Program-made: the position numbers and the translations under genes | Shown here: positions 1 to 64,000 of the stretch, piece by piece | How the letters are laid out: every line of letters starts with the position of its first letter | How positions within the stretch are numbered: position 1 is the stretch's first letter | Assembly: GCA_021811435.1 (NCBI GenBank) | Contig: JAJZOR010000002.1 | Coordinates: forward strand, 1 to 64,000 | Direction: 5' to 3' | DNA length: 64,000 nucleotides | Origin: Microcaldota archaeon | GTDB lineage: Archaea; Micrarchaeota; Micrarchaeia; Micrarchaeales; Micrarchaeaceae | The notes under the pieces: model-generated | The model's database searches: none | What the model was told of the DNA's origin: nothing | The model's input: only the letters and a program-made list of their open reading frames with translations

Positions 1-284
1 TTTGTAACGAAGACAAAATGTTGGAAGTTATACTTCGGGCCAATGTCTTTGGCAGGTGCCTCTTTATCTTTTGCATGCGCTATGCTATTCATGTTATCAC
101 GTTTCGGCAGTTTGCGGCGCAATTTTTTCCGTGCCGCGGCTGCCTTACGTCTTATTCTCAAATCCCGTTAAAAATAATGTCTCAGAAAATCGCGCATTGT
201 GGGGTCAATTCCGTCCGCACACTAAAGTGTGCGGTATACCTTGACCCCACACCCCCTTCAATTACTTTTACGGTTGGCTATAAG
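1..284. other. intergenic region without a supported gene
   Basis: No credible coding region is visible here. The open frame that crosses this stretch runs straight through the tRNA-Arg gene and shows no protein-like pattern, so it is not accepted. The stretch contains a strong nested inverted repeat (198-251), listed separately. Confidence 0.6.
198..251. repeat. nested perfect inverted repeat (long hairpin)
   Basis: Outer arms TGTGGGGTCAA (198-208) and TTGACCCCACA (241-251) are perfect complements. Inner arms CCGCACACT (215-223) and AGTGTGCGG (226-234) are also perfect, with a 2-base loop. The two arm pairs are separated by 6-base spacers on each side, so the whole folds into one long hairpin with an internal loop. 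It may be a transcription terminator, the end of a small mobile element, or a structured RNA. There is no T-run to favour the terminator reading. Confidence 0.8.
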
Positions 285-358
285 CGCCCTTGCCGGGATT
301 TGAACCCGGATCACAGGCTCCGGAAGCCCACGTTCTATCCAAGTTATACTACAAGGGC
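285..358 (-). tRNA. tRNA-Arg(CCG)
   Basis: The minus strand folds into a complete cloverleaf. The acceptor stem GCCCTTG pairs with CAAGGGC. The anticodon arm has loop TTCCGGA with anticodon CCG, reading CGG arginine codons. The T loop is TTCAAAT, the discriminator base is G at 285, and no CCA is encoded. The anticodon stem contains two G-U pairs. No intron is visible. Confidence 0.93.
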
Positions 359-395
359 AAACAACAGACTATGGAGTGCACGATTTTATATAACG

Positions 396-1826
396 CTAGC
401 CGCGCTTCAGGATCCCGGCTGGGGCGGTAGGGATAGGAGTTACCAATGGCTTCCCGTCAGGCCTGTAATCCCAGTCGATCATCGGGCCCGACCTTATGAA
501 TTTGCCACTCTTGGACCTCTTGCCGGCGAACATGAACGGGCTCGTGGCGTCTATGACGAATACCGTGCCGTTTATCTCGACCTCGACCCATGCGTGCCAC
601 GAAGCGACGTCGTCGCTCTTGGCTAGGCCGGTTACGAAGTGCGGCGTAACCTTACCGCCTTCCATGGTGAGTTCCTTCTCCAGTATCGTGTATAGCAGCA
701 GGGCATGCTCGAAGCATATGCCCTTGCCCTTGTCTATGAAGTAGTCGAGCGGTATGTCAAGCTTGTCCTTCGGGTACTTTCCCGATATGTCCGCGTACTT
801 TATGTTGTCGTACACGTACTTTGCTATGAGGATGACCCTCTCGAGTTCCTTCGCTGATGCGGCGTCCATCTGGGCCAGCAGGCTCTTGTCCATGCTCTTG
901 GGCAGCTTGCTCCTCTTTGCGTACTTCTGCGCGTCCGCTGCAAACTTTGAGAAGACAGAATCCGCCAGCTGCGGTATGTGCACCTTATAGAAGATGTTCG
1001 ACATCGTGCCGTCTATCGGCACGTTTATGAAGTGGCTCTTCGGGTCAACCGTGACGTTGGAAGCGTCCGGCACCTTCGCGTCCAGTATCCTCAGTCTCGG
1101 GGCGTCAGGCTCCAGGCGTATCATGCTGTCCCTCCCTACCTCGGAGTCGTCTATGTCCAGCACCTTTACACTTATCCTCGGGTTGCCGCCTTTCGACATC
1201 GACTTTGGATTCGCGCGGGGTGCCAGGAAGTCGTTGAATGCAGTAAAGTCCAGCGGGTTTTCAGGCGCATCCGGATAGGTCTCCAAGACCACGCCTGACT
1301 TTATGGTCGACCTTACTATGTAGAGTATGCCCCTGCCTATGTCCATCTTAACGTTGTCCTCTATCTTCGTCTTGGACAGCACTATCGGACCGAGTATGCC
1401 GTCCGACCTCAGCATGACGGATGACATTATTGTAGTATCGGCTATGTAGGAATTCGCGCCGCCTAGGGCCAGTATCGTAGTGTTCGGTCCTATCGTTGAG
1501 TTCTCTATCTTTACGTTCCCGTATACGACCGCTGTCGGGTCTACGTATGTTGAAACGGGGGCCATGTTCGGGCCATAAAGCGACTTGTTTTTTAGCTGCT
1601 CGTCCACGAAGCCGCCTTTGCTGCCGTCGGGGTTCACGTGCCTTACGAAGTTGAACTCGCGGCTGTAATTGTCTATCAGCAGCGCGACCTCGGCCCTGTT
1701 CTCGTTTTCCATGGACTTTGACCGCAGGTAAGCAAGCATGTCCTCCTGCCTTCCGAACAGCTTGCGGCCGTCATCCAGCTCCAGGTACGTCGGCTTGTTT
1801 TTCGGTACGGACTTAACTTCCACCAT
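396..1826 (-). CDS. beta-helix-like / transglutaminase-like protein
   Basis: This 476-residue protein has two parts. Residues about 90-190 show short repeats with turn-forming Gly/Asn and buried Ile/Val (for example AVVYGNVKIENSTIGPNTTI), resembling left-handed beta-helix hexapeptide repeats. Residues about 325-445 form a transglutaminase-like (papain-fold) domain with a plausible triad: Cys in GKGICFEHA, His in SWHAWVEVE and Asp in FVIDATS. Such domains act as proteases, amidases or cross-linkers. No signal peptide is seen, so a cytoplasmic location is inferred. It starts 25 bases after a small upstream gene on the same strand and is probably in its operon. The substrate is unknown. Confidence 0.72.
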   Translation of the reverse strand: MVEVKSVPKNKPTYLELDDGRKLFGRQEDMLAYLRSKSMENENRAEVALLIDNYSREFNFVRHVNPDGSKGGFVDEQLKNKSLYGPNMAPVSTYVDPTAVVYGNVKIENSTIGPNTTILALGGANSYIADTTIMSSVMLRSDGILGPIVLSKTKIEDNVKMDIGRGILYIVRSTIKSGVVLETYPDAPENPLDFTAFNDFLAPRANPKSMSKGGNPRISVKVLDIDDSEVGRDSMIRLEPDAPRLRILDAKVPDASNVTVDPKSHFINVPIDGTMSNIFYKVHIPQLADSVFSKFAADAQKYAKRSKLPKSMDKSLLAQMDAASAKELERVILIAKYVYDNIKYADISGKYPKDKLDIPLDYFIDKGKGICFEHALLLYTILEKELTMEGGKVTPHFVTGLAKSDDVASWHAWVEVEINGTVFVIDATSPFMFAGKRSKSGKFIRSGPMIDWDYRPDGKPLVTPIPTAPAGILKRG

Positions 1827-1851
1827 CGCAATACACCGTTATGAACGCAAT

Positions 1852-2130
1852 TCAGTCTTCATCTTCGCCTGCCGGTTCGGCAAGCTCGCTTATGTCTATT
1901 GTGGCGTGGGCCTCCTCCTCCAGGGCGAATTCGCCCTTGAAAGGCGTAGATATTATGCTCCCCGCGCGGTCGTCCATGGTGCCGTGGCCCTTCTTCTCGT
2001 AGGCCTTTAGCTGCTCTATCGACTTGTCGAACTTCGCCAACAGGTCGGACCGCCCCTTCTGCTGCGCCAGCTGCCTGCCCCTGACCAGTATGCGCATGCC
2101 TATGACTATGGGTATACCTGTATCTGCCAT
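1852..2130 (-). CDS. small acidic-tailed protein of unknown function
   Basis: I do not recognise this 92-residue protein. The N-terminus (MADTGIPIVIGMRILVRGRQ) is hydrophobic and basic, the middle is a charged helix, and the last 25 residues are acidic. I chose the ATG at 2130 over the ATG at 2178 because a TATA-like element (2159-2166 on the minus strand) sits about 27 bases upstream and would make the mRNA nearly leaderless. The longer version would place that box inside the coding region. It is probably the first gene of a two-gene operon with the transglutaminase-like gene. Confidence 0.6.
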   Translation of the reverse strand: MADTGIPIVIGMRILVRGRQLAQQKGRSDLLAKFDKSIEQLKAYEKKGHGTMDDRAGSIISTPFKGEFALEEEAHATIDISELAEPAGEDED

Positions 2131-2158
2131 GGCAAACAATATCTGTTTTGTCTGCGTG

Positions 2159-2166
2159 TATTTAAA
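2159..2166 (-). promoter_or_regulatory. TATA box for the 1852-2130 gene
   Basis: The minus strand reads TTTAAATA, centred about 27 bases before 2135. The ATG at 2130 is then almost at the predicted transcription start. Confidence 0.5.
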
Positions 2167-2194
2167 GTTATCTATCAAAAGGCTTTGTAGTTTA

Positions 2195-2757
2195 CTAAAG
2201 TTTTGCGTTTTTCACAGTCATAAATCTTATGCCGGCCAAATTTATTATAACATCGACATGAGACCTCCAGTCCTCAGATACTATTATCGCCTGATTGTCG
2301 GTATCTATGGATGGGAAATGCTCCATATATCGCTTTCTTCTGCCTATCATATTTTCGTAGTGCTGAGGTGCGTGATGAAGTCCGTATCCAGTTGGATCAA
2401 TCGCAATGTTCGCAATCACGCCTTCGAACAGCCCATAGGTCTTCGCCAAAAAAAGTCCCAGACGTAGGTAGGTATGCGCATGAAGGATTTCTCAAGTGTC
2501 GTGAAGTGCGGTACCGGCCCTCTGGATCCAAAGCATTGCCAGAGTTCCTTCAGTAATTCGACAGTGTCCCTGTATTGTTTCCTTTCACGTTTCATCAACA
2601 ATATAGCGGCTGCATGTTGGTGCTGCGTATATATCCTCTTTGGGAGTTTGTCAGGATACGGTCGCAGTACTCGTTTCACTTCTATGAAACGGATTTCAAT
2701 AAACTTCTTATATCCAGAGCCGCCTTTCTCTATCATGTGAGCCGCCAAATAACTCAC
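2195..2757 (-). pseudogene. IS4/IS5-type DDE transposase remnant, frameshifted and truncated
   Basis: Two overlapping minus-strand frames give one transposase. The first (2757 to about 2420) has the helical N-terminal region with RKQYRDTVELLKELW and a VPHFTTLEKSFMRIP segment typical of archaeal IS5-like transposases. The second (2449 to 2195) carries IAIDPTGYGLHH, which should hold the first catalytic Asp, then KRYMEHFPSIDTDNQAII. The frames meet at a frameshift near 2420-2449. The region with the second Asp and final Glu is missing, so the enzyme is dead. I found no terminal inverted repeats. Confidence 0.75.
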
Positions 2758-2841
2758 ATGGCCGAAGTGTTAAAATCATTCGGTCTCTATACTGGATATG
2801 AGATTTCTATAGGGCCCCAATCTCCGGAAATATGGTGGCAT

Positions 2842-2849
2842 TTTATATA
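2842..2849 (+). promoter_or_regulatory. TATA box upstream of the 2887 gene
   Basis: The sequence TTTATATA predicts transcription starting near 2872, about 15 bases before the ATG at 2887. Confidence 0.5.
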
Positions 2850-2886
2850 CTAAGCGCATACAGTATTATTGCACGAAGCGATATTG

Positions 2887-3789
2887 ATGACAATTTGCAT
2901 GATAGCGCAGGCGGTCGATGAAAAAGGCGAACCCGTCCTGCTCATAAGGGCCGACAAGCGTAATACGACGCTTGCGATGCAGGCGAGATACGGCAAGAAG
3001 CCCAGAATCATAGAGGTTTTTACCGATGATGTGGACAAAACATCCATATTATCGGACAGGGTAGGACTTGCTGGAGCCGGCAGTGCCGAAGCGGTGGATT
3101 ACGTAAGGGACAGGATATTGACGCCTCTTGTTCCCGCGCTAGCGAAGGACGGCCTCACTCCGGAGTTGAAGGGCAAGATCACCAATGCCCTGATCGCCGC
3201 TGGTCACGTGATAGGGGCGGACAAGGAGGGCATGGCGCGCGTGGCCGACCTAGTCGTTGGGGTAAGGAAGGAGGATGGCAGCGTAGAGGCGCTTAGGGTA
3301 ATGGTAATGACGAAGGGCCAGAACGCCGATAACGTTTACAAGGACAAGATAACCGTTAAGCTCTACAGGCTAAACAGGCCATTGGCAGTAGGCCTTGATT
3401 TCGACGAACCCAACATGGTACTTAGTAATGTATGCGAGAGCTGGATGGGCAGAGGCACCAAATCGCACGGCGTAGACGTGGTAGGCGCGATGATGGAGGA
3501 CGTCATGGAATACGAGCTCAGGCACAACCGCTACAGGAAGTACATAGACGACGGAGCGGATTACCTTGTCGTGTCGAAGGACGGGATAAGGAAATTGAGC
3601 CAGGACGACAGGAAGGTATTCGAGGCCCTTAACGCCGCCATAAGCAGCGGCGATATGGCGCCGCGCGAGGCGGTAAGGTCGTACGAGCGCGCCGGTGCGC
3701 TTAACAGGCATGACATTCCGGTCCAGCTGAGGCGCGGCAGGGGCGCAGATGTGCAGAAGGAGGACATGCCAAAAAGTAAAACAGTATGA
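2887..3789 (+). CDS. conserved-looking protein of unknown function, coupled to Hel308
   Basis: I do not recognise this 300-residue soluble protein. It is an alternating alpha/beta sequence without membrane segments. Visible blocks are LIRADKRNTTLAMQARYGKK near the N-terminus, a helical middle with ITNALIAAGHVIGADKEGMA, a strand-rich segment ADLVVGVRKEDGSVEALRVM, and a basic C-terminal tail. The ATG at 2887 fits the TATA box; an in-frame TTG at 2869 is the alternative. Its stop codon overlaps the ATG of the Hel308-like helicase (ATGA), so the two are probably translated together. A role in DNA repair or replication is possible from context only. Confidence 0.7.
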   Translation: MTICMIAQAVDEKGEPVLLIRADKRNTTLAMQARYGKKPRIIEVFTDDVDKTSILSDRVGLAGAGSAEAVDYVRDRILTPLVPALAKDGLTPELKGKITNALIAAGHVIGADKEGMARVADLVVGVRKEDGSVEALRVMVMTKGQNADNVYKDKITVKLYRLNRPLAVGLDFDEPNMVLSNVCESWMGRGTKSHGVDVVGAMMEDVMEYELRHNRYRKYIDDGADYLVVSKDGIRKLSQDDRKVFEALNAAISSGDMAPREAVRSYERAGALNRHDIPVQLRRGRGADVQKEDMPKSKTV

Positions 3790-5963
3790 GCTTAGGCGTT
3801 AAATACCTTAGACCGACATCTACTCGTATGGAGGTTTCAGACCTGAAAGGCAGGCTGCCGAACGAGATAATCGAGTCGCTTGGGGGGCGCGGCATAAAGA
3901 AGCTGACGCCGCCGCAGGAGCTCTCCATAAAGGCGGGGCTCCTTGAATCGAAAAACATCGTGGTCGCGTCGCCGACAGCTAGCGGCAAGACGCTCGTGGC
4001 TGAAATCGCCTGCGCCAATTCCATAATATCCAGAGGCATGAAGGCGGTATACATAGCGCCTATGCGCGCGCTCGTGAAAGAGAAGTACGATGACTTCAAA
4101 CGCGCCTACCCCTATATAAAGACTGCTATGTCTATAGGCGACCTTGACGCCAATGACATCTGGCTATCCAGCTACCAGATGATATTCGTATCCACGGAAA
4201 AGTTCGACAGCCTGATAAGGCACGGCGTCGACTGGTTCCCGTCGATAGGCTGCATAGTCTTCGATGAAGTGCACATGCTGGACGATACTTCCAGGGGCCC
4301 TACGCTGGAGCTGCTCATAACGAAGCTGACAATGATATCGAGTGCGCAGATGATAGCGCTCAGCGCAACGATAGGCAATGCCAAGGACATATCGAAATGG
4401 CTTAGGGCGGGTCTGGTGCACAGCGATTACAGGCCGGTAGCGCTGAAAAAGGGCATCGTCCACAACGGCCATGCCTATTACCAGTCGGATTCATACGGCG
4501 GCTTCGACGAGGTCGAGCTCAGCGGCGACAGCGAGCTGCCCGAGGTGAGGGTGGCGCAGGACACGCTGATCCAGTCCAAACAGGGGCTGGTCTTCTATTC
4601 GACAAAGAGGAACGCGGAGGCGGGCGCGGCCAGGCTGGCGCCCCACGTGGAAAAGATGCTTTCTGCCGTTGAGAAGGCCGAGTTGCAGAAGCTCGCCGAC
4701 AAAGTGCTCAACGTACTTGAAAGGCCGACTGAGCAGTGCAAGAAGCTGTCGGGCCTTATAAGGAATGGCGTGGCATTCCATCATTCCGGGCTGCTGAACG
4801 CACAGCGCAACTACATAGAGGAGGCGTTCAAGGCCGATGCGCTTAAGATCATATGCTCGACGACCACATTGGGATACGGAGTAAACCTCCCGGCGCACAC
4901 GGTGCTGGTCAGGGATATAAGCAGGTACGACGACGGCTCGAACGCGATGCTTGGCATAAACGAAGTGCTGCAGCTTTTCGGCAGGGCGGGAAGACCGAGC
5001 TACGACAAGGAGGGCAGGGCCCTCATCATAGCGAACTCGCAGGAGCGCATCCAGAGGCTGTACGAGAGCTACATAGACGCGGAACCGGAACCGGTGCAGT
5101 CCAAGCTGGGCATAGTGCCGGTGCTGAGAAGCCACATACTGGCTTTCATCGCAGAGGACTTCCTCAACGACAAGAAGGCCATAAACGATTTCATGGGCAG
5201 GAGCTTCTACAGCTTCCAGTACGGGAATTCGAGGCATGTAAGGGCGCTAATTGACGAGGTGATAGACGACCTCGAGAAGTGGGGTTTCATAGAGGGGTTC
5301 AGCAGCGGTCCGCTCAAGAAGCGCTATAAGGCCACGAGGGTGGGCAGGAGGGTCAGCGAGCTTTACATAGACCCGCTCTCGGCGAAATGGCTTATGGACT
5401 CGCTGCCCAAGGCGAACTACACGGTAGGCATACTTTACATGATATCGAATACCATAGAGATGCGGCCGTACGTGAAGGCCACAGTGGAGGCAGAGGACGC
5501 GTTCGCGGCATACATGCACTTCAACAAGGACAGAGCCATAGGCAGCGCGTATGAGACAGTGGACTATTACTACGACCCGGTCAAGGCGTTCAGCACCGCG
5601 CTGATGCTCCGAGAGTGGATGGACGAGGCGCAGGAGCCGATGATAATAAAGAAATACTCTACAACGCCCGGATTCCTATACAACAAACTCCTCAACGCAG
5701 ACTGGATAATGTACGCCGCGATAGAGCTGGCCAAGATCATGCGGGTCTCCCAGCACGAGCTAATCAACTCCAGGGTGAGGCTGCGCTACGGCATCAAGGA
5801 GGAACTGCTGGACCTCGTGAGGCTGGAGCAGATAGGGAGGGTTAGGGCTCGCATGCTGTACATGAACGGCATAAAGAGCGTGGCGGACATTAGGGCCAGA
5901 CCCCAGTCCATCGAGAGGATACTGGGCAAGGACATGGCGGCGAGAATCCTCGCTCAATTGTAG
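3786..5963 (+). CDS. hel308: Hel308-type superfamily 2 DNA helicase
   Basis: This 725-residue protein is a Ski2-like DNA helicase of the Hel308 family, which unwinds lagging strands at stalled forks with 3'-5' polarity. Visible motifs are Walker A ASPTASGKT (61-69), DEVH (160-163), SAT (193-195) and motif VI QLFGRAGRP (396-404). They are followed by a winged-helix and ratchet region and a C-terminal helix-hairpin-helix segment (about 680-725). The length matches archaeal Hel308. The start at 3786 overlaps the upstream stop. An ATG at 3828 preceded by a TTAAATA box is a second possible start. It probably works at blocked replication forks. Confidence 0.93.
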   Translation: MSLGVKYLRPTSTRMEVSDLKGRLPNEIIESLGGRGIKKLTPPQELSIKAGLLESKNIVVASPTASGKTLVAEIACANSIISRGMKAVYIAPMRALVKEKYDDFKRAYPYIKTAMSIGDLDANDIWLSSYQMIFVSTEKFDSLIRHGVDWFPSIGCIVFDEVHMLDDTSRGPTLELLITKLTMISSAQMIALSATIGNAKDISKWLRAGLVHSDYRPVALKKGIVHNGHAYYQSDSYGGFDEVELSGDSELPEVRVAQDTLIQSKQGLVFYSTKRNAEAGAARLAPHVEKMLSAVEKAELQKLADKVLNVLERPTEQCKKLSGLIRNGVAFHHSGLLNAQRNYIEEAFKADALKIICSTTTLGYGVNLPAHTVLVRDISRYDDGSNAMLGINEVLQLFGRAGRPSYDKEGRALIIANSQERIQRLYESYIDAEPEPVQSKLGIVPVLRSHILAFIAEDFLNDKKAINDFMGRSFYSFQYGNSRHVRALIDEVIDDLEKWGFIEGFSSGPLKKRYKATRVGRRVSELYIDPLSAKWLMDSLPKANYTVGILYMISNTIEMRPYVKATVEAEDAFAAYMHFNKDRAIGSAYETVDYYYDPVKAFSTALMLREWMDEAQEPMIIKKYSTTPGFLYNKLLNADWIMYAAIELAKIMRVSQHELINSRVRLRYGIKEELLDLVRLEQIGRVRARMLYMNGIKSVADIRARPQSIERILGKDMAARILAQL

Positions 5964-6090
5964 CATCTGCGTAAGCATACTGACAGAAACAAAACCAGGG
6001 AAAAAATAAAAGGACAAAGTATGCAGCCGGGGCGCCATCATGTTAATCATGGCCTGCGCCCATGCGGAGAGAGGACCCGATCATCATTGA

Positions 6091-7569
6091 TTAGGTTGCG
6101 CTCACCGTTGTGGATGCCTGCGCGCCCTCCCCCCCTGCGACCACAAGCCTGTACCTGTCACCTGCAATTGGCATGAAACCTGCCAGGCCAGAGCCCAGGT
6201 TTATCTTGCCGCTGAACGTCAGCGTTGCGGACTGGCCCGCAGCTATCACCAGACCGTGCGTCACGTTCTGATCAAGCTCAAACTCGTTGCCCTCGCAAAC
6301 CGCGGTGGACGAAAAGAGATGCTCGCCCATAAAGCCGCTGCCCGCAGTCGCGTTAGACGACATCGCAGTAGGCGGCAGGCAGCTCATGAAAGGCAATTCA
6401 AGCGATCCGTTGCTGTTCACCAGGAAGTTCACCATCCTGAAGCCCTGCACGAATGGGGCGAACGCATTCGCTGCCATGTGAAGCTCGGCCTCCGAACTCA
6501 CGTTCGCGCCGAACGCGTGGATGGATATGTTCTCGGGTTCGGACGTATCGACAGTCATCCTGCCGCTCTCGTTGGCCATCATCCTACCGCTTGCGCTCTC
6601 ACCCATTCCGCCGCTGGAGCCATTGATGCCGGCTCCGGCGTCGACACGGACATCGCCTGACGCTCCGACACCTACCGGGTCGTTAGAACCCGCTCCGTCG
6701 GATGCGCTGGAGTTCTCACCGATCGTTATGAAAGCAGGTATGTGGAACGACTCATTGCCGTATATGAGCACGTGCCTTAGCTCGACGCTTGCATTCGCGT
6801 TGTTTTTGACTGCTATGCTCAGCGTGGTGACATTGCCGGCGACATTCAGCGTAGCCGAAGTTATGGTTATGTTAGGCGCTGCGGCCTCCAGCCCGGCGCT
6901 CTCGCTGGCCGAAACGTCGGCCCTTGCGCCCACCTGGAGCCCCGCTGAACTAGAAGCCGGAGCCCCACCTGCGACTATCGCCCTGACTGAAGGTACCATT
7001 ATGAACAGCGTGGCATTGTTCGTGAATACAGTTATCACTACAGGCGAAAGATCCACCAGCACGCTGCTGCTCGCATTTACCTGCTGGCTGCCCTTTATGT
7101 GGGCTATTATCTGCGAGCTAGGTACAGTTAACGGATACATAGTGCCGTTTATCACGATATTCGCCGAGGTTATGTTGAAGCGCACTTCGGATACTGATGA
7201 TCCATTTGGCACTGAAGCGCTCGCTATCACGCTAGAAACGTTTATCACTGACATCAGGTTCAGCGAACCGCTGCCTGCAGCATTCACCCATCCGTTGCTA
7301 GCGCCTTTTGCGTATAGCGCCTGGACCGATGAATATCCTATGTTGAGCGCAGTAGTGCCGTTGGGCACCTGTGCCGGGTCAGTCATCAGTATAGGAAACT
7401 GCGCCATCGAGGCCTGCTGGCCGCTGCCGGATGTGCTGGTGCTCGCGCCGCCGGGCTGGCTGGCGCCTCCGGTATAAAGCAGGACAAAGGCCGCAGCTAT
7501 TATTATCACTATGACGGCTATGCCGATAGCCATCGACTTGCTGTTTTGTTCATCTTTTGAAACTGCCAT
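6091..7569 (-). CDS. membrane-anchored surface protein with DUF4382-like domain
   Basis: This 492-residue protein has a short basic N-terminus, one hydrophobic segment (about residues 12-35, IAVIVIIIAAAFVLLYTGG) and a long Ser/Gly/Asn-rich extracellular part. Residues about 60-200 resemble DUF4382: a strand-rich stretch with LNLMSVINVSSV, VPNGSSVSEVRFNI and MYPLTVPSS. A second strand-rich domain follows (about 240-290), then a low-complexity Gly/Ser linker. Many N-x-S/T sequons suggest N-glycosylation. I chose the ATG at 7569 over 7590 because MAVSKDEQ gives a compact anchor. The function is unknown; it is probably a cell-surface protein. Confidence 0.7.
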   Translation of the reverse strand: MAVSKDEQNSKSMAIGIAVIVIIIAAAFVLLYTGGASQPGGASTSTSGSGQQASMAQFPILMTDPAQVPNGTTALNIGYSSVQALYAKGASNGWVNAAGSGSLNLMSVINVSSVIASASVPNGSSVSEVRFNITSANIVINGTMYPLTVPSSQIIAHIKGSQQVNASSSVLVDLSPVVITVFTNNATLFIMVPSVRAIVAGGAPASSSAGLQVGARADVSASESAGLEAAAPNITITSATLNVAGNVTTLSIAVKNNANASVELRHVLIYGNESFHIPAFITIGENSSASDGAGSNDPVGVGASGDVRVDAGAGINGSSGGMGESASGRMMANESGRMTVDTSEPENISIHAFGANVSSEAELHMAANAFAPFVQGFRMVNFLVNSNGSLELPFMSCLPPTAMSSNATAGSGFMGEHLFSSTAVCEGNEFELDQNVTHGLVIAAGQSATLTFSGKINLGSGLAGFMPIAGDRYRLVVAGGEGAQASTTVSAT

Positions 7570-7590
7570 GGCAATCCCTCTATAGAGCAT

Positions 7591-7907
7591 TAAGACTTCC
7601 CCACAACGTAGTTAACGCGTAAGAGTTTAATAAATTTACGTAGTAGTGTTACCATTCGGGTAATGTTTCTCTCGCGCAGGGTTTTGCATCCTGCCCGTAA
7701 AAACACCTTGGCGGAAGTTCGCGCGGCGACCTGAATGCAGCTCAAGTAGGCTTCGTCCCATAAATACCTGTCGCCGGTTTCCTGATCGAATGCCGAGGAT
7801 ATGATTACATGGGGGATCTGTCGGATATCATAAAATCGGAGGCTCTCTCGGCATCGCGCAGATCGTGAACTCTTACATATTTGAACTCTTACATATTAAG
7901 GATTGTG
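7591..7907. other. intergenic region with a degenerate dispersed repeat
   Basis: No gene is seen in this divergent intergenic region. A TATA-like ATTTATTAAA on the minus strand near 7625-7636 probably drives the DUF4382-like gene. The segment at about 7788-7880 resembles 43223-43317 and is listed as a repeat. Confidence 0.6.
7788..7880 (+). repeat. degenerate dispersed repeat, copy A
   Basis: This segment aligns over about 90 bases with 43223-43317. Both share the exact core ATATCATAAAATCGGAGG, a flanking CCGAGGA and GATTACATG on the left, and a matching GTGAACTCTTA/TTGAACCCTTA on the right. Both copies lie in gene-free sequence on the plus strand. Confidence 0.6.
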
Positions 7908-7915
7908 TTATATTA
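7908..7915 (+). promoter_or_regulatory. TATA box for the 7936 gene (leaderless)
   Basis: TTATATTA is centred 24-25 bases before the ATG at 7936. Transcription should therefore begin at or beside the start codon. Confidence 0.6.
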
Positions 7916-7935
7916 TGTATCATGGGGCTGCTTTG

Positions 7936-8472
7936 ATGAAGATAGCCATAGGGACGCTTAACAGGGCGAAGACCGCGGCGGTGCGCAGGGTAGCGCTGCG
8001 CATATGGAAAGACGCCGAATTCGTAAATGTCGGGGTGCTGTCGGGAGTCAAGCCGCAGCCCATGAGCGACGAGGAGGGCATACGGGGCGCCACCAACCGC
8101 GCCAAGAATGCAATGAATGCGGTGAAGGGAGCGGCCTACGGCATAGGGCTTGAGGGGGCGGTGCAGGAGAATGCTTACGGCATGTTCCTCGGGGGCTGGG
8201 TGGCGGTGATGGACAGAAGGGGCAATGTAGGGATAGGCTCAAGCGGGAGGGTCATGCTGCCAGGGCACATATCGAAAGGGCTTAAGAAAGGAGGCGAGCT
8301 AGGCCCGATTATGCAGGGCATCATGAAAGACGGCAACGACGAGATAAGGCATACCATCGGCACGGTAGGCGTTCTCACTGCAGGGCTAACCAGCAGGACA
8401 GAGGGATTTGAGGAAGCGATGAAACTGGCCCTGGCTCCATTCATATCCAAAGGGATATATAAGAAGCGGTGA
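7936..8472 (+). CDS. inosine/xanthosine triphosphatase, YjjX/DUF84 family
   Basis: This 178-residue protein belongs to the YjjX/Tm0159 family, which hydrolyses non-canonical nucleotides such as ITP and XTP to keep them out of nucleic acids. Family features are the N-terminal IAIGTLNRAKTAAVRR, the VKPQPMSDEEGIRGATNRAK block (residues about 39-58), the YGIGLEGAV strand and turn, and the HTIGTVGVLT segment. The start at 7936 is chosen from the TATA spacing and family length. An upstream in-frame ATG would add 11 unlikely residues. It overlaps the start of the next gene and is probably co-transcribed with it. Confidence 0.88.
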   Translation: MKIAIGTLNRAKTAAVRRVALRIWKDAEFVNVGVLSGVKPQPMSDEEGIRGATNRAKNAMNAVKGAAYGIGLEGAVQENAYGMFLGGWVAVMDRRGNVGIGSSGRVMLPGHISKGLKKGGELGPIMQGIMKDGNDEIRHTIGTVGVLTAGLTSRTEGFEEAMKLALAPFISKGIYKKR

Positions 8473-9035
8473 TGAACCTGAACAATCCGAAGATAAGGCG
8501 CTTAGAGTGGGATGACTTCGCTGAACTGGCAGAGCAGGAATTAGCGTATCACATGGAGCTAGAGCGAAATCCGCATTTCGGTATAGGGACTTACGGGAGT
8601 AAGCCAGAGCCCACCGGCTTGGTGGACTGGTTCACCAAGCTCTACACAGCGGCCCTGTGTGGCGATGCTTTTGTGTCAGTGGCAGAGGTTGGGGGGAAGA
8701 TCGTAGGCATGTGCCACATAGAAGCAGGCCATTTCGCAGAGGGGCCTCACGTGGGGGAGCTTGGCATATCCGTAGTAAAGAAGCACCGGAACGCTGGTAT
8801 AGGTGCGAGGTTGATCAAAGCGGCGCTGGAGGATAGCCGCGGGAGGTTTGAGATAATATCCTCAAGCGTGTTTTCCACAAACAAAAGTGCTATAGCACTC
8901 TATAAAAGATTCGGCTTCAAGGAGTACTCGGTTGCGCCTAAGTTCGTTAAGAGGGGCCATGTTTACATCAGCAGCGTGTCTATGTATCTGGACATTGGCA
9001 GGGGGATCCCGCGCATCAAGAAAGACAACGATTAG
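8472..9035 (+). CDS. GNAT-family N-acetyltransferase
   Basis: This 187-residue GCN5-related acetyltransferase transfers an acetyl group from acetyl-CoA to an amine. The acetyl-CoA binding motif is visible as KKHRNAGIGARLIKAAL (about residues 112-128), with ELGISV just before it, and motif B follows as NKSAIALYKRFGFKEY. The start at ATG 8472 overlaps the upstream stop as TGATG; a GTG at 8469 is an alternative. The N-terminal 60 residues carry the substrate-binding part and give no clue to the substrate. It overlaps the 3' end of the convergent AdoMet synthetase gene by 4 bases. Confidence 0.85.
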   Translation: MNLNNPKIRRLEWDDFAELAEQELAYHMELERNPHFGIGTYGSKPEPTGLVDWFTKLYTAALCGDAFVSVAEVGGKIVGMCHIEAGHFAEGPHVGELGISVVKKHRNAGIGARLIKAALEDSRGRFEIISSSVFSTNKSAIALYKRFGFKEYSVAPKFVKRGHVYISSVSMYLDIGRGIPRIKKDND

Positions 9036-10243
9036 AACATCCCGAATTTGCCCGCTATTATCTCGTTGGTGAGGAACCTTATGTTTTCGAGCATCTCGTC
9101 AGCAATTGCGTAGACCTTGCCTTGTATCGGATCAATCCTCTCGTTCTTGTCCATTATGACCTTTATGCTCAGGTTCTTGGGATCCGCTATGCTCCTGCCT
9201 ATCTGGGACACTACCGATACGTTGCACTCCTTTATCTGCGGGTAGAGCTTGACGACGTCATGCGCTATCTCCTCGGCCAGCACGTTATAGATCTTGCCGA
9301 CGTGGTTTATCGGGTTCTTGCCCGCCGCCGCCTCCAGTGACATGTGCCTGAACGGGGTTATCAGCCCGTTTATCCTGTTTCCCCGGCCGACTTCGCCGTC
9401 ATCCCCGGCCTCGCAGCTGAGACCGGACTTTGTCAGGTACACCTCCATCCTCTCATGCGAATCCCCTGTGTCTACGAGTACCTCGACCTCCCTCTTCGTG
9501 AATTTCTTGGAGAAATTCTTCACGTCTGCGGCCACCGTCTCCTTAAGGTGCGCATATTCTTCGATGCTGTTGATGTACTTGGCCACGAACGCTATGGCCA
9601 GTGTCAGCGTTATCTTGCCCCCCTCTTTTACCCCCATCACCTTTATGTCCTCACCGACTGCAGGTATCTTCGACTTGTAATCCCTGCTGTTCAGGTAGTG
9701 CTCCGTCTCGAGCGCGAGGCTCTCGGTTTCGCTGAATGGAGCGAATCCTATGCCAAACGATGTGTCGTTGGCGAGTGGGATTGCGCTGTTCCTGTTGAAT
9801 ATCTGCGTGAGGTCTGCAGAGCCGCTGAGTATCTTGGAATTGATTATGACTTCCCTGTCCAAATCCAGGAAGCGGGTGTGCTCCTTCAGGTAGTCCCTTG
9901 CGGCCTTGAGCGCTATCTCCTCCACAGGTATTTTGGCCCCCCCGAATTCGCTGGTGGCCCTTCCCGCTATTATTATCTCTATCGGCCTTGTTATGACCCC
10001 CCTGCCGAAAGATACGCTTGAGGATCCGCCCACTATGAGCCCCTTGTCCACATTGTGGTGCAGGACGCTGCCCGTCTCGTCCAGATAGCGCTTGCTGAGC
10101 TCCACGCTCGCCTTCTCGCAGATCCCGTCTATGAGCGAGTCAGGGTGGCCCACGCCCTTCCTCTCTACGTATTCTATCGCCTGCTCGTTCATAGGGATGT
10201 CATTAATCTGTTCAACGTATATGCTCCTGCTAGTCTTTGCCAT
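9032..10243 (-). CDS. mat: archaeal-type S-adenosylmethionine synthetase
   Basis: This 403-residue enzyme makes S-adenosylmethionine from methionine and ATP in the cytoplasm. The sequence matches the distinct archaeal class: GVGHPDSLIDGICE near residue 30, the segment TGDSHERMEVYLTKSGLS, then GDDGEVGRGNRINGLITP and SLEAAAGKNPINHVGKIYN. The length matches the family. I chose the ATG at 10243 over the preceding TTG. A TATA-like element on the minus strand at about 10270-10277 would place transcription near 10247. AdoMet supply links it to methylation and, with MtnA at 52933, to methylthioadenosine salvage. Confidence 0.95.
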   Translation of the reverse strand: MAKTSRSIYVEQINDIPMNEQAIEYVERKGVGHPDSLIDGICEKASVELSKRYLDETGSVLHHNVDKGLIVGGSSSVSFGRGVITRPIEIIIAGRATSEFGGAKIPVEEIALKAARDYLKEHTRFLDLDREVIINSKILSGSADLTQIFNRNSAIPLANDTSFGIGFAPFSETESLALETEHYLNSRDYKSKIPAVGEDIKVMGVKEGGKITLTLAIAFVAKYINSIEEYAHLKETVAADVKNFSKKFTKREVEVLVDTGDSHERMEVYLTKSGLSCEAGDDGEVGRGNRINGLITPFRHMSLEAAAGKNPINHVGKIYNVLAEEIAHDVVKLYPQIKECNVSVVSQIGRSIADPKNLSIKVIMDKNERIDPIQGKVYAIADEMLENIRFLTNEIIAGKFGMF

Positions 10244-10334
10244 CAAAACCCCGATCGATTTATAGACGATTTAATCCCAGCCTATATATTCATTGTTGAA
10301 AATAATATTCAAATAGGAATAATACGGGCAAGCA

Positions 10335-10343
10335 TTAAATATT
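10335..10343 (+). promoter_or_regulatory. TATA box for the XRE-CBS gene (leaderless)
   Basis: TTAAATATT is centred about 26 bases before the ATG at 10365. This supports a leaderless transcript and the shorter start. Confidence 0.6.
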
Positions 10344-10364
10344 GTGAGCATGCAATTTAGAAGC

Positions 10365-10883
10365 ATGTTTCCAAGCCTGGAGAACATCGGCAAGCGCAGG
10401 AAGGCGCTGGGCATAACTCAGCAGCAGATGGCAGCTAGGATAGGCATAAGCCAGTCGCTGGTCGCCAAGATAGAGCGCAATCTGGTCGTGCCGAACTACA
10501 AGATAGCGTGCGACATATTCGATTTCCTAGACAAGGCGGAGCGCTCGGGCGAGAGGCGCGCGGAGCAGATCATGCACCGAAACGTCATAGCGCTGAAGCC
10601 TAGGGACACGGTAGAGACGGCAGCCAACCTTGCCAAGAAGAGGCTGATATCGCAGTTCCCGGTCGTGAGCGGAAGCTCCATGGTCGGCAGCGTGACCACT
10701 GCCAGGCTGGTCGGGTTGAGGAATAGGACTGCCATAGCCGACATCATGGGCGAGCCTTTCCCGACGATAAGCCCGGACGCCCCGGTTTCCGTGATAAGCG
10801 CGCTGCTGCGGCGCTACTCTGCCGCCCTTGTATTGAGGAAGGGGAAAATAGCCGGTATAATAACCGCAGAGGACCTACTTTGA
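10365..10883 (+). CDS. XRE-type helix-turn-helix plus CBS-pair regulator
   Basis: This 172-residue protein has an N-terminal XRE-type DNA-binding domain (about 5-60) with a clear helix-turn-helix, TQQQMAARIGISQSLVAKIE. A pair of CBS domains follows (about 70-172) with the strand-helix pattern QFPVVSGSSMVGSVTT and AALVLRKGKIAGIITAEDLL. CBS pairs usually bind adenosine nucleotides or AdoMet, so the protein is probably a ligand-sensing transcription regulator. It lies divergent from AdoMet synthetase with about 120 bases between starts, so AdoMet sensing is possible but is inference. Earlier GTG/ATG codons at 10344/10350 are less likely given the TATA spacing. Confidence 0.85.
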   Translation: MFPSLENIGKRRKALGITQQQMAARIGISQSLVAKIERNLVVPNYKIACDIFDFLDKAERSGERRAEQIMHRNVIALKPRDTVETAANLAKKRLISQFPVVSGSSMVGSVTTARLVGLRNRTAIADIMGEPFPTISPDAPVSVISALLRRYSAALVLRKGKIAGIITAEDLL

Positions 10884-12629
10884 CCTAGCTAGCGCCTTGA
10901 TGCTCTTTATCTTTTCAAGGAGCGCCTTCTCCTCGTCGCTTATGAGGTTGGAGAACTCGCCCTTCAGCATCTTCTCGTCGCTGTCGCTCAGGCGCGTGTA
11001 GAGCACCTGGTTATCCCTTACCTGCCTGCCGAAAGCAGGTTCGTCCATGGAAATCGCTATGCTGTCGCCCTTCTTGGCCAGGTCAAGCGGGGCCTTGTCG
11101 TTCTGCATGCCCTTTATGCGGCCGACTATCGTGCCGCTCTCGCCCATCAGCAGGTAGCCGGGCTTGACCCTTCCCTGGAGGACGCTGATGCCGAATATGG
11201 CGGGATGCGATACCCTGAAGCACGTGTTCGGGACCACCTCAACCATCCCGGGGAACATTATGGAGCTTTCCATTCTCTTCTTGATGTCGTGCTGCCTCTG
11301 CTCGACGAACCTCTTGTAGTCGTCTATCAGCGTGTATATTATCTTGTTTTCCAGTATCGTGACGTTGCTGGCCTGCGACGCCTCGAGCGCGTCCTGGTCT
11401 ACGCCGACGTTGAATGCGAGTATCGCAGCGCCGGCCGGATCGGAGGCGCTGGAAGTGAAAACGTCGATGACGTCGCGCTTGGTCACCTTGCCTATGGCCT
11501 TCTTGGATATCTTGAAGCCGTCGCTCTTGAGCAGCTTGGATATCGCCTCTATGCTGCCTATCGAGTCGGCCTTGAGCGCAACTCCCGCGCCGTCGCCCTT
11601 GAAGACGTCCTCCAGTTCCTGCTCTATCTGGCTGCCGTAATCCGGGTCGGTCGTCTGTATCACCAGCGAGCCGGGCATGGCGTCGTCCAGCCCGGTGCCG
11701 CTTATCTTAACGCCGCAGGCCGCGCTCGCCTCGTCTACGTAGAGGAAGTTGCTCGTAGCCTCCCTGATCTCGTGCAGGGGTTTCGGCTTGAGCAGGGCCT
11801 TTATCTTCGCTATGGCTATGCCGTTCTGCGTTGCGAATGCTATGTTGTCGTTGACGTGGAGTGCGCCGTCGTATAGTATGACGTCTATGGTGGTCCCGAG
11901 GCCGGTGACCTCGTGCTTCTCCAGTATGCTGCCGCGCCCCGGGCCGTGCACCTCTATGTTAAGCTCCATCTCGAGGAACTTCTGCGCCAGGCCGGTGACC
12001 ACCATCAGCAGCTCAGCTATGCCCTCCCCAGTCTTGGCGCTAAGCGGCACTATTGCAAGCTCCTTCTGGAAATTGGTTATCCTGTCGAACCGGTCGCTGG
12101 AGAAGCCGAGCTCGCTAAGCCTTCCGGCTATCGCGTAGACCCTGTTGTCGAGTTCGCTCGAAACGTAGGGCGGCTGCTGCTTGAGCGCCTCCATCACGCT
12201 GCCTAGTTTGGTGTTGTGCCATCCGGTTATCAAGTCTATCTTGTTGGCCGCGATGACGAACGGGGTCTTGTACTCCTTTAGTATGTTTATGGCTTCGATC
12301 GTTTGCGGCTCGAAGCCCTGCGACACGTCGACCACCACTATGGCTATGTCGGCAACGCTGCCGCCCCTCCTCCTTAGGTTGGTGAACGCCTCGTGGCCGG
12401 GGGTGTCTATGAATAGCAATCCTGGTATAGTTATCTTCGCGGCTGAACCTTTCAGCGCAGGGCCGCATATCTTGTTTATTGCGTCTATAGGGACTTCGCT
12501 TGCCGCTATGTGCTGGGTTATCTGGCCTGCCTCCTTTGACGCTATCGCTGTGTTCCTTATCTTGTCTAGGAGCGTGGTCTTGCCATGGTCGACGTGACCC
12601 ATCACCACAATTATAGGCTGCCTTATCAT
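10875..12629 (-). CDS. infB: translation initiation factor aIF5B
   Basis: This 584-residue GTPase promotes ribosomal subunit joining during translation initiation. The G domain carries P-loop GHVDHGKT (11-18), FIDTPGHEAF and AANKID. The rest follows the aIF5B plan: domain II with EVHGPGRGSILE, domain III, and domain IV (MFPGMVEVVPNTCF) at the C-terminus. Length and domain order match archaeal aIF5B without an N-terminal extension. Its 3' end overlaps the convergent XRE-CBS gene by 9 bases. Confidence 0.96.
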   Translation of the reverse strand: MIRQPIIVVMGHVDHGKTTLLDKIRNTAIASKEAGQITQHIAASEVPIDAINKICGPALKGSAAKITIPGLLFIDTPGHEAFTNLRRRGGSVADIAIVVVDVSQGFEPQTIEAINILKEYKTPFVIAANKIDLITGWHNTKLGSVMEALKQQPPYVSSELDNRVYAIAGRLSELGFSSDRFDRITNFQKELAIVPLSAKTGEGIAELLMVVTGLAQKFLEMELNIEVHGPGRGSILEKHEVTGLGTTIDVILYDGALHVNDNIAFATQNGIAIAKIKALLKPKPLHEIREATSNFLYVDEASAACGVKISGTGLDDAMPGSLVIQTTDPDYGSQIEQELEDVFKGDGAGVALKADSIGSIEAISKLLKSDGFKISKKAIGKVTKRDVIDVFTSSASDPAGAAILAFNVGVDQDALEASQASNVTILENKIIYTLIDDYKRFVEQRQHDIKKRMESSIMFPGMVEVVPNTCFRVSHPAIFGISVLQGRVKPGYLLMGESGTIVGRIKGMQNDKAPLDLAKKGDSIAISMDEPAFGRQVRDNQVLYTRLSDSDEKMLKGEFSNLISDEEKALLEKIKSIKALARSK

Positions 12630-12742
12630 ATGAGCACCGCATCTAGGGACCTTTATTGGATTTATTATGGATTAATTATTATGACGTTATACAGCACAAA
12701 TCAGGGCGGCCAAGGCGGCGCCCATTCCACGTGCATTCGTTC

Positions 12743-13321
12743 TTATGCTCCGAAAATCGCCTCCTCGTCGGCACGCCCATAGTCCAGTATTTCTGAATCC
12801 TCGAACCACAGCCTTATCTCCTTCTCGGCTATCTCCCTGCTCTCCGATACATGGACGACATTCCTGACCGGCCTCTTGAAAGCGTCGGCCAGCTCGTAGC
12901 TGTCGCTCGTGAATCCCCCCCTTATTGTTGACGGATCCGCTTTCTTTGGCTCGGTAGGGCCGGCTATCTTGCGCGCGACCTCCGTGGTCGCGTACCCCTC
13001 AAGCACGAGCGCGACTATGGGAGATCTAGTCAGCTCCTTTATCAGCAGGCCCCTCACCCTCTTGCCTATTTCAAGCTCCGTCTCTGCGGTATCCGTGCCC
13101 TTCTCCTTCATCGACTTTTTAGCTTTGGAGCCCACGCTCACCAGCCAGCCCTCGTCGTAGACGTAATGCTTGCCGACCTTATCCTCGTCCGCCTTGATCA
13201 GCTTCATCGCAACAACCTTCAGGCCGGCATCCTCAAACTTGGATATGACCCTGCCTATAATAGCCCTTTCCACGCCGTCCGGTTTTATCAGGACAAGAGT
13301 CCTTTCCTTTTCAATTCCCAT
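12743..13321 (-). CDS. ndk: nucleoside diphosphate kinase (long variant)
   Basis: This 192-residue enzyme transfers the gamma phosphate between nucleoside di- and triphosphates. TLVLIKPDGVERAIIGRVI is the canonical N-terminus, and RNVVHVSES carries the catalytic His. The protein is about 40 residues longer than typical NDKs of 150. The extra length sits in the middle (about residues 55-100, charged, VSVGSKAKKSMKEKG) and at the C-terminus. I chose the ATG at 13321 (MGIEKERT). Upstream in-frame starts would add an unlikely Cys/Met-rich leader. Confidence 0.92.
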   Translation of the reverse strand: MGIEKERTLVLIKPDGVERAIIGRVISKFEDAGLKVVAMKLIKADEDKVGKHYVYDEGWLVSVGSKAKKSMKEKGTDTAETELEIGKRVRGLLIKELTRSPIVALVLEGYATTEVARKIAGPTEPKKADPSTIRGGFTSDSYELADAFKRPVRNVVHVSESREIAEKEIRLWFEDSEILDYGRADEEAIFGA

Positions 13322-13374
13322 ATGCATGCACACCCAGAGTATCAAAAGTTTTAATCATTAATTCTAACGCGCCG

Positions 13375-13668
13375 TCATTCCCTGTACTTCAGCTCGTCGC
13401 TCATCATCTCCGGGCTCCACATCGGCTCCCATACCAAGTCTACCTCGACCTTCCCGACGTCCTTTATCGCCTCTAGCCTTAGTTGCGCGTCGGCCAGTAT
13501 GACGCTTGTTACCGGGCACATAGGGGACGTCATGGTCAGCGTAATCTTGATGTCGTTAGCACCGCTTACCTTTATGCCATATATGAGGCCCAAGTCCACT
13601 ATGCTGGCGTTCAATTCCGGGTCCGTGCATCCGTTCAGCGCCTCTATTATGTCCCTGCTTTTAAGCAT
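13375..13668 (-). CDS. MIP18/SufT-like (DUF59) iron-sulfur assembly protein
   Basis: This 97-residue single-domain protein belongs to the MIP18/PaaD family, which helps mature iron-sulfur proteins. Family features are NGCTDPELNASIVDLGLIYG near the N-terminus, the TSPMCPVTSVILAD segment with its conserved Cys, and the C-terminal WEPMWSPEMMSDE. An AGGTG sequence 6 bases upstream supports the ATG at 13668. It lies directly after the promoter side of the NDK gene on the same strand. Confidence 0.88.
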   Translation of the reverse strand: MLKSRDIIEALNGCTDPELNASIVDLGLIYGIKVSGANDIKITLTMTSPMCPVTSVILADAQLRLEAIKDVGKVEVDLVWEPMWSPEMMSDELKYRE

Positions 13669-13886
13669 GAAAAACACCTATCTGCTTTATATCCTAATAC
13701 GAATGTGCTTTCATATATTAAAACACTTGCTGGGCCACGGGTTAGCGCGCTACACTTGCTGTCCATACGCACAGCGACCTTTGGCATGGGCTGCCGACGC
13801 GCTTTGCCATCAGGCGCGATCCCACTTTGAGGACAAGGTATTTAAGGCTTCAATTTAAAGCGATGGTTATATAGGATGTGCATTTT

Positions 13887-14627
13887 ATGAGGCTGCGCGT
13901 TAATACTGGCATAAGCATCTTGGACAAAATGCTCAACAATGGCATACCCGAGGGGGATCAGGTCGCGCTGGCGGGAAGTGCGGGTGTGGGCAAAACTCTG
14001 ACCGCATTCGAGTTCCTATACAAGAACGCGAAGGCCGGGCACAGTTCGCTTTTCTTCTCGCTTGAGGAATCGCCTATACAGATAGTCGAGAACGCGAAAG
14101 CCGCGTTCACGGACTTCAATGACATAGACGATATAATAGCGAAGGGCGTGCTGACCGTGGAGGGCGCGGACATAAAGGACACCATACGGGCGGCTGGCAG
14201 CGGCGACCAATCGCAGATGAACTACGTATTCAGTTCTGTGGTCAACCAGATATCGAATTCCATAAAGGCGCATAATGCTACCAGGGTCGTCATAGACTCG
14301 CTGACCACATTCAAGCTGCTGCTGAAAGAGCCGCTCACCTACAGGCTGCTTTCGCTCAGCCTCTTAAGCGTGCTCAAGGAGTTGAAGGTTACTTCGCTGC
14401 TGACGCTTGAGGTGATGACCGGGAGCAGGGACCACCTCCAGTACCAGCCGGAATTCTTCATATACGATGGCATTATAGCGCTATACGCCACTGCCGAGGA
14501 GAGGAACAGGATACACAGCCTGGAGGTGCTCAAGATGCGAGGCACCAAGCACAGTTTCAGGACTGTGCCGTATGTCATAGCTGACAACGGGATAAATCCA
14601 ATCATAGCCGTGGAAAACGTGCTTTGA
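13887..14627 (+). CDS. KaiC-like RecA-superfamily ATPase (first of pair)
   Basis: This 246-residue protein has a single KaiC/RadA-type ATPase domain. It opens with RVNTGISILDKMLNNGIPEG, followed by Walker A GSAGVGKT (about 34-41), FSLEES (the KaiC-type glutamate pair) and Walker B RVVIDSLTTF. The C-terminal part holds EVLKMRGTKHS, typical of archaeal KaiC-like proteins. These proteins act as signalling ATPases and have been linked to archaellum, DNA and stress functions; the role here is unknown. I chose the ATG at 13887 rather than an upstream frame start. A paralog follows 18 bases downstream. Confidence 0.85.
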   Translation: MRLRVNTGISILDKMLNNGIPEGDQVALAGSAGVGKTLTAFEFLYKNAKAGHSSLFFSLEESPIQIVENAKAAFTDFNDIDDIIAKGVLTVEGADIKDTIRAAGSGDQSQMNYVFSSVVNQISNSIKAHNATRVVIDSLTTFKLLLKEPLTYRLLSLSLLSVLKELKVTSLLTLEVMTGSRDHLQYQPEFFIYDGIIALYATAEERNRIHSLEVLKMRGTKHSFRTVPYVIADNGINPIIAVENVL

Positions 14628-14645
14628 GATTCATGGGGTTTTTGA

Positions 14646-15362
14646 ATGGCTACCGAGCAGCGGTTTTTCATAGAGCGCGTAGTCACAGGAGTGAACGGGC
14701 TCGATGACCTCCTTTACGGCGGCATACCCGCTAGGAGCCAGGTGCTCATATCCGGAAATTCAGGGACAGGCAAGACGCTCCTGTCCTTCGAGATACTCTA
14801 CAGGAACGCGGAGGTAGACATACCCAGCACTTTCATAACCTTTGAGGAGACCGTGGAGTCCGTGATCTCTAATGCAAAGAACGCATTTACCTACTTTGAG
14901 GACATAGACGAGCTCGTTACATCCAGGAAGCTGAACATAATGGCCGTGCCCATAGTGACCAGCCTGAAGAGCAGGGAGGCTTTCGAGACCGTGCTGGCTG
15001 ACCTGAACAAGGAGATAGAGTCGAACAGCTCCAAGATCATAGTCATAGATTCGCTCTCCACCCTCAGGACGCTTTACGATGAGGACAGGGCCTTTACCAG
15101 GTCGGTAAACCTCATGATAGCGAACTTCAGGCAGCTAGGGGTCACGACGATAGTGACCATGGAGACGCCGACCATAGAAGTGGCCCAATCAAGCGGCCTT
15201 TATGGCACATTCATGTTCGACGGCATCATAGGACTCGCCACCACGAGCGCGGAGGGCAGCTTCCAGTACATGATAAGGATAGTGAAGATGAGGAGCACAA
15301 ACCACCGCAACAATCCTGTGCCTTATGAGATAACGCAGAACGGCATAAACATATTCAAGTAA
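14646..15362 (+). CDS. KaiC-like RecA-superfamily ATPase (second of pair)
   Basis: This 238-residue paralog of the previous gene has GVNGLDDLLYGGIPARSQVL, Walker A GNSGTGKT (about 37-44), FITFEETVES and Walker B KIIVIDSLSTL, then RIVKMRSTNHRNNPVPY near the end. The two proteins align throughout without a second ATPase domain, so they may form a mixed ring in place of the double-domain KaiC. Its stop overlaps the end of a TnpB relic on the opposite strand, which means the element came to rest exactly at its 3' end. Confidence 0.85.
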   Translation: MATEQRFFIERVVTGVNGLDDLLYGGIPARSQVLISGNSGTGKTLLSFEILYRNAEVDIPSTFITFEETVESVISNAKNAFTYFEDIDELVTSRKLNIMAVPIVTSLKSREAFETVLADLNKEIESNSSKIIVIDSLSTLRTLYDEDRAFTRSVNLMIANFRQLGVTTIVTMETPTIEVAQSSGLYGTFMFDGIIGLATTSAEGSFQYMIRIVKMRSTNHRNNPVPYEITQNGINIFK

Positions 15363-16187
15363 ACTGCCGCTCGGCAAGCCCTGTGACATTCATCAGTTTA
15401 GGGTTATGCGGCACAGTTGCGCTGGAACCGGCAACTCCATCGGAATGCCATATGGGTCCGTTTATAGTGACTCTCCTATTGGAAATCTGGACAAAATCAG
15501 ACTGGTTAGGTTTATGGCCTCTCCGCTCTAACAGGGGTTTTATTGCGATATTAAGGCTCGCATGCCTATCAGAGTTTACTACAGCTCCGCATTCCTTGCA
15601 CCTGAACAGGGCATAGTTTCCACTGCCATGTCCCTTACCAACAGCACCGCAATGGTTGCAGAGCTTGGACGCATGCCATGCATCAACGACGTTCAGCGTA
15701 ATATTCTTGTCAAAATACCTCTGCACGAGGTTCTTCCTGAAAGTAAAGAAGGGAATCCGCATGACTTCACGATCGAATCTCTTTCCTTTAGGACTGAATC
15801 GTTTGAGGTCTTCAACGGGAACGTCTGTATCGTGTCGCGGAGCCATTTCGGTGATGTCCCTCACGACTTCGCCTATTCGGTTCTTGACAAAGTTATATCC
15901 ATTTCGTTTAGTCCTCTTAAGCGCCTTATTCACATAGGAGCTTCCGGCATCGGCATAACTTTGGAGGATATACTTCCTTTCAAAATCCCCTGAAGGATGT
16001 TGGATTTCCCGCTCACGGTGTTAAAGGAGGTGCGTCGTTTGCAATTTGAATATACCTTGCGATGGAGGTCCATAAACCTATGACAGAAGTCTCTCTCGTA
16101 CCACAGTTTATTGAATTCGGCAATTGCTAGAGAAAGTACCTCCTGCAGTCCAGCATTCTTCTTAGAAGTCCCGTCGGTTTGCAACAA
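15355..16187 (-). pseudogene. TnpB (IS200/IS605-type) relic with internal deletion
   Basis: Two minus-strand frames form one broken TnpB. The 5' piece (16187-15930) keeps LAIAEFNKLWYERDFCHR. The 3' piece (15933-15355) holds the RuvC-II region (VPVEDLKRF), a CNHC/CKEC zinc ribbon and the RuvC-III motif NSDRHASLNIAIK. Together they give about 277 residues against the usual 370-430. The wedge region and the RuvC-I segment with the first catalytic Asp are missing, so nuclease activity is not expected. The relic abuts the stop codon of the KaiC-like gene. No TnpA gene and no element ends were found. Confidence 0.8.
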
Positions 16188-16327
16188 TATGCTTCTCTGT
16201 ATAAACCCAACCGCTTATTATTCGGACGGCAATGGTTATAACACGTACATTGCTCCTCCCATCTCAAGAAATTGGGTATCAACAATGGTGATTGTGGACA
16301 AATGCCCGCTGTTCTGCGCCGCCTTGG

Positions 16328-16738
16328 CTATTGGGCTTTGCCTACTATCGCAATCGTATCCTTCACCGCGCTTAGGGAGGGGCGTACGGAGAGCGCTCTG
16401 AGCATGCCAAGCATCGACTTTTCGTCTACAGTCCTCCCCGCTGCGAGCAGGGTGAAAGCTGCGGCTATGTATATCAAGTAATTCTTGCCCATTTGGTCTG
16501 TTATTAACCTGGCCAGCCCGTCATCCAGTGTCGCGCCTGCATTTAGCAGCAACTTCGCCATGGTCTCGCTGTCTACCAGTTCGCGGCCGGCGAACATCAA
16601 CGCGATTGCTGCGAAGAAGTGCGGAAGGATTACGTCTGTGCTTTTGTCGTGCGTTGGTATGGCGCCGAGATACGACCTGAACGCGGCGTCCATCTTCATA
16701 TGCACAGTTCCGGACAAGGACTCTGCGAGCTTTAGCAT
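16328..16738 (-). CDS. tandem stalk-P1-like repeat protein (second of pair)
   Basis: This 136-residue helical protein is a paralog of its upstream neighbour. It holds two repeats of about 48 residues: the first begins LPHFFAAIALMFAGRELVDS (about 39-90) and the second begins YIAAAFTLLAAGRTVDEKSM (about 90-136). Each resembles the N-terminal dimerisation domain of archaeal ribosomal stalk protein P1 (IYAALLLxxAGKxIxEExVKxVLxAxG). The hinge and acidic tail that bind elongation factors are absent. The start codon overlaps the upstream stop (ATGCTAA), so the two are translationally coupled. The P1 relation is my inference from pattern; an unrelated helical repeat is possible. Confidence 0.65.
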   Translation of the reverse strand: MLKLAESLSGTVHMKMDAAFRSYLGAIPTHDKSTDVILPHFFAAIALMFAGRELVDSETMAKLLLNAGATLDDGLARLITDQMGKNYLIYIAAAFTLLAAGRTVDEKSMLGMLRALSVRPSLSAVKDTIAIVGKAQ

Positions 16739-17274
16739 GGAAGCTTCTGCCCGATTTGAGCGTCCGGGCCGTTATCCTCACCCTGAGCGCGCCCTTCTAC
16801 AGATTTGTATATCGCTATTGCTTCAGCGGTCACATTGAAGTTCGGTGCTACGCCTATCGCCATTTCCAGCCTTGCAACGCTTTCAGGTAGCGGGACGGCA
16901 CCTGACGACTCTAGGAATGCAGAGAGCGCTATGGCAACGAAGTGAGAGCCGAAACGGAATGAGCTTATCAGATCAGCCATTTGCAGGGAGAATTTGAACC
17001 CGAGCGCCTCGACTACATTCCGGATCTCAGTCTTGTTGAAAGGCCGGCCGCAGAAGTCTAGCAGCAGCAACGAAACGAAGTGCGGCAGGACGCCGCTTTC
17101 TATGGCGTTCCTGAAATCCGGATTTGCGAACGCCTGCGTAAGGGTGACTTTGAGGCATTTTGATATGCTGCCGCTTATGGCGCTTATCAGTTTGTAGCCT
17201 TGCTCATATGCAGGGTCGCGCCCTGGAGGAATCGGAGCGACGGTGCCTGCAGCCGTGTCATCGTACATCTTCAT
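16732..17274 (-). CDS. tandem stalk-P1-like repeat protein (first of pair)
   Basis: This 180-residue protein is paralogous to the downstream gene. After a helical N-terminal segment (about 25-60, KLISAISGSISKCLKVTL), it carries two repeats: LPHFVSLLLLDFCGRPFNKT (about 64-115) and FVAIALSAFLESSGAVPLPE (about 112-160). The LPHF start, the Gly-Arg turn and the amphipathic helices recur at the same places in both proteins. The C-terminus is short, polar and ends in Cys, without the acidic stalk tail. A TATA-like CTATATAAAG lies just upstream on the minus strand. The function is unknown; the two products probably bind each other. Confidence 0.65.
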   Translation of the reverse strand: MKMYDDTAAGTVAPIPPGRDPAYEQGYKLISAISGSISKCLKVTLTQAFANPDFRNAIESGVLPHFVSLLLLDFCGRPFNKTEIRNVVEALGFKFSLQMADLISSFRFGSHFVAIALSAFLESSGAVPLPESVARLEMAIGVAPNFNVTAEAIAIYKSVEGRAQGEDNGPDAQIGQKLPC

Positions 17275-17283
17275 CGTTTACAC

Positions 17284-17293
17284 TTTATATAGC
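17284..17293 (-). promoter_or_regulatory. TATA box for the P1-like pair
   Basis: The minus strand reads CTATATAAAG about 15-20 bases before the ATG codons at 17274 and 17268. The short spacing leaves the exact start uncertain. Confidence 0.45.
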
Positions 17294-17552
17294 GATTAGC
17301 TTTCTGATGCACATTATTATTTATTTGCCTGTGTGAGGGGGGTTATTGCATTCCTTGCAATGGACGCCTTAGGGAAGACACATAAAACCCTAACAGGCAG
17401 GGCATGGCCGCCAAGAGGTGCATTAGATTCAAGATGCGCTGTGCTATCCATGGTATAGACCGGCTGCATCCCAGACATCGTTAACAGGTTGCTCGCGAGC
17501 GCATACGCTATCCGATTAGACCTAAAGTTGCCATACCTCTAAAAGATGGGCG

Positions 17553-17744
17553 TCAGAGCTTCTTTACGTTCTTTGCGCGAGGTCCGCGATCTCCAGCCTC
17601 AACCTCGTATTCGACAGCATCGCCCACTGCTAGCGTCGCACCACCTTCGATTGCTGAGGTGTGCACATACACATCCTTACCGTCGTCGCCGGTTATGAAT
17701 CCAAAACCGCGGGCCGCATTGAACATTTTCACCTTTCCTTTCAT
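17553..17744 (-). CDS. cold-shock domain protein
   Basis: This 63-residue protein is one cold-shock domain (OB fold) that binds single-stranded RNA or DNA. The sequence has [20 protein letters not shown] with RNP-1 (GFGFI) and VYVHTSAI as RNP-2, then a short basic end. The ATG at 17744 gives the canonical CspA start; earlier codons add an unusual leader. The minus-strand TATACTTA near 17781-17789 is a likely promoter. Cold-shock proteins are patchy in archaea, so acquisition from bacteria is plausible but not shown. Confidence 0.92.
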
Positions 17745-17774
17745 CATATCACTTTTCAAACTTACTTTGTACAA

Positions 17775-18126
17775 TGCATAAGTATAAGTTATGATAGGGC
17801 GTTCTTAGTGACCTTTTGTCAATCGGGATAGTTGGCGTGATTGCCCTATATGCTCCGTGGCATTTGCATATTTCAGCTTATCCTTGGTCAGTATGTAAAG
17901 GGGGTGGGTTCTCTGCTCTGCATATTGTAAGACTTTCAAGGGGTGCAATAGGTAAATTCTGCATGCTTCTTCGGATTCATGAAGGCTTCATATACCCCGT
18001 TGAGCTTTGCATTTATGAATGCGCTTTGTCTTATAGTGGTTGTTTCAAGTTTCATTTCAATATACCAGTTATGTTACGACAGAGATTTGGCTTAACTCTG
18101 TGCACACCTGTATAGTGCATGGTTAT
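17775..18126. other. gene-free region before the integrated element
   Basis: No supported coding sequence. A weak open frame on the plus strand has no protein-like features. The left end of the integrated element follows at 18127. Confidence 0.5.
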
Positions 18127-18162
18127 AATGGGCCCGAGGAGAATCGAACTCCTTGTCTTCAC
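18127..18162 (-). repeat. left attachment repeat (tRNA-Val 3' fragment)
   Basis: Identical over 36 bases to 21674-21709. It contains the tRNA-Val T arm and the start of the anticodon stem but no 5' half, so it cannot form a tRNA. Confidence 0.88.
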
Positions 18163-18205
18163 TAGAATTTGACAAAATTCGACGAGTATTTTTACTGGCC
18201 ATAGC

Positions 18206-18271
18206 AACCCCGATTAAGCGTTTGCTTGCAAACGAACCCCGATTATTCACAGTTATTTTGCAACCCCGAAT
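18206..18271. repeat. three iteron-like AACCCCGATT repeats and a palindrome
   Basis: AACCCCGATT or AACCCCGAAT occurs at 18206-18215, 18235-18244 and 18262-18271, at 29- and 27-base spacing. A perfect palindrome CGTTTGC-TT-GCAAACG (18219-18234) lies between the first two copies. The set is 44 bases inside the left attachment repeat. It could be a recombinase accessory site or the remains of a replication origin. Confidence 0.6.
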
Positions 18272-18425
18272 TTAAATAAGCACCGGATGCGGTTTTCGCG
18301 AATTCGAACCCGCCTTTAGTAGTTTAGGATTTGAAGATCAGCTTAATGTGAGTCTTTCCTGGCCTAGCTTTGCAGTCTCAATAACATTCGCTTCAATTGC
18401 ATGTTTTATTTTGTTTCTGGTCTTA

Positions 18426-18563
18426 TCAAAGCTCGGTTTTGATTTCTTGTTTGATTCTTAATCCTCTCTTCTTGCTCTCCTTCCAAATTTTACGTTGGCT
18501 GCTACATATCATGCAGCCTCCTTTGCTACTCTTTTTACCTCTACCCAAATAATCACGTGCCAT
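18426..18563 (-). CDS. 45-residue basic CxxC protein overlapping vapC
   Basis: A short frame on the minus strand starts at ATG 18563, inside the last codons of vapC, and ends at TGA 18426. It encodes a Lys/Arg-rich peptide that begins MARDYLGRGKKSSKGG, has one CMIC pair at residues 17-20, then a basic helix with WKESKKRGLRIKQEIKTE. The overlap with the vapC stop suggests translational coupling. A lone CxxC could bind metal as a dimer. I do not recognise the family. Coding status is supported by the clean overlap and composition only. Confidence 0.45.
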   Translation of the reverse strand: MARDYLGRGKKSSKGGCMICSSQRKIWKESKKRGLRIKQEIKTEL

Positions 18564-18975
18564 CGTAAGTCTTCAATCCTATATTTGTGCATTTAACAGA
18601 TATATCTTTATCAAATGTAAACAATGGGGCACCTTCTGAGATACTTATTGCAACATACACTGCGTCATAAAAAGGGATTTTCTGCTCTTTTGCTATCTTT
18701 ATAGATTCTTTAATTACAGAATTGGTACTTACCACAATCAAATTATCCCAAATTGACCTAAAACTATCTACGGCGATATCGAATTGTCTATGGTTTATAT
18801 CCTTAAGCAATATAAGATGCTTCCATAGCACGTTTATCGTTTCTGGCAGCAATATATCCGGTGCAATTATTGGCTCACCCATCTCTGTTGCTTTATAAAA
18901 TAATCGCGCAGCAATATCCGAATATTCCTCATGTATTACTAGTTTAATTGCGGCGCTAGCATCTATAGTAATCAT
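18553..18975 (-). CDS. vapC: VapC toxin, PIN-domain ribonuclease
   Basis: This 140-residue PIN domain is the toxin of a VapBC pair; such enzymes cleave tRNA or other RNA. The acidic active-site residues are visible: Asp in MITIDASAAIKL, Glu in LLPETINVLW, Asp in FYDAVYVAIS and Asp in FTFDKDI. It starts 3 bases inside the end of the antitoxin gene, so production is coupled. It lies in the integrated element, where toxin-antitoxin pairs commonly stabilise the element. Confidence 0.9.
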   Translation of the reverse strand: MITIDASAAIKLVIHEEYSDIAARLFYKATEMGEPIIAPDILLPETINVLWKHLILLKDINHRQFDIAVDSFRSIWDNLIVVSTNSVIKESIKIAKEQKIPFYDAVYVAISISEGAPLFTFDKDISVKCTNIGLKTYDGT

Positions 18976-19190
18976 ATGCCATACCTATCTTCCTTTATAA
19001 GTAAAGTACTGTCCCCCCTGACTTTTATCTTGTCTGAATTCTTTTTTATTTTTAGGAGCATTTTATGCAATTTCATTGATTTAGCCCTGCCAATAATATA
19101 CTCGCGAATATCTTCACTCCAGTTAGTGTTGGCTTCTTTCATCAATTCCCTAATCTCTTTCGAGACTCTTATCGTAATTACTTCGGACAT
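18972..19190 (-). CDS. vapB: VapB-type antitoxin
   Basis: This 72-residue protein begins with SEVITIRVSKEIRELMKEAN, a ribbon-helix-helix DNA-binding segment, followed by a basic linker and a C-terminal part that should wrap the toxin. The stop overlaps the vapC start. The minus-strand TATA box at 19221-19230 and two TTGTATACAW palindromes just upstream suggest autoregulation by the VapBC complex. Confidence 0.85.
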   Translation of the reverse strand: MSEVITIRVSKEIRELMKEANTNWSEDIREYIIGRAKSMKLHKMLLKIKKNSDKIKVRGDSTLLIKEDRYGI

Positions 19191-19220
19191 ATTACCACAA
19201 ATATATTATGAAAAATAAAA

Positions 19221-19260
19221 TATTTAAATGTATTACTTATTGTATACATATTGTATACAA
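19221..19260 (-). promoter_or_regulatory. vapBC promoter with tandem palindromic operator
   Basis: The minus strand has a TATA box CATTTAAATA (19221-19230), giving a predicted start near 19198. Directly upstream are TTGTATACAT (19240-19249) and the perfect palindrome TTGTATACAA (19251-19260), spaced 11 bases apart. That spacing is about one helical turn, as expected for a ribbon-helix-helix operator. Confidence 0.6.
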
Positions 19261-19295
19261 ACTTCGAACACTCTATAATTTACCTCTGAAGGCGT

Positions 19296-19355
19296 GCTCT
19301 GACCGGGATTTGAACCCGAGTTCCGGCCTTGAGAGGGCCGTGTCCTTGACCGTTT
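19296..19355 (-). pseudogene. tRNA-Glu(CTC) 3' fragment
   Basis: The minus strand carries the D-loop 3' part (CGGTCAAGGACA), the anticodon arm CGGCC-CTCTCAA-GGCCG with CTC, a T arm with TTCAAAT and the acceptor 3' strand TCAGAGC. No matching 5' GCTCTGA is found upstream, so only about 60 of 75 bases remain. It resembles an attachment-site fragment left by integration into a tRNA-Glu gene. Confidence 0.7.
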
Positions 19356-19488
19356 CTAGCGTCGTTTCCTAGCTTCATTTTAACACCGAATTTTTAGGCA
19401 AAAATTCGCACCTCCTAGCGGATTTGAACCCATCATAAAAGGAGTTTAAGGTATTTAAGCCATCACGGTTCAGATTGCATACAAATTC

Positions 19489-19543
19489 GAACCCGGCTGA
19501 GAAGCCTTTGACTGCGAAGCAGAAGGGCTTTGATACGGTGAGA
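19489..19543. repeat. nested stem-loop repeat, copy 1
   Basis: Outer arms AAGCC (19502-19506) and GGCTT (19526-19530) enclose inner arms CTGC and GCAG around a GAA loop. The copy at 19627-19684 keeps the same architecture. The 55-base units also share a GAACC start and a GGTGAGA end. Confidence 0.6.
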
Positions 19544-19626
19544 ATTTGAAATATTGGCCACATCCCTCATTTTCTTTCTTAGTGTTAGTAGTTGTAAGCA
19601 CGCCGGGTTCACTTTTGTTTCTAATC

Positions 19627-19684
19627 GAACCTAGTTGAAAAAGCCAACAACTGCGAAGCAGAACGGCTTTGAAATAAGGTGAGA
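19627..19684. repeat. nested stem-loop repeat, copy 2
   Basis: Outer arms AAAGCC (19640-19645) and GGCTTT (19665-19670) enclose inner arms CTGC and GCAG around a GAA loop. The core CTGCGAAGCAGAA is identical to copy 1, while the 5-base spacers before it differ (TTTGA against AACAA). Confidence 0.6.
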
Positions 19685-19763
19685 TGATAAAAAGTTGAAC
19701 TCATGCAGGGAAGTATTATAACAAGCCCGTCAGGACGTACATGATTCTAACGATTTAAATTTG

Positions 19764-20972
19764 TTATAAATCTTCGTGTTGTTTCGCTAATAATATTTTT
19801 TCATGATCGCTAAGTTCGCTTGGGTACTTTGCCTTATCAATAATTGTTTTGAGTAAATATTCCTCTCCTGCCGTTACTGACACCAACAATTTATTCACCA
19901 GCCCTTCTTTCCCGACCTCATTTGAATAATAGACTTTTAATTCAGTTTCTAGCGGCCATATCCGTCTTTTTAAAGGCGGAAGTGGCTTGTTCCACGAATC
20001 CATAAATCTATGCAACGTTTTATAATTTGGCTCCTCCCTCTCCTTCGCCCTCGCTTTTTCGTACTGGTACATTTCTTCATCTAAGGTCTCCCTATGCTGC
20101 TCATATAAAAAATCGAACCTACTAATCCGTTTAGATAAAACAAAATTATCAAGGCTATAGAAAACTAATTCATTTGTTGAGTGTTTATCACTGAATGGAT
20201 TTTTATCAAAATATGATTTAAGTATATTTTTTTGTCTCGTCCACGATCTCCACATGCTGCTACTCATAGAGTAACTATCACCATTTTTAACTAGGATTTC
20301 TTGCTTTGCCAAACTGTCTAATCCTAATTTTATAAGTTGTTTATTAAATATATCAAACGCCTCTTTTTCGTTAAGCATATACTCATTACTTAAATCAAGT
20401 AATTTATCGTACATTAATTTAGGGCTTTCATTCCAATTTGGCACGTACTTTAGAATTATGACCCTTCGCTTTCTGTCATCGCTAAAAGTATAGTTTTCCC
20501 AACTGTTATGGTTAAAAAGCTTGATATTTAGAAAGACATTATTGAAAGTTCTTTCAATTAATTTATCCCTTATATAGTCTATAGAAAATGCTCCATGTAA
20601 ATCACCTAGGGTTCCAACAATCATGCTTTCTTCAGAATTAAGTTGAAGTTCCCTTTTTTCTTTAGACTTTAGGTGCGCTTCCCCTTTGTCATTTCCAAGG
20701 ATTACCTGCTGAATTATTACTGGGTCTCGCGAATTTTTGAGATTTAGCAAATTTGTATTACTTTTATCTTTCACCTGCGTCCCGAAGTTTAAATTTAATA
20801 TAACGGTAATAACTTTTCTTGTGGTGGGTTGAGTTAAAGTAAGCGCATAAAGAAGCACACCAATTCCATCACTATACGTGCGATTTTGAGCAATATTGGC
20901 AAAAATTATATATGAACCAAGCACGATGAAGATTGCAACAATCAGAACTTGTCCGCCCTTAGATAACTCCAC
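19764..20972 (-). CDS. membrane-anchored AT-rich protein of unknown function
   Basis: I do not recognise this 402-residue protein. It has an N-terminal membrane segment (about 8-29, GQVLIVAIFIVLGSYIIFAN), perhaps a second hydrophobic stretch (about 36-62), then a large polar, Lys/Asn-rich domain without cysteines in motif. Codon use is strongly AT-rich (AAA, AAT, TTA) and unlike the flanking chromosome, so recent transfer with the element is likely. It may be a cell-surface or stress-related function of the element. Confidence 0.65.
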   Translation of the reverse strand: MELSKGGQVLIVAIFIVLGSYIIFANIAQNRTYSDGIGVLLYALTLTQPTTRKVITVILNLNFGTQVKDKSNTNLLNLKNSRDPVIIQQVILGNDKGEAHLKSKEKRELQLNSEESMIVGTLGDLHGAFSIDYIRDKLIERTFNNVFLNIKLFNHNSWENYTFSDDRKRRVIILKYVPNWNESPKLMYDKLLDLSNEYMLNEKEAFDIFNKQLIKLGLDSLAKQEILVKNGDSYSMSSSMWRSWTRQKNILKSYFDKNPFSDKHSTNELVFYSLDNFVLSKRISRFDFLYEQHRETLDEEMYQYEKARAKEREEPNYKTLHRFMDSWNKPLPPLKRRIWPLETELKVYYSNEVGKEGLVNKLLVSVTAGEEYLLKTIIDKAKYPSELSDHEKILLAKQHEDL

Positions 20973-21071
20973 TTCCTCCCCCTTAATATATTTTATATGC
21001 CACTTGAAAATTTATAAGTGTTATTACTTAAATCCAAATTCACCATTTAAGTAGTGTGAATGATTTTGCCA

Positions 21072-21668
21072 TTAGGCTACCAATACCATGCTTTCAAGTC
21101 CCTTCTCAAGCCTTTCGTAAGCCTCATTGATCTCCTTCATCCTAGCTTCTGCATCCCTGCTCTTGTTTATATCAGGGTGGTATCTTAGCGCCATCCTCCG
21201 GTAAGCTTGCTTGACCTCCTGTAAGGTAGCCGTTTCCGGCACCTCTAACACTTCATAGCACCAAGACCGGCTGCTCTTGGCCCAGCCTCCAGTCTTGGCG
21301 TATTCCTTCTTTTCTTGTCTCTTCCTCCTCTCTTCCCGTTGCGTTTCCTCCTCCCACATCCTTCTGGCCTTCTCGTTGGTGTGGTGCTCCCACCAAGCCT
21401 CGAAGCTTCCCAGTCCCATAAACATGGCCAGTAAAGCCAAGATGTAAGGTATCTTTAAGACCTGATCCAGCGTCTTCGGGTCTAGGTATTGGGCAAGCAC
21501 TAGCAGCGTGAACATGGTGAAATTGAAGATGTAACTCCTAAACAGCGAGTAAATGAACAGCACCACGTTAAATATTATGGCTAGGAACACGAACACCGAA
21601 CCCTGGTTTTCCTGCGTCCCTAACTTACGCTTGAATTTCGGAATCGAACCCGGAATCTCAGGCGGCAA
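21072..21668 (-). CDS. membrane-bound J-domain protein
   Basis: This protein of up to 198 residues has two or three membrane segments (about 24-46, 49-62 and 73-88), a charged helix rich in Arg/Glu/Lys (100-122) and a C-terminal J domain (about 136-190) with the HPD motif at 164-166 in [11 protein letters not shown] domains stimulate Hsp70 (DnaK), here at the membrane. Gly/Phe and zinc-finger regions of true DnaJ are absent. The start is uncertain: TTG at 21668 or GTG at 21596. The first lies only 8 bases from the mature 3' end of tRNA-Val, so tRNA processing could release its mRNA. Confidence 0.8.
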
Positions 21669-21673
21669 AAAGA

Positions 21674-21709
21674 AATGGGCCCGAGGAGAATCGAACTCCT
21701 TGTCTTCAC
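21674..21709 (-). repeat. right attachment repeat (within tRNA-Val)
   Basis: The 36-base copy identical to 18127-18162. It spans the discriminator base, acceptor 3' strand, T arm and part of the anticodon arm of the intact tRNA-Val. Confidence 0.88.
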
Positions 21710-21747
21710 GTTGTCAACGTGACGTCTTACCAATCGACTACGAGCCC
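21676..21747 (-). tRNA. tRNA-Val(GAC)
   Basis: A complete cloverleaf on the minus strand. The acceptor GGGCTCG pairs with CGGGCCC (one G-U pair), the anticodon arm is TCACG-TTGACAA-CGTGA with GAC, the T loop is TTCGATT and the discriminator is A. It is the target of the 18127-21709 element. Its first 10 bases overlap the end of the RNase Z gene. Confidence 0.95.
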
Positions 21748-22637
21748 CCTATGAGTACTTTCAAGCCATCCTTTGCTACTTCAGAATTATTAAATATTTC
21801 TTTAGCCTCGCTGGTGAGCTTCCTGTCATTTTTGTACCGCGCGCTTATGTGGAACAGTATGAGCCTGGTGACCTTGGCCCTTTTGGCTATCTTCGCCGCG
21901 TCCGCTGCGGTAGAGTGCATGCGCTCAGCTGCCAACTGCCCCAACTCTGCAGAGTACGTGGATTCATGTATCAGCAGGTCTGCGCCGGCCGCCTTCTTCG
22001 CAGTTGCAGCCATAGGGCGCGTGTCTGCTACGTAAACGAGCTTCGCGCCCTTCTCCTTGGTCGTTACATCAGAAAGCCTTATGAGCTTCCCGCCGACCCG
22101 CATGCGCCTCTTGACCAATAGTTCGCTGAACATCTTGCCCCTCAGGCCCAGCGAAACTGCTTTCTCCTTGATGAAGTGCGTCCTATCGTCTTCCGCGAAT
22201 ATGTATCCGTACGATGTTATGGAGTGGCTCAGCCTGAATGCCTCGACACTGAAGCGGTCCCCATTGTACACTGCGCCTTCCGCCACTGCGTTTATTCTTA
22301 TTTCATAGCCCATGAAGGCCCTGTCAAAGCCTATGAGCGCCCTTATGGCGCCCTCATAGCCCTTAGGCACGAATATGTCCAGCGGCCTTGTCCTCCTGTT
22401 CAGCGCCATTGTTCTCAGTAGCCCTGCTATCCCTATTACGTGGTCGCCGTGGACGTGCGATATGAATATGGCATTCAGATCCGAAGGGTTCACATCGTAG
22501 AGCAGCATCTGCCTCTGCGTGCCCTCGCCGCAGTCGAAAAGATAGAGGCCGCCATCGTATTCCAGCGCAACGCTTGGCAGGCCCCGCTTCTTGGTGGGCG
22601 CGGAGCCGGAAGTCCCTAGGAAGGTAAGCTTAATCAT
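21738..22637 (-). CDS. rnz: ribonuclease Z (tRNA 3' endonuclease)
   Basis: This 299-residue metallo-beta-lactamase enzyme cuts the 3' trailer from tRNA precursors. The signature HVHGDHVIGI (about residues 60-70) provides zinc ligands. Further ligands are seen in RLSHSITSYGY, YVADTRP and ILFHISARY. The family start LTFLGTSGSAPT is present, and length matches short-form RNase Z. The stop codon TAG lies inside the tRNA-Val gene, so gene and tRNA are on one transcript. The upstream gene (RqcH N-half) ends 8 bases before. Confidence 0.95.
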   Translation of the reverse strand: MIKLTFLGTSGSAPTKKRGLPSVALEYDGGLYLFDCGEGTQRQMLLYDVNPSDLNAIFISHVHGDHVIGIAGLLRTMALNRRTRPLDIFVPKGYEGAIRALIGFDRAFMGYEIRINAVAEGAVYNGDRFSVEAFRLSHSITSYGYIFAEDDRTHFIKEKAVSLGLRGKMFSELLVKRRMRVGGKLIRLSDVTTKEKGAKLVYVADTRPMAATAKKAAGADLLIHESTYSAELGQLAAERMHSTAADAAKIAKRAKVTRLILFHISARYKNDRKLTSEAKEIFNNSEVAKDGLKVLIGGS

Positions 22638-22644
22638 GCAACCA

Positions 22645-23769
22645 TCAGATCTCTATAACTACGCTCTTCTCTTTCAAGTCGACGCCCAGTATCCTCACTT
22701 CAGGGAACTGCCTCTGCATTTCCTCGGCGGTGATGTGGTTGTCCCGCCTTGCAGCGCTTATTATTTCGTTTATCATCGTGAGATTATTAAATATGCTTTC
22801 ACCTGAAGCCCTCGCTTCCTCTGCCTCGGCGCCTATCTGACCGATGAGCGCTTCTTGCTTGGTTATGCTCGCTCTTAGCTGCTCCGCGGCTTCGCTTTTC
22901 TTTGATGCGGCTTCCACCTTGTTCTCGTTGTAGAAGAAGTCCAGCACCTCGGATACGCTTCCGAACCCCTTTTTTTCAAGCCCCTCGTACTTCTTCAGCT
23001 CGCATATGGCGTAGTCGACTGCCTTGCCGGACTCGACGAATGCGGTCGGCGACGGTTTCTGCACGAAGGCCAGGATCCTTGACAGGCCGCCCCCTATGCC
23101 TTCCATGTCCGCTTCGCTCAGCTCGCCTACGCTGGACTTTATGCTCAAACCAGCGGAATTGAATGCTTCCTCTATGTAAATGCCTCCCAGGTTTATGGTT
23201 TTGGCCAGCGCAGAGACGGCGTTCTGCCCCTTGTCCGATGCTGCAAGCAATCCACCAAGCACGTCCTTGATCGATTTGCTTTCCGTCAGGTAGCCTATCG
23301 TGATCTGGCTGCTTTTGGGCGCCTCGTATACGGCCCCCACCCTTATGCTGCGATCCCTGTAATCATGGGTCCTGTATGCGAGGAGTATCTTCATGGCAGG
23401 ATCCGCCAGTATGAAATTTCCCTTACCGAACATCTCGAATATCAGGTGCACTTCCCTTTCGCCTCCGCCGGCATCTATGTCTATTATCCTGTCAAAATTA
23501 AGCTGTACTACGCTGTTTACCGCAAGCCCTTCAGTCCTCGCCCTGACCGCCATGGAGAAATTCGTGGGCTCCTCGGGCGTCTCTGCGTATATGCTCTTGT
23601 TGAAGGTATGGGACAGGATGCAGTTCAGGTTTATTTTCTCTCCCGACCTGCCCAGCCTGAGCCGGAACTGGCCGTCCCGCAATTCGTAGAACTTGTCTAT
23701 GTGCGTGCCCACTATGCAGTTGAGCTCGTTTACAAGCGCGGTTATCTCGAGCGTCGATATTTCGCGCAT
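22645..23769 (-). CDS. RqcH/NEMF N-terminal half (NFACT-N, HhH, coiled coil)
   Basis: This 374-residue protein matches the first half of RqcH/NEMF, which binds stalled large ribosomal subunits and recruits tRNA for C-terminal tailing. NFACT-N covers about 1-185 and keeps the Asp-Arg pair in LNFDRIIDI that is required for tRNA binding. The HhH region is about 190-280, with a coiled coil at about 285-345, ending in VRILGVDLKEKSVVIEI. NFACT-R is missing and is encoded at 43371-44171. The break falls exactly between the last strand and the next helical segment of the intact family. The ATG at 23769 lies 4 bases after the GGGP synthase stop. Confidence 0.88.
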   Translation of the reverse strand: MREISTLEITALVNELNCIVGTHIDKFYELRDGQFRLRLGRSGEKINLNCILSHTFNKSIYAETPEEPTNFSMAVRARTEGLAVNSVVQLNFDRIIDIDAGGGEREVHLIFEMFGKGNFILADPAMKILLAYRTHDYRDRSIRVGAVYEAPKSSQITIGYLTESKSIKDVLGGLLAASDKGQNAVSALAKTINLGGIYIEEAFNSAGLSIKSSVGELSEADMEGIGGGLSRILAFVQKPSPTAFVESGKAVDYAICELKKYEGLEKKGFGSVSEVLDFFYNENKVEAASKKSEAAEQLRASITKQEALIGQIGAEAEEARASGESIFNNLTMINEIISAARRDNHITAEEMQRQFPEVRILGVDLKEKSVVIEI

Positions 23770-23773
23770 GCCA

Positions 23774-24565
23774 TCATTGCTTGCGCAGCTTCCTGAGCCC
23801 CGCCTCCTTGGCCACGCGGGCGAACAGCCTGGCTTTCTTGTTGGCGCTTTGCGCATTCTGGAATGCCGTGCCTATCTGGACTATGTCGGCGCCGCTCGAG
23901 TAGGCGCCGGCCAGCTCCTTTTCGGAGACCACTCCGCCTGCCACTATGTAAGGCACGGATATGGCGCTCTTCACGGCCCTTATCATCTCGTTGGGTATCG
24001 GACCGGCGTGCTGCGCCCTAGGGTTGGAGCCCGCATCCGTCAATATTATCCTGTTGCCCAGATACTCCCCGGCGAGCGCGAGAGCGGCAGCTATTTTCGG
24101 CTTCTCCCTAGGCACGAAATTCACGTCGCCGACCCAGCCCACGGTGCCGCCAGGATACACGACTATGTAACCCACAGGCAGCGGCTCTATGCTCATGCTC
24201 CTTATGATTGGGGCGGAGAGCATCTGGGCCTGGGTTATCCAGTAAGGGTTCCTTGCGTTCAGGAGCGACATGAAGTATATGGCGTCTGCGTGCCTGGTTA
24301 TCGTGGCTATGTTGCCGGGGAACACGATGAGCGGAACGTCTATGACCTCCTTTATCTCCTTGGCGGTGTCCTCGAGCAGCTCGCCCTGCGCGCCCGTGCT
24401 CCCGCCAAGCAGCACGGCGTCTGCGCCGCCGTCGCAAACCGCCTTCGCCGTCCTCACTGCATCGGCGTTGCTCTGGTAATCGACAGGGTCTATGACTGAG
24501 AAAAACATCGCGCCCTTCGTGCCCAACAATTCATTTATGTACAGTTCGGTCTTGCCCATCTTCAT
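23774..24565 (-). CDS. geranylgeranylglyceryl phosphate synthase
   Basis: This 263-residue TIM-barrel enzyme makes the first ether bond of archaeal membrane lipids from glycerol-1-phosphate and geranylgeranyl diphosphate. Motifs are DAVLLGGSTGAQGE, LIVFPGNIATI, FMSLLNARNPYWI, a phosphate-binding YIVAGGVVSE and ADIVQIGTAFQ. It fits the group II enzymes by length and by the NARNPYWI block. It sits in an operon with RqcH-N and RNase Z downstream. The isoprenoid substrate could come from the polyprenyl synthase at 54877. Confidence 0.94.
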   Translation of the reverse strand: MKMGKTELYINELLGTKGAMFFSVIDPVDYQSNADAVRTAKAVCDGGADAVLLGGSTGAQGELLEDTAKEIKEVIDVPLIVFPGNIATITRHADAIYFMSLLNARNPYWITQAQMLSAPIIRSMSIEPLPVGYIVVYPGGTVGWVGDVNFVPREKPKIAAALALAGEYLGNRIILTDAGSNPRAQHAGPIPNEMIRAVKSAISVPYIVAGGVVSEKELAGAYSSGADIVQIGTAFQNAQSANKKARLFARVAKEAGLRKLRKQ

Positions 24566-24596
24566 GCGATCATTCCCGCAGTATTAACTCGATAAT

Positions 24597-25616
24597 TCAG
24601 TTTACGCTTTTGTTTGCACCTATAAATTCCTTTAGCATGGCCTCGCCCTCAACGTCTATCCTCCTGCTGGCCGCGAAGCCGACCTCCCTGCTTATCAGCG
24701 AGGCGTCCACCACCCTGTCGCTCGCCAGGAAATCCAGCTCGTCGCTGTTCACGCCGGTGATGGGGCCCATGGCCCTGGCAATCTTCGGATTGACGGCCTT
24801 TTCCGGCGGCTCCACGCCGAGGCGGCTTGCGGCAAGCTCGAACAACTCGCGCTCGGTGTGCGCCTGCCCGTCGGTCATGTTGTACACCCTGTTCCTTGCG
24901 GCGGCGCTCTCCGCCGCGGCTATCTCGGCGCCGGCGGCGTCGTCGACGTGGACCAGGGTGAGGTGGTTTGTGGGCTTCCCGACGTAGCGCATCCTGCCCT
25001 CCTTTATCATCCTGAACACCTTGAAGAAGGAGCTTTCGTAGCCGGGGCCGTATATCGTGCCGAGCCTGAGTATCGTGTAACAAAGCCTGCTGTATCTGAC
25101 GGAATAAGACTTCACGACCCCTTCGGCCATCAGCTTGCTCTTTGAGTAATCGCTCCTGGGATCGGTCTTCGAACCCTCGGTTATCACCTCGCCGGGCCGT
25201 TTGTAGCCGTATACCGTGACGCTGCTCGTGTATACCAGCCTCGCCTCCCTTCCTGACGCTGCGCTCGACTCGGCCAGCGCGCGCATGAGATTCTCCGTGC
25301 CGTGCACGTTTATGTCCATGAACTGGTCGCGCGTGAACCTGTGATTGAAGGTCGCCCCGGCGGCATGGAAAACTAGTGCAGCGCCGTCGCACGCCTCTCG
25401 GAGCGCACGCTCGTCGCCGCTGCCCGGCAGCGTGAGGTCTGCCCTGTATTGCATTACCGCCTTCGGCAGCGCGCTTGCGATGTCAGGGCCTTGGTGTCGT
25501 GGGTTCACTATGGCGCGCACGCCATAGCCGCGCTGGGCCAGTTTGCGGCACAGACGCAGCCCAAGACCGCTCGTAGCCCCGGTCACGAGCGCCACACCTG
25601 CAGATTCATTGGACAT
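24597..25616 (-). CDS. NAD(P)-dependent epimerase/dehydratase (extended SDR)
   Basis: This 339-residue extended short-chain dehydrogenase has the Rossmann motif VTGATSGLGLRL near the N-terminus, a VFHAAGATFNH segment, Ser in YTSSVTVYG and the catalytic YSKSK (Tyr/Lys). LRLGTIYGPGYESSF is typical of sugar-nucleotide epimerases and 3-beta-hydroxysteroid-type relatives. The substrate is not evident. The ATG at 25616 is inside the 3' end of the ProDH-like gene, so they form one operon. A role in surface glycan or lipid precursor synthesis is possible. Confidence 0.85.
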   Translation of the reverse strand: MSNESAGVALVTGATSGLGLRLCRKLAQRGYGVRAIVNPRHQGPDIASALPKAVMQYRADLTLPGSGDERALREACDGAALVFHAAGATFNHRFTRDQFMDINVHGTENLMRALAESSAASGREARLVYTSSVTVYGYKRPGEVITEGSKTDPRSDYSKSKLMAEGVVKSYSVRYSRLCYTILRLGTIYGPGYESSFFKVFRMIKEGRMRYVGKPTNHLTLVHVDDAAGAEIAAAESAAARNRVYNMTDGQAHTERELFELAASRLGVEPPEKAVNPKIARAMGPITGVNSDELDFLASDRVVDASLISREVGFAASRRIDVEGEAMLKEFIGANKSVN

Positions 25617-26511
25617 TCGAACCACGCTTGTGCTCTCCGTCCAGCACCGCCCTGGCTATGTCCCTTATGTGGCCCTCCGTCAGCTTGGCTATCGCGTATG
25701 GTATCCAGTCGTTGCCGTACGGCACGTAGACGCTCATATTGAACTTCATCTTGGAGAGCCTGTTCATGCGCTTGTTGCTGTAGCCCAGCGGCACCTCGAA
25801 GACGATGTCCCTCTTGTAACTCTTCTGCCTGTCCACCAGCTTCTGTATCACCTTGGCGTCGGGCTCCAGCACGGTTATGCCACCCCTGCGCCCTAGCACC
25901 TTGATGCCGGATAGGTAGTAGCGCATGATGTCCTTGCCGCTGCCGCCGCTGCCGCCGCTGGTGTAGGATGTGAGCCTGATGTTCTTTATGCCGCTGAAAG
26001 CGCTCCTCTCTATCCTGTGCCCTACTATAGGGATCTCTATCCCTAGCGTCTCAGCCGCATTGTGCCGCCTGGATATCAGCTCGAGTACATCGCGGGTAGG
26101 TATCCAGTCTTCCGATTCGATCCATACCTTGACATCGCTTTTGCCTGCAATGCCGACTATCTGGTCCAGCCCCCTCTCGCATCCTTCCCTGTCCGCCTTG
26201 TAGCCTATCTGCGATAGCCTTAACGATATGTCCGCGTTCAGATTGAGCCTGGATATCTGCCTTATGAACTGGACGTAGGTGTTTATGTTGTAGCGTATCT
26301 TGTTTGCGTTGGTCGCGTTCTCGCTCAGGAAAGTTACGGTAGCGTGAAGCTTCCTGTCGTTGAGCTGCTTCACGCCCCTCAGCACCGAGCCGGTCGTTGT
26401 TCCGGCTATGTGCTTCCTGACTAGCCTGAATACAAGCCTCCTTACTATGTTGGATTGGTCGGCCAAATAATCACTGGTCTGGCGCCTAGATGCGACCGCG
26501 ACAGGCGGCAT
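25606..26511 (-). CDS. proline-dehydrogenase-like protein, divergent
   Basis: This 301-residue protein follows the TIM-barrel pattern of proline dehydrogenase: HATVTFLSENATNANK near residue 57, NADISLRLSQIGYKAD, VKVWIESEDW, and the C-terminal YVPYGNDWIPYAIAKL. Proline dehydrogenases oxidise proline with FAD. The usual lysine-containing KGAY strand is replaced by a segment with a GGSGGSG run (about 197-204), so FAD binding or catalysis may be altered. It is the first gene of the operon leading to RNase Z. It could be active on another substrate. Confidence 0.7.
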   Translation of the reverse strand: MPPVAVASRRQTSDYLADQSNIVRRLVFRLVRKHIAGTTTGSVLRGVKQLNDRKLHATVTFLSENATNANKIRYNINTYVQFIRQISRLNLNADISLRLSQIGYKADREGCERGLDQIVGIAGKSDVKVWIESEDWIPTRDVLELISRRHNAAETLGIEIPIVGHRIERSAFSGIKNIRLTSYTSGGSGGSGKDIMRYYLSGIKVLGRRGGITVLEPDAKVIQKLVDRQKSYKRDIVFEVPLGYSNKRMNRLSKMKFNMSVYVPYGNDWIPYAIAKLTEGHIRDIARAVLDGEHKRGSNVQ

Positions 26512-26725
26512 GGTGGCTGCGTAGATGTACCGGTCCGCAGCCGCGCAGTCCCCGGCCCGGACTGGTACAATGATTAGAATACTCTATTTTAAATCCTTTT
26601 ATACTGTTGCGTTTCCCTGGGTAGCGCGAAACTGGCGTACGCGAAGAAAACTAGGTACCGGAAGGGAAACCGCAAGTATAATAAGTTTAATCGTAGCATA
26701 TTAGGAAAAACCATGGTGAGCAGCT

Positions 26726-27103
26726 ATGAACGAAAGAATCATATCCAACGAGGCACCCAAGCCGGTAGGGCCGTACTCCCTGGGTATACAGGCAGGCAAA
26801 CTGATTTTCTGCTCTGGAGAGATAGGGACTGACCCCAAGACGGGCAAGCTCGTGCAGGGCACGGCAAATCAGACAGAGAGGGCGCTGCAGAACGTGGAGA
26901 TAACGCTCAAGTCGATCGGCCTTAGCCTCAACAGCGTCGTAAAGACTACAGTTTATCTGATTGACACAAAGGATTTCGAAGAGATGAACGAGGTCTACGC
27001 CAAGCACTTCTCGGCCCCTTATCCTGCAAGAAGCACAGTAGTGGTGGCTTCTATCCCGAAGGGAGCAAGGGTCGAGATAGACGCGATAGCCTTAATTGAG
27101 TAA
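26726..27103 (+). CDS. ridA: RidA-family reactive imine deaminase
   Basis: This 125-residue protein is a RidA (YjgF/UK114) family member, which hydrolyses reactive enamine/imine intermediates of amino-acid metabolism. Family marks are APKPVGPYSLGIQAG, LIFCSGEIGTDP, QNVEITLKSIGLSLNSVVKT and the C-terminal PARSTVVVASIPKGARVEID with the substrate-binding Arg. A GGTGAG sequence about 7 bases before the ATG and a TATA-like AAGTATAATA upstream support the start. Confidence 0.93.
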   Translation: MNERIISNEAPKPVGPYSLGIQAGKLIFCSGEIGTDPKTGKLVQGTANQTERALQNVEITLKSIGLSLNSVVKTTVYLIDTKDFEEMNEVYAKHFSAPYPARSTVVVASIPKGARVEIDAIALIE

Positions 27104-27200
27104 TGCAGAGATGGAAGTAGCGCATACAACCTTGGTGCGGCCCTTCTTGTAGGTCATAGATACGAACCTAGCTGGAAAGCGCGAATTTAAGCCAGCCTTA

Positions 27201-28499
27201 TTATCTTTGGCCCCTGTATCTGTTGTGGCCGTACCTGCCGCCGTGGTACCTGGCGCCGCCAGACCTATTTTCCGAGTGGCCGTACCTGCCCTCCGAGCGC
27301 ATATGCGGCCTGAACCTGCCACTGCCTTGCTCGCCGTAACCGAAGGAGTGCCTCCTGGTCTCAGGCATCTGGAAGTTGTTGTATTTGTCTAGGTCCAGGC
27401 GCAGTTCCGACATGCGTATATTGGCGTCGTACTGTATGTCCTCCATAAGCCTCCTTTCGTCAAGCCCGAAAATCGTGAATGCGCGCCCCTCCTTGCCCAT
27501 CCTGGCGGACCTGCCCACCCTGTGCACGTAGTCGTGCGCAGTTTCAGGGGCATCGAAGTTTATTATGTCAGTGACGTCAGCGATGTCCAGTCCCCTCGCG
27601 GCTATGTTGGTTGCGACCATGAACTGTGCGCCCTTCCTGAAAGTATCAAGCGAGTATTCCCTTTTGGCCTGCGTCAGGCCGCCGTGGAGCAGCATTGCGT
27701 TCAGGCCCTGCCTGATCAGCAGGTCGTATATGATTTCGGATTCGTACTTCGTGCGCGCGAATATTATGCATTTCTTAGGGGCGTACTGCCCTATGTAAGC
27801 CAGAAGTGCGGCGAACTTCATGCGGCCCTTGGCGAAAGTGTATTCGTGCGATATCGTGTTGACGACAAGCTCCTCCTCCGCGCCCACCTGTATCGTAGCG
27901 TAATCCGGCTCCATGTGGCGCTTGGCTATTGTTATTATGGGCTGCGGCATGGTGGCCGAGAATAGCAGCATCTGCTTCTTCATCGGGGTCTTGGTCAATA
28001 TGTAATCTATATCCTCTATGAAGCCCATGTCGAGCATCCTGTCCGCCTCGTCCAGAACGACGAACCTCACGTTGTCCAGCCTGAGGATCCCGCGGTCTAT
28101 CAGGTCTATTATCCTGCCCGGCGTTCCCACGACTATGCTGACACCCCTGCGCAGGTTGCTTATCTGCACGTTTATGGACGCCCCGCCGTAAACCGTCGTT
28201 GTGCGTATGTGGGTGTATCTTCCCAGCTGCTCTGAGAATTGGGCCACCTGCAGCGCCAGCTCCCTGGTAGGCACTATTATTATGGCGTTTACAGCATTTG
28301 ACTGCGGTGTGTTCTGCATTATCGGCACTATGAAAGCTGCGGTCTTGCCGGTGCCGGTCTTGGCCCTGACTATCGCATCCTTACCCGAGAGCACGACAGG
28401 TATGGCGCGTTCCTGCACCTCTGTCAACTCCGTAAAACCTACCCTGTGTATCGCTTCTACTAGCTCCGCCTTTAATGGCATTTCTGAGAACTTCTTCAA
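27201..28499 (-). CDS. DEAD-box RNA helicase with RG-rich tail
   Basis: This 432-residue ATP-dependent RNA helicase carries Q motif region GFTELTEVQERAIP, Walker A AKTGTGKT, PTREL, DEAD in VVLDEADRMLDMGF, SAT, and HRVGRSARMGKEG (motif VI). The last 50 residues are rich in Arg, Gly, His and Tyr (for example GRYGHSENRSGGARYHGG), a typical low-complexity RNA-binding tail. It probably helps ribosome assembly or RNA unfolding. The cold-shock protein at 17553 could act on related RNA substrates. Confidence 0.94.
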   Translation of the reverse strand: MKKFSEMPLKAELVEAIHRVGFTELTEVQERAIPVVLSGKDAIVRAKTGTGKTAAFIVPIMQNTPQSNAVNAIIIVPTRELALQVAQFSEQLGRYTHIRTTTVYGGASINVQISNLRRGVSIVVGTPGRIIDLIDRGILRLDNVRFVVLDEADRMLDMGFIEDIDYILTKTPMKKQMLLFSATMPQPIITIAKRHMEPDYATIQVGAEEELVVNTISHEYTFAKGRMKFAALLAYIGQYAPKKCIIFARTKYESEIIYDLLIRQGLNAMLLHGGLTQAKREYSLDTFRKGAQFMVATNIAARGLDIADVTDIINFDAPETAHDYVHRVGRSARMGKEGRAFTIFGLDERRLMEDIQYDANIRMSELRLDLDKYNNFQMPETRRHSFGYGEQGSGRFRPHMRSEGRYGHSENRSGGARYHGGRYGHNRYRGQR

Positions 28500-28645
28500 T
28501 CTAACACCGTTTATGTATCAATATCCAACAAGAGAAAAAGAGAGACCAGTTTCTTTTGTATTGATGATATATTATAAAATGATTAGGTATATAGATGTTG
28601 CGGGGATATGGTGCGATGCGGGCAGGAATCTGGCTGCGGGCCGCC

Positions 28646-29989
28646 TTATGCGGTGGTAACCCTGACGCCGGTCACCAGTACGCTGGGTGTGACGAAATAG
28701 CCGTCAGAATCCCACGAGCCCGTCTGTATCGTGTCGTTCGCGGAACGCACGGTGTTTTTAAGCATCCTGAAGATGTTCTCGCTGATCCTTATGCCGGTGG
28801 CCGAGCCCACATCCACCTGCTTGATGGCGAACTTCGGCTCGCCTTTCTCTATGTAAATGGCCACGTCCCTAGGCACGGTAGAGAAATCGCCGGAGAGGTA
28901 ATTGCTGAATCTTGTGTACCAGGTGTTCGTCACCAGTATGCCTTTGTCCACGCAACTTACCAGCCTGTCCAGAGAGCCGGACGAGTTCTTGTGCTCCAAT
29001 ACAAGAGCGTTAGGCTCCGGAAGCACCAGGCCGGCATTGCCGGTGCTCTTGGTTTTGTACTTAGTCGCAGTAGAGTTGTTGTGCAGGTACGTGAGCAGTT
29101 TCCCGTCGCTTACAAGCGGCGTCTTTCTGGTGGGATAGCCTTCGGCGTCGAACCTTCCTGCGCTTATTATCCTGTTGCTCGCCCCGTCATCGTATATGGT
29201 CAATTTCTTGTTTGCTATGTCCTTGCCGAGTTTACCTGCCAAGAACCCTCCGGTTTCCACGCTGCCAACGCAGGCCATCTCGTTAACCATGGAGAAAAGG
29301 AGGCCTGCCGGCTGCTGAAGGTATATCACGTCATATGTCCCGCTCTTTATCTGCCCATGCGAGGCGGCCATGCCAGCCAATTCTGTGGTGGACTTGCCTA
29401 AAGCCTCGGGCTTCAGGTCCTTAAGGCGCTTTGCCGCGGTGACATTCTGGGCTGAGAAGCCCTTGACGAAAGCCCTAAGGGAAAGCCTGGCGTACACTGA
29501 GTCCTCCAATCCATGCACCCTCTTGCTGGTCGCCGTGGTGCCCCTTGACCGCGATATTATCAGCGTACCTGCCACGTTGTCGGCCCCAGTGGAGAGCGCG
29601 GAGTTTATCGCCGCATATGCGATGTCCGAGAGGAGCGCATTATCGTAACCTGACAGTTCCTTGTCGATGCTTTCCGGCGCCCCGTACTTGAATGGCCCGT
29701 CCGCTATGCCATAATAGTCGTCCTTCGGAGTCAACTTGGCCACGCTGGTTTTTGCGTTCCTTACCACCGCGGCTATTGTTGCATCGGTCAGACCGTCTAT
29801 GTTGGTGGAGAACACGCGCTTGCCCCTCGAAACGAATAAAGAGCCTCCGGCCTCATCCTTCGTGACTATTGAATCGACTTTTGAATTTGCTATCTTCAGG
29901 TAACTCGTGCGGTAGTAGAAAGCCTGCGCTACCGCCTCGTCGCATCCGCTCCTCATCGCCCGGTCAACTATGCTCTTTGCGTAATCCAC
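28646..29989 (-). CDS. TldE/PmbA-family protein
   Basis: This 447-residue protein is the TldE (PmbA) partner of the adjacent TldD. TldD/TldE form a heterodimeric metalloprotease that degrades unfolded peptides. TldE lacks the metal motif; here there is no HExxxH. The sequence has DEAVAQAFYYRTSYLKIANS near the start, a central SGTYDVIYLQQPAGLLF strand and LVTNTWYTRFSNYLSGDFS, as in the family. It follows TldD by 4 bases and is probably made in equal amount. Confidence 0.9.
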   Translation of the reverse strand: MDYAKSIVDRAMRSGCDEAVAQAFYYRTSYLKIANSKVDSIVTKDEAGGSLFVSRGKRVFSTNIDGLTDATIAAVVRNAKTSVAKLTPKDDYYGIADGPFKYGAPESIDKELSGYDNALLSDIAYAAINSALSTGADNVAGTLIISRSRGTTATSKRVHGLEDSVYARLSLRAFVKGFSAQNVTAAKRLKDLKPEALGKSTTELAGMAASHGQIKSGTYDVIYLQQPAGLLFSMVNEMACVGSVETGGFLAGKLGKDIANKKLTIYDDGASNRIISAGRFDAEGYPTRKTPLVSDGKLLTYLHNNSTATKYKTKSTGNAGLVLPEPNALVLEHKNSSGSLDRLVSCVDKGILVTNTWYTRFSNYLSGDFSTVPRDVAIYIEKGEPKFAIKQVDVGSATGIRISENIFRMLKNTVRSANDTIQTGSWDSDGYFVTPSVLVTGVRVTTA

Positions 29990-29993
29990 AATG

Positions 29994-31394
29994 TCACCTA
30001 CCGAAGGAAAGCAGGGCCGATGCGCCGCCCATGGCGACCGGCACCCCCTGCATGGGCTCGCCCTTGCCGCAGTTGCCCAGGAACAGCTCGAATTCGTTGC
30101 TTACCAGCCTGACGGCATGCCAGAAGTCTATCGTTTTCGTCTCCAGCTGGTAGTTCTTCACCGGCTTGCCCAGCCTGTGGTTCTTTATGACGTAAGCCTC
30201 GCTGCCCTGGTAGCGGGAGAAGCTCCTCGTGTCGTCTATGTTCCACTCCATGAAGGATTTTATGTAGACGCCGTCGCACGCCTCGCTTATCAGTTCGTCC
30301 AGCGTCGCGTTGCCCGGCTTGAGGTACGTGTTGGCCATCCTGACAAGCGGCTCGTTTGAGTAGTAGTCGGACCTCGAGGACGCGTTGCTCTTCTTGCCTA
30401 GGAAATGCGCGTACGCCCTGTTCATAAGAAGCTCGTCCTGCACGCCGTCCCTGACCAGCGTCCTGGGCCCGGCCTTGACGCCGTCGTCATCGTAAAGATA
30501 GAAGCCGTTCGAGTTGGGGATCGTTGGGTCGTCCATTATCGTCACGACAGGGCTCCCTATCTCAAGCCCGAGGTTGTCCTTTGTCAGGTAGCTGGTGCCC
30601 GCCTGGGCCGCCTCCCTCAGGAAAACCCTGTCCGCCTCGCTCGGGTGGCCGATGCTCTCGTGCACGGCTATGCCGGAGATTTCCGGCGCTATCACTACGT
30701 TCCTTACATCCCTAAGCTCATGCTGGCTCAGCCGCATACCGTTTTCAATCACGTTGAGCAGGGCCTTCGCCTCGTCCAGCACCTTTTCCTCGAGCTTTTC
30801 CGGGTCGAGGAGCTCGTATCCACCTATGCCGCCGAACTGCATGGATCTTTGCCTTGTCTCCTTCCCACCCCCAACAATTATGCTTGCGAACGCCTGCGCG
30901 CTCGGGAGGCTTGACTCTATCCTGCTGCCGTCGCTGTTGACGAAGAAAGTGTCGGACTTCCCTACGCCGGCGTAAACGCTCCTGAACTTGATGTATTTCC
31001 TTTTTGCCAATGTCTTGTCGAGGCTGAGCAGGTCAGCCAGCACGTCGGCGTCGGCCAGCCTCTTGCGCTCGCCCACCTTGTATTTGGCGCGCTGGGCCTT
31101 CTCACCTGAGAATACTGTATCAACGCCATTGAAGCCCCTGTATCCAGATATGATAGACGCTATGGCGGCCTTTTCGAATTTGTTTGTAGAGAAAGTGAGG
31201 AGCCTCCTGCCCTTTACCAGCCTTATCCTTATGCCGGCCTTCTCGTAGTAGCTGCTGCCGTTCAGCTTTCCCTGCTCTACCGCGTAGGAGCGCCCTGTGA
31301 CGCCTTCAACAAATGCATCGCAGTAGTCGAATCCGAGCTTGTCAGCAAACGCCACGGCGTACTCGGCTATGTCGGCCCTCTCCTGGATGGACAT
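29994..31394 (-). CDS. TldD-family metalloprotease
   Basis: This 466-residue protein is the active TldD subunit. The zinc motif is visible as GIAVHESIGHPSEADR (HExxxH). The family N-terminus CDAFVEGVTGRSYAVEQGKL and the GGASALLSF C-terminus are present. With TldE (next gene) it should form a barrel-like protease that cuts short unfolded peptides in the cytoplasm. The start is ATG 31394, and no other gene precedes it on this strand for about 95 bases. Confidence 0.92.
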   Translation of the reverse strand: MSIQERADIAEYAVAFADKLGFDYCDAFVEGVTGRSYAVEQGKLNGSSYYEKAGIRIRLVKGRRLLTFSTNKFEKAAIASIISGYRGFNGVDTVFSGEKAQRAKYKVGERKRLADADVLADLLSLDKTLAKRKYIKFRSVYAGVGKSDTFFVNSDGSRIESSLPSAQAFASIIVGGGKETRQRSMQFGGIGGYELLDPEKLEEKVLDEAKALLNVIENGMRLSQHELRDVRNVVIAPEISGIAVHESIGHPSEADRVFLREAAQAGTSYLTKDNLGLEIGSPVVTIMDDPTIPNSNGFYLYDDDGVKAGPRTLVRDGVQDELLMNRAYAHFLGKKSNASSRSDYYSNEPLVRMANTYLKPGNATLDELISEACDGVYIKSFMEWNIDDTRSFSRYQGSEAYVIKNHRLGKPVKNYQLETKTIDFWHAVRLVSNEFELFLGNCGKGEPMQGVPVAMGGASALLSFGR

Positions 31395-31490
31395 GATGAT
31401 CCTGCTTATTCTATTCGCGCAAAACCTAATATGCGTATCGCAAGGCCCGGCTGCGTTTTATACGAATCGAATCGGAAAAAGCTTTAAAGT

Positions 31491-32018
31491 TCAGTGCAGG
31501 CCGTATTTTTCCTTTATCTTCTTTATTTTTGGGGCTATGACGGCCGAGCAATAGCCCGCGGCGGGGTTCTTCTCATAGTACTTTTGGTGGTAGCCCTCCG
31601 CCGGATAGAACTTGCCCAGCCTCTTGACCTCGGTCACTACGGGCCTGCCGAATGAGGCCTTTATCTGCTGCATGAACTTTTCTACCCTGGCCTTCTGCTC
31701 GTCCGATACATACAGTATTATGGACCTGTATTGGGTGCCTATATCAGCGCCCTGCCTATTGGGCGTCGTCGGGTCATGCATGCTGAAGAACACATCAAGG
31801 AGCTTTTCGAGCTCGATCTTGCTCGGATCATATTCTATCTCCAGCACCTCGGCATGACCCGTATCGCCGGTGCACACCTCTTCGTATGTAGGGTTCTTTG
31901 TATTCCCGCCGGCGTAGCCGGGGGTGGTCGCAAGCACGCCGACGAACATGGAAAATACGGCCTCGGTGCACCAGAAGCAGCCGCCGCCGAGGGCTATCGT
32001 TTCGGTATCACTTTTCAT
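31491..32018 (-). CDS. msrA: peptide methionine sulfoxide reductase MsrA
   Basis: This 175-residue enzyme reduces the S-diastereomer of methionine sulfoxide in proteins. The active-site motif [12 protein letters not shown] near residue 13 contains the catalytic Cys. The family [25 protein letters not shown] block follows in two parts. It overlaps the end of msrB by 11 bases, so the pair is co-translated. The presence of both suggests exposure to oxidants. Confidence 0.96.
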
Positions 32019-32388
32019 CCTTCTCCCCCTTTCTAGGGATGAACTTCAACGATATGGAGTTAACACAGTGCCTGGTATTCTTCGGGGTAAAGCCCTCGCC
32101 AAGGAAGACATGGCCCAAGTGCCCTCCGCACCGCGCGCATTCAATCTCTATGCGCACCCCGTCTGGATCCGGCACGCGCTTCACTGCGCCTTTTATTTCG
32201 TCGTCGAAGCTGGGCCAACCGCAATCCGCGTCGAACTTTGACTCTGACCTGTAGAGAGGCGCATCGCACCTCCTGCATACGTATGTGCCAGGCTCGAAAT
32301 TCTTCTCGTACTCTCCCGAGAACGGCGCCTCGGTCCCTTTGTTGATTATGACCCTTTCCTCCTCAGGGGTCAGCTTGTTGAGTTTCAT
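32008..32388 (-). CDS. msrB: peptide methionine sulfoxide reductase MsrB
   Basis: This 126-residue enzyme reduces the R-diastereomer of methionine sulfoxide. Zinc-binding CRRC and CARC pairs are present, and the catalytic Cys lies in [24 protein letters not shown] is the family core. The start codon is the first of the msrB-msrA pair. Length is typical for a stand-alone MsrB. Confidence 0.96.
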
Positions 32389-32655
32389 CTTGGTCGTATA
32401 CCGTTATGGCCCGACTTCCATTAATAATTATGCATTTGGCTGCATTTGAAACATGCAGGTGCAGGCGCTGGCCACCGACCCGCCACTTTTGAACCGCTGA
32501 CGTCACTGACATAATAAAGCGGCAGAAAATGATGCCGTAAACTGATAGCGCAGACTCCGTATGGTATTACATCAAACTGAAGCGGGAGGTAATCGGGCTA
32601 TATGACGACAAAGTGTCGGGGTTAGCCTGAGCTTTACGTCGATAAGCTCTGGTAA
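32389..32655. other. intergenic region with a possible short coding relic
   Basis: No intact gene. A reading frame at 32541-32630 (plus strand) gives a protein-like end, VWYYIKLKREVIGLYDDKVS, without a start codon and with a stop just upstream. It may be a fragment of a lost gene. Confidence 0.35.
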
Positions 32656-32742
32656 AGCCCTGAGAGGGAATCGAACCCCCAACCTCTTGTTTTCCTTATT
32701 TACATATACAAGACAAGCGCTCTACCATTGAGCTACCAGGGC
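32656..32742 (-). tRNA. tRNA-Thr(TGT) with a 15-base intron
   Basis: Minus strand. The acceptor GCCCTGG pairs with TCAGGGC (one mismatch-like G-U position), the D arm is GCTCAATGGTAGAGC, and the anticodon stem is CTTGT/ACAAG. The loop reads CTTGTA, then a 15-base insert TATGTAAATAAGGAA, then A, which places an intron after position 37, the usual archaeal site. Discriminator is U, as normal for archaeal tRNA-Thr. The intron would be cut by the splicing endonuclease. Confidence 0.9.
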
Positions 32743-32778
32743 AGGCAGTAATTGAATTCGATTTAACTAATAAAAGGC

Positions 32779-34368
32779 TTATGCAGTGCGCCTCATGAAA
32801 AACGATGCATAATCCAGGATCAAGTCAAGCGGCAGGCCTATCCTGCCCAGTCGGGCCGACACTTTCCTGACGAAATCTATGTTGCGTCCAGTCACGCCGT
32901 GGAGCAGCACCACGATCGGAGGATAGAGCACCATGGTTACCGCTACGTTTATAAGGAGCACGATCCTGCCGTGGCCCTGCAGCAGCGCGGCGATTGCGAA
33001 CATGATAAGCGCGGTTATCAGCGCGGACGCGGCGACGCTGGCTAGCGGCTTGAATCTCACGCTTATGGAGAATCTTCGTTCCAGCGCGAGCGTGTATATT
33101 ATATCGAGCAGGAGGGGGGCTGCCACGAAAAGCGCTATCAGCACCCCGTCGGCCCCCATGAGCGGCGTCAGGGTCACCAGCATCGCCAGCTCGATCAATA
33201 CTACGAGCAGCTGGTACTGCATGAACCTTTTGGCGCCGCCGAAGCCTATGAGCAGGGTGCCTGCATAGGTGCCCACTATGCCGAGCATGGTGCCTGCCGA
33301 TATGATTACCAGATAGAAAGGTGCGCTGGTGTACTGGCTTGACGAGACGAGGAATATCAACTGGGTGGCATTCGAGACCACGTAAGCCAGGATGGGGGAG
33401 AGCAGCAGCAGGGAGTAGTATACGCTGCTGTTGTATATCTGGTGCATGTGGGACGCGAGCTTCCTCCTGCTGAGCGCGGAAGTGAAAGCCGGCAGCAGTA
33501 TGAATGTGCTTGATGTCAGCATCAGGTAGAATATGCCGCCGAACTTGAAAGCCGCGCCGTAGTTGCCCACCACTGCCGGGCTCGCGAATGCGCCCAATAC
33601 CACTATGGCGAAGTTGGTGACGCCGACGCTGCTGAGGTTTGACACCAGTATTGGTATGGAGAAGCCGGTAAGCTCCCTGACGTGCGCGGCAGAAGGCCAC
33701 GAAAACCTGTACGCTATGCTCTTTACCAGAAGGGCGAAGCCCAGGATATCGGCCCCTATCAGGCCGACGCAGTATCCGAGCATGGCACCCACGACGCCGT
33801 ATCCTAGGTATACGAGCAGGCCGACAGCGACGAGCTGGAAAACCGCGTATGCCACGTTTAGCAGGCCCGAATACGCAATCCTGTTTATGCCTACCAGCGC
33901 TGCCAGCGTGGAGTTGAAGAACACGCTTGCGAATATCAGAACCGAGGCGAGCTCCAGCGGTACGGTCAGCGCAGGGTTCGCGTATACCGAAGAGGCTATG
34001 TAGCCGCTCAGCAGGAAGCCGGCCGCAGAAAGCACCAGCGCTATCCCGCAGGATACGGCGTAAACGCTGCTTATGTACTTGTTGTGCATCTCCAGGTTTC
34101 TCACCTGCGGCAGTATCTTCCTCAGCGTGGTGCCCAGGCCGAAATTGCCTGCCATGCCTAGCACCGTTGAAAACGCTATGCATATAGAAAGCAGGCCGAA
34201 GCCTATCGGCCCTAGAATCCTGGTCGCTATAACCAGTATAAGCAGGCTTATTGCCGAGCTCGTGACCTCGGCGGTCACGTATATGGCGCCGCTGCGCGCT
34301 GCGCTTATGCCGAACTCCGTAAGGCTTTTGCTTTTTGCACCGCCTGAAGGGGCGCGTCTCGCTTGCAT
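32779..34368 (-). CDS. polysaccharide flippase, Wzx/MATE-like
   Basis: This 529-residue integral membrane protein has about 12-14 hydrophobic helices spread evenly. The N-terminal segment AARSGAIYVTAEVTSSAISLLILVIATRILGP (given in part) followed by GFGLLSICIAFSTVLGM is characteristic of polysaccharide-biosynthesis (RfbX/Wzx) exporters. These flip lipid-linked oligosaccharides across the membrane. It could serve N-glycosylation of the Asn-rich surface proteins in this window. No glycosyltransferase is adjacent. Confidence 0.85.
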   Translation of the reverse strand: MQARRAPSGGAKSKSLTEFGISAARSGAIYVTAEVTSSAISLLILVIATRILGPIGFGLLSICIAFSTVLGMAGNFGLGTTLRKILPQVRNLEMHNKYISSVYAVSCGIALVLSAAGFLLSGYIASSVYANPALTVPLELASVLIFASVFFNSTLAALVGINRIAYSGLLNVAYAVFQLVAVGLLVYLGYGVVGAMLGYCVGLIGADILGFALLVKSIAYRFSWPSAAHVRELTGFSIPILVSNLSSVGVTNFAIVVLGAFASPAVVGNYGAAFKFGGIFYLMLTSSTFILLPAFTSALSRRKLASHMHQIYNSSVYYSLLLLSPILAYVVSNATQLIFLVSSSQYTSAPFYLVIISAGTMLGIVGTYAGTLLIGFGGAKRFMQYQLLVVLIELAMLVTLTPLMGADGVLIALFVAAPLLLDIIYTLALERRFSISVRFKPLASVAASALITALIMFAIAALLQGHGRIVLLINVAVTMVLYPPIVVLLHGVTGRNIDFVRKVSARLGRIGLPLDLILDYASFFMRRTA

Positions 34369-34433
34369 GGTCGCACTTCGTCTCCGATTATTGTGATCGG
34401 CCGGAAACTAAAAAGGATAGCAAATCAATGCTT

Positions 34434-34730
34434 TTATGCGTTTTGCAGATCCTTGGGCTTGGGCGGCTCAGGGTACTCGTTCCACAGCTGCGTGCCGTGG
34501 AGCTCCGAATCATATGCGTATATCGCCCCTGGCTTCTCCCCCTGTATCATGTGATGGCTCTCGTCGCAGATGGGCTTCCTCTTGGAGAGGCCGCAGCCGC
34601 ACAGCTTAACCTGCATGTCCAGTATCCTCTCGTCCGAAGTCAGCCTTTCCAGCTCCGGCGCAAGATCCCTCAGCTTCACCTTGTACGAATGCATCTTTTC
34701 GTGCAGTATGATTCTCGTATGCACCACCAT
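34434..34730 (-). CDS. CDGSH-like iron-sulfur protein
   Basis: This 98-residue protein carries one CDGSH-type cluster motif, KLCGCGLSKRKPICDESHH, with three Cys and one His that ligate a [2Fe-2S] cluster. The usual Gly of CDGSH is Glu here. An N-terminal helix with Met/His/Lys precedes it. The function could be redox or iron sensing. An internal Met at about residue 13 (34694) is a possible start. Confidence 0.75.
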   Translation of the reverse strand: MVVHTRIILHEKMHSYKVKLRDLAPELERLTSDERILDMQVKLCGCGLSKRKPICDESHHMIQGEKPGAIYAYDSELHGTQLWNEYPEPPKPKDLQNA

Positions 34731-34825
34731 TGGATTTTCGAGCCCGGGCTATTTAAACTTTGAGCCGGTGGCATGGATTGTTAAAGGCTTTTATAGTTAT
34801 CCATCCAACACCATAACATGATATT

Positions 34826-35584
34826 ATGGCAACAGCAGCGGCTGGAGGCGCAGCGGCATCTCTTGGGTTATCGACACCGGTACTGATCGGGGCGATAGTG
34901 GTGGTTATAGTGTTAGTTGCTGGAGCGGCTCTGATGCTCTCGCACGGCCCATCGGGCGGCGGTGCAACGACGAGCGTGAGCGGATCCGGCAGCACGGGCA
35001 TAGGTTCCGGCGCGGGAGGCTCAGGGGCTGCGGGCTCTGGGAGCAGTTCAGGCACCGGAAACAGCGGTGGAGCGAGTGGAAGCGGCTCTGCCACATCCGG
35101 CAACCCTGGCCAGGTATACCTTAGCCAGAACCAGTACGCAGCGCTTTTAGGCACAGGGGGCGCTTACAACAGCAGTGGGGAGCAGAACGCATCTGCACTG
35201 GGCGCATACATGAATTATATAGGTAAGTCGAACAGCAGCGCAGCATTCCTGAACAATGTCACCGCGGCATGGGAGGTCGGCTATACGATGAATTCGTCGA
35301 GCAGCAAGGCCATAAGCCTGGAATTGGTGTTCCAAGCCTCTAACGCCAAGGCGATCTACACGCAGCTTATGAACAGTTCGCGCAGCGGTTCTTATAACGT
35401 AACCAACGCTACTCTGAACGGAATGACATACGACTATGTCGGCTTTCCGGGCACTGCCTATTTCGCCGGGGGGTCTACTGCCCTGATAGGTTACAAAGAT
35501 AACTACGTGGCGTTCTTCTACAGCCTAGGAGGGTACGCCTCGCAGTCAGCGCTTGCATCTGACATATCTGGGGACCTGCCGTAG
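34826..35584 (+). CDS. membrane-anchored surface protein with Gly/Ser linker
   Basis: This 252-residue protein has an N-terminal membrane anchor (about 17-39, VLIGAIVVVIVLVAGAALML), a Gly/Ser-rich linker (about 43-92) and a folded outer domain with several N-x-S/T sequons. I do not recognise the outer domain. The architecture matches the DUF4382-like and beta-helix surface proteins in this window. A TTTATAG box lies about 30 bases upstream. Confidence 0.7.
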   Translation: MATAAAGGAAASLGLSTPVLIGAIVVVIVLVAGAALMLSHGPSGGGATTSVSGSGSTGIGSGAGGSGAAGSGSSSGTGNSGGASGSGSATSGNPGQVYLSQNQYAALLGTGGAYNSSGEQNASALGAYMNYIGKSNSSAAFLNNVTAAWEVGYTMNSSSSKAISLELVFQASNAKAIYTQLMNSSRSGSYNVTNATLNGMTYDYVGFPGTAYFAGGSTALIGYKDNYVAFFYSLGGYASQSALASDISGDLP

Positions 35585-35596
35585 AGGTAGGCCCTT

Positions 35597-35610
35597 TCCT
35601 TTTTTTTCCC
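35597..35610 (+). terminator. T-rich terminator after the surface protein gene
   Basis: The sequence after the stop has a TTTTTTTT run flanked by cytosines. Archaeal termination uses such T-tracts. Confidence 0.5.
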
Positions 35611-35793
35611 CTTCATTCTCAGTCCTTAGCCTGAGGCAGGGATAGCTCTTGTATTTGCCCATGTGATTTCAGGCAAGCAATCATGCGCATATTAGCGGTT
35701 TTCAAAATATCGTAAATCGCGATCATCTTAGGTAATATTTAATAATCTAATCCTAGTAATCCTATAGCCTAAGAAGCTCCATTTGGTTGCTTC

Positions 35794-35802
35794 TTTATTT
35801 TA
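35794..35802 (+). promoter_or_regulatory. TATA box for eL40 (leaderless)
   Basis: TTTATTTTA is centred about 27 bases before the GTG start at 35825. This supports a leaderless mRNA with a GTG start. Confidence 0.55.
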
Positions 35803-35824
35803 CGATTTACTGTGCGGTGTGTTT

Positions 35825-35977
35825 GTGGGGAAGTTTCCAATAGCAGATGCTGCATTATCCCAAGTGTGGATATGCAAGAGATGCAAGGCCAGGAACCATG
35901 CGGGCGTTGAGATGTGCAGGAAGTGCCATTCTAGATACCTCAGGCCGAAGAGGAAGGACATCAAGACCAAGAAGTAG
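35825..35977 (+). CDS. rpl40e: ribosomal protein eL40
   Basis: This 50-residue zinc-binding ribosomal protein has VGKFPIADAALSQVWICKRC at the start, then a C4 zinc finger (CKRC and CRKC, 9 residues between) and a basic tail. I chose the GTG at 35825. An ATG at 35783 would add 14 unlike residues, while the archaeal family is about 50 residues long. The TATA spacing agrees. Confidence 0.9.
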   Translation: MGKFPIADAALSQVWICKRCKARNHAGVEMCRKCHSRYLRPKRKDIKTKK

Positions 35978-36009
35978 CGTCTTGTTATGACATTAAAAAA
36001 GTTGGTTAA

Positions 36010-36231
36010 ATGGTAGAGCTGACACCAATAGAACAGATGATTGTGAAGTCGATGCAGGAACTCGGTGCGACAAAGGACACTACGATAAAGACTGCGGACG
36101 ACATAGCGAAGAAGTGCAACAGGCCGAAAGGGTTGATCACGAACGCGCTGGTCCTCATGTCGCAGAAGGGCGTCATAAAGAGGGTCGCAAGGGAAAAGGC
36201 CGCAGGGTACTACCTCCTACAAAGCGCGTGA
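36010..36231 (+). CDS. small winged-helix DNA-binding protein
   Basis: This 73-residue protein has the pattern of a winged helix: a helix with PIEQMIVKSMQELGATKD, a recognition helix region KKCNRPKGLITNALVLMSQK and a wing with VIKRVAREKAAGYYLL. It is probably a transcription regulator. Its stop overlaps the GTG start of the next gene (GTGA), suggesting coupled translation. Confidence 0.72.
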   Translation: MVELTPIEQMIVKSMQELGATKDTTIKTADDIAKKCNRPKGLITNALVLMSQKGVIKRVAREKAAGYYLLQSA

Positions 36232-36689
36232 TTTGCCTGGACGAGCCTAACGAATACGTAGACTTTATGGCAAAGTACAAGGATTGGATAGCCATAAAGA
36301 GGATGGGCATACGCGAAGGCACGAAGCCCGAAGAGATAGTCTATCACCTGGCAGGAATCAGGAACACGCTTGACGCCAGGATGTACAAGATGCTGGGCAT
36401 AGACACTGCGCTGCTGGATGCTGCTGCCGAGAGCGTGTCAAATGGTTTAAGGAAGGGTTATGGGTCCCTCAGCCAAGCCATAAGCGGCCTGGGATCCGCA
36501 GAAGCCAGGGGCGCCGTAGAGAACGCCTGCGCGGCAAACAAGGCGCTGGGACGGCTGGCGGAAACCTACCTGCTGGGCAAGGTCATAACAAACCTTGGAT
36601 ATGACACTTCGATAAACCAACTGCAGCTGTCCAAGATATTCCCGGAACTGAAGCCACCGAAGGCGCCCGGAAGGAGGAAGAAGCAGTAA
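36228..36689 (+). CDS. helical protein, DUF2666-like
   Basis: This 153-residue protein begins with ICLDEPNEYVDFMAKYKDWI after a GTG at 36228 and continues with GIREGTKPEEIVYHLAGIRN. It recalls archaeal DUF2666 proteins; I am moderately sure of this. It is all-helical, without membrane segments, and ends in a Lys/Arg tail. Function unknown. It is coupled to the winged-helix gene and could be its partner. Confidence 0.65.
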   Translation: MICLDEPNEYVDFMAKYKDWIAIKRMGIREGTKPEEIVYHLAGIRNTLDARMYKMLGIDTALLDAAAESVSNGLRKGYGSLSQAISGLGSAEARGAVENACAANKALGRLAETYLLGKVITNLGYDTSINQLQLSKIFPELKPPKAPGRRKKQ

Positions 36690-36707
36690 ACCGCTATTTT
36701 TTGCGGT
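36690..36707. terminator. bidirectional terminator between convergent genes
   Basis: ACCGC and GCGGT flank a T6 run. The hairpin sits between two convergent genes and could end both transcripts. Confidence 0.5.
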
Positions 36708-36720
36708 ATCATAATCCGCT

Positions 36721-37032
36721 TCACCCGAGCAGCTTCAGAAGCAACTCTACGTTATCATCAGGCGCGTACTTGAACCTCCTTTGCATGCCGCACTTCATAC
36801 ATTTGTAATATATCGTGTAGCCGTTATCCTTGTAAACGGCATGCAGAGGCTCCATCAAGCCGCGGCACGCCTCTGCCCTGTCGCCAGGCATGACGTCAAC
36901 GTGCTTGCCGAACAGGCACCGCGGACAGTGGTCCGTGTAGCCGTTCCCTATCACCACGTAGCCGCAGTGCTCGCATGTGAAGTCCTCCCGTGTTCTGCTG
37001 AACCTCCTTCCCTTGGCTCCGGAATCCTCCAT
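36721..37032 (-). CDS. RNHCP-domain zinc-ribbon protein
   Basis: This protein of about 103 residues has two CxxC knuckles (FTCEHCGYVV; HCPRC) and a third, YYKCMKCGMQ, near the end. The block DHCPRCLFGKHVDVMPGDRA is the hallmark of the RNHCP family. Function unknown; such zinc-ribbon proteins may bind nucleic acid. I chose the Met of MEDSGAKG (37032); the frame extends to 37041. Confidence 0.85.
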   Translation of the reverse strand: MEDSGAKGRRFSRTREDFTCEHCGYVVIGNGYTDHCPRCLFGKHVDVMPGDRAEACRGLMEPLHAVYKDNGYTIYYKCMKCGMQRRFKYAPDDNVELLLKLLG

Positions 37033-37178
37033 ATTGCACAAACCCTATCGCAATGTGCGCGGGATTCGAAACCGGCAGAGTTTGCCGCAGTTTCGGATTC
37101 GGGCAACGCACGCCTGCATCATAAATAAATACGTTATTATAGATAAGTATCTAACTATTTCCCAGCCGGGTAAATTCT

Positions 37179-40178
37179 ATGAGCGCGGAAGAGGATCAGG
37201 GGGTTACAGGCGCAGCAGGAATGCCGGACAACGGACCGGCTGTCCAGAATCCAGAAACGCCACCGGCACAGACCACAATCGGGCTAAGCCCAGAACAGAT
37301 GGCCAAGATACCGCAGCGCAGGCCGGAGGAACAGAAAAAGGGGCAGCAGCAAGGAGGCCGCAAGGGCGCTGCAGGGGCGCTGGGTAGCATAATAATTTTC
37401 CTGGTAATAGCTATAGTAGTGGCGTACTTGATAGCGCCTATAATCACAAAGACGACTACCATTAGCACGACATCCACTTCTACTATACCTATGGTCACCA
37501 CGCTGGGCTGCAACACGGTAAGCGCCCCTGGTCCGTATCACATCGTGAACAATGTGAAGTACTCGAACGAAACCGGCACCTGCCTGCTGGTCAACGCAAG
37601 CAACGTAAAGGTAACGTGCGAATCCAACGTACAGATAGTGGGATCCGGCCCATTCGGCAACCAGCCGCCGTTCAGCTACGGCATAGAAGTGCGCGGGGCG
37701 AATAACGTATCCATTATAGGCTGCGGCATAAACAATTTCTCGTACGGGATAATGGCCGTAGGCGCTACGAACCTTACGGTGCAGGGGGACAATGTCTCTA
37801 ACAACTATGTATCGGACATTTACCTGAACGCGTCTACCGGAAGCAGGATAACGCATAACTACATCTCCAGGGCAGAGAGCAGGGAGGGAGCCATATACAT
37901 AGCAAGCGGCTCTTCGGACACTAACGTGACCAACAACACAATACAGTTCAATACCTTCCTTGGCATAATAGTCAACTCGACGCACAATGCATTCCTCAAT
38001 AACAGGATAAACGGCACGCCCGTCTCATTTTACTGCGGCCTCAGCAGCAGCTTCCCGACGAGCAGCAGCGCGGAAGGCAACGTATGCTACAATGACACCG
38101 GATGCGGATTCCTTGCATGCATGGGCAACAACCTGCCGGCAAACATCTCCCAGATAACGCTCGGCAGCTCCATAAGCGGCTGTGGCTCGATAAACGCGCC
38201 CGGCACCTACTCCCTCGACAGCAACATAGACATGGCGCATTTCGTGAACGTAGGCAGCCTGACCGGAGCCAGAACCGCCATTCCATGCATAAGGATAAAT
38301 GCAAACAACGTCAAGCTGGACTGCAGGGACTTCACCATCTCACATGCGACCGTAGGGGTGCAATTCGAGCACGGCACAGGCCTGACGCTGAGCGGATGCA
38401 ACTTCACTAACTCCACAATTGGATTGTACTTCACTAATGCGGGTGCCGCGCACGTCCAGAACGTGACGTTTAGCGGGAACACAAAGGCTTTCCTGTTATC
38501 AAATTCAAGCACGACTTTCGTATCGGGCATTAAAGCGCGCAACAACACCTTCGGAATGTACATAGCGAACTCGCAGGACATCGAAGTCGACAACTTCAAT
38601 GTCTCACACAATGCATACGGATTCTATTTGAACAACTCGATGGGGGATGTGTTCAACATAGGCACCGCATTCAACAATTCGCAAATAGACTTCTATTCGT
38701 CTCCCAATTACGTGGGTGCGAGCTATGGGACCATGGAGTCCACTACATGCGGCATAACGAACGCGCAGTGGGCCACCTGCAACGTGCATGAGAACGCCAC
38801 ACTAGGGAATTCGCGGATAACTTACTGCCAGAGCATAAACAAGCAGGGCACGTACGTGGTGCCAAGCAGGCTACTTGGCTCGGCGGACTGCATAAGCATA
38901 GATTCCAGCAATGTGAAACTCAACTGCGGCAGGAATATAATAGAGCCGATAAACCCCACCATGGGCTATGCTATCTCAGTGGAGAATGATACGAATGTCA
39001 CGGTGCAGAACTGCAACATATACGGCTATGGCGCGGCGCTGAAGGTGTTCAACGTCAGCGAACTCAACCTCACAGGGCTGAGAATCATAAATGAGAAAAA
39101 TGGCATAGAACTTACGAAGGTGACCAGAAGCAGCATATCAAACAATACGGTAAACGTCTCGTCCAGCGCAGGCATATCCCTGAGCGACGTGAACTACTCG
39201 ACCGTGATGGACAATAGCGTATTTTATTCCAGCATCGCCGGCGCTTCCGGGATTGTGCTTAACAACTCTATGTATAACATAGTCATGAACAATACAGGGC
39301 ACAGCGATTATCTTGGCATCAACATCACAGGGGCATCGACTAACAACACCGTATTGTACAATTCGTTCGAAAACAGCGGATCGTCGGACTACGCGTGCGC
39401 GCCAAAAGACTCGGGCCTGTTCGCCGAAAAGGGGAGGATAGACTATGGCTTTACCAAGGGAAGCTGCAGCTGGATGGCCGTGGTTCCCAAATCCTCATCA
39501 GAGCTAAGCTGCAGCGCCGGCCTGACATCGGACTCATACATACTCACCAACGACTGGCTGTACGGCTACAACAGCACATGCTACAGCATATACGCCAACG
39601 GCTCCACCATAAACTGCAATGGCCACATGGTGATAGCGACGAACGGCGGCACGTTCGCATCGTTCAGCAACAATGTAGGCTCAAGGATAGAGAACTGCTA
39701 CCTAATCGGTTTCATAACGCCCATAATAGTGCGCAATTCGAGCCTTACCATAATAAACAACACTATCATATTGAATTCCACGAGCATCTTCCACAGGGGC
39801 GCGTTCGCTATAAACATGACAGGGGCGCATAACAGCTACGTCAGATACAACAACATCTCCTCTGTTTCCAACGGCATAGAGCTTGGCGGCTCTACGGCTA
39901 CGCTGGTGCAGTACAACAACGTGGACGCCGCGGGCACGGCGTACGAAATCTACAATTCGATAGGCGTATCCGCTGACTACAACACGGCCTCTGCCAGCAG
40001 CCCGGTAGGCATGGACCTTGCCAACGCGACATCCGGCACTTTCCAAGGCAATGACTTCGGCAAGCTCTTATGCTCCAACGCGTCTACAGGCGCGGATTCC
40101 AATGTCGATCAGGGAGGCAATAAATGCTCGACCAACAGCGGATGCGCATGGATAAGCGCGTCCTCGGCTTCCTGCTGA
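37179..40178 (+). CDS. giant beta-helix surface protein with N-terminal anchor
   Basis: This 999-residue protein has a polar Gln-rich cytoplasmic tail (1-66), one membrane segment (about 68-90, LGSIIIFLVIAIVVAYLIAP), a Thr/Ser-rich spacer and then about 900 residues of right-handed parallel beta-helix repeats. The repeats are rich in Asn (for example NNVSIIGCGINNFSYGI and SSNVKLNCGRNIIEP), as in NosD/pectate-lyase-like proteins. Four large units begin with a Cys-containing CxxI/Y and SYIL-type segment, so it arose by domain duplication. Disulfides between Cys pairs are likely. It carries many N-glycosylation sequons. Function may be adhesion or host-cell contact. Confidence 0.85.
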   Translation: MSAEEDQGVTGAAGMPDNGPAVQNPETPPAQTTIGLSPEQMAKIPQRRPEEQKKGQQQGGRKGAAGALGSIIIFLVIAIVVAYLIAPIITKTTTISTTSTSTIPMVTTLGCNTVSAPGPYHIVNNVKYSNETGTCLLVNASNVKVTCESNVQIVGSGPFGNQPPFSYGIEVRGANNVSIIGCGINNFSYGIMAVGATNLTVQGDNVSNNYVSDIYLNASTGSRITHNYISRAESREGAIYIASGSSDTNVTNNTIQFNTFLGIIVNSTHNAFLNNRINGTPVSFYCGLSSSFPTSSSAEGNVCYNDTGCGFLACMGNNLPANISQITLGSSISGCGSINAPGTYSLDSNIDMAHFVNVGSLTGARTAIPCIRINANNVKLDCRDFTISHATVGVQFEHGTGLTLSGCNFTNSTIGLYFTNAGAAHVQNVTFSGNTKAFLLSNSSTTFVSGIKARNNTFGMYIANSQDIEVDNFNVSHNAYGFYLNNSMGDVFNIGTAFNNSQIDFYSSPNYVGASYGTMESTTCGITNAQWATCNVHENATLGNSRITYCQSINKQGTYVVPSRLLGSADCISIDSSNVKLNCGRNIIEPINPTMGYAISVENDTNVTVQNCNIYGYGAALKVFNVSELNLTGLRIINEKNGIELTKVTRSSISNNTVNVSSSAGISLSDVNYSTVMDNSVFYSSIAGASGIVLNNSMYNIVMNNTGHSDYLGINITGASTNNTVLYNSFENSGSSDYACAPKDSGLFAEKGRIDYGFTKGSCSWMAVVPKSSSELSCSAGLTSDSYILTNDWLYGYNSTCYSIYANGSTINCNGHMVIATNGGTFASFSNNVGSRIENCYLIGFITPIIVRNSSLTIINNTIILNSTSIFHRGAFAINMTGAHNSYVRYNNISSVSNGIELGGSTATLVQYNNVDAAGTAYEIYNSIGVSADYNTASASSPVGMDLANATSGTFQGNDFGKLLCSNASTGADSNVDQGGNKCSTNSGCAWISASSASC

Positions 40179-40199
40179 CACGCTACTTTGGTGCTAGGC

Positions 40200-41972
40200 A
40201 TGCTTTTCAGGGAACTGGCGGAATATTACGACAGGCTTGAGGCGGTTTCGTCAAGGCTGAAAATGATAGACATAATGACCGAGCTGCTGAAGGGCGCCCA
40301 GAAGGACGAGGTAGCCAACATAATATACATGACGCAGGGCGTGCTGGCGCCGCCGTTCGAGGGGGTCGAATTCGGGGTCGCCGAGAAGATGATGGAGGAG
40401 GCCATAGCAGTGGCGACCGGCTATTCGAAGGAGGATGCGTATAGGGATTACAAGAGGCAGGGCGACATGGGGCTGACCGCGCAGTCGCTATGCGGGGCAT
40501 CCAAGCTCAAGCGCATGAACGCCAAGAAGAACATGGTCAACGAGGTCTACCGCATAATGCTCAGCGTAGCCAAGACTTCTGGCGCAGGCAGCAAGGAGGC
40601 CAAGATAAGGATGCTGGCGAACCTTCTGGCATCGGGCACGCCGCTGGAGGCCAAGTACATGGCGCGCTATCCGATGGGGCAGCTCAGGCTCGGCCTGGGC
40701 GATTCCACCATACTGGAGGCGCTGTCCAAGGCGGGCGCAGGCGATAGGGGCTTCAAGGCAGAACTCGAGCGGGCCTACAATCTCTGCAGCGACCTCGGGC
40801 TGCTGGGAGAGCGGCTATTCGATGGCGGGCCGAAGGCCATAGAGGGCTTCCGCATCACGCTTTTCAAGCCTATCAGGCCTGCGCTGGCGGAACGGCTTCC
40901 GACGGCCGAGGGAATCCTGGAGAGGATGCGCGGAAGGTGCGCAGTGGAGCAGAAGTACGACGGCTTCAGATGCCAGGTCCACAAGGACGGAGGCAAGGTG
41001 AAGCTTTATTCCAGGAGGCTGGAGGAAACGACCGGCATGTTCCCTGACATAATAAGGGCGGTGAAGGATGAGGTAAGGGCCGACAAGATAATATTCGAGG
41101 GCGAGGCTCTCGCGTTCAACGAGGCCACCAACGAATTCTTCCCGTTCCAGGAGACGATACAGAGGAAGAGGAAGCACGGCATAGAGCAGAAGGTTGAGGA
41201 GATGCCGCTGCACCTCTTCGCCTTCGACATGATGTACCTCGATGGCGAGGATTACATAAGCAAGCCGTACGAGAAGCGCAGGGAGGCGCTGGAGCACGTG
41301 CTGCGCGGCTCCAAGTTGATACTGCCTTCGACCATGATAATCACAAGCTCGCCCAAGGAGTTTGAGAAGTTCTTCACGGATTCGGTCGCAGACGGCCTGG
41401 AGGGCATCGTAGCCAAGGACCTTGCTGCGCCTTACGTTGCCGGAGCGAGGAAGTTCAGCTGGATAAAAATGAAACGCAGCTACAGGGGCGAACTCTCAGA
41501 CACGCTCGATTTGGTCATAGTCGGGTATTTCCTGGGGCGCGGCAGCAGGGCGGAATTCCAGTTCGGGGGCCTGCTTTGCGCGGTATACAACAGCACCAAG
41601 GACGTCTTCGAGACCATATCGAAGATAGGCACCGGCTTCACTGAGGCGCAGATGAAAGAATTCAGGCAGATGCTCGACAAGATCAAGGTGAAGTCCAAAC
41701 CGCCTCGGGTCGACGCAGTGATGGAACCCGACTTCTGGGTGTATCCGAAATACGTTGTCACGGTGAAGGCAGACGAGATAACGAAGTCGCCCACGCACAC
41801 CTGCGGCAAGGAGCGCGCACCGGATGGAGCCGAGGTAGGCTATGCGCTGCGATTCCCAAGGATAGTAGGCGAGGGCACCGTACGCAGCGACAAGAGCGCT
41901 GAGGAAGCCACCACCACGAATGAAGTAATAGAGCTTTTCAAGCAGCAGAAGAAGGTAGGTGTCGAGGACTGA
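40200..41972 (+). CDS. lig: ATP-dependent DNA ligase
   Basis: This 590-residue enzyme seals nicks with ATP. The catalytic lysine is in EQKYDGFRCQVH (Lys252). Further ligase motifs are FEGEALAFN, EGIVAKDL and SWIKMKRSY, with an N-terminal DNA-binding domain (1-220) and a C-terminal OB domain. The size matches archaeal Lig1. I chose ATG 40200; a TTG at 40188 would add 4 residues. It follows the surface protein by 21 bases. Confidence 0.95.
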   Translation: MLFRELAEYYDRLEAVSSRLKMIDIMTELLKGAQKDEVANIIYMTQGVLAPPFEGVEFGVAEKMMEEAIAVATGYSKEDAYRDYKRQGDMGLTAQSLCGASKLKRMNAKKNMVNEVYRIMLSVAKTSGAGSKEAKIRMLANLLASGTPLEAKYMARYPMGQLRLGLGDSTILEALSKAGAGDRGFKAELERAYNLCSDLGLLGERLFDGGPKAIEGFRITLFKPIRPALAERLPTAEGILERMRGRCAVEQKYDGFRCQVHKDGGKVKLYSRRLEETTGMFPDIIRAVKDEVRADKIIFEGEALAFNEATNEFFPFQETIQRKRKHGIEQKVEEMPLHLFAFDMMYLDGEDYISKPYEKRREALEHVLRGSKLILPSTMIITSSPKEFEKFFTDSVADGLEGIVAKDLAAPYVAGARKFSWIKMKRSYRGELSDTLDLVIVGYFLGRGSRAEFQFGGLLCAVYNSTKDVFETISKIGTGFTEAQMKEFRQMLDKIKVKSKPPRVDAVMEPDFWVYPKYVVTVKADEITKSPTHTCGKERAPDGAEVGYALRFPRIVGEGTVRSDKSAEEATTTNEVIELFKQQKKVGVED

Positions 41973-41977
41973 ATGTT

Positions 41978-42307
41978 CTATCCGATGCCCCTGACGTTCT
42001 CTAGTATCCTGGAGAACTTTTGCACGCCCTTTATTATGTCCTTAACTTTAGGGTTTAACCTGTATCCCAGGCCGTAGCCCTTGTCTGTCCTTATATGAGT
42101 CGGCTGTATGATATTGAGGCCGAGCGAAAGCTCCCTAAGGGTTATGATAAGCGTCTTCCTGGTGAACTTCTTCTCCAGTATGGCGTATAGCTCCCTTGTG
42201 GTCCTTGGGGATTTCTGCATCAGAAGCTCCATCACGGCGTAGTTGGGCCTGCTCAACGCCTTCCTTAGAGCCCAAATCTCGTCTCTGGGCTTCTCCTTCT
42301 TTGTCAT
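41978..42307 (-). CDS. winged-helix transcription regulator
   Basis: This 109-residue protein has a helix-turn-helix of the ArsR/PadR kind: SRPNYAVMELLMQKSPRTTR, then ELYAILEKKFTRKTLIITLREL and a wing ending THIRTDKGYGLGYRL. A TATA box on the minus strand at 42331-42339 lies about 27 bases before the ATG at 42307, so its mRNA is leaderless. Convergent with DNA ligase. Target unknown. Confidence 0.78.
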   Translation of the reverse strand: MTKKEKPRDEIWALRKALSRPNYAVMELLMQKSPRTTRELYAILEKKFTRKTLIITLRELSLGLNIIQPTHIRTDKGYGLGYRLNPKVKDIIKGVQKFSRILENVRGIG

Positions 42308-42330
42308 GTTTGTTATTATGCAGATAAAGG

Positions 42331-42339
42331 TTTAAATAC
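42331..42339 (-). promoter_or_regulatory. TATA box for the 42307 gene (leaderless)
   Basis: On the minus strand, GTATTTAAA is centred about 27 bases before the start codon at 42307. Confidence 0.6.
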
Positions 42340-42574
42340 TTTATACAAGTCCTTAATCTTTGCTCCAGGGGACAAAACATGTATACTAGGTTGGATTTTG
42401 CTATTTTGATAAAGGGGCGCACTTTGCGCTTGCAGCGTCATGATGCTTGGCCATTGCAGGTTTATCCGTGATGGATGCACAATTGCCCTTTATTGGCCGG
42501 ATAATGCTGCGCGGCGCGCATTCTGCGAAGGCGAACAATGCAATATTTATTATCTGTCATCAAAATTACGTTGT

Positions 42575-42647
42575 GGCCTTAGTGGTGTAACGGCTCGCAC
42601 AGGAGGCTGTGGACCTCCCGGACCGGGTCCGACTCCCGGCTAAGGCC
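42575..42647 (+). tRNA. tRNA-His(GTG)
   Basis: GCCTTAG pairs with CTAAGGC, with an encoded extra G at 42575 opposite discriminator C at 42647, as required for tRNA-His. The anticodon arm is GGAGG-CTGTGGA-CCTCC with GTG. The T loop is TCCGACT, so position 55 is C instead of the nearly universal U. A TATA-like AATATTTATTA lies about 27 bases upstream. Confidence 0.92.
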
Positions 42648-42829
42648 TTAATTATTATCTGGTTGCCGCGGATGCGGCTTTACGCAGCCCGTTGGACGCG
42701 CAGTGGATTCAATGCGCGGATTTTTCCAGCATAATGCTTATTTTGCCCACGGCTTGCTTCAACATCGAATCGTTGGCGGAAAGAGAAATGCACGCATGCT
42801 GCCGGTAAGCCGCCAGCACCGCAGCGTAG

Positions 42830-42997
42830 CAGGGGCAGACGGAATATGATTACTATATCGGGTCCTCGCCTGGCCAACCGATAAACCTGCAATGGATTGG
42901 AAGCTCAACAAATTCCTTCCTAAACAATACAGTCGATAATCTCGCTGGCACTACTTTGACCGTAACGAGTATGATTATAGGCTTGGGGAACTGCTAA
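42830..42997 (+). pseudogene. fragment of a secreted/surface protein (3' end)
   Basis: An open frame without start codon reads EYDYYIGSSPGQPINLQWIG and continues TNSFLNNTVDNLAGTTLTVT to a stop. Composition (Ser, Thr, Asn, sequon NNT) is that of the surface proteins in this window. Upstream is a stop in the same frame, so only the C-terminal part remains. Confidence 0.45.
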
Positions 42998-43155
42998 AAA
43001 CCGCTCCGACAAAATGGGAGAACTTCATCAGACCGACAAACTACATGATGAGATTCGGTGGCGAATGGTTCACTTTCCTAGAATATGGATATGCGAATCC
43101 GGTAAGTGATCTGGAGGATAGATCATTAAGGCATGTGGTCATGAAGGGGGGGTGA
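42940..43155 (+). pseudogene. fragment of an unidentified protein
   Basis: A second frame, without start, reads YFDRNEYDYRLGELLKTAPT, continues KWENFIRPTNYMMRFGGEWF and ends at TGA 43153. It is aromatic-rich and protein-like but not recognised. It overlaps the previous fragment in another frame, so at most one of the two is a true relic at each position. Confidence 0.35.
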
Positions 43156-43222
43156 GTCAGCATACCTGAGGGCAGGGCAGCATGGACAGTTATGCGGTGC
43201 AGGCATCGTTGTACATGAATCG

Positions 43223-43317
43223 AAAGTCCGAGGAGAGGATTACATGTAGAATCTGCTGAATATCATAAAATCGGAGGTTCTCCAGACACAGTGCAAATCT
43301 TGAACCCTTAATACATG
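43223..43317 (+). repeat. degenerate dispersed repeat, copy B
   Basis: Aligned to 7788-7880; shares the 18-base core ATATCATAAAATCGGAGG and flanks. It lies in the decayed region just before the RqcH C-half. Confidence 0.6.
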
Positions 43318-43370
43318 TGGCGCAGGGCTATTTCCAGCGCATTGGATGGCTAGTCGCACTGGATCGCGGC

Positions 43371-44171
43371 CTAATCAGAGGCATCGATCTTGAACGTACC
43401 CGCAGGAAGCAGTTGCATTATGAAGTCTATGTCGTTGAAATCTAGGCGCCTGGCTACCTGCTTGGCCGCGTCTGATTTTTTAACTGGTCCCTGGGTCACG
43501 ATGGCGTACTTTGTGCGCGCCCTTGCGGCCTCCGCCATGCGCTGCAGCGAAAGCATAGGCATCGCCTTCGGTCTCGAGCCTTCCTCCATAGCTATAACAA
43601 GCGAGACGGGAACGTCCCTAAACCATTCGCGTTCTCCTTTGAGCAGGAAACTACCTGTGCCGAGCGACCCTTTGGCAGTCGACTTGCTGACCTGTTCCCT
43701 GCGCATCGCGTACACGTCAACGCTCTTCAGCATGCGCTCCCATGTGCTTGAGTAGCATGCGGCGAACTGCGCAACCTCCTCCTTTATTTCTGCGCTCGCG
43801 CTGGCACCGTCCTTCAGTATAGTGACAGGCGCGCCGAATATGTCGGCGTGGAAGAACAGATCGTTATCCTCGAAGTACTTGGAATTCAGCACCTCGTTCT
43901 GCTTTGCGTCCCTGCCGCCTATAACCAGCATGCCGTTGCTTGTCATGAACCAATGGAACTTCTCGTACCACTCTTTCTTGTAGTTTATCACGACCTTGCG
44001 CTCCTTGGTCTGCGCCGCCTGGACGCTTTCTAGTTCCTTTGCGAGCTTTTGCTGGAGCTCTTTTACAGCTTTTTCCGCGCCGGCCCTCTTCAGCAGCAGT
44101 TTCTTCGACCTTGCGTAGTACTCATTGCCATTTTCCTGCGCGCTCTTGGTGAAGTCGATTTTTATTTTCAT
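43371..44171 (-). CDS. RqcH/NEMF C-terminal half (coiled coil, NFACT-R)
   Basis: This 266-residue protein begins exactly where the N-half ends: IDFTKSAQENGNEYYARSKK and the second coiled-coil helix (about 20-60), followed by NFACT-R (about 66-190) with WYEKFHWFMTSNGMLVIGGR, FFHADIFGAPVTIL and REQVSKSTAKGSLGTGSF. The C-terminal part (200-266) is basic. In intact RqcH this half contacts the large ribosomal subunit. Its ATG overlaps the SecE stop (ATGA), so it is translated with SecE. It should associate with the product of 22645-23769 through the coiled coil. Confidence 0.88.
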   Translation of the reverse strand: MKIKIDFTKSAQENGNEYYARSKKLLLKRAGAEKAVKELQQKLAKELESVQAAQTKERKVVINYKKEWYEKFHWFMTSNGMLVIGGRDAKQNEVLNSKYFEDNDLFFHADIFGAPVTILKDGASASAEIKEEVAQFAACYSSTWERMLKSVDVYAMRREQVSKSTAKGSLGTGSFLLKGEREWFRDVPVSLVIAMEEGSRPKAMPMLSLQRMAEAARARTKYAIVTQGPVKKSDAAKQVARRLDFNDIDFIMQLLPAGTFKIDASD

Positions 44172-44380
44172 GGCAACCCGATCAGTGACAGCGAGCCGGT
44201 CTCTATTAGGGATGCCACTATCGCTATTGACAGGCCCAGGAGGCCTATCAGGATTATGCCCAGTATTATTATCCTCGCGCTCTTGTTGAATTCCTCGTTG
44301 CTGGGCTTGTAGCTTATGTTCAAGACGTGGCTTGCATTGTCAAGGAATGCGTTTATTCTCTTCGCTATGTCGAAATCCAT
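44168..44380 (-). CDS. secE: preprotein translocase subunit SecE
   Basis: This 70-residue protein is SecE/Sec61-gamma, the small clamp subunit of the translocon. It has an amphipathic segment RINAFLDNASHVLNISYKPS, the conserved KPSNEEF turn and one membrane helix (about 36-60, IIILGIILIGLLGLSIAIVA). I chose the ATG at 44380: the minus-strand box AATTTATAAA (44401-44410) lies 27 bases upstream, so the mRNA is leaderless. It is coupled to the RqcH C-half. Confidence 0.88.
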   Translation of the reverse strand: MDFDIAKRINAFLDNASHVLNISYKPSNEEFNKSARIIILGIILIGLLGLSIAIVASLIETGSLSLIGLP

Positions 44381-44400
44381 ATCATGCACGCTATCCAATC

Positions 44401-44410
44401 TTTATAAATT
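44401..44410 (-). promoter_or_regulatory. TATA box for secE (leaderless)
   Basis: On the minus strand AATTTATAAA is about 27 bases before the ATG at 44380. This promoter would also transcribe the RqcH C-half. Confidence 0.6.
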
Positions 44411-44498
44411 CTAATTCTTATAGATATTACTGTATAAATAAGTTGTTGTGCGTGAATGCGTAAATCGGCATTTTGCAAGCGCACACGTTGATGATGCT

Positions 44499-45647
44499 AT
44501 GCAGAAACACAGCGCGGTAGTGATTCATTTCGGCGAGATATGGCTCAAGGGCAAGAACAGGTCGTCTTTCGTGAATCGCCTGCTGGGGAATGTGAAGCGC
44601 GCTCTTGATGGGGAGAGTTACTCCAGGCTTGCGAACGAGAGGGACAGGTTCATGCTTTACCTCAACGATGAATCTGACGTCGCAAGCATAACAGAGAAGC
44701 TGAGATACGTGTTCGGGGTCGAATGGTTCGCTCCGGTAGTCTTCGCAGAAAACGACATCGGAAGCATACTCTCAACCGCGAATAAGCTGGTCCGGAAGGG
44801 CGCTAAGGTGAGGATAGTTGCGCACAGATCATACAAGGGCGTGGATTTCAACTCGATAGAGCTTGTAAGGGCCTTCATAGAACGCTCGGATACCGTGCCT
44901 TTCCTTATGGACAAGGAGGCTGACGACGGCTTGTTCATAAACGTGACCCAGGGCGGCACGATCATGCACACCGATAGGATAAGAGGCCCGGGGGGGCTGC
45001 CGGTGGGCTGCTCGGGCAAGGCGGTCATACTATTCTCCGGCGGGATAGACTCCCCGGTAGCCGCGTATTACGCAATGAAGCGCGGCCTCTTCCCGATATA
45101 CGTGCATGTGCACGCCCTGCAATCCAACGACGCAGTCGATGACACAAAGATAGGCAAGATCATGGCCTTGCTTTCCAGGTACTGCAGGGACTACGTATCG
45201 TACTACGTGCCTGCGCACGTGTTCCAGGCAAAGGCGATGAAGACGCCGAGCAAGTACGAGCTTGTGCTGTTCAAGAGGTTCCTTATCAGGCTTTCTGAGA
45301 GGATAGCAAAAGCCGAAGGCGCGTCGACAATAGTCACGGGCGAGGGACTCAGCCAGGTGGCCTCGCAGACAGTGAAGAACCTCACCGCTTCGGAACGCGG
45401 AAGCAAGCTTTTCATAATGAGGCCGCTTATAGGATTCGACAAAAACGAGATCGTCGAGAGGGCCATGCATATAGGCACATTTGACCTGTCCAAGGGCAAG
45501 TACAGGGACGTCTGCTCTTTCAACGCGGTAAATCCTTCGACAGGAGCCGACGCGAAGGTTATAGACGAGCTTTACAGCAAGGCTGGCATCGGCAAGGCTG
45601 TAACGGAGTCCGTAAAGCGGTCTAAACGAAACATTAGCCGGTTATGA
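44499..45647 (+). CDS. thiI: tRNA 4-thiouridine synthetase ThiI
   Basis: This 382-residue enzyme activates tRNA uridine 8 for thiolation. It has the ferredoxin-like N-terminus (VVIHFGEIWLKGKNRSSFVN), a THUMP domain (about 60-165) and the PP-loop ATP-pyrophosphatase domain with ILFSGGIDSPVAAY. The rhodanese domain of bacterial ThiI is absent, as in many archaea. I chose ATG 44499 from the family start; a GTG at 44448 would add 17 unlike residues. It overlaps the 3' end of the convergent RIO1 gene by 14 bases. Confidence 0.93.
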   Translation: MQKHSAVVIHFGEIWLKGKNRSSFVNRLLGNVKRALDGESYSRLANERDRFMLYLNDESDVASITEKLRYVFGVEWFAPVVFAENDIGSILSTANKLVRKGAKVRIVAHRSYKGVDFNSIELVRAFIERSDTVPFLMDKEADDGLFINVTQGGTIMHTDRIRGPGGLPVGCSGKAVILFSGGIDSPVAAYYAMKRGLFPIYVHVHALQSNDAVDDTKIGKIMALLSRYCRDYVSYYVPAHVFQAKAMKTPSKYELVLFKRFLIRLSERIAKAEGASTIVTGEGLSQVASQTVKNLTASERGSKLFIMRPLIGFDKNEIVERAMHIGTFDLSKGKYRDVCSFNAVNPSTGADAKVIDELYSKAGIGKAVTESVKRSKRNISRL

Positions 45648-46398
45648 GACTGAGCGCATCATCCAGGCCGATGCGGATGCCGTACCTCTTGTCGAAGTAC
45701 TGCAGTATGTTGGCCGTGTCGCGCCTCAGGAATTCCATCGCCTTTGGGTGCTTGACCGAGACCGCCTGCCCGAAGTCTATGAAGAAGGGCTTGCCGCGGT
45801 GCACCAGTATGTTGTACTCGCTGATGTCCGCATGCACCAGTTCGCCGGCATACAGCTTCTTCATGTCGCTGAGTATTGAGTCCAGCATCGCCTCGGGGCG
45901 TTTGACCCCGGCCTTGTACAGCGGCGGCGCGGGGGTGCCGCTGCCGTCCCCTATGAACTCCATGGCGAGTATGTTCCCATTGGACATGAACGGCTTTGGG
46001 GCCCTTACGCCGCATTTCTCAGCGACCAGGAGGTTGCCGAACTCCTTCCTGCACCAGACGTTTATTATGCCGGCCTTGCTGCCGGTTATACCGCTGAATC
46101 TTGGGTCGCCGATTATGTAATCTGACATGTTGACGAAAAGGGAGGTCTCTATCCTGAAGAACTTGAGTATTACGAACTTGTAGTCATCTGCCAGCCCGGC
46201 GCCGGCAGATGCTATGTATATGTCGGATTCCTTGCCGCTTGCGGTCCTGAACTCCAGCCTGGAGATTATGCCCTTGTTGAAGAACTTACTGAGGTATATC
46301 ATTGTCCTGGTGTCGAATCCTTCGTCTACCTTCTTCTGCTCCCTCAACATGAAGTCCTCCCTCAGCGGAGCCTTCCTCCTGCCCAGCCTCCTAGCCAT
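45634..46398 (-). CDS. rio1: RIO1-type atypical serine kinase
   Basis: This 254-residue kinase is needed for maturation of the small ribosomal subunit. Kinase parts are GKESDIYIASAG (flexible loop and nucleotide binding), Lys in FVILKFFRIETSLF, the catalytic ELVHADISEYNILVH and metal-binding PFFIDFGQAVSVKHP. STSF-like SLFVNMSDYI marks RIO1 rather than RIO2. Confidence 0.95.
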   Translation of the reverse strand: MARRLGRRKAPLREDFMLREQKKVDEGFDTRTMIYLSKFFNKGIISRLEFRTASGKESDIYIASAGAGLADDYKFVILKFFRIETSLFVNMSDYIIGDPRFSGITGSKAGIINVWCRKEFGNLLVAEKCGVRAPKPFMSNGNILAMEFIGDGSGTPAPPLYKAGVKRPEAMLDSILSDMKKLYAGELVHADISEYNILVHRGKPFFIDFGQAVSVKHPKAMEFLRRDTANILQYFDKRYGIRIGLDDALSLITG

Positions 46399-46514
46399 AA
46401 AACCATTTTCAAAACGTTGAGGCGCGCATGGCGGCCCATGATATAGAAATGCGAAGGTCTAATCGCATCAGCAGATTTTTAAGCTTTGCATCATATATAG
46501 CTTAAGGTGCCTAT

Positions 46515-46790
46515 ATGGCTGGGAGGAAAACTGCAGGAACTGGCGACTTTGGCGCGTATTATGAGCACAAACTGGATTACATGGTGAAGAATTCCGGATG
46601 GGAGATATTCAAGTCCATATACTGGAGCGTATTCGTATTCATAATGGGCGCGATACTCTTCTCTTTCGTGCCGAATCCGTTCCCAGAAACGCAGTTCGCC
46701 GGCCTCGCAGTAATGGTGTTCGCGATGTTCTACCTGGTCTACGGCTTTGCGGTATCGATGCACTTCAGGATGATGAGGGCGCGCTCCTGA
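46515..46790 (+). CDS. small membrane protein, two helices
   Basis: This 91-residue protein has two predicted membrane helices (about 36-54, YWSVFVFIMGAILFSF, and 61-82, FAGLAVMVFAMFYLVYGFAV). AGGTG lies about 6 bases before the ATG. I do not recognise it. It precedes secF on the same strand by about 110 bases, so it may be related to the translocation machinery. Confidence 0.65.
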   Translation: MAGRKTAGTGDFGAYYEHKLDYMVKNSGWEIFKSIYWSVFVFIMGAILFSFVPNPFPETQFAGLAVMVFAMFYLVYGFAVSMHFRMMRARS

Positions 46791-46904
46791 TAGCGCGCGG
46801 CGCGATTGGGTCGGCACCGCGCGGCGCCCGGCTTTGCCAATTCTTAAATACATTTCGCGCCAAAAGGTTATGGAAAGTCCAGGTACAAGCATACGCTGAT
46901 TTTG

Positions 46905-48065
46905 ATGGGGATACCCAATTTTTACCAGTCTAAAAATTACAGGCTATTGATAATAGTGCCGCTGCTGCTTATGGCGGCGGGGTTCTACTTCATACCCCAC
47001 ATACAGCTAGACAGCTCGCTCAAGGGAGGCGTGCAGATAGAGATCCAGACCAGCGCACCTGTGAACCAGAGCCTTATAGTATCAAGGCTGGACTCCGCCA
47101 TGCCCGGGGCGCAGGCGAGCGTAGAGACAGCGACCTCCGGTATAACCATAACTGTAGCAGCCAACACGAGCCTCACTGATGGCCAGGACGGACTGATACA
47201 GCTGTCAAACATAAGCAGCAACTATTCTAGGGCATCGGCACTGATGGCGGAATACCAAGCAGTACTCAGATCGCAGCCGAACAACGACACGGTCAAGGCT
47301 GCGCTGAGCGGCGCGGAAAGCAACCAGAGCGCCTATCTCTCTGCGATGATTGCGGCGTATTCTGCGGAGCTTGTCACGCTGCGGCCCCTCCTCAACTCGT
47401 CCGCCTCATACACATACAACGCGAGCGACCCGCTTGGCATGATGGCATCCGCGAAAAGCGCTTATACAGCGGCCGAGGCGAGATACCAGAATTCGCTAAA
47501 CAGCGTGATAGAGAGCGTGCTGCCCGGCAGCGCGCCCGCGTACAGCACTACGACCCCGGAGGAAGGATCTTATTTCCTGGGCCAGATGCTGGACATAATA
47601 ATTGTAGCGTTCGTCCTTGTCGCTATAGCGGTGTTCTTCGTTTTCAGGACGCCTGTGCCATCTTTCACTGTGGTTTTCGGCGCGGCGAATGACATAATAG
47701 TGGCATTGGGCGCCATGGGACTTTTCGGGATCCCGCTGGGCATAGCATCGATAGGAGGGCTTCTCATGCTGATAGGATACGCGATAGACACGGACCTGCT
47801 CTCATCGATAAGGGTGCTCAAGAGGGGCGAGGGCACGCCGCAGGAGAGGGCCTTCGCTACGATGAAGACCGGGGTGACGATGACGTCCACCGCAATCATA
47901 TCCTTCGGGATACTTTTCGTGGTGGCTTACGTGGCTTTCATACCGACTTACTTCGAGATATCCGGGGTGGTGCTTGCAGGCCTTGTGGGCGACATATTCA
48001 CCACATGGTTCGGCAACACTCCGATGACGCTTTGGTATAAACTCAGGAAGGAGATGCGCAGATGA
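46905..48065 (+). CDS. secF: protein export membrane protein SecF
   Basis: This 386-residue protein has one N-terminal membrane helix, a long external loop (about 45-220, with HIQLDSSLKGGVQIEIQ) and five C-terminal helices containing FGAANDIIVALGAMGLFGI and LIGYAIDTDLLSSIR. It is the SecF subunit of the SecDF complex that helps proteins leave the translocon. The external loop carries many N-x-S/T sequons. I chose ATG 46905. Its stop overlaps the start of secD. Confidence 0.92.
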   Translation: MGIPNFYQSKNYRLLIIVPLLLMAAGFYFIPHIQLDSSLKGGVQIEIQTSAPVNQSLIVSRLDSAMPGAQASVETATSGITITVAANTSLTDGQDGLIQLSNISSNYSRASALMAEYQAVLRSQPNNDTVKAALSGAESNQSAYLSAMIAAYSAELVTLRPLLNSSASYTYNASDPLGMMASAKSAYTAAEARYQNSLNSVIESVLPGSAPAYSTTTPEEGSYFLGQMLDIIIVAFVLVAIAVFFVFRTPVPSFTVVFGAANDIIVALGAMGLFGIPLGIASIGGLLMLIGYAIDTDLLSSIRVLKRGEGTPQERAFATMKTGVTMTSTAIISFGILFVVAYVAFIPTYFEISGVVLAGLVGDIFTTWFGNTPMTLWYKLRKEMRR

Positions 48066-49639
48066 CCAGCATAAAGGATTACGTTATTGACAGAAGGATA
48101 CTCACGCTACTATTCATAGTAGCACTGCTCGGTGCGCTGGATGCGGCCTACGGGCTGCATTTCGGGATAGAGTTCGCCGGAGGCACCATGATACCACTTA
48201 CGCTGCAGCAGCCGGCAAATGCAACCGCTATGGCGGAGCTGATATCCGCACTTCAGCAGAGGGTCTCGACGTTCGGTCTCAAACAGGTCATAGTCGAGGG
48301 CATAGGCACCTCGCAGATTCAGATAACCGTGCCGACCGTGTCGAACAGCAACATAAACCAGACGATAGGGATAATAGAGAGCCAAGGCTCGTTTGTAGGC
48401 GTGGTCGGCGGCCTCGAGGCGATAAACGGCTCTGGGATACTCAAGGACAGCATAGGTTACGGGCTGCCTACCCTCACGAACAACTCGTATACCTGGTCGG
48501 TGCAATTCTTCGTGACGCAGCAAGGCGCCAACTATTTCGCGAAGCAGGCGTTCGGCCAGGCCAACCAGCCGATGTACATGTTCCTGGACAGACCGTCAAA
48601 AGCAGCGATACTGCTCAATGCGTCGATCCTGGGCAACTCCACCGCAGGGATAGGCGCGTCGGAGGCCCTGGCCGCGATGCAGAAGGCGCTGACGTTCGGG
48701 AACTCGACGATACCGGTCATAACGGTATCGAACAACAACTACAGCATCGCCAATGCGAAGAGCTTCTTCCTGGCAGGGGCGAGGAGGTACAAGGACGTGT
48801 TCGCCAGCTACAACATAAACTCCAGCCTGGTGGCATGGATGCAGCAGCACAACTATACCGTAAAGCTGGAGAGCGCAGCGAACATGACGCCTTCGTACGG
48901 CAAGATCAGCATAAACCAGTCGCAGGTGGAAACGTGGCCGCTTGTGGGCCTGCTCTCGTCGCCGGTGCTCAGCCCGTCGATAACGAACGGCAACATAAGC
49001 AGCGAGTACCAGATTTCGGGCGCCGCGCCTCTCAGCCTTTCGCCGGCGCGGAAGCTGGCCTATGCCACCAACCAGTCCAAGACAATAGCCAGCATACTGA
49101 GCGGCGGCGCGCTGCCGATACAGGTCATACCTGGCACGCCAGGTCCTGTGCCTGCTACGCTGGGAAGCCATTTCCTCTACATAAGCGTGATAACCGGCGT
49201 AATAGCCGTGATATTCGTGTCGCTGTTCATAATGTTCAGGTACAAGAAGCTGTTCCTAGTGGTCCCGATACTATTTACCACGCTCATTGAGCTCTTCATA
49301 ATAGTCTCATTCATAGGCCTTGTCGGTACGATAGACCTCGCGGCCGTAGCCGGCATGATAGCGGTGGTCGGTACCGGGGTGGACGCACAGATAATAATAA
49401 CGGACGAGGTGCTCGCGGCGCATGGCGAGCACACATCGGCGCACACCCTGCTCGGCAACGCCTTCTACATAGTATACGCCGACGCCGCGCTTCTGGTGAT
49501 AGCGATGATGCCGCTGTTTTTCTCGACATCACTGGTAAGCGTGATAGGCTTCTCAGAGTCCACGATAATAGGCGCCATGCTTGGCATATTCGTGACAAGG
49601 CCGGCTTACGGCGCCATAATAAGCAAGCGCTACAAGTGA
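48062..49639 (+). CDS. secD: protein export membrane protein SecD
   Basis: This 525-residue SecD partner has FGIEFAGGTMIPLTL near the start, a large external domain (about 40-365) and helices with TIDLAAVAGMIAVVGTGVDA and VIGFSESTIIGAMLGIFVTR. The SecF-SecD order is the archaeal one. The start overlaps secF by 4 bases, so they are translated together. The last codons (AAGTGATTGGTG) form the link to the NMD3 gene. Confidence 0.94.
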   Translation: MTSIKDYVIDRRILTLLFIVALLGALDAAYGLHFGIEFAGGTMIPLTLQQPANATAMAELISALQQRVSTFGLKQVIVEGIGTSQIQITVPTVSNSNINQTIGIIESQGSFVGVVGGLEAINGSGILKDSIGYGLPTLTNNSYTWSVQFFVTQQGANYFAKQAFGQANQPMYMFLDRPSKAAILLNASILGNSTAGIGASEALAAMQKALTFGNSTIPVITVSNNNYSIANAKSFFLAGARRYKDVFASYNINSSLVAWMQQHNYTVKLESAANMTPSYGKISINQSQVETWPLVGLLSSPVLSPSITNGNISSEYQISGAAPLSLSPARKLAYATNQSKTIASILSGGALPIQVIPGTPGPVPATLGSHFLYISVITGVIAVIFVSLFIMFRYKKLFLVVPILFTTLIELFIIVSFIGLVGTIDLAAVAGMIAVVGTGVDAQIIITDEVLAAHGEHTSAHTLLGNAFYIVYADAALLVIAMMPLFFSTSLVSVIGFSESTIIGAMLGIFVTRPAYGAIISKRYK

Positions 49640-49642
49640 TTG

Positions 49643-50290
49643 GTGAGTCTAATAATCAAGTACTGCCCCGTATGTAACAGGTCAAGCGACCAGGCGCGTT
49701 TCGTAGGCGAGTTCTGCGAATTCTGCGTGATAGACAAGGTCAGGCAGAATGCGCCTACGCATGCAGCAGTTTCGCAGTGCAGGGGGTGCCTTAGGATAAG
49801 GACCAGGGAGGGCTACAAGAAGCCCAGCAACGAATCGATGGCCTCTGCGATAAGCGCATCGGTCAAAGGCAAATTCAAGATCGATGTGATGGGGTTCACG
49901 GAAAAGCACGCCGATGTCAATCTGACCTACGAGACGGACGGCGGCAGCGTGACGTTCGAGAGCGGGATGGAGCTTAAGAGGACTCATGAGATGTGCACTG
50001 AATGCTTCAGAAGGCGGTCCGGATATTTCGAAGCGACAGTGCAACTGCGCGGCAACCCGGAGAGGATAGAATCGATGCTCAGGAAGCTCACCAGGTATGT
50101 GGAGCGCAGGAAGGCCTTCGTCACGAAGGTGGAGAGCGTCACGAACGGGATAGACGTGTACACCAGCGACAAGCTGATAACTTCCGGATTCTTCAAGGAC
50201 TACGAGTTGAAGCCCGGGCGCTCGTACACGCTCTACGGGCTGAAGCACGGCAACAAGCTTTACAGGAACACGTACCTGCTAAGGCTGTAG
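49643..50290 (+). CDS. NMD3-family ribosome export/biogenesis factor
   Basis: This 215-residue protein is archaeal NMD3, which binds the large ribosomal subunit. It has zinc-binding CxxC pairs: YCPVCNRSS, FCEFCVID, CRGCLRIR and CTECFRRR. The rest forms strands typical of the family. I chose GTG 49643, directly after the secD stop, with GTGAT as Shine-Dalgarno. Clustering with secDF suggests co-expression of ribosome assembly and export machinery. Confidence 0.9.
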   Translation: MSLIIKYCPVCNRSSDQARFVGEFCEFCVIDKVRQNAPTHAAVSQCRGCLRIRTREGYKKPSNESMASAISASVKGKFKIDVMGFTEKHADVNLTYETDGGSVTFESGMELKRTHEMCTECFRRRSGYFEATVQLRGNPERIESMLRKLTRYVERRKAFVTKVESVTNGIDVYTSDKLITSGFFKDYELKPGRSYTLYGLKHGNKLYRNTYLLRL

Positions 50291-50295
50291 CATTC

Positions 50296-50754
50296 TCAGG
50301 AATAGCTGGTTATGTACACGCATGGTATGGGCGGATTGGGCGGCGGGCATGTCTGCTGCGCGCTCACGTTGACAAGATATGAGCCGCTCGGTGTTATCTC
50401 GCCCAAGTAGCCGCTGACGTTGACAGGCGAATACGCAGTGACGTAGCTCGCACCGGCGTTCGTATTCACGACGAATATTATCGCGTGGCCCACTATGTTG
50501 TCGATGCCGCCCACTGATATGTTCTTGACGTTAGGCGGCACCTGTATCAGCACGAGCTGCTTGGCTGGATAGCCCTGCGAACCGACCGAACTCGCTATGC
50601 TGACAAGCTTGGTCGCGGCGGCCTGGGCCTCGGTGGTGGAAAGCGTTGACGTGGATGAGGCTATCTGCATGAAGGCGAGTACTACTATGGGAAGCAGGAC
50701 TGCCAAGCCGAACGATAGGGTTATGAGCAGCTCCATGCTCGACTGTCCGCGCAT
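50296..50754 (-). CDS. class III signal peptide pilin-like protein
   Basis: This 152-residue protein begins MRGQSSMELLITLSFGLAVL, with a short basic start, the QSSMEL motif and a hydrophobic helix. This is the class III signal peptide of archaeal type IV pilin-like proteins, cut by a prepilin peptidase. The outer domain ends in a Cys-Pro-rich loop (TCPPPNPPIPCVY) that probably forms a disulfide. I chose ATG 50754; longer starts would put a polar stretch in front of the signal. It follows the CBS gene by 10 bases. Confidence 0.82.
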   Translation of the reverse strand: MRGQSSMELLITLSFGLAVLLPIVVLAFMQIASSTSTLSTTEAQAAATKLVSIASSVGSQGYPAKQLVLIQVPPNVKNISVGGIDNIVGHAIIFVVNTNAGASYVTAYSPVNVSGYLGEITPSGSYLVNVSAQQTCPPPNPPIPCVYITSYS

Positions 50755-50764
50755 GGGATACGGC

Positions 50765-51919
50765 TCACTCCTCCGCTTGTTCCTCCTTTGGTGTGAGCTT
50801 CCTGACACTAAGATACCTCTCTTTTACCTTCATTACCTCCTTCCGGATAAGCGCAAGCAGGTCCTCGAAAGTCCTGTCGAGGAGGTAGCCTGAAGTGGAT
50901 ACCGTTATTATGCCGCGGTTGGCGAGCGCCACCCTGGCGTGTATCTCGTATTCCCGCACCTTTACCCTCTTAAGCCTTATGGTGGTGTAGAGAATCTTCA
51001 CGTTGCTGAGCTTCTCCATCTTGTCCATGAACGCTTTGAGCTGCTCGCGCATCTCGTCGCCGTATTCGTAAGTCGTCGAATCGAAGCCGGCGATGAAAAC
51101 ATTGTTCTGCTCTATGTGCCTGTTAGCCACCACGCTCTCTATTATGTCGGTTACAGTTAGCATGCCGGCAGGCTTCGCCTCCCTCACCACAACAAGCGAT
51201 GATATGTTGGACTCTATCAGCTTCCGCGCGGCGTCGGCCAGGCTGCTTTCGCCGTTGATGGTCTTTGGATTCGGCTCCATCACGCTGCTGACAGGCACGT
51301 TCGAGGGCGAGTATATTGCGGTCTTCATCTGCGGCAGCCTCTCGTTCGGCACCGTGTACTTGTGCAGTATGTCGTAATTGGTAAGTATGCCGACGAACTT
51401 GTTCTGCTGGACAACGACGAACCTGTTTATGTTGTTGCTCCTCATCGCCGCCTTGGCCTCCGAAAGCGTTGTGCCGGCGTCTATCGCCACTGCCGGGGCG
51501 GTCATCGCCTCGCTGACCTTGATGTCATGCAGCATCTTCATTGACAGCATTATCTTCAACAGCGTCAGCCTGTCCAGAATCCCCCTTATCTTTTTGCCCT
51601 CCGAATACGGCAGCGCCTTCGTGTGCGCCTTGTAGAAATAATATATGACGTCATCGATCGATGAGGTCGACGTTATCCTCGGCACCTTTATTGCGAAGTC
51701 GCCCACGTTCTGGTTCTTGTTCAGCGTCAGGCCGGTCTGCGAGCGGTATATCGCCCTGGCGTCCACTACGCCGTAATATGAATTCTCCTTCATTATCACA
51801 GTAGCCGGGTATTTGTTGCCTTCGAGGACTGAGAGGACCTGCGTTATTGGGGTCTTGTAATCGAAAAACAGCGTCTTTGATATCAACTCCTTCGGGATGC
51901 TGAACGCTTCTTCATTCAT
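50765..51919 (-). CDS. four-CBS protein with a ribosome-hibernation-like C-terminal domain
   Basis: This 384-residue protein has four CBS motifs (about 15-270), with strands such as ATVIMKENSYYGVVDA, RFVVVQQNKFVGILTN and SSLVVVREAKPAGMLTV. The C-terminal 100 residues (about 285-375) read KLSNVKILYTTIRLKRVKVR, then HARVALANRG and FEDLLALIRKEVMKVKER. They resemble the S30AE/hibernation-factor fold (strand-helix-strand-strand-strand-helix). CBS plus such a domain suggests nucleotide-controlled ribosome binding. The ATG at 51919 is preceded by a TATA-like TATTTATA (51973-51980, minus). A CBS-only transport regulator is the alternative. Confidence 0.72.
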   Translation of the reverse strand: MNEEAFSIPKELISKTLFFDYKTPITQVLSVLEGNKYPATVIMKENSYYGVVDARAIYRSQTGLTLNKNQNVGDFAIKVPRITSTSSIDDVIYYFYKAHTKALPYSEGKKIRGILDRLTLLKIMLSMKMLHDIKVSEAMTAPAVAIDAGTTLSEAKAAMRSNNINRFVVVQQNKFVGILTNYDILHKYTVPNERLPQMKTAIYSPSNVPVSSVMEPNPKTINGESSLADAARKLIESNISSLVVVREAKPAGMLTVTDIIESVVANRHIEQNNVFIAGFDSTTYEYGDEMREQLKAFMDKMEKLSNVKILYTTIRLKRVKVREYEIHARVALANRGIITVSTSGYLLDRTFEDLLALIRKEVMKVKERYLSVRKLTPKEEQAEE

Positions 51920-52009
51920 AACATGCACTTTTGTTTCGTTTAAGCAGAATGATAAGATAATAAACAAGAAGGTATAAATAATTGCCATAGTTTGAATCCT
52001 ATACATCGC

Positions 52010-52080
52010 GCCAGGATGGCAGATCGGCTATGCGTCCGCCTGCAGAGCGGAAAAGGAGGGCTCGACTCCCTCTCCTGGCT
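52010..52080 (+). tRNA. tRNA-Cys(GCA)
   Basis: GCCAGGA pairs with TCCTGGC. The anticodon arm is TCCGC-CTGCAGA-GCGGA with GCA, the T arm is GAGGG-CTCGACT-CCCTC and the discriminator is U, as expected for tRNA-Cys. Position 54 of the T loop is C instead of U. A minus-strand gene begins immediately after it. Confidence 0.92.
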
Positions 52081-52796
52081 TATTTACCGCATGCATTTTC
52101 TTTTGCAGCATGTATAAGCGGCGTGCCATTCGCGCGCCCCAGTTCAGGCACGACGTCATAGATATTTAGCCCGCTGCACAGCAGCGTATCGGGCGCGTTG
52201 CCGTGCAACTTGTCGTATTTCCCGCTCGCAGAATTTGCCAGCGCAGCGCGCAGGCTTTTTTTGCGCCTGGTGAATAAACCTTCAGCCTTTATGCACTCGT
52301 TCGACTTGTGTGAGTGCGAGAAGTAGGATATGGCGCCCGCACCGAGCATGTCCTCTATGCAGAATATCCGGTTGCCGCTTGCCAACCCCTTTTCGTGATT
52401 CCCGAGGAGCAGGGTTCTTGACTCGCTTATTTCACCGGCCGCGATGAGGGATGTGTCGCCATTGAGCCCGCCTATGTGCTCTGCAGCGCATCTTGCATTG
52501 AGCAGGGAACCGAAGATGACATGCCTTGCTTTCACCCCGGAAACGGCTAGGAATGCACCGTTTGAGGAGAATATGGTGACGCGCCCGGGCTTCTTGCCCA
52601 AAAAATATCCTGGCGATAGCGTGGCGCTCTCCGTCTTTCGGTTGCTGGTGGCGTTAGGGATGATAGTGAAACCCAGCGCCGTGGCCGTGACTACTGCGGA
52701 TGAGAAGCGGAGGACGTCTATTATGACTATGTTGTCATCCCGGCCCATTGCGCGCCTGAGCCCGTCAATCCCCCATTCAAGCCTTAAAGTCGGCAT
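52080..52796 (-). CDS. 2-phosphosulfolactate phosphatase family protein (ComB-like)
   Basis: This 238-residue protein has the ComB family layout: VIIDVLRFSSAVVTATALGF, TIFSSNGAFLA, IFGSLLNARCAAEHI, FCIEDMLGAGAI and NIYDVVPELGRANGTPLI. Classic ComB hydrolyses 2-phosphosulfolactate in coenzyme M synthesis; coenzyme M is not expected here, so the substrate may differ. Its stop meets the 3' end of tRNA-Cys head-on. Confidence 0.82.
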   Translation of the reverse strand: MPTLRLEWGIDGLRRAMGRDDNIVIIDVLRFSSAVVTATALGFTIIPNATSNRKTESATLSPGYFLGKKPGRVTIFSSNGAFLAVSGVKARHVIFGSLLNARCAAEHIGGLNGDTSLIAAGEISESRTLLLGNHEKGLASGNRIFCIEDMLGAGAISYFSHSHKSNECIKAEGLFTRRKKSLRAALANSASGKYDKLHGNAPDTLLCSGLNIYDVVPELGRANGTPLIHAAKENACGK

Positions 52797-52932
52797 TTTT
52801 TGGCCCCTGCCTATGTAATAAAGTTTTTGTGTTATTATATATTTCGCTGCGCCTTAAGCCGCATTGGACTTCGCAACAGGCACGTATCACGATGGTATTT
52901 TATCCTTTTGCAGTTATTGAAACATTGATGAA

Positions 52933-53988
52933 ATGAGGCGGATAAGCGACATAAAGCCCGTAGAGTGGAGAGACGGGAAGATAGCCTGGATGGACCAGAC
53001 GAAGTTGCCATGGAAAGAGGAGTGGAAAGAGAGCGAATCCGTAGATGATCTTGCCAGAGCGATAAAGCGTCTTGAGATTCGCGGGGCGCCGGCAATCGGC
53101 GTCGCAGCTGCATATGGGCTCGCCATTTCTGCTTCTAACAGCGGTGGCAACTTGAAGACCGCGCTGCGCAGAATCAGAGATGATGCGGTTACCCTAGGCA
53201 GGACCAGGCCTACAGCCGTAAACCTCTTTTGGGCGATAGACAGGATGGTAAAGATGGCGGAGCGGTTAGCCGAGCAAGGCGCGGCGCCCGAACAGCTAAA
53301 GCAGGCCATGGTTGACGAAGCTATAATGATACAGAATGAGGATATAGAGTCAAACAAGAGGATGGGCAAGTTAGGGAACAGGCTGATAAGGGACGGGGAC
53401 GTCATACTGACGCATTGCAACGCAGGAGCGCTAGCCACTGGAGGATACGGCACTTCGTACGGAGTAATAAGGACGGCATGGCAGGCAGGCAAGGACATAA
53501 GAGTTATAGCCACGCAGACCGCGCCCCTTTATCAGGGCGCCAGGCTTACTGTTTGGGAACTGAAACGAGACAGGATACCTGTCACGCTGATAACCGACAG
53601 CATGGCTGCGTATGCAATGAAAAATGCAGGCGTGACCAAGGTCCTTCTGGGCGCCGATAGGGTGCTCATGAACGGGGACGTAGCGAACAAAATAGGCACT
53701 TACGGCATTGCCATTTTAGCTAAGAGGCATGACATACCATTCCTGGTCGCGGCTCCGGTGTCGACTATAGACCGTAAGAGCACTGGTATAGTCATAGAGC
53801 AGAGGGACCCCGCGGAAGTAAGGAACGTGCTTGGGAAACTCGCGATAACTGTGCCGGACGTGCCTGCGCTGAACCCCGCATTCGATGTCACGCCAAACGA
53901 GCTTGTATCCGCTATAATAACGGAACGCGGAATAGCGAAGGCGCCGTACCGCCCGGCGCTAAGAAAAATAGTATCCACTGGTGGTTGA
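52933..53988 (+). CDS. mtnA: methylthioribose-1-phosphate isomerase
   Basis: This 351-residue enzyme of the eIF2B-alpha-like fold isomerises 5-methylthioribose-1-phosphate in methionine salvage. Key parts are RLEIRGAPAIGVAAAYGLAI, ILTHCNAGALATGGYGT with the catalytic Cys, and LLGADRVLMNGDVANKIGTY with the catalytic Asp. A ribose-1,5-bisphosphate isomerase is the closest alternative, but the sequence fits MtnA better. It would recycle the methylthioadenosine produced from AdoMet. Confidence 0.92.
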   Translation: MRRISDIKPVEWRDGKIAWMDQTKLPWKEEWKESESVDDLARAIKRLEIRGAPAIGVAAAYGLAISASNSGGNLKTALRRIRDDAVTLGRTRPTAVNLFWAIDRMVKMAERLAEQGAAPEQLKQAMVDEAIMIQNEDIESNKRMGKLGNRLIRDGDVILTHCNAGALATGGYGTSYGVIRTAWQAGKDIRVIATQTAPLYQGARLTVWELKRDRIPVTLITDSMAAYAMKNAGVTKVLLGADRVLMNGDVANKIGTYGIAILAKRHDIPFLVAAPVSTIDRKSTGIVIEQRDPAEVRNVLGKLAITVPDVPALNPAFDVTPNELVSAIITERGIAKAPYRPALRKIVSTGG

Positions 53989-54000
53989 AGTATCATTTTA

Positions 54001-54528
54001 TTATTTAATGTATTTGAAAGCCTCGTAAAGGTGCTTTATCCTTCTCTTTACCTTTCTGGCTTCAGGGGCGCCGTACGATTCCCAATATATCAAAACGGCG
54101 GGTATGCCGCGCTTCATTGCGGACTTATAGTCGTATACATAGCTGTCTCCTACCATTAACGCTTTGCTTTTTGGTATGCCTTCCCTCCTCAAGACGGTTT
54201 CGATCAGCTTGCCCTTCGCATCAGGATCCTCTTGGACTGGATACACTTCATCGAAGTATTCGGTCAGGCCGAAATGGCTTACGCGCCTTGCAAGTATTTT
54301 CTGCGCCTCTCTCTTTGGATGCGGGACTATTGATAGCACCGCCAGCTTGACGCCCATTTGTTTCAGCCTTTTAAGGACCCTCAATGACGATGGGGTCAGG
54401 ACCAGATGGTTGTTGGGATCCTTAGACGTGACCGGATCGCTGTATATCCAGTGAGGCGCCTTTTTGCGCCTGGTCAGCTTAGGGTACCAGAGCGTGCCGT
54501 CGCCGTCCAGGAAAACGATTTTCTTCAT
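54001..54528 (-). CDS. HAD-superfamily phosphatase
   Basis: This 175-residue protein has HAD motif I IVFLDGDGTLWYP, motif II VLSIVPHP and motif IV ALMVGDSYVYDYKSA. Cap insertion is minimal, which suggests small or phosphoprotein substrates. The TLWYP part resembles magnesium-dependent phosphatase-1 and histidinol-phosphatase relatives. It is convergent with mtnA and may share no regulation. Confidence 0.82.
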   Translation of the reverse strand: MKKIVFLDGDGTLWYPKLTRRKKAPHWIYSDPVTSKDPNNHLVLTPSSLRVLKRLKQMGVKLAVLSIVPHPKREAQKILARRVSHFGLTEYFDEVYPVQEDPDAKGKLIETVLRREGIPKSKALMVGDSYVYDYKSAMKRGIPAVLIYWESYGAPEARKVKRRIKHLYEAFKYIK

Positions 54529-54876
54529 TATAAGATGCCCTTAGTTTATTCCGGGGAAGGCAATTTAATTTTTGCCCTAAAATCCAGAACCGTGAAAGCG
54601 GTGTTGTGCAATAATTAGCATTGGGGGAAACTGCGATTGCATTTTTGGTGCCGGATGCCGGTCAAAGCGGTATAAGAGAGCCGCTGCGACGTATAATCGT
54701 TTATGTTCGCCCTGCGCCTTAAAACCGGATCCACACATGGGCCATCAAGTACTCCGTGGACGATTGGGCCGCTTTCTTGTGATGCTGCCTGTGGCCCGCA
54801 GTTGCCATTGTTAATTATGCCTGATAAAGCATAAAAATTGCTTGGATTACTCTTTTTGGTCGATGTCGGTGCGTTA
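54529..54876. other. intergenic region, nothing recognised
   Basis: About 350 bases without a coding pattern, RNA fold or repeat that I can identify. Confidence 0.5.
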
Positions 54877-55899
54877 TCACTTGTCCCTCCTGTACATGTC
54901 GTTTATTGCGGACAGCATTATCTTTTTATAATCATTGTCAGGCAGCTTGGCTGAGTACTTCTCTAGCAGCTTAGTGGCCTTTTCCCCGTATTTTTCCCTG
55001 ACTTCCTTCGCGTACTCGATGCCGCCATACCTCTCTATCGCGCCCCTTAGGAAATCTATCTCCTCCGGGGTCTTGTCCTGTCTCTTCTTTATGTATATCG
55101 AGTCTATCCTCGCTCTCTCGGACTTGGTGGCCGAGCCGTAGGCGTGGAGTATCATGAGCGTCAGTTTGCCTTCGTAAAGGTCGCCGAAGTTTTTCTTGCC
55201 GAAGAGTTTCTCGTCGGCGGTCATGTCCAGGATGTCGTCAGTTATCTGGAATGCAGTGCCGGCCGCCGATCCAATCTCCTTTAGCATGCCGAGCATCTCG
55301 CCTCCCTGGCCGGCTGCTATCGCGCCGAGCTGGAGCGGGCCGTATACGCTGTAATAGCATGTCTTGCTGTCTGCTATCCTGTAGTAGATTTTCTCGCCGG
55401 CCTTCTTGATGTCCTTGGTGTTGTGTATGAAATAATTCTCGACATACTGGCCCTCGGCGGTGTACTCGAGCATGTCGTAGAATTTCTCGTAAAGCCTGTT
55501 GCCCTTACCTGTGCCGTAAGTCACTACGTAGTCCTTCAGCATGCGCCACATGGCCATCTGGCCTATGTTCGATGCGTTTATAGCGTGCACGGCGCCGTAC
55601 AGCCTGTGGGCGGCTGGCTTCCCTCTCCTCAGCTCGGAATCGTCGAATGTGTCGTCCTGCATTAGTATCCAGTCTTCTGAAAGCTGCTGTGCCGCTGCGG
55701 GAAGCAGGAGCTCATTGGCCTTGGCGCCGAACATCTGGCCGCTCAGCATAAGCAATCCGGGTCGCCTGTAATTGCCCTGCCTGTCAACGTAGTCCCTCAT
55801 TATTGCGTGGTGCTCCTTTGGCTCCTTGAGGGGCACGTACTCGCATATCTTCGAGTAGATGGCCTTCCTGTTAGCTTCTACGTATTCCTTGAAGTTCAA
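54877..55899 (-). CDS. polyprenyl diphosphate synthase (probable GGPP synthase)
   Basis: This 340-residue enzyme builds isoprenoid chains. The first Asp-rich motif is LMQDDTFDDSELRRGKPAAH and the second is TAFQITDDILDMTADEK. These bind the allylic and isopentenyl substrates through magnesium. Chain length is probably C20, giving the substrate for GGGP synthase at 23774, but the residues before the first motif do not settle this. The sequence is longer at the C-terminus than bacterial FPP synthases. Confidence 0.9.
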   Translation of the reverse strand: MNFKEYVEANRKAIYSKICEYVPLKEPKEHHAIMRDYVDRQGNYRRPGLLMLSGQMFGAKANELLLPAAAQQLSEDWILMQDDTFDDSELRRGKPAAHRLYGAVHAINASNIGQMAMWRMLKDYVVTYGTGKGNRLYEKFYDMLEYTAEGQYVENYFIHNTKDIKKAGEKIYYRIADSKTCYYSVYGPLQLGAIAAGQGGEMLGMLKEIGSAAGTAFQITDDILDMTADEKLFGKKNFGDLYEGKLTLMILHAYGSATKSERARIDSIYIKKRQDKTPEEIDFLRGAIERYGGIEYAKEVREKYGEKATKLLEKYSAKLPDNDYKKIMLSAINDMYRRDK

Positions 55900-56046
55900 C
55901 CGAACACTGCTTAGGATGATTGTCGAAACCCCTATTTAAATCTATTTGGCATCATCTGCACTGCTCGGCAACGCCCTTTGCGCTGCCGGGACCGCGTATA
56001 ATCAGGTAAAACTGGTTTTAAGGATGGTATTTATTACTTATTGTAG

Positions 56047-56054
56047 TATATATT
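56047..56054 (+). promoter_or_regulatory. TATA box of the RNA polymerase operon
   Basis: TATATATT predicts transcription starting near 56077, about 11 bases before the rpoH ATG at 56088. Confidence 0.6.
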
Positions 56055-56087
56055 AGGCGGTACTTACTGGGCTAGCTTGTCCCCGCT

Positions 56088-56330
56088 ATGCTTACGGTGT
56101 GTCTCTTGCCTTATGCCTATGAGCTTATTCCTGAACATGAACTTGTCAGCGCGAGCGAGGCTGTGAAAATATCCAAGAAGTTCGGCGTGCCGATAGAGAA
56201 ATTTCCAAAGATACTGGAGAGCGACCCGCAGGTGGCGAAGCTTGCCGCGAAACCGGGCCAGCTTATAGCTATACACAGGGAGGATCCGACTGGCAAGTAC
56301 ATTTACTACAGGTACGTAGTAAGAAGTTAG
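56088..56330 (+). CDS. rpoH: RNA polymerase subunit H
   Basis: This 80-residue protein is subunit H (RPB5 C-terminal domain). It has YELIPEHELVSASEAVKISK, FPKILESDPQVAKLAAKPGQ and YIYYRYVV at the end. It is the first gene of the operon H-B''-B'-A'-A''. The exact N-terminal start (ATG 56088 or a later TTG) is not certain. Confidence 0.95.
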   Translation: MLTVCLLPYAYELIPEHELVSASEAVKISKKFGVPIEKFPKILESDPQVAKLAAKPGQLIAIHREDPTGKYIYYRYVVRS

Positions 56331-56386
56331 TCGGCAGGGGATTTTGCCGCTTTGTCGGCGCAGGTTTTGTTGTATAAGGTGGCATC

Positions 56387-57859
56387 ATGGTGAATACGCA
56401 CGAAATTTTGGAGTCTTATCTTGAATCCGCTTCTATGGTGCAACAGCAGGTCGAGAGCTACAACAGGTTCATAAACATAGGCATAAAGAGGGTAGTCGAG
56501 AGCCAGAGCCTTGTGGAGCCGGAGGTCAACAATTTCGCGATAAAGTTCAAGGGCATAAGGCTCGAGCAGCCGGCCATAATAGAGGCAGACAGCTCGACCA
56601 GGCACGTTCTGCCCAACGAGACGCTGGCCAGGAACCTCACCTACTCGGCTCCCATGTACATAACGTATGCGCCGATAGTGAGCGGGATAGAGAAAACCGA
56701 CTCCATGGGGGAGGCATTCATATGCGAGCTGCCAGTCATGGTCAAGAGCGACCTCTGCTACACGCACAACATGACCAGGGAGCAGCTAATAGCCAACAAC
56801 GAGGACCCTGACGACCCGGGCGGTTACTTCATAATAAAGGGGACGGAGCGCGTCCTCGTAGGCATCGAGGATCTGGCGCCCAACAGGATAATATGCACCA
56901 GGGAGAAGAGCAAGGGAGTGGTCAGCAAGGTGTTCTCTACCACGCTCAGCTTCAGGGCTAGGTGCAGCACGACCAGGGACGACTACGGGATATACACCCT
57001 GCTGTTCCCCACCCTGTCTAAGGGCATAGACCTCATACTGGTGCTCAGGGCGCTCGGTATGCAGATAAAGGACGTGATAGACTTCACAACCAACAAGGAC
57101 GTGAAGAACGACTTCCTGCTCAACAGCGACCTCAGCAAGGCAAAGGAGATGACGCCGGCGCAGGCGATCGAGGAGCTGGGGAGGATGTCCGCGCCCAACC
57201 AGGCCAAGGCTTACCAGGAGAAGAGGGCGGAGATGCAGCTGGATACGTACATACTGCCGCACCTCGGCACGACCCCGGACGCGAGGAGGAGCAAGGCGCT
57301 ATACCTGATGCACATGGCAGAGCGCTCGTCCCTGGTAGCCTACAATTACGCTAAATCCGACGACAAGGACCACTACGCGAACAAGCGCATAAAGCTAGCG
57401 GGCGACCTGATGGAGGAGCTGTTCAACAACGCTTTCAAGTTCTTCATAAAGGACATAAAGTACCATATAGAGAGGACTACTGCGAGGGGCAGGAAGCTCA
57501 CCGTCAGGACCAACATAAACCCTGACACGCTTACCGACAAGATACTTTACTCTATGGGAACGGGCTCCTGGCCGGCGGGACAGACAGGGGTCTCGCAGGT
57601 GCTGGACAGGACTAACCTGATGAGCGCGCTGGCCCACCTGAGGAGGGTGAAATCGCCGCTGGCGAAGAAGCACCCACACTTCAGGGCTAGGGACGTACAC
57701 GGCACGCACGTCGGCAAGTTGTGCCCTAGCGAAACGCCGGAGGGCGTGGAGGTGGGCCTTACCAGATACCTGGCGATAATGTCCAGGGTGACGGTAGGCG
57801 CAGAGGAGGCGATGCTCGAGGAGAAGCTAAAGGAGCTCAAGCTCCTTAAGAACGAGTGA
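56387..57859 (+). CDS. rpoB2: RNA polymerase subunit B'' (N-terminal part of B)
   Basis: This 490-residue protein is the N-terminal half of the second-largest subunit. It includes the protrusion and lobe domains, with DPGGYFIIKGTERVLVGIED and, near the end, RDVHGTHVGKLCPSETPEGV in fork loop 2. The split after LKLLKNE corresponds to the usual archaeal B''/B' break. It precedes B' by 4 bases. AAGGTGGC upstream of the ATG may act as Shine-Dalgarno. Confidence 0.97.
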   Translation: MVNTHEILESYLESASMVQQQVESYNRFINIGIKRVVESQSLVEPEVNNFAIKFKGIRLEQPAIIEADSSTRHVLPNETLARNLTYSAPMYITYAPIVSGIEKTDSMGEAFICELPVMVKSDLCYTHNMTREQLIANNEDPDDPGGYFIIKGTERVLVGIEDLAPNRIICTREKSKGVVSKVFSTTLSFRARCSTTRDDYGIYTLLFPTLSKGIDLILVLRALGMQIKDVIDFTTNKDVKNDFLLNSDLSKAKEMTPAQAIEELGRMSAPNQAKAYQEKRAEMQLDTYILPHLGTTPDARRSKALYLMHMAERSSLVAYNYAKSDDKDHYANKRIKLAGDLMEELFNNAFKFFIKDIKYHIERTTARGRKLTVRTNINPDTLTDKILYSMGTGSWPAGQTGVSQVLDRTNLMSALAHLRRVKSPLAKKHPHFRARDVHGTHVGKLCPSETPEGVEVGLTRYLAIMSRVTVGAEEAMLEEKLKELKLLKNE

Positions 57860-57863
57860 TTTT

Positions 57864-59687
57864 ATGGGGGAGGGGAAATGTTACGTTTACCTTGACGGCA
57901 GGTCCATAGGGTTCGTCGAGCACGGCAGGAGGTTCGCTGAAGAGATAAGGAGGAACAGGAGGCTCGGTGTGATATCCGGAGAGGTCAACGTAGCCTACAG
58001 GAAGCGGCTCAACGAGGTCAGGATAAACGCGGACCGCGGCAGGGCCAGGAAGCCGTACATAATAGTGGAGAACGGCGCGGGCAAGTTTACCGACGACCTC
58101 AGGGAGAAGCTGAAGAACAAGGAGATCGACTTCAATTACCTGCTAAGGAGGGGCGTGGTCGAGTATCTGGATGCCGAGGAGGAGGAGAACGCCGTAGTGG
58201 CGCTCAAGCCGGACGGCATAACTAGGGCCACCACGCACCTGGAGATAGATCCGGCGATACTTTTCGGGCTGACGTTCAACGTGAGCGTGTACCCGGAGCA
58301 CAACTCCGTGGGGAGGCACGCGATATCCGCCAACTTCATAAAGCAGAGCCAGGGGCTCTACTCGATAAACTTCAACAGCAGGTACGACGCAAGGGCTTTC
58401 CTGCTGTACTACCCGCAGACGCCGATAGCAGACAGCGTGGCGTACAGGAAGCTCAACCTCGGCAAGCACCCGAGCGGGCAGAACATGGTGGTCGCGGTGT
58501 CCACCTATTACGGTTACAACATGAAGGACGCGCTGGTCATAAACAAGTCGGCCATAGATAGGGGACTGGGCAGGAGCGCGTTCTTCAGGACTTACAGCGA
58601 CGAGGAGCGCAGGTATCCGGGGGGCCAACAGGACCATTTCAGGGTGCCTGCGGCGACCACCGAGGGCTACCTCGGCGAGCATGCGTACTCGAAGCTGAGC
58701 GAGGATGGGATAATAGAGCAGGAGACGCCGGTCACTGAGGGCGACGTCCTTGTAGGCAAGGTTTCCCCGCCGAGGTTCCTGGAGGAACAGACGAGCTTCG
58801 GGGTCGTCGAGGAGAGGAACAGGGACAACTCGGTAACGCTAAGGGCGGGGGAGGAGGGCGTCATAGACAACGTCATGCTTACGGAGACCACCGGCGCGAC
58901 CAAGCTCGTCAAGGCCAGGGTCAGGAGCGTCAAGGTGCCCGAAGTAGGAGACAAGTTCGCAAGCAGGCACGGCCAGAAGGGAGTTGTTGCGCTCATAGTC
59001 AACCAGGAGGACATGCCATTCACAAAGGACGGCATAATACCGGACCTGCTGCTCAACCCGCACAGCCTTCCGGGAAGGATGACGTTCGGCCACATGATAG
59101 AGACCATAGCGAGCAAGGCCGGGGCGCTCGCTGGCACGCATTACGACGGCACCGCATTCTCGGAGAACGGCAAGGAGCGCGTGGACATGTACGGCTCGGT
59201 ACTTGAGAAATACGGCTATGACAAGTTCGGTGACGAGTCGCTTTACGACGGCAGGACAGGGAAGCAGTTCAACGCCAAGATATTCACCGGAATAGTTTAC
59301 TTCAACAGGCTGTGGCACATGGTAAGCCTCAAGCTGCAGGTGAGGAGCAGGGGGCCTGTGCAGATACTCACCCACCAGCCGACAGAGGGCAAGCCCAGGA
59401 GGGGCGGCCTGAAGTTCGGAGAAATGGAACGTGACGCGCTGGTCGGGCACGGGGCCAGCCTGCTGCTCAAGGACAGGATGCTGGAGCAGAGCGACAAGGC
59501 CGACATATGGATATGCAAGCAGTGCGGCGACGTCGGCTACTTCGACTTCGTGAAGAACGTGCCGGTATGCGCCAGCGACGGGGGCAACGACCTCGAGAAG
59601 GTGGAAATCAGCTATGCGTTCAAGCTGCTGCTGGACGAAGTAAAGTCCATGCACATACTGCCGAGGATAAAGCTGAAGAGCGAGTGA
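57864..59687 (+). CDS. rpoB1: RNA polymerase subunit B' (C-terminal part of B)
   Basis: This 607-residue protein is the C-terminal half of B, with the hybrid-binding and wall regions. Typical parts are EHNSVGRHAISANFIKQSQG, VGDKFASRHGQKGVVALI, GRMTFGHMIETIASKAGAL and RRGGLKFGEMERDALVGHGA. The C-terminal zinc site reads CKQC and then VCASD: the fourth Cys seems to be Asp. GTGAT lies 3 bases before the ATG and holds the B'' stop codon. Confidence 0.97.
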   Translation: MGEGKCYVYLDGRSIGFVEHGRRFAEEIRRNRRLGVISGEVNVAYRKRLNEVRINADRGRARKPYIIVENGAGKFTDDLREKLKNKEIDFNYLLRRGVVEYLDAEEEENAVVALKPDGITRATTHLEIDPAILFGLTFNVSVYPEHNSVGRHAISANFIKQSQGLYSINFNSRYDARAFLLYYPQTPIADSVAYRKLNLGKHPSGQNMVVAVSTYYGYNMKDALVINKSAIDRGLGRSAFFRTYSDEERRYPGGQQDHFRVPAATTEGYLGEHAYSKLSEDGIIEQETPVTEGDVLVGKVSPPRFLEEQTSFGVVEERNRDNSVTLRAGEEGVIDNVMLTETTGATKLVKARVRSVKVPEVGDKFASRHGQKGVVALIVNQEDMPFTKDGIIPDLLLNPHSLPGRMTFGHMIETIASKAGALAGTHYDGTAFSENGKERVDMYGSVLEKYGYDKFGDESLYDGRTGKQFNAKIFTGIVYFNRLWHMVSLKLQVRSRGPVQILTHQPTEGKPRRGGLKFGEMERDALVGHGASLLLKDRMLEQSDKADIWICKQCGDVGYFDFVKNVPVCASDGGNDLEKVEISYAFKLLLDEVKSMHILPRIKLKSE

Positions 59688-59691
59688 TGTT

Positions 59692-63305
<3,614 letters not shown>

Positions 63306-63351
63306 GCTTTTAATTGGTTGCTTTGAAACTATATTGCTTTTTGGTGTTGCG

Positions 63352-63573
63352 ATGCAGGAAAGACCATTTGATTTGCTGAACAAGGTGCTGGGACAGCAGG
63401 TGCTCGTAAGGCTCAAGAACAACATGAGCATCAGGGGCAAGATAACATCGTTCGACGCCCACATGAACATAGTGATGGAGAGCGCAGAGGAGCTCGACGG
63501 CGGCGAGCTGAAGGCCAAGCTCGGCACCATACTCCTGAGGGGAGGCAACATAATCTTCGTCTCTCCGGCCTGA
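63352..63573 (+). CDS. LSm (Sm-like) RNA-binding protein
   Basis: This 73-residue archaeal Sm protein begins MQERPFDLLNKVLGQQVLVR. Sm motif 1 is seen in SIRGKITSFDAHMNIVMESA and Sm motif 2 in LGTILLRGGNIIFVS. It should form heptameric rings that bind U-rich RNA. An in-frame earlier ATG would add 6 residues. In most archaea the polymerase operon continues with eL30, NusA and S12; here LSm follows instead. Confidence 0.95.
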   Translation: MQERPFDLLNKVLGQQVLVRLKNNMSIRGKITSFDAHMNIVMESAEELDGGELKAKLGTILLRGGNIIFVSPA

Positions 63574-63600
63574 GCGGGCGCCGCCACGTAGAGTGATGCG

Positions 63601-64000
63601 GTGCGCAGGAACAGGAAACTTATAGTAGTGGACTTCGACAACACCTTATTCTTCACCAACAGGGCCTCATTCCTGGCCTCGAAGGAACTCCTCAGCAGGG
63701 GACTGACGCACGCAGGCATACACAGGCTGCCGGAGGAGATCAGGAGGCGGATATACCACCTGGCTGCGACCAAGTACGGCAGGCACAGCATACTGAACAA
63801 TGCGCTGCGCAGGAGGCTCGCAAGGGCCCGGGATGCCGAAATAATGATACTTACCGCAAGGCACAACAGCTCGGACGCGCACACCAAGATGCTGCTGGTG
63901 AAGCATGGGCTCAACATAAGCAAGTTCAGGAGCAGGAGCGAGTCGGAAATGAACATCGATGACGGGCAGTGGAAGGGAAGAGTCATAGCCAGGATCGCAG
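63601..64000 (+). CDS. HAD-like hydrolase, truncated at window end
   Basis: An open frame from GTG 63601 runs to the last base. It encodes KLIVVDFDNTLFFTNRASFL (HAD motif I, DxDNT), a helical cap-like part and MILTARHNSS (motif II). The C-terminal half is outside the window. GTGAT lies 3 bases before the GTG start, and spacing from LSm suggests the same operon. Substrate unknown. Confidence 0.75.
   Translation, partial: MRRNRKLIVVDFDNTLFFTNRASFLASKELLSRGLTHAGIHRLPEEIRRRIYHLAATKYGRHSILNNALRRRLARARDAEIMILTARHNSSDAHTKMLLVKHGLNISKFRSRSESEMNIDDGQWKGRVIARIA

Follow-up and report, generated by a model that had tools for sequence, protein, structure and literature searches.

All archaea and eukaryotes possess the ribosomal stalk protein P1. 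In its archaeal form (aP1/L12e; TIGR03685, PF00428; structure 3A1Y), a single copy of the N-terminal domain is followed by an Ala/Glu/Lys hinge and a C-terminal LFG factor-binding motif in a protein of about 100-110 aa, the gene of which adjoins that for P0. The N-terminal domain attaches P1 dimers to the P0 spine (PMC3794596), the tail recruits factors, and aP1 moreover binds the translational ATPase ABCE1 (PMC6791870). KaiC-like ATPases (PF06745; for example, PH0284/2DR3 and ArlH) are found in archaea as ATPase modules that have been proposed to act as signalling hubs (PMC5847659). Here, we describe a gene pair located in a window (i.e., the whole analysed stretch of 64,000 nucleotides) from a micrarchaeal genome of 1.1 Mb in 25 contigs. 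It encodes P1-like repeats and lies close to two genes for KaiC-like ATPases, a combination absent from the literature searched.

A four-repeat protein in two genes

The two ORFs and the repeats within them are arranged as follows, all on the reverse strand:

16732..17274 (-): first gene (180 aa) with a helical N-terminus, followed by repeats 1 and 2; orthologous to the N-terminal half of a protein with four repeats
16328..16738 (-): second gene (136 aa) with repeats 3 and 4; orthologous to the C-terminal half of that protein
16732..16738 (-): 7-nt overlap ATGCTAA, comprising the start of the second gene and the stop of the first (ORF coordinates)
16993..17067 (-): P1-like repeat, first gene residues 70-94 (P1-only HMM)
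16795..16944 (-): diverged repeat 2, first gene residues 111-160 approximately (family alignments; direct P1 match weak)
16502..16618 (-): P1-like repeat, second gene residues 41-79 (P1-only HMM, domain 1)
16358..16471 (-): P1-like repeat, second gene residues 90-127 (P1-only HMM, domain 2; TIGR03685)

The coordinates bear out the two ORFs and the 7-nt overlap of the original prediction. Its tandem repeats hold in both proteins when profiles and orthologues are consulted, but from the sequences alone the 136-aa protein shows only a weak internal repeat (21 of 2000 shuffles scored as well in pairwise alignment) and the 180-aa protein none of significance (608 of 2000), so that it is the profiles and orthologues that carry the repeat claim. 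The two proteins do match each other across two repeats, a pairwise result that none of 2000 shuffles equalled. The LPHF motif, taken earlier as a start common to all repeats, occurs only in repeat 1 of each protein.

The notion of a coupled pair is correct in that there are two overlapping ORFs; in two genomes of the same genus (G004 and G003), however, these correspond to the N- and C-halves of one gene of 312 or 357 aa that covers both. In G004, the reading frame runs continuously across the site of the overlap, and the split in the window falls into the linker between the two halves. In the family tree, the 180-aa protein groups with the N-halves of loci L124 and L125 and the 136-aa protein with the C-halves of the G004/G003 gene, each with a support of 1.00. 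The pair is thus very likely one four-repeat protein split at its linker. Relative to G004, identity amounts to 54% for the N-half (dN 0.35, dS 2.73) and 50% for the C-half (dN 0.44, dS 1.69), and the resulting dN/dS values of about 0.13 and 0.26 make both halves look constrained at the sequence level.

An assembly indel or the decay of a fused gene into a pseudogene could also give rise to two ORFs and would fit either of the functional readings discussed below. The unbroken gene in the sister species and the presence of a shortened standalone family copy in the same genome speak for such an event, which we nonetheless regard as improbable: the break lies in a short linker and leaves both halves whole, the Met at which the second gene starts is also present in G004, both sides have a low dN/dS, and another genome of the genus (G001) carries two adjoining family genes with a 4-nt overlap. 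The position of the split, the constraint on both halves, and the arrangement in G001 render a functional split likely, in which case the two genes would form one functional unit, a four-repeat protein made of two chains.

Origin from the P1 dimerisation domain

A profile built exclusively from the N-termini of 30 canonical micrarchaeal P1s (P1-only HMM) recovers 75 of the 77 listed family entries at E<1e-3, while the best of 385 shuffled proteins reached 6.6 bits, which excludes chance at the profile level. Two separate domains are recognised in the 136-aa protein (residues 41-79 and 90-127, E=6.8e-8) and one clear match in the 180-aa protein (residues 70-94, protein E=1.8e-3), with repeat 2 of the latter being weak. 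Conversely, a family profile of the window proteins and their relatives matches all 30 canonical P1s of related genomes (E 3e-13 to 5e-10) and none of the remaining ORFs of those P1 loci, aligning P1 residues 1 to about 45 with either repeat 1 or repeat 2. Searched against the PDB, the same profile has its best match in 3A1Y, the N-terminal domain of archaeal P1 (E=1.1e-8), and all other matches below 0.05 are P2 proteins. The independent NCBI model for archaeal P1, TIGR03685, matches 21 of 26 family members; in the 136-aa protein, it covers residues 90-130 (E=2.5e-4) at a score (21.3 bits) far below the model's cut-off of 100 bits. As neither window protein matched any Pfam or NCBIfam entry above cut-offs, naming them from these collections was rejected.

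The profile-profile comparison and the structure prediction envisaged with the original prediction agree with this assignment. A probability of 97% to P1 was obtained by hhalign, and AlphaFold2 models of the 136-aa protein (pLDDT 83.5) and of L064, a typical relative with two repeats (pLDDT 89), are all-helical, with 3A1Y as the first Foldseek match in both cases (rmsd 0.8 A over 44 columns and 0.6 A over 43 columns, respectively, probability 1.00). The E-values that Foldseek assigned to these matches, 0.37 and 0.28, are weak, which is expected when only 43-44 residues are spanned. Taken together, the P1-only HMM, PDB search, hhalign, TIGR03685, and Foldseek bear out the predicted origin, and it is near certain that the repeats derive from P1.

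What is shared with archaeal P1 is thus the three-helix N-terminal segment and its predicted fold, whereas the last part of the 58-residue P1 domain is unmatched. Family members contain two or four copies of the segment instead of one (about 136-430 aa) and an added long N-terminal helix that P1 lacks, but neither hinge nor LFG motif. The predicted loss of the factor-binding tail is fully confirmed, the C-terminal motif being found in none of 75 family proteins as compared to 30 of 30 true P1s, and Ala, Glu, Pro, and Lys account for a fraction of 0.28 of the last 30 residues versus 0.65 in P1. With the tail absent, the repeats would be limited to serving as an interaction surface. Unlike P1 genes, those of the family do not adjoin P0; the true P1 of the window genome is a separate gene on contig C6, directly after P0 (L034), and the repeat genes are on C20. 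Neither P0 nor P1 was found near family genes in the neighbourhoods read. A built-in P0 spine in the N-terminal helix was considered and rejected, since hhalign returned no similarity between the two (probability 1% or less). At the P0-P1 loci of these Micrarchaeota (L031-L060), P0 measures only 275-306 aa and P1 keeps its factor-binding tail. Judging from the usual length of P0, these micrarchaeal P0s seem to lack the customary C-terminal hinge and factor-binding tail.

Distribution of the family

Across 295 scanned Micrarchaeota genomes, strong family matches are confined to two families (f1 and f2) of one order; the remaining genomes yield a single weaker match each, which we read as their P1. 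The family consists of two- or four-repeat proteins, with up to about a dozen per genome, and its tree comprises a standalone branch of two-repeat proteins, a branch linked to KaiC in which the window proteins are placed, and expanded four-repeat branches. Genomes with expansions contain 15-22 matches at the level of half-proteins, canonical P1 included; in one genome of about 1 Mb, seven family ORFs stand in tandem (L109:4946-11334) beside sugar-nucleotide and glycosyl genes. The window's own genome additionally harbours a shortened, possibly decaying 84-aa copy of the standalone branch (L203:1480-1734, on contig C16).

A pattern scan of named genomes, which was built on six close sequences and hence under-samples, placed related contigs in Candidatus Micrarchaeota. 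Within the reach of the search pattern used, no viral relatives were found, and a viral origin was rejected on that basis. In line with the original prediction, no described family of this kind emerged from Pfam, NCBIfam, or the literature searched, the last of which contained neither a P1-derived family nor a micrarchaeal KaiC partner. We know of no non-ribosomal family built from the P1 dimer domain.

Linkage to KaiC-like ATPases

Two KaiC genes precede the repeat genes in the window:

13878..14627 (+): KaiC-A, single-domain KaiC-like ATPase paired with KaiC-B (PF06745, E=9.7e-47; KaiC-A clade)
14646..15362 (+): KaiC-B, KaiC-like ATPase with a single domain, member of the partner clade (PF06745, E=2.2e-46; 379 bits to the KaiC-B profile)

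Like other archaeal modules of this type, both are single-domain proteins with a Walker A and, mostly, a Glu-Glu motif: GNSGTGKT and ITFEE in KaiC-B, GSAGVGKT and SLEES in KaiC-A. The ATPases at 13878-15362 thus possess a KaiC domain that includes both the Walker A motif and the catalytic pair of Glu residues. No KaiA- or KaiB-type Pfam match was obtained in the repeat proteins. In the window, the repeat genes are convergent with the KaiC genes and lie outside the KaiC operon. TnpB-like fragments (Cas12f1-like TNB domain, E=1.2e-10) occupy positions 15355-16187 between KaiC-B and the repeat genes, and only about 11 nt separate the two in G004 (L124); from this sequence comparison, a transposon insertion seems to have moved them apart.

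In a set of 23 genomes, selected in part for their multi-repeat copies, 12 of 76 KaiC genes are within 1 kb of a family gene, as compared to 0.84 expected, and clusters of two KaiC genes with a family gene occur in 9 of 42 further genomes not chosen for KaiC. Overall, 18 genomes from 14 genera carry the window's subfamily beside genes for KaiC-like ATPases or in one operon with them. The number of genomes may be 17, as G208 and G286 (L184 and L185), listed as different genera, give the same cluster scores and lengths and a contig may be misbinned. Gene-order reading revealed the following arrangements:

KaiC-KaiC-family, with 4-nt overlaps: L186, L188, L191
Family-KaiC-KaiC: L123, L184
Family-KaiC: L116, L120, L192, L194
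Family-KaiC-KaiC-KaiC: L114
Four family genes-GNAT-KaiC-KaiC: L110
Convergent family/KaiC: window, L124

The KaiC-B clade is nearly confined to family-linked loci. Its profile separates members (>=327 bits) from other KaiCs (<=217 bits) in the sampled loci, with a few intermediate scores of 255-284 bits in the scan of the phylum. KaiC-B at >=360 bits is present in 20 of the 295 genomes, all of which carry the KaiC-linked subfamily; in 18 of these the two are adjacent (G001 and G003 being the exceptions), and the copy next to KaiC-B in G242 and G073 belongs to the expanded four-repeat type. A Fisher value for the co-occurrence, based on counting by hand and blind to common ancestry, is given no weight here. 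Conversely, a related protein occurs in the absence of strict KaiC-B in genus g43 (G085, G234, G097, G247), and neither the single-copy standalone branch nor most expanded four-repeat copies are near KaiC. Since these members lack KaiC-B or KaiC neighbours, KaiC is not the partner of the family as a whole. KaiC-B itself was always accompanied by the repeat protein, whereas the repeat protein can occur in the absence of KaiC-B; KaiC-B therefore probably acts through the repeat protein.

Possible function

A copied, tail-less P1 domain travelling with a KaiC pair suggests that a part of the ribosome was recruited into a regulatory system. Tandem duplication of the P1 dimerisation domain, with hinge and factor-binding tail dispensed with, probably gave rise to the four-repeat protein, and each two-repeat half probably folds as an intrachain pseudo-dimer in which the two P1-like units would pack together much like the two separate chains of a P1 dimer. 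The window's branch is likely functionally linked to KaiC-B, and from the genomic context, the KaiC pair is its most likely partner: the subfamily would work specifically with KaiC-A plus KaiC-B, the repeats might serve as an adaptor or scaffold bound by the ATPase, and ATP-dependent changes of the latter could control what the scaffold holds, implying a regulatory instead of a ribosomal role. Such an adaptor or scaffold role is our best current reading, and we consider it reasonably probable that the P1 domain was exapted in this way for a KaiC-type regulatory ATPase that it would bind. More tentatively, a stalk domain may have been exapted in one reduced archaeal lineage as a dedicated partner of KaiC-type ATPases, forming a regulatory module that operates outside the ribosome or physically links to it, and then radiated into an adaptor repertoire.

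The original prediction had offered two possibilities, binding of P0 or P1 to block factor recruitment and a scaffold unrelated to ribosomes. The former gained no positive support, given the distance of the genes from P0 and P1 and an N-terminal helix unlike P0; the latter is the better fit in view of the association between the subfamily and KaiC-like ATPases, which had gone unnoticed. In a broader form, the ribosomal alternative would have the repeats take up sites on the P0 spine or form pairs with P1, thereby cutting factor recruitment or bringing a KaiC ATPase to the ribosome. The domain is homologous to the very portion of P1 responsible for contact with the P0 spine, a version devoid of the tail would act as a dominant competitor, and aP1 likewise binds an ATPase, ABCE1 (PMC6791870). 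Yet such a stalk modulator appears unlikely, as the family genes cluster with KaiC rather than with P0/P1 in the neighbourhoods read, their fast divergence and large paralogue expansions fit a single conserved P0 site poorly, and the N-terminal helix has no P0-like feature. Still less likely, in our view, is a general interaction scaffold that has no single partner, with the KaiC link restricted to a single branch and other tasks falling to the standalone and expanded copies. The confinement of a consistent KaiC link to one branch, the 15-22 half-protein matches, and the tandem arrays would all be in keeping with it, but the co-occurrence of the window's own branch with KaiC-B in 20 of 20 genomes argues against it. 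Should the link between this branch and KaiC prove functional, it would give KaiC-like ATPases a named partner and turn hypothetical proteins of DPANN archaea into testable components.

Other genes at the loci

In genus g10 (L186, L188, L191), the KaiC-KaiC-repeat operon is located beside DnaJ/DnaK-like chaperone genes, and pilin-like proteins recur as neighbours of the family (cluster C1; raw recurrence only). In the window, a cold-shock-domain protein (17553-17774) is encoded directly upstream of the repeat genes on the same strand, and a PIN-domain protein and the small ORF that overlaps it on the upstream side (18553-19190) resemble a toxin-antitoxin pair of the VapBC type.
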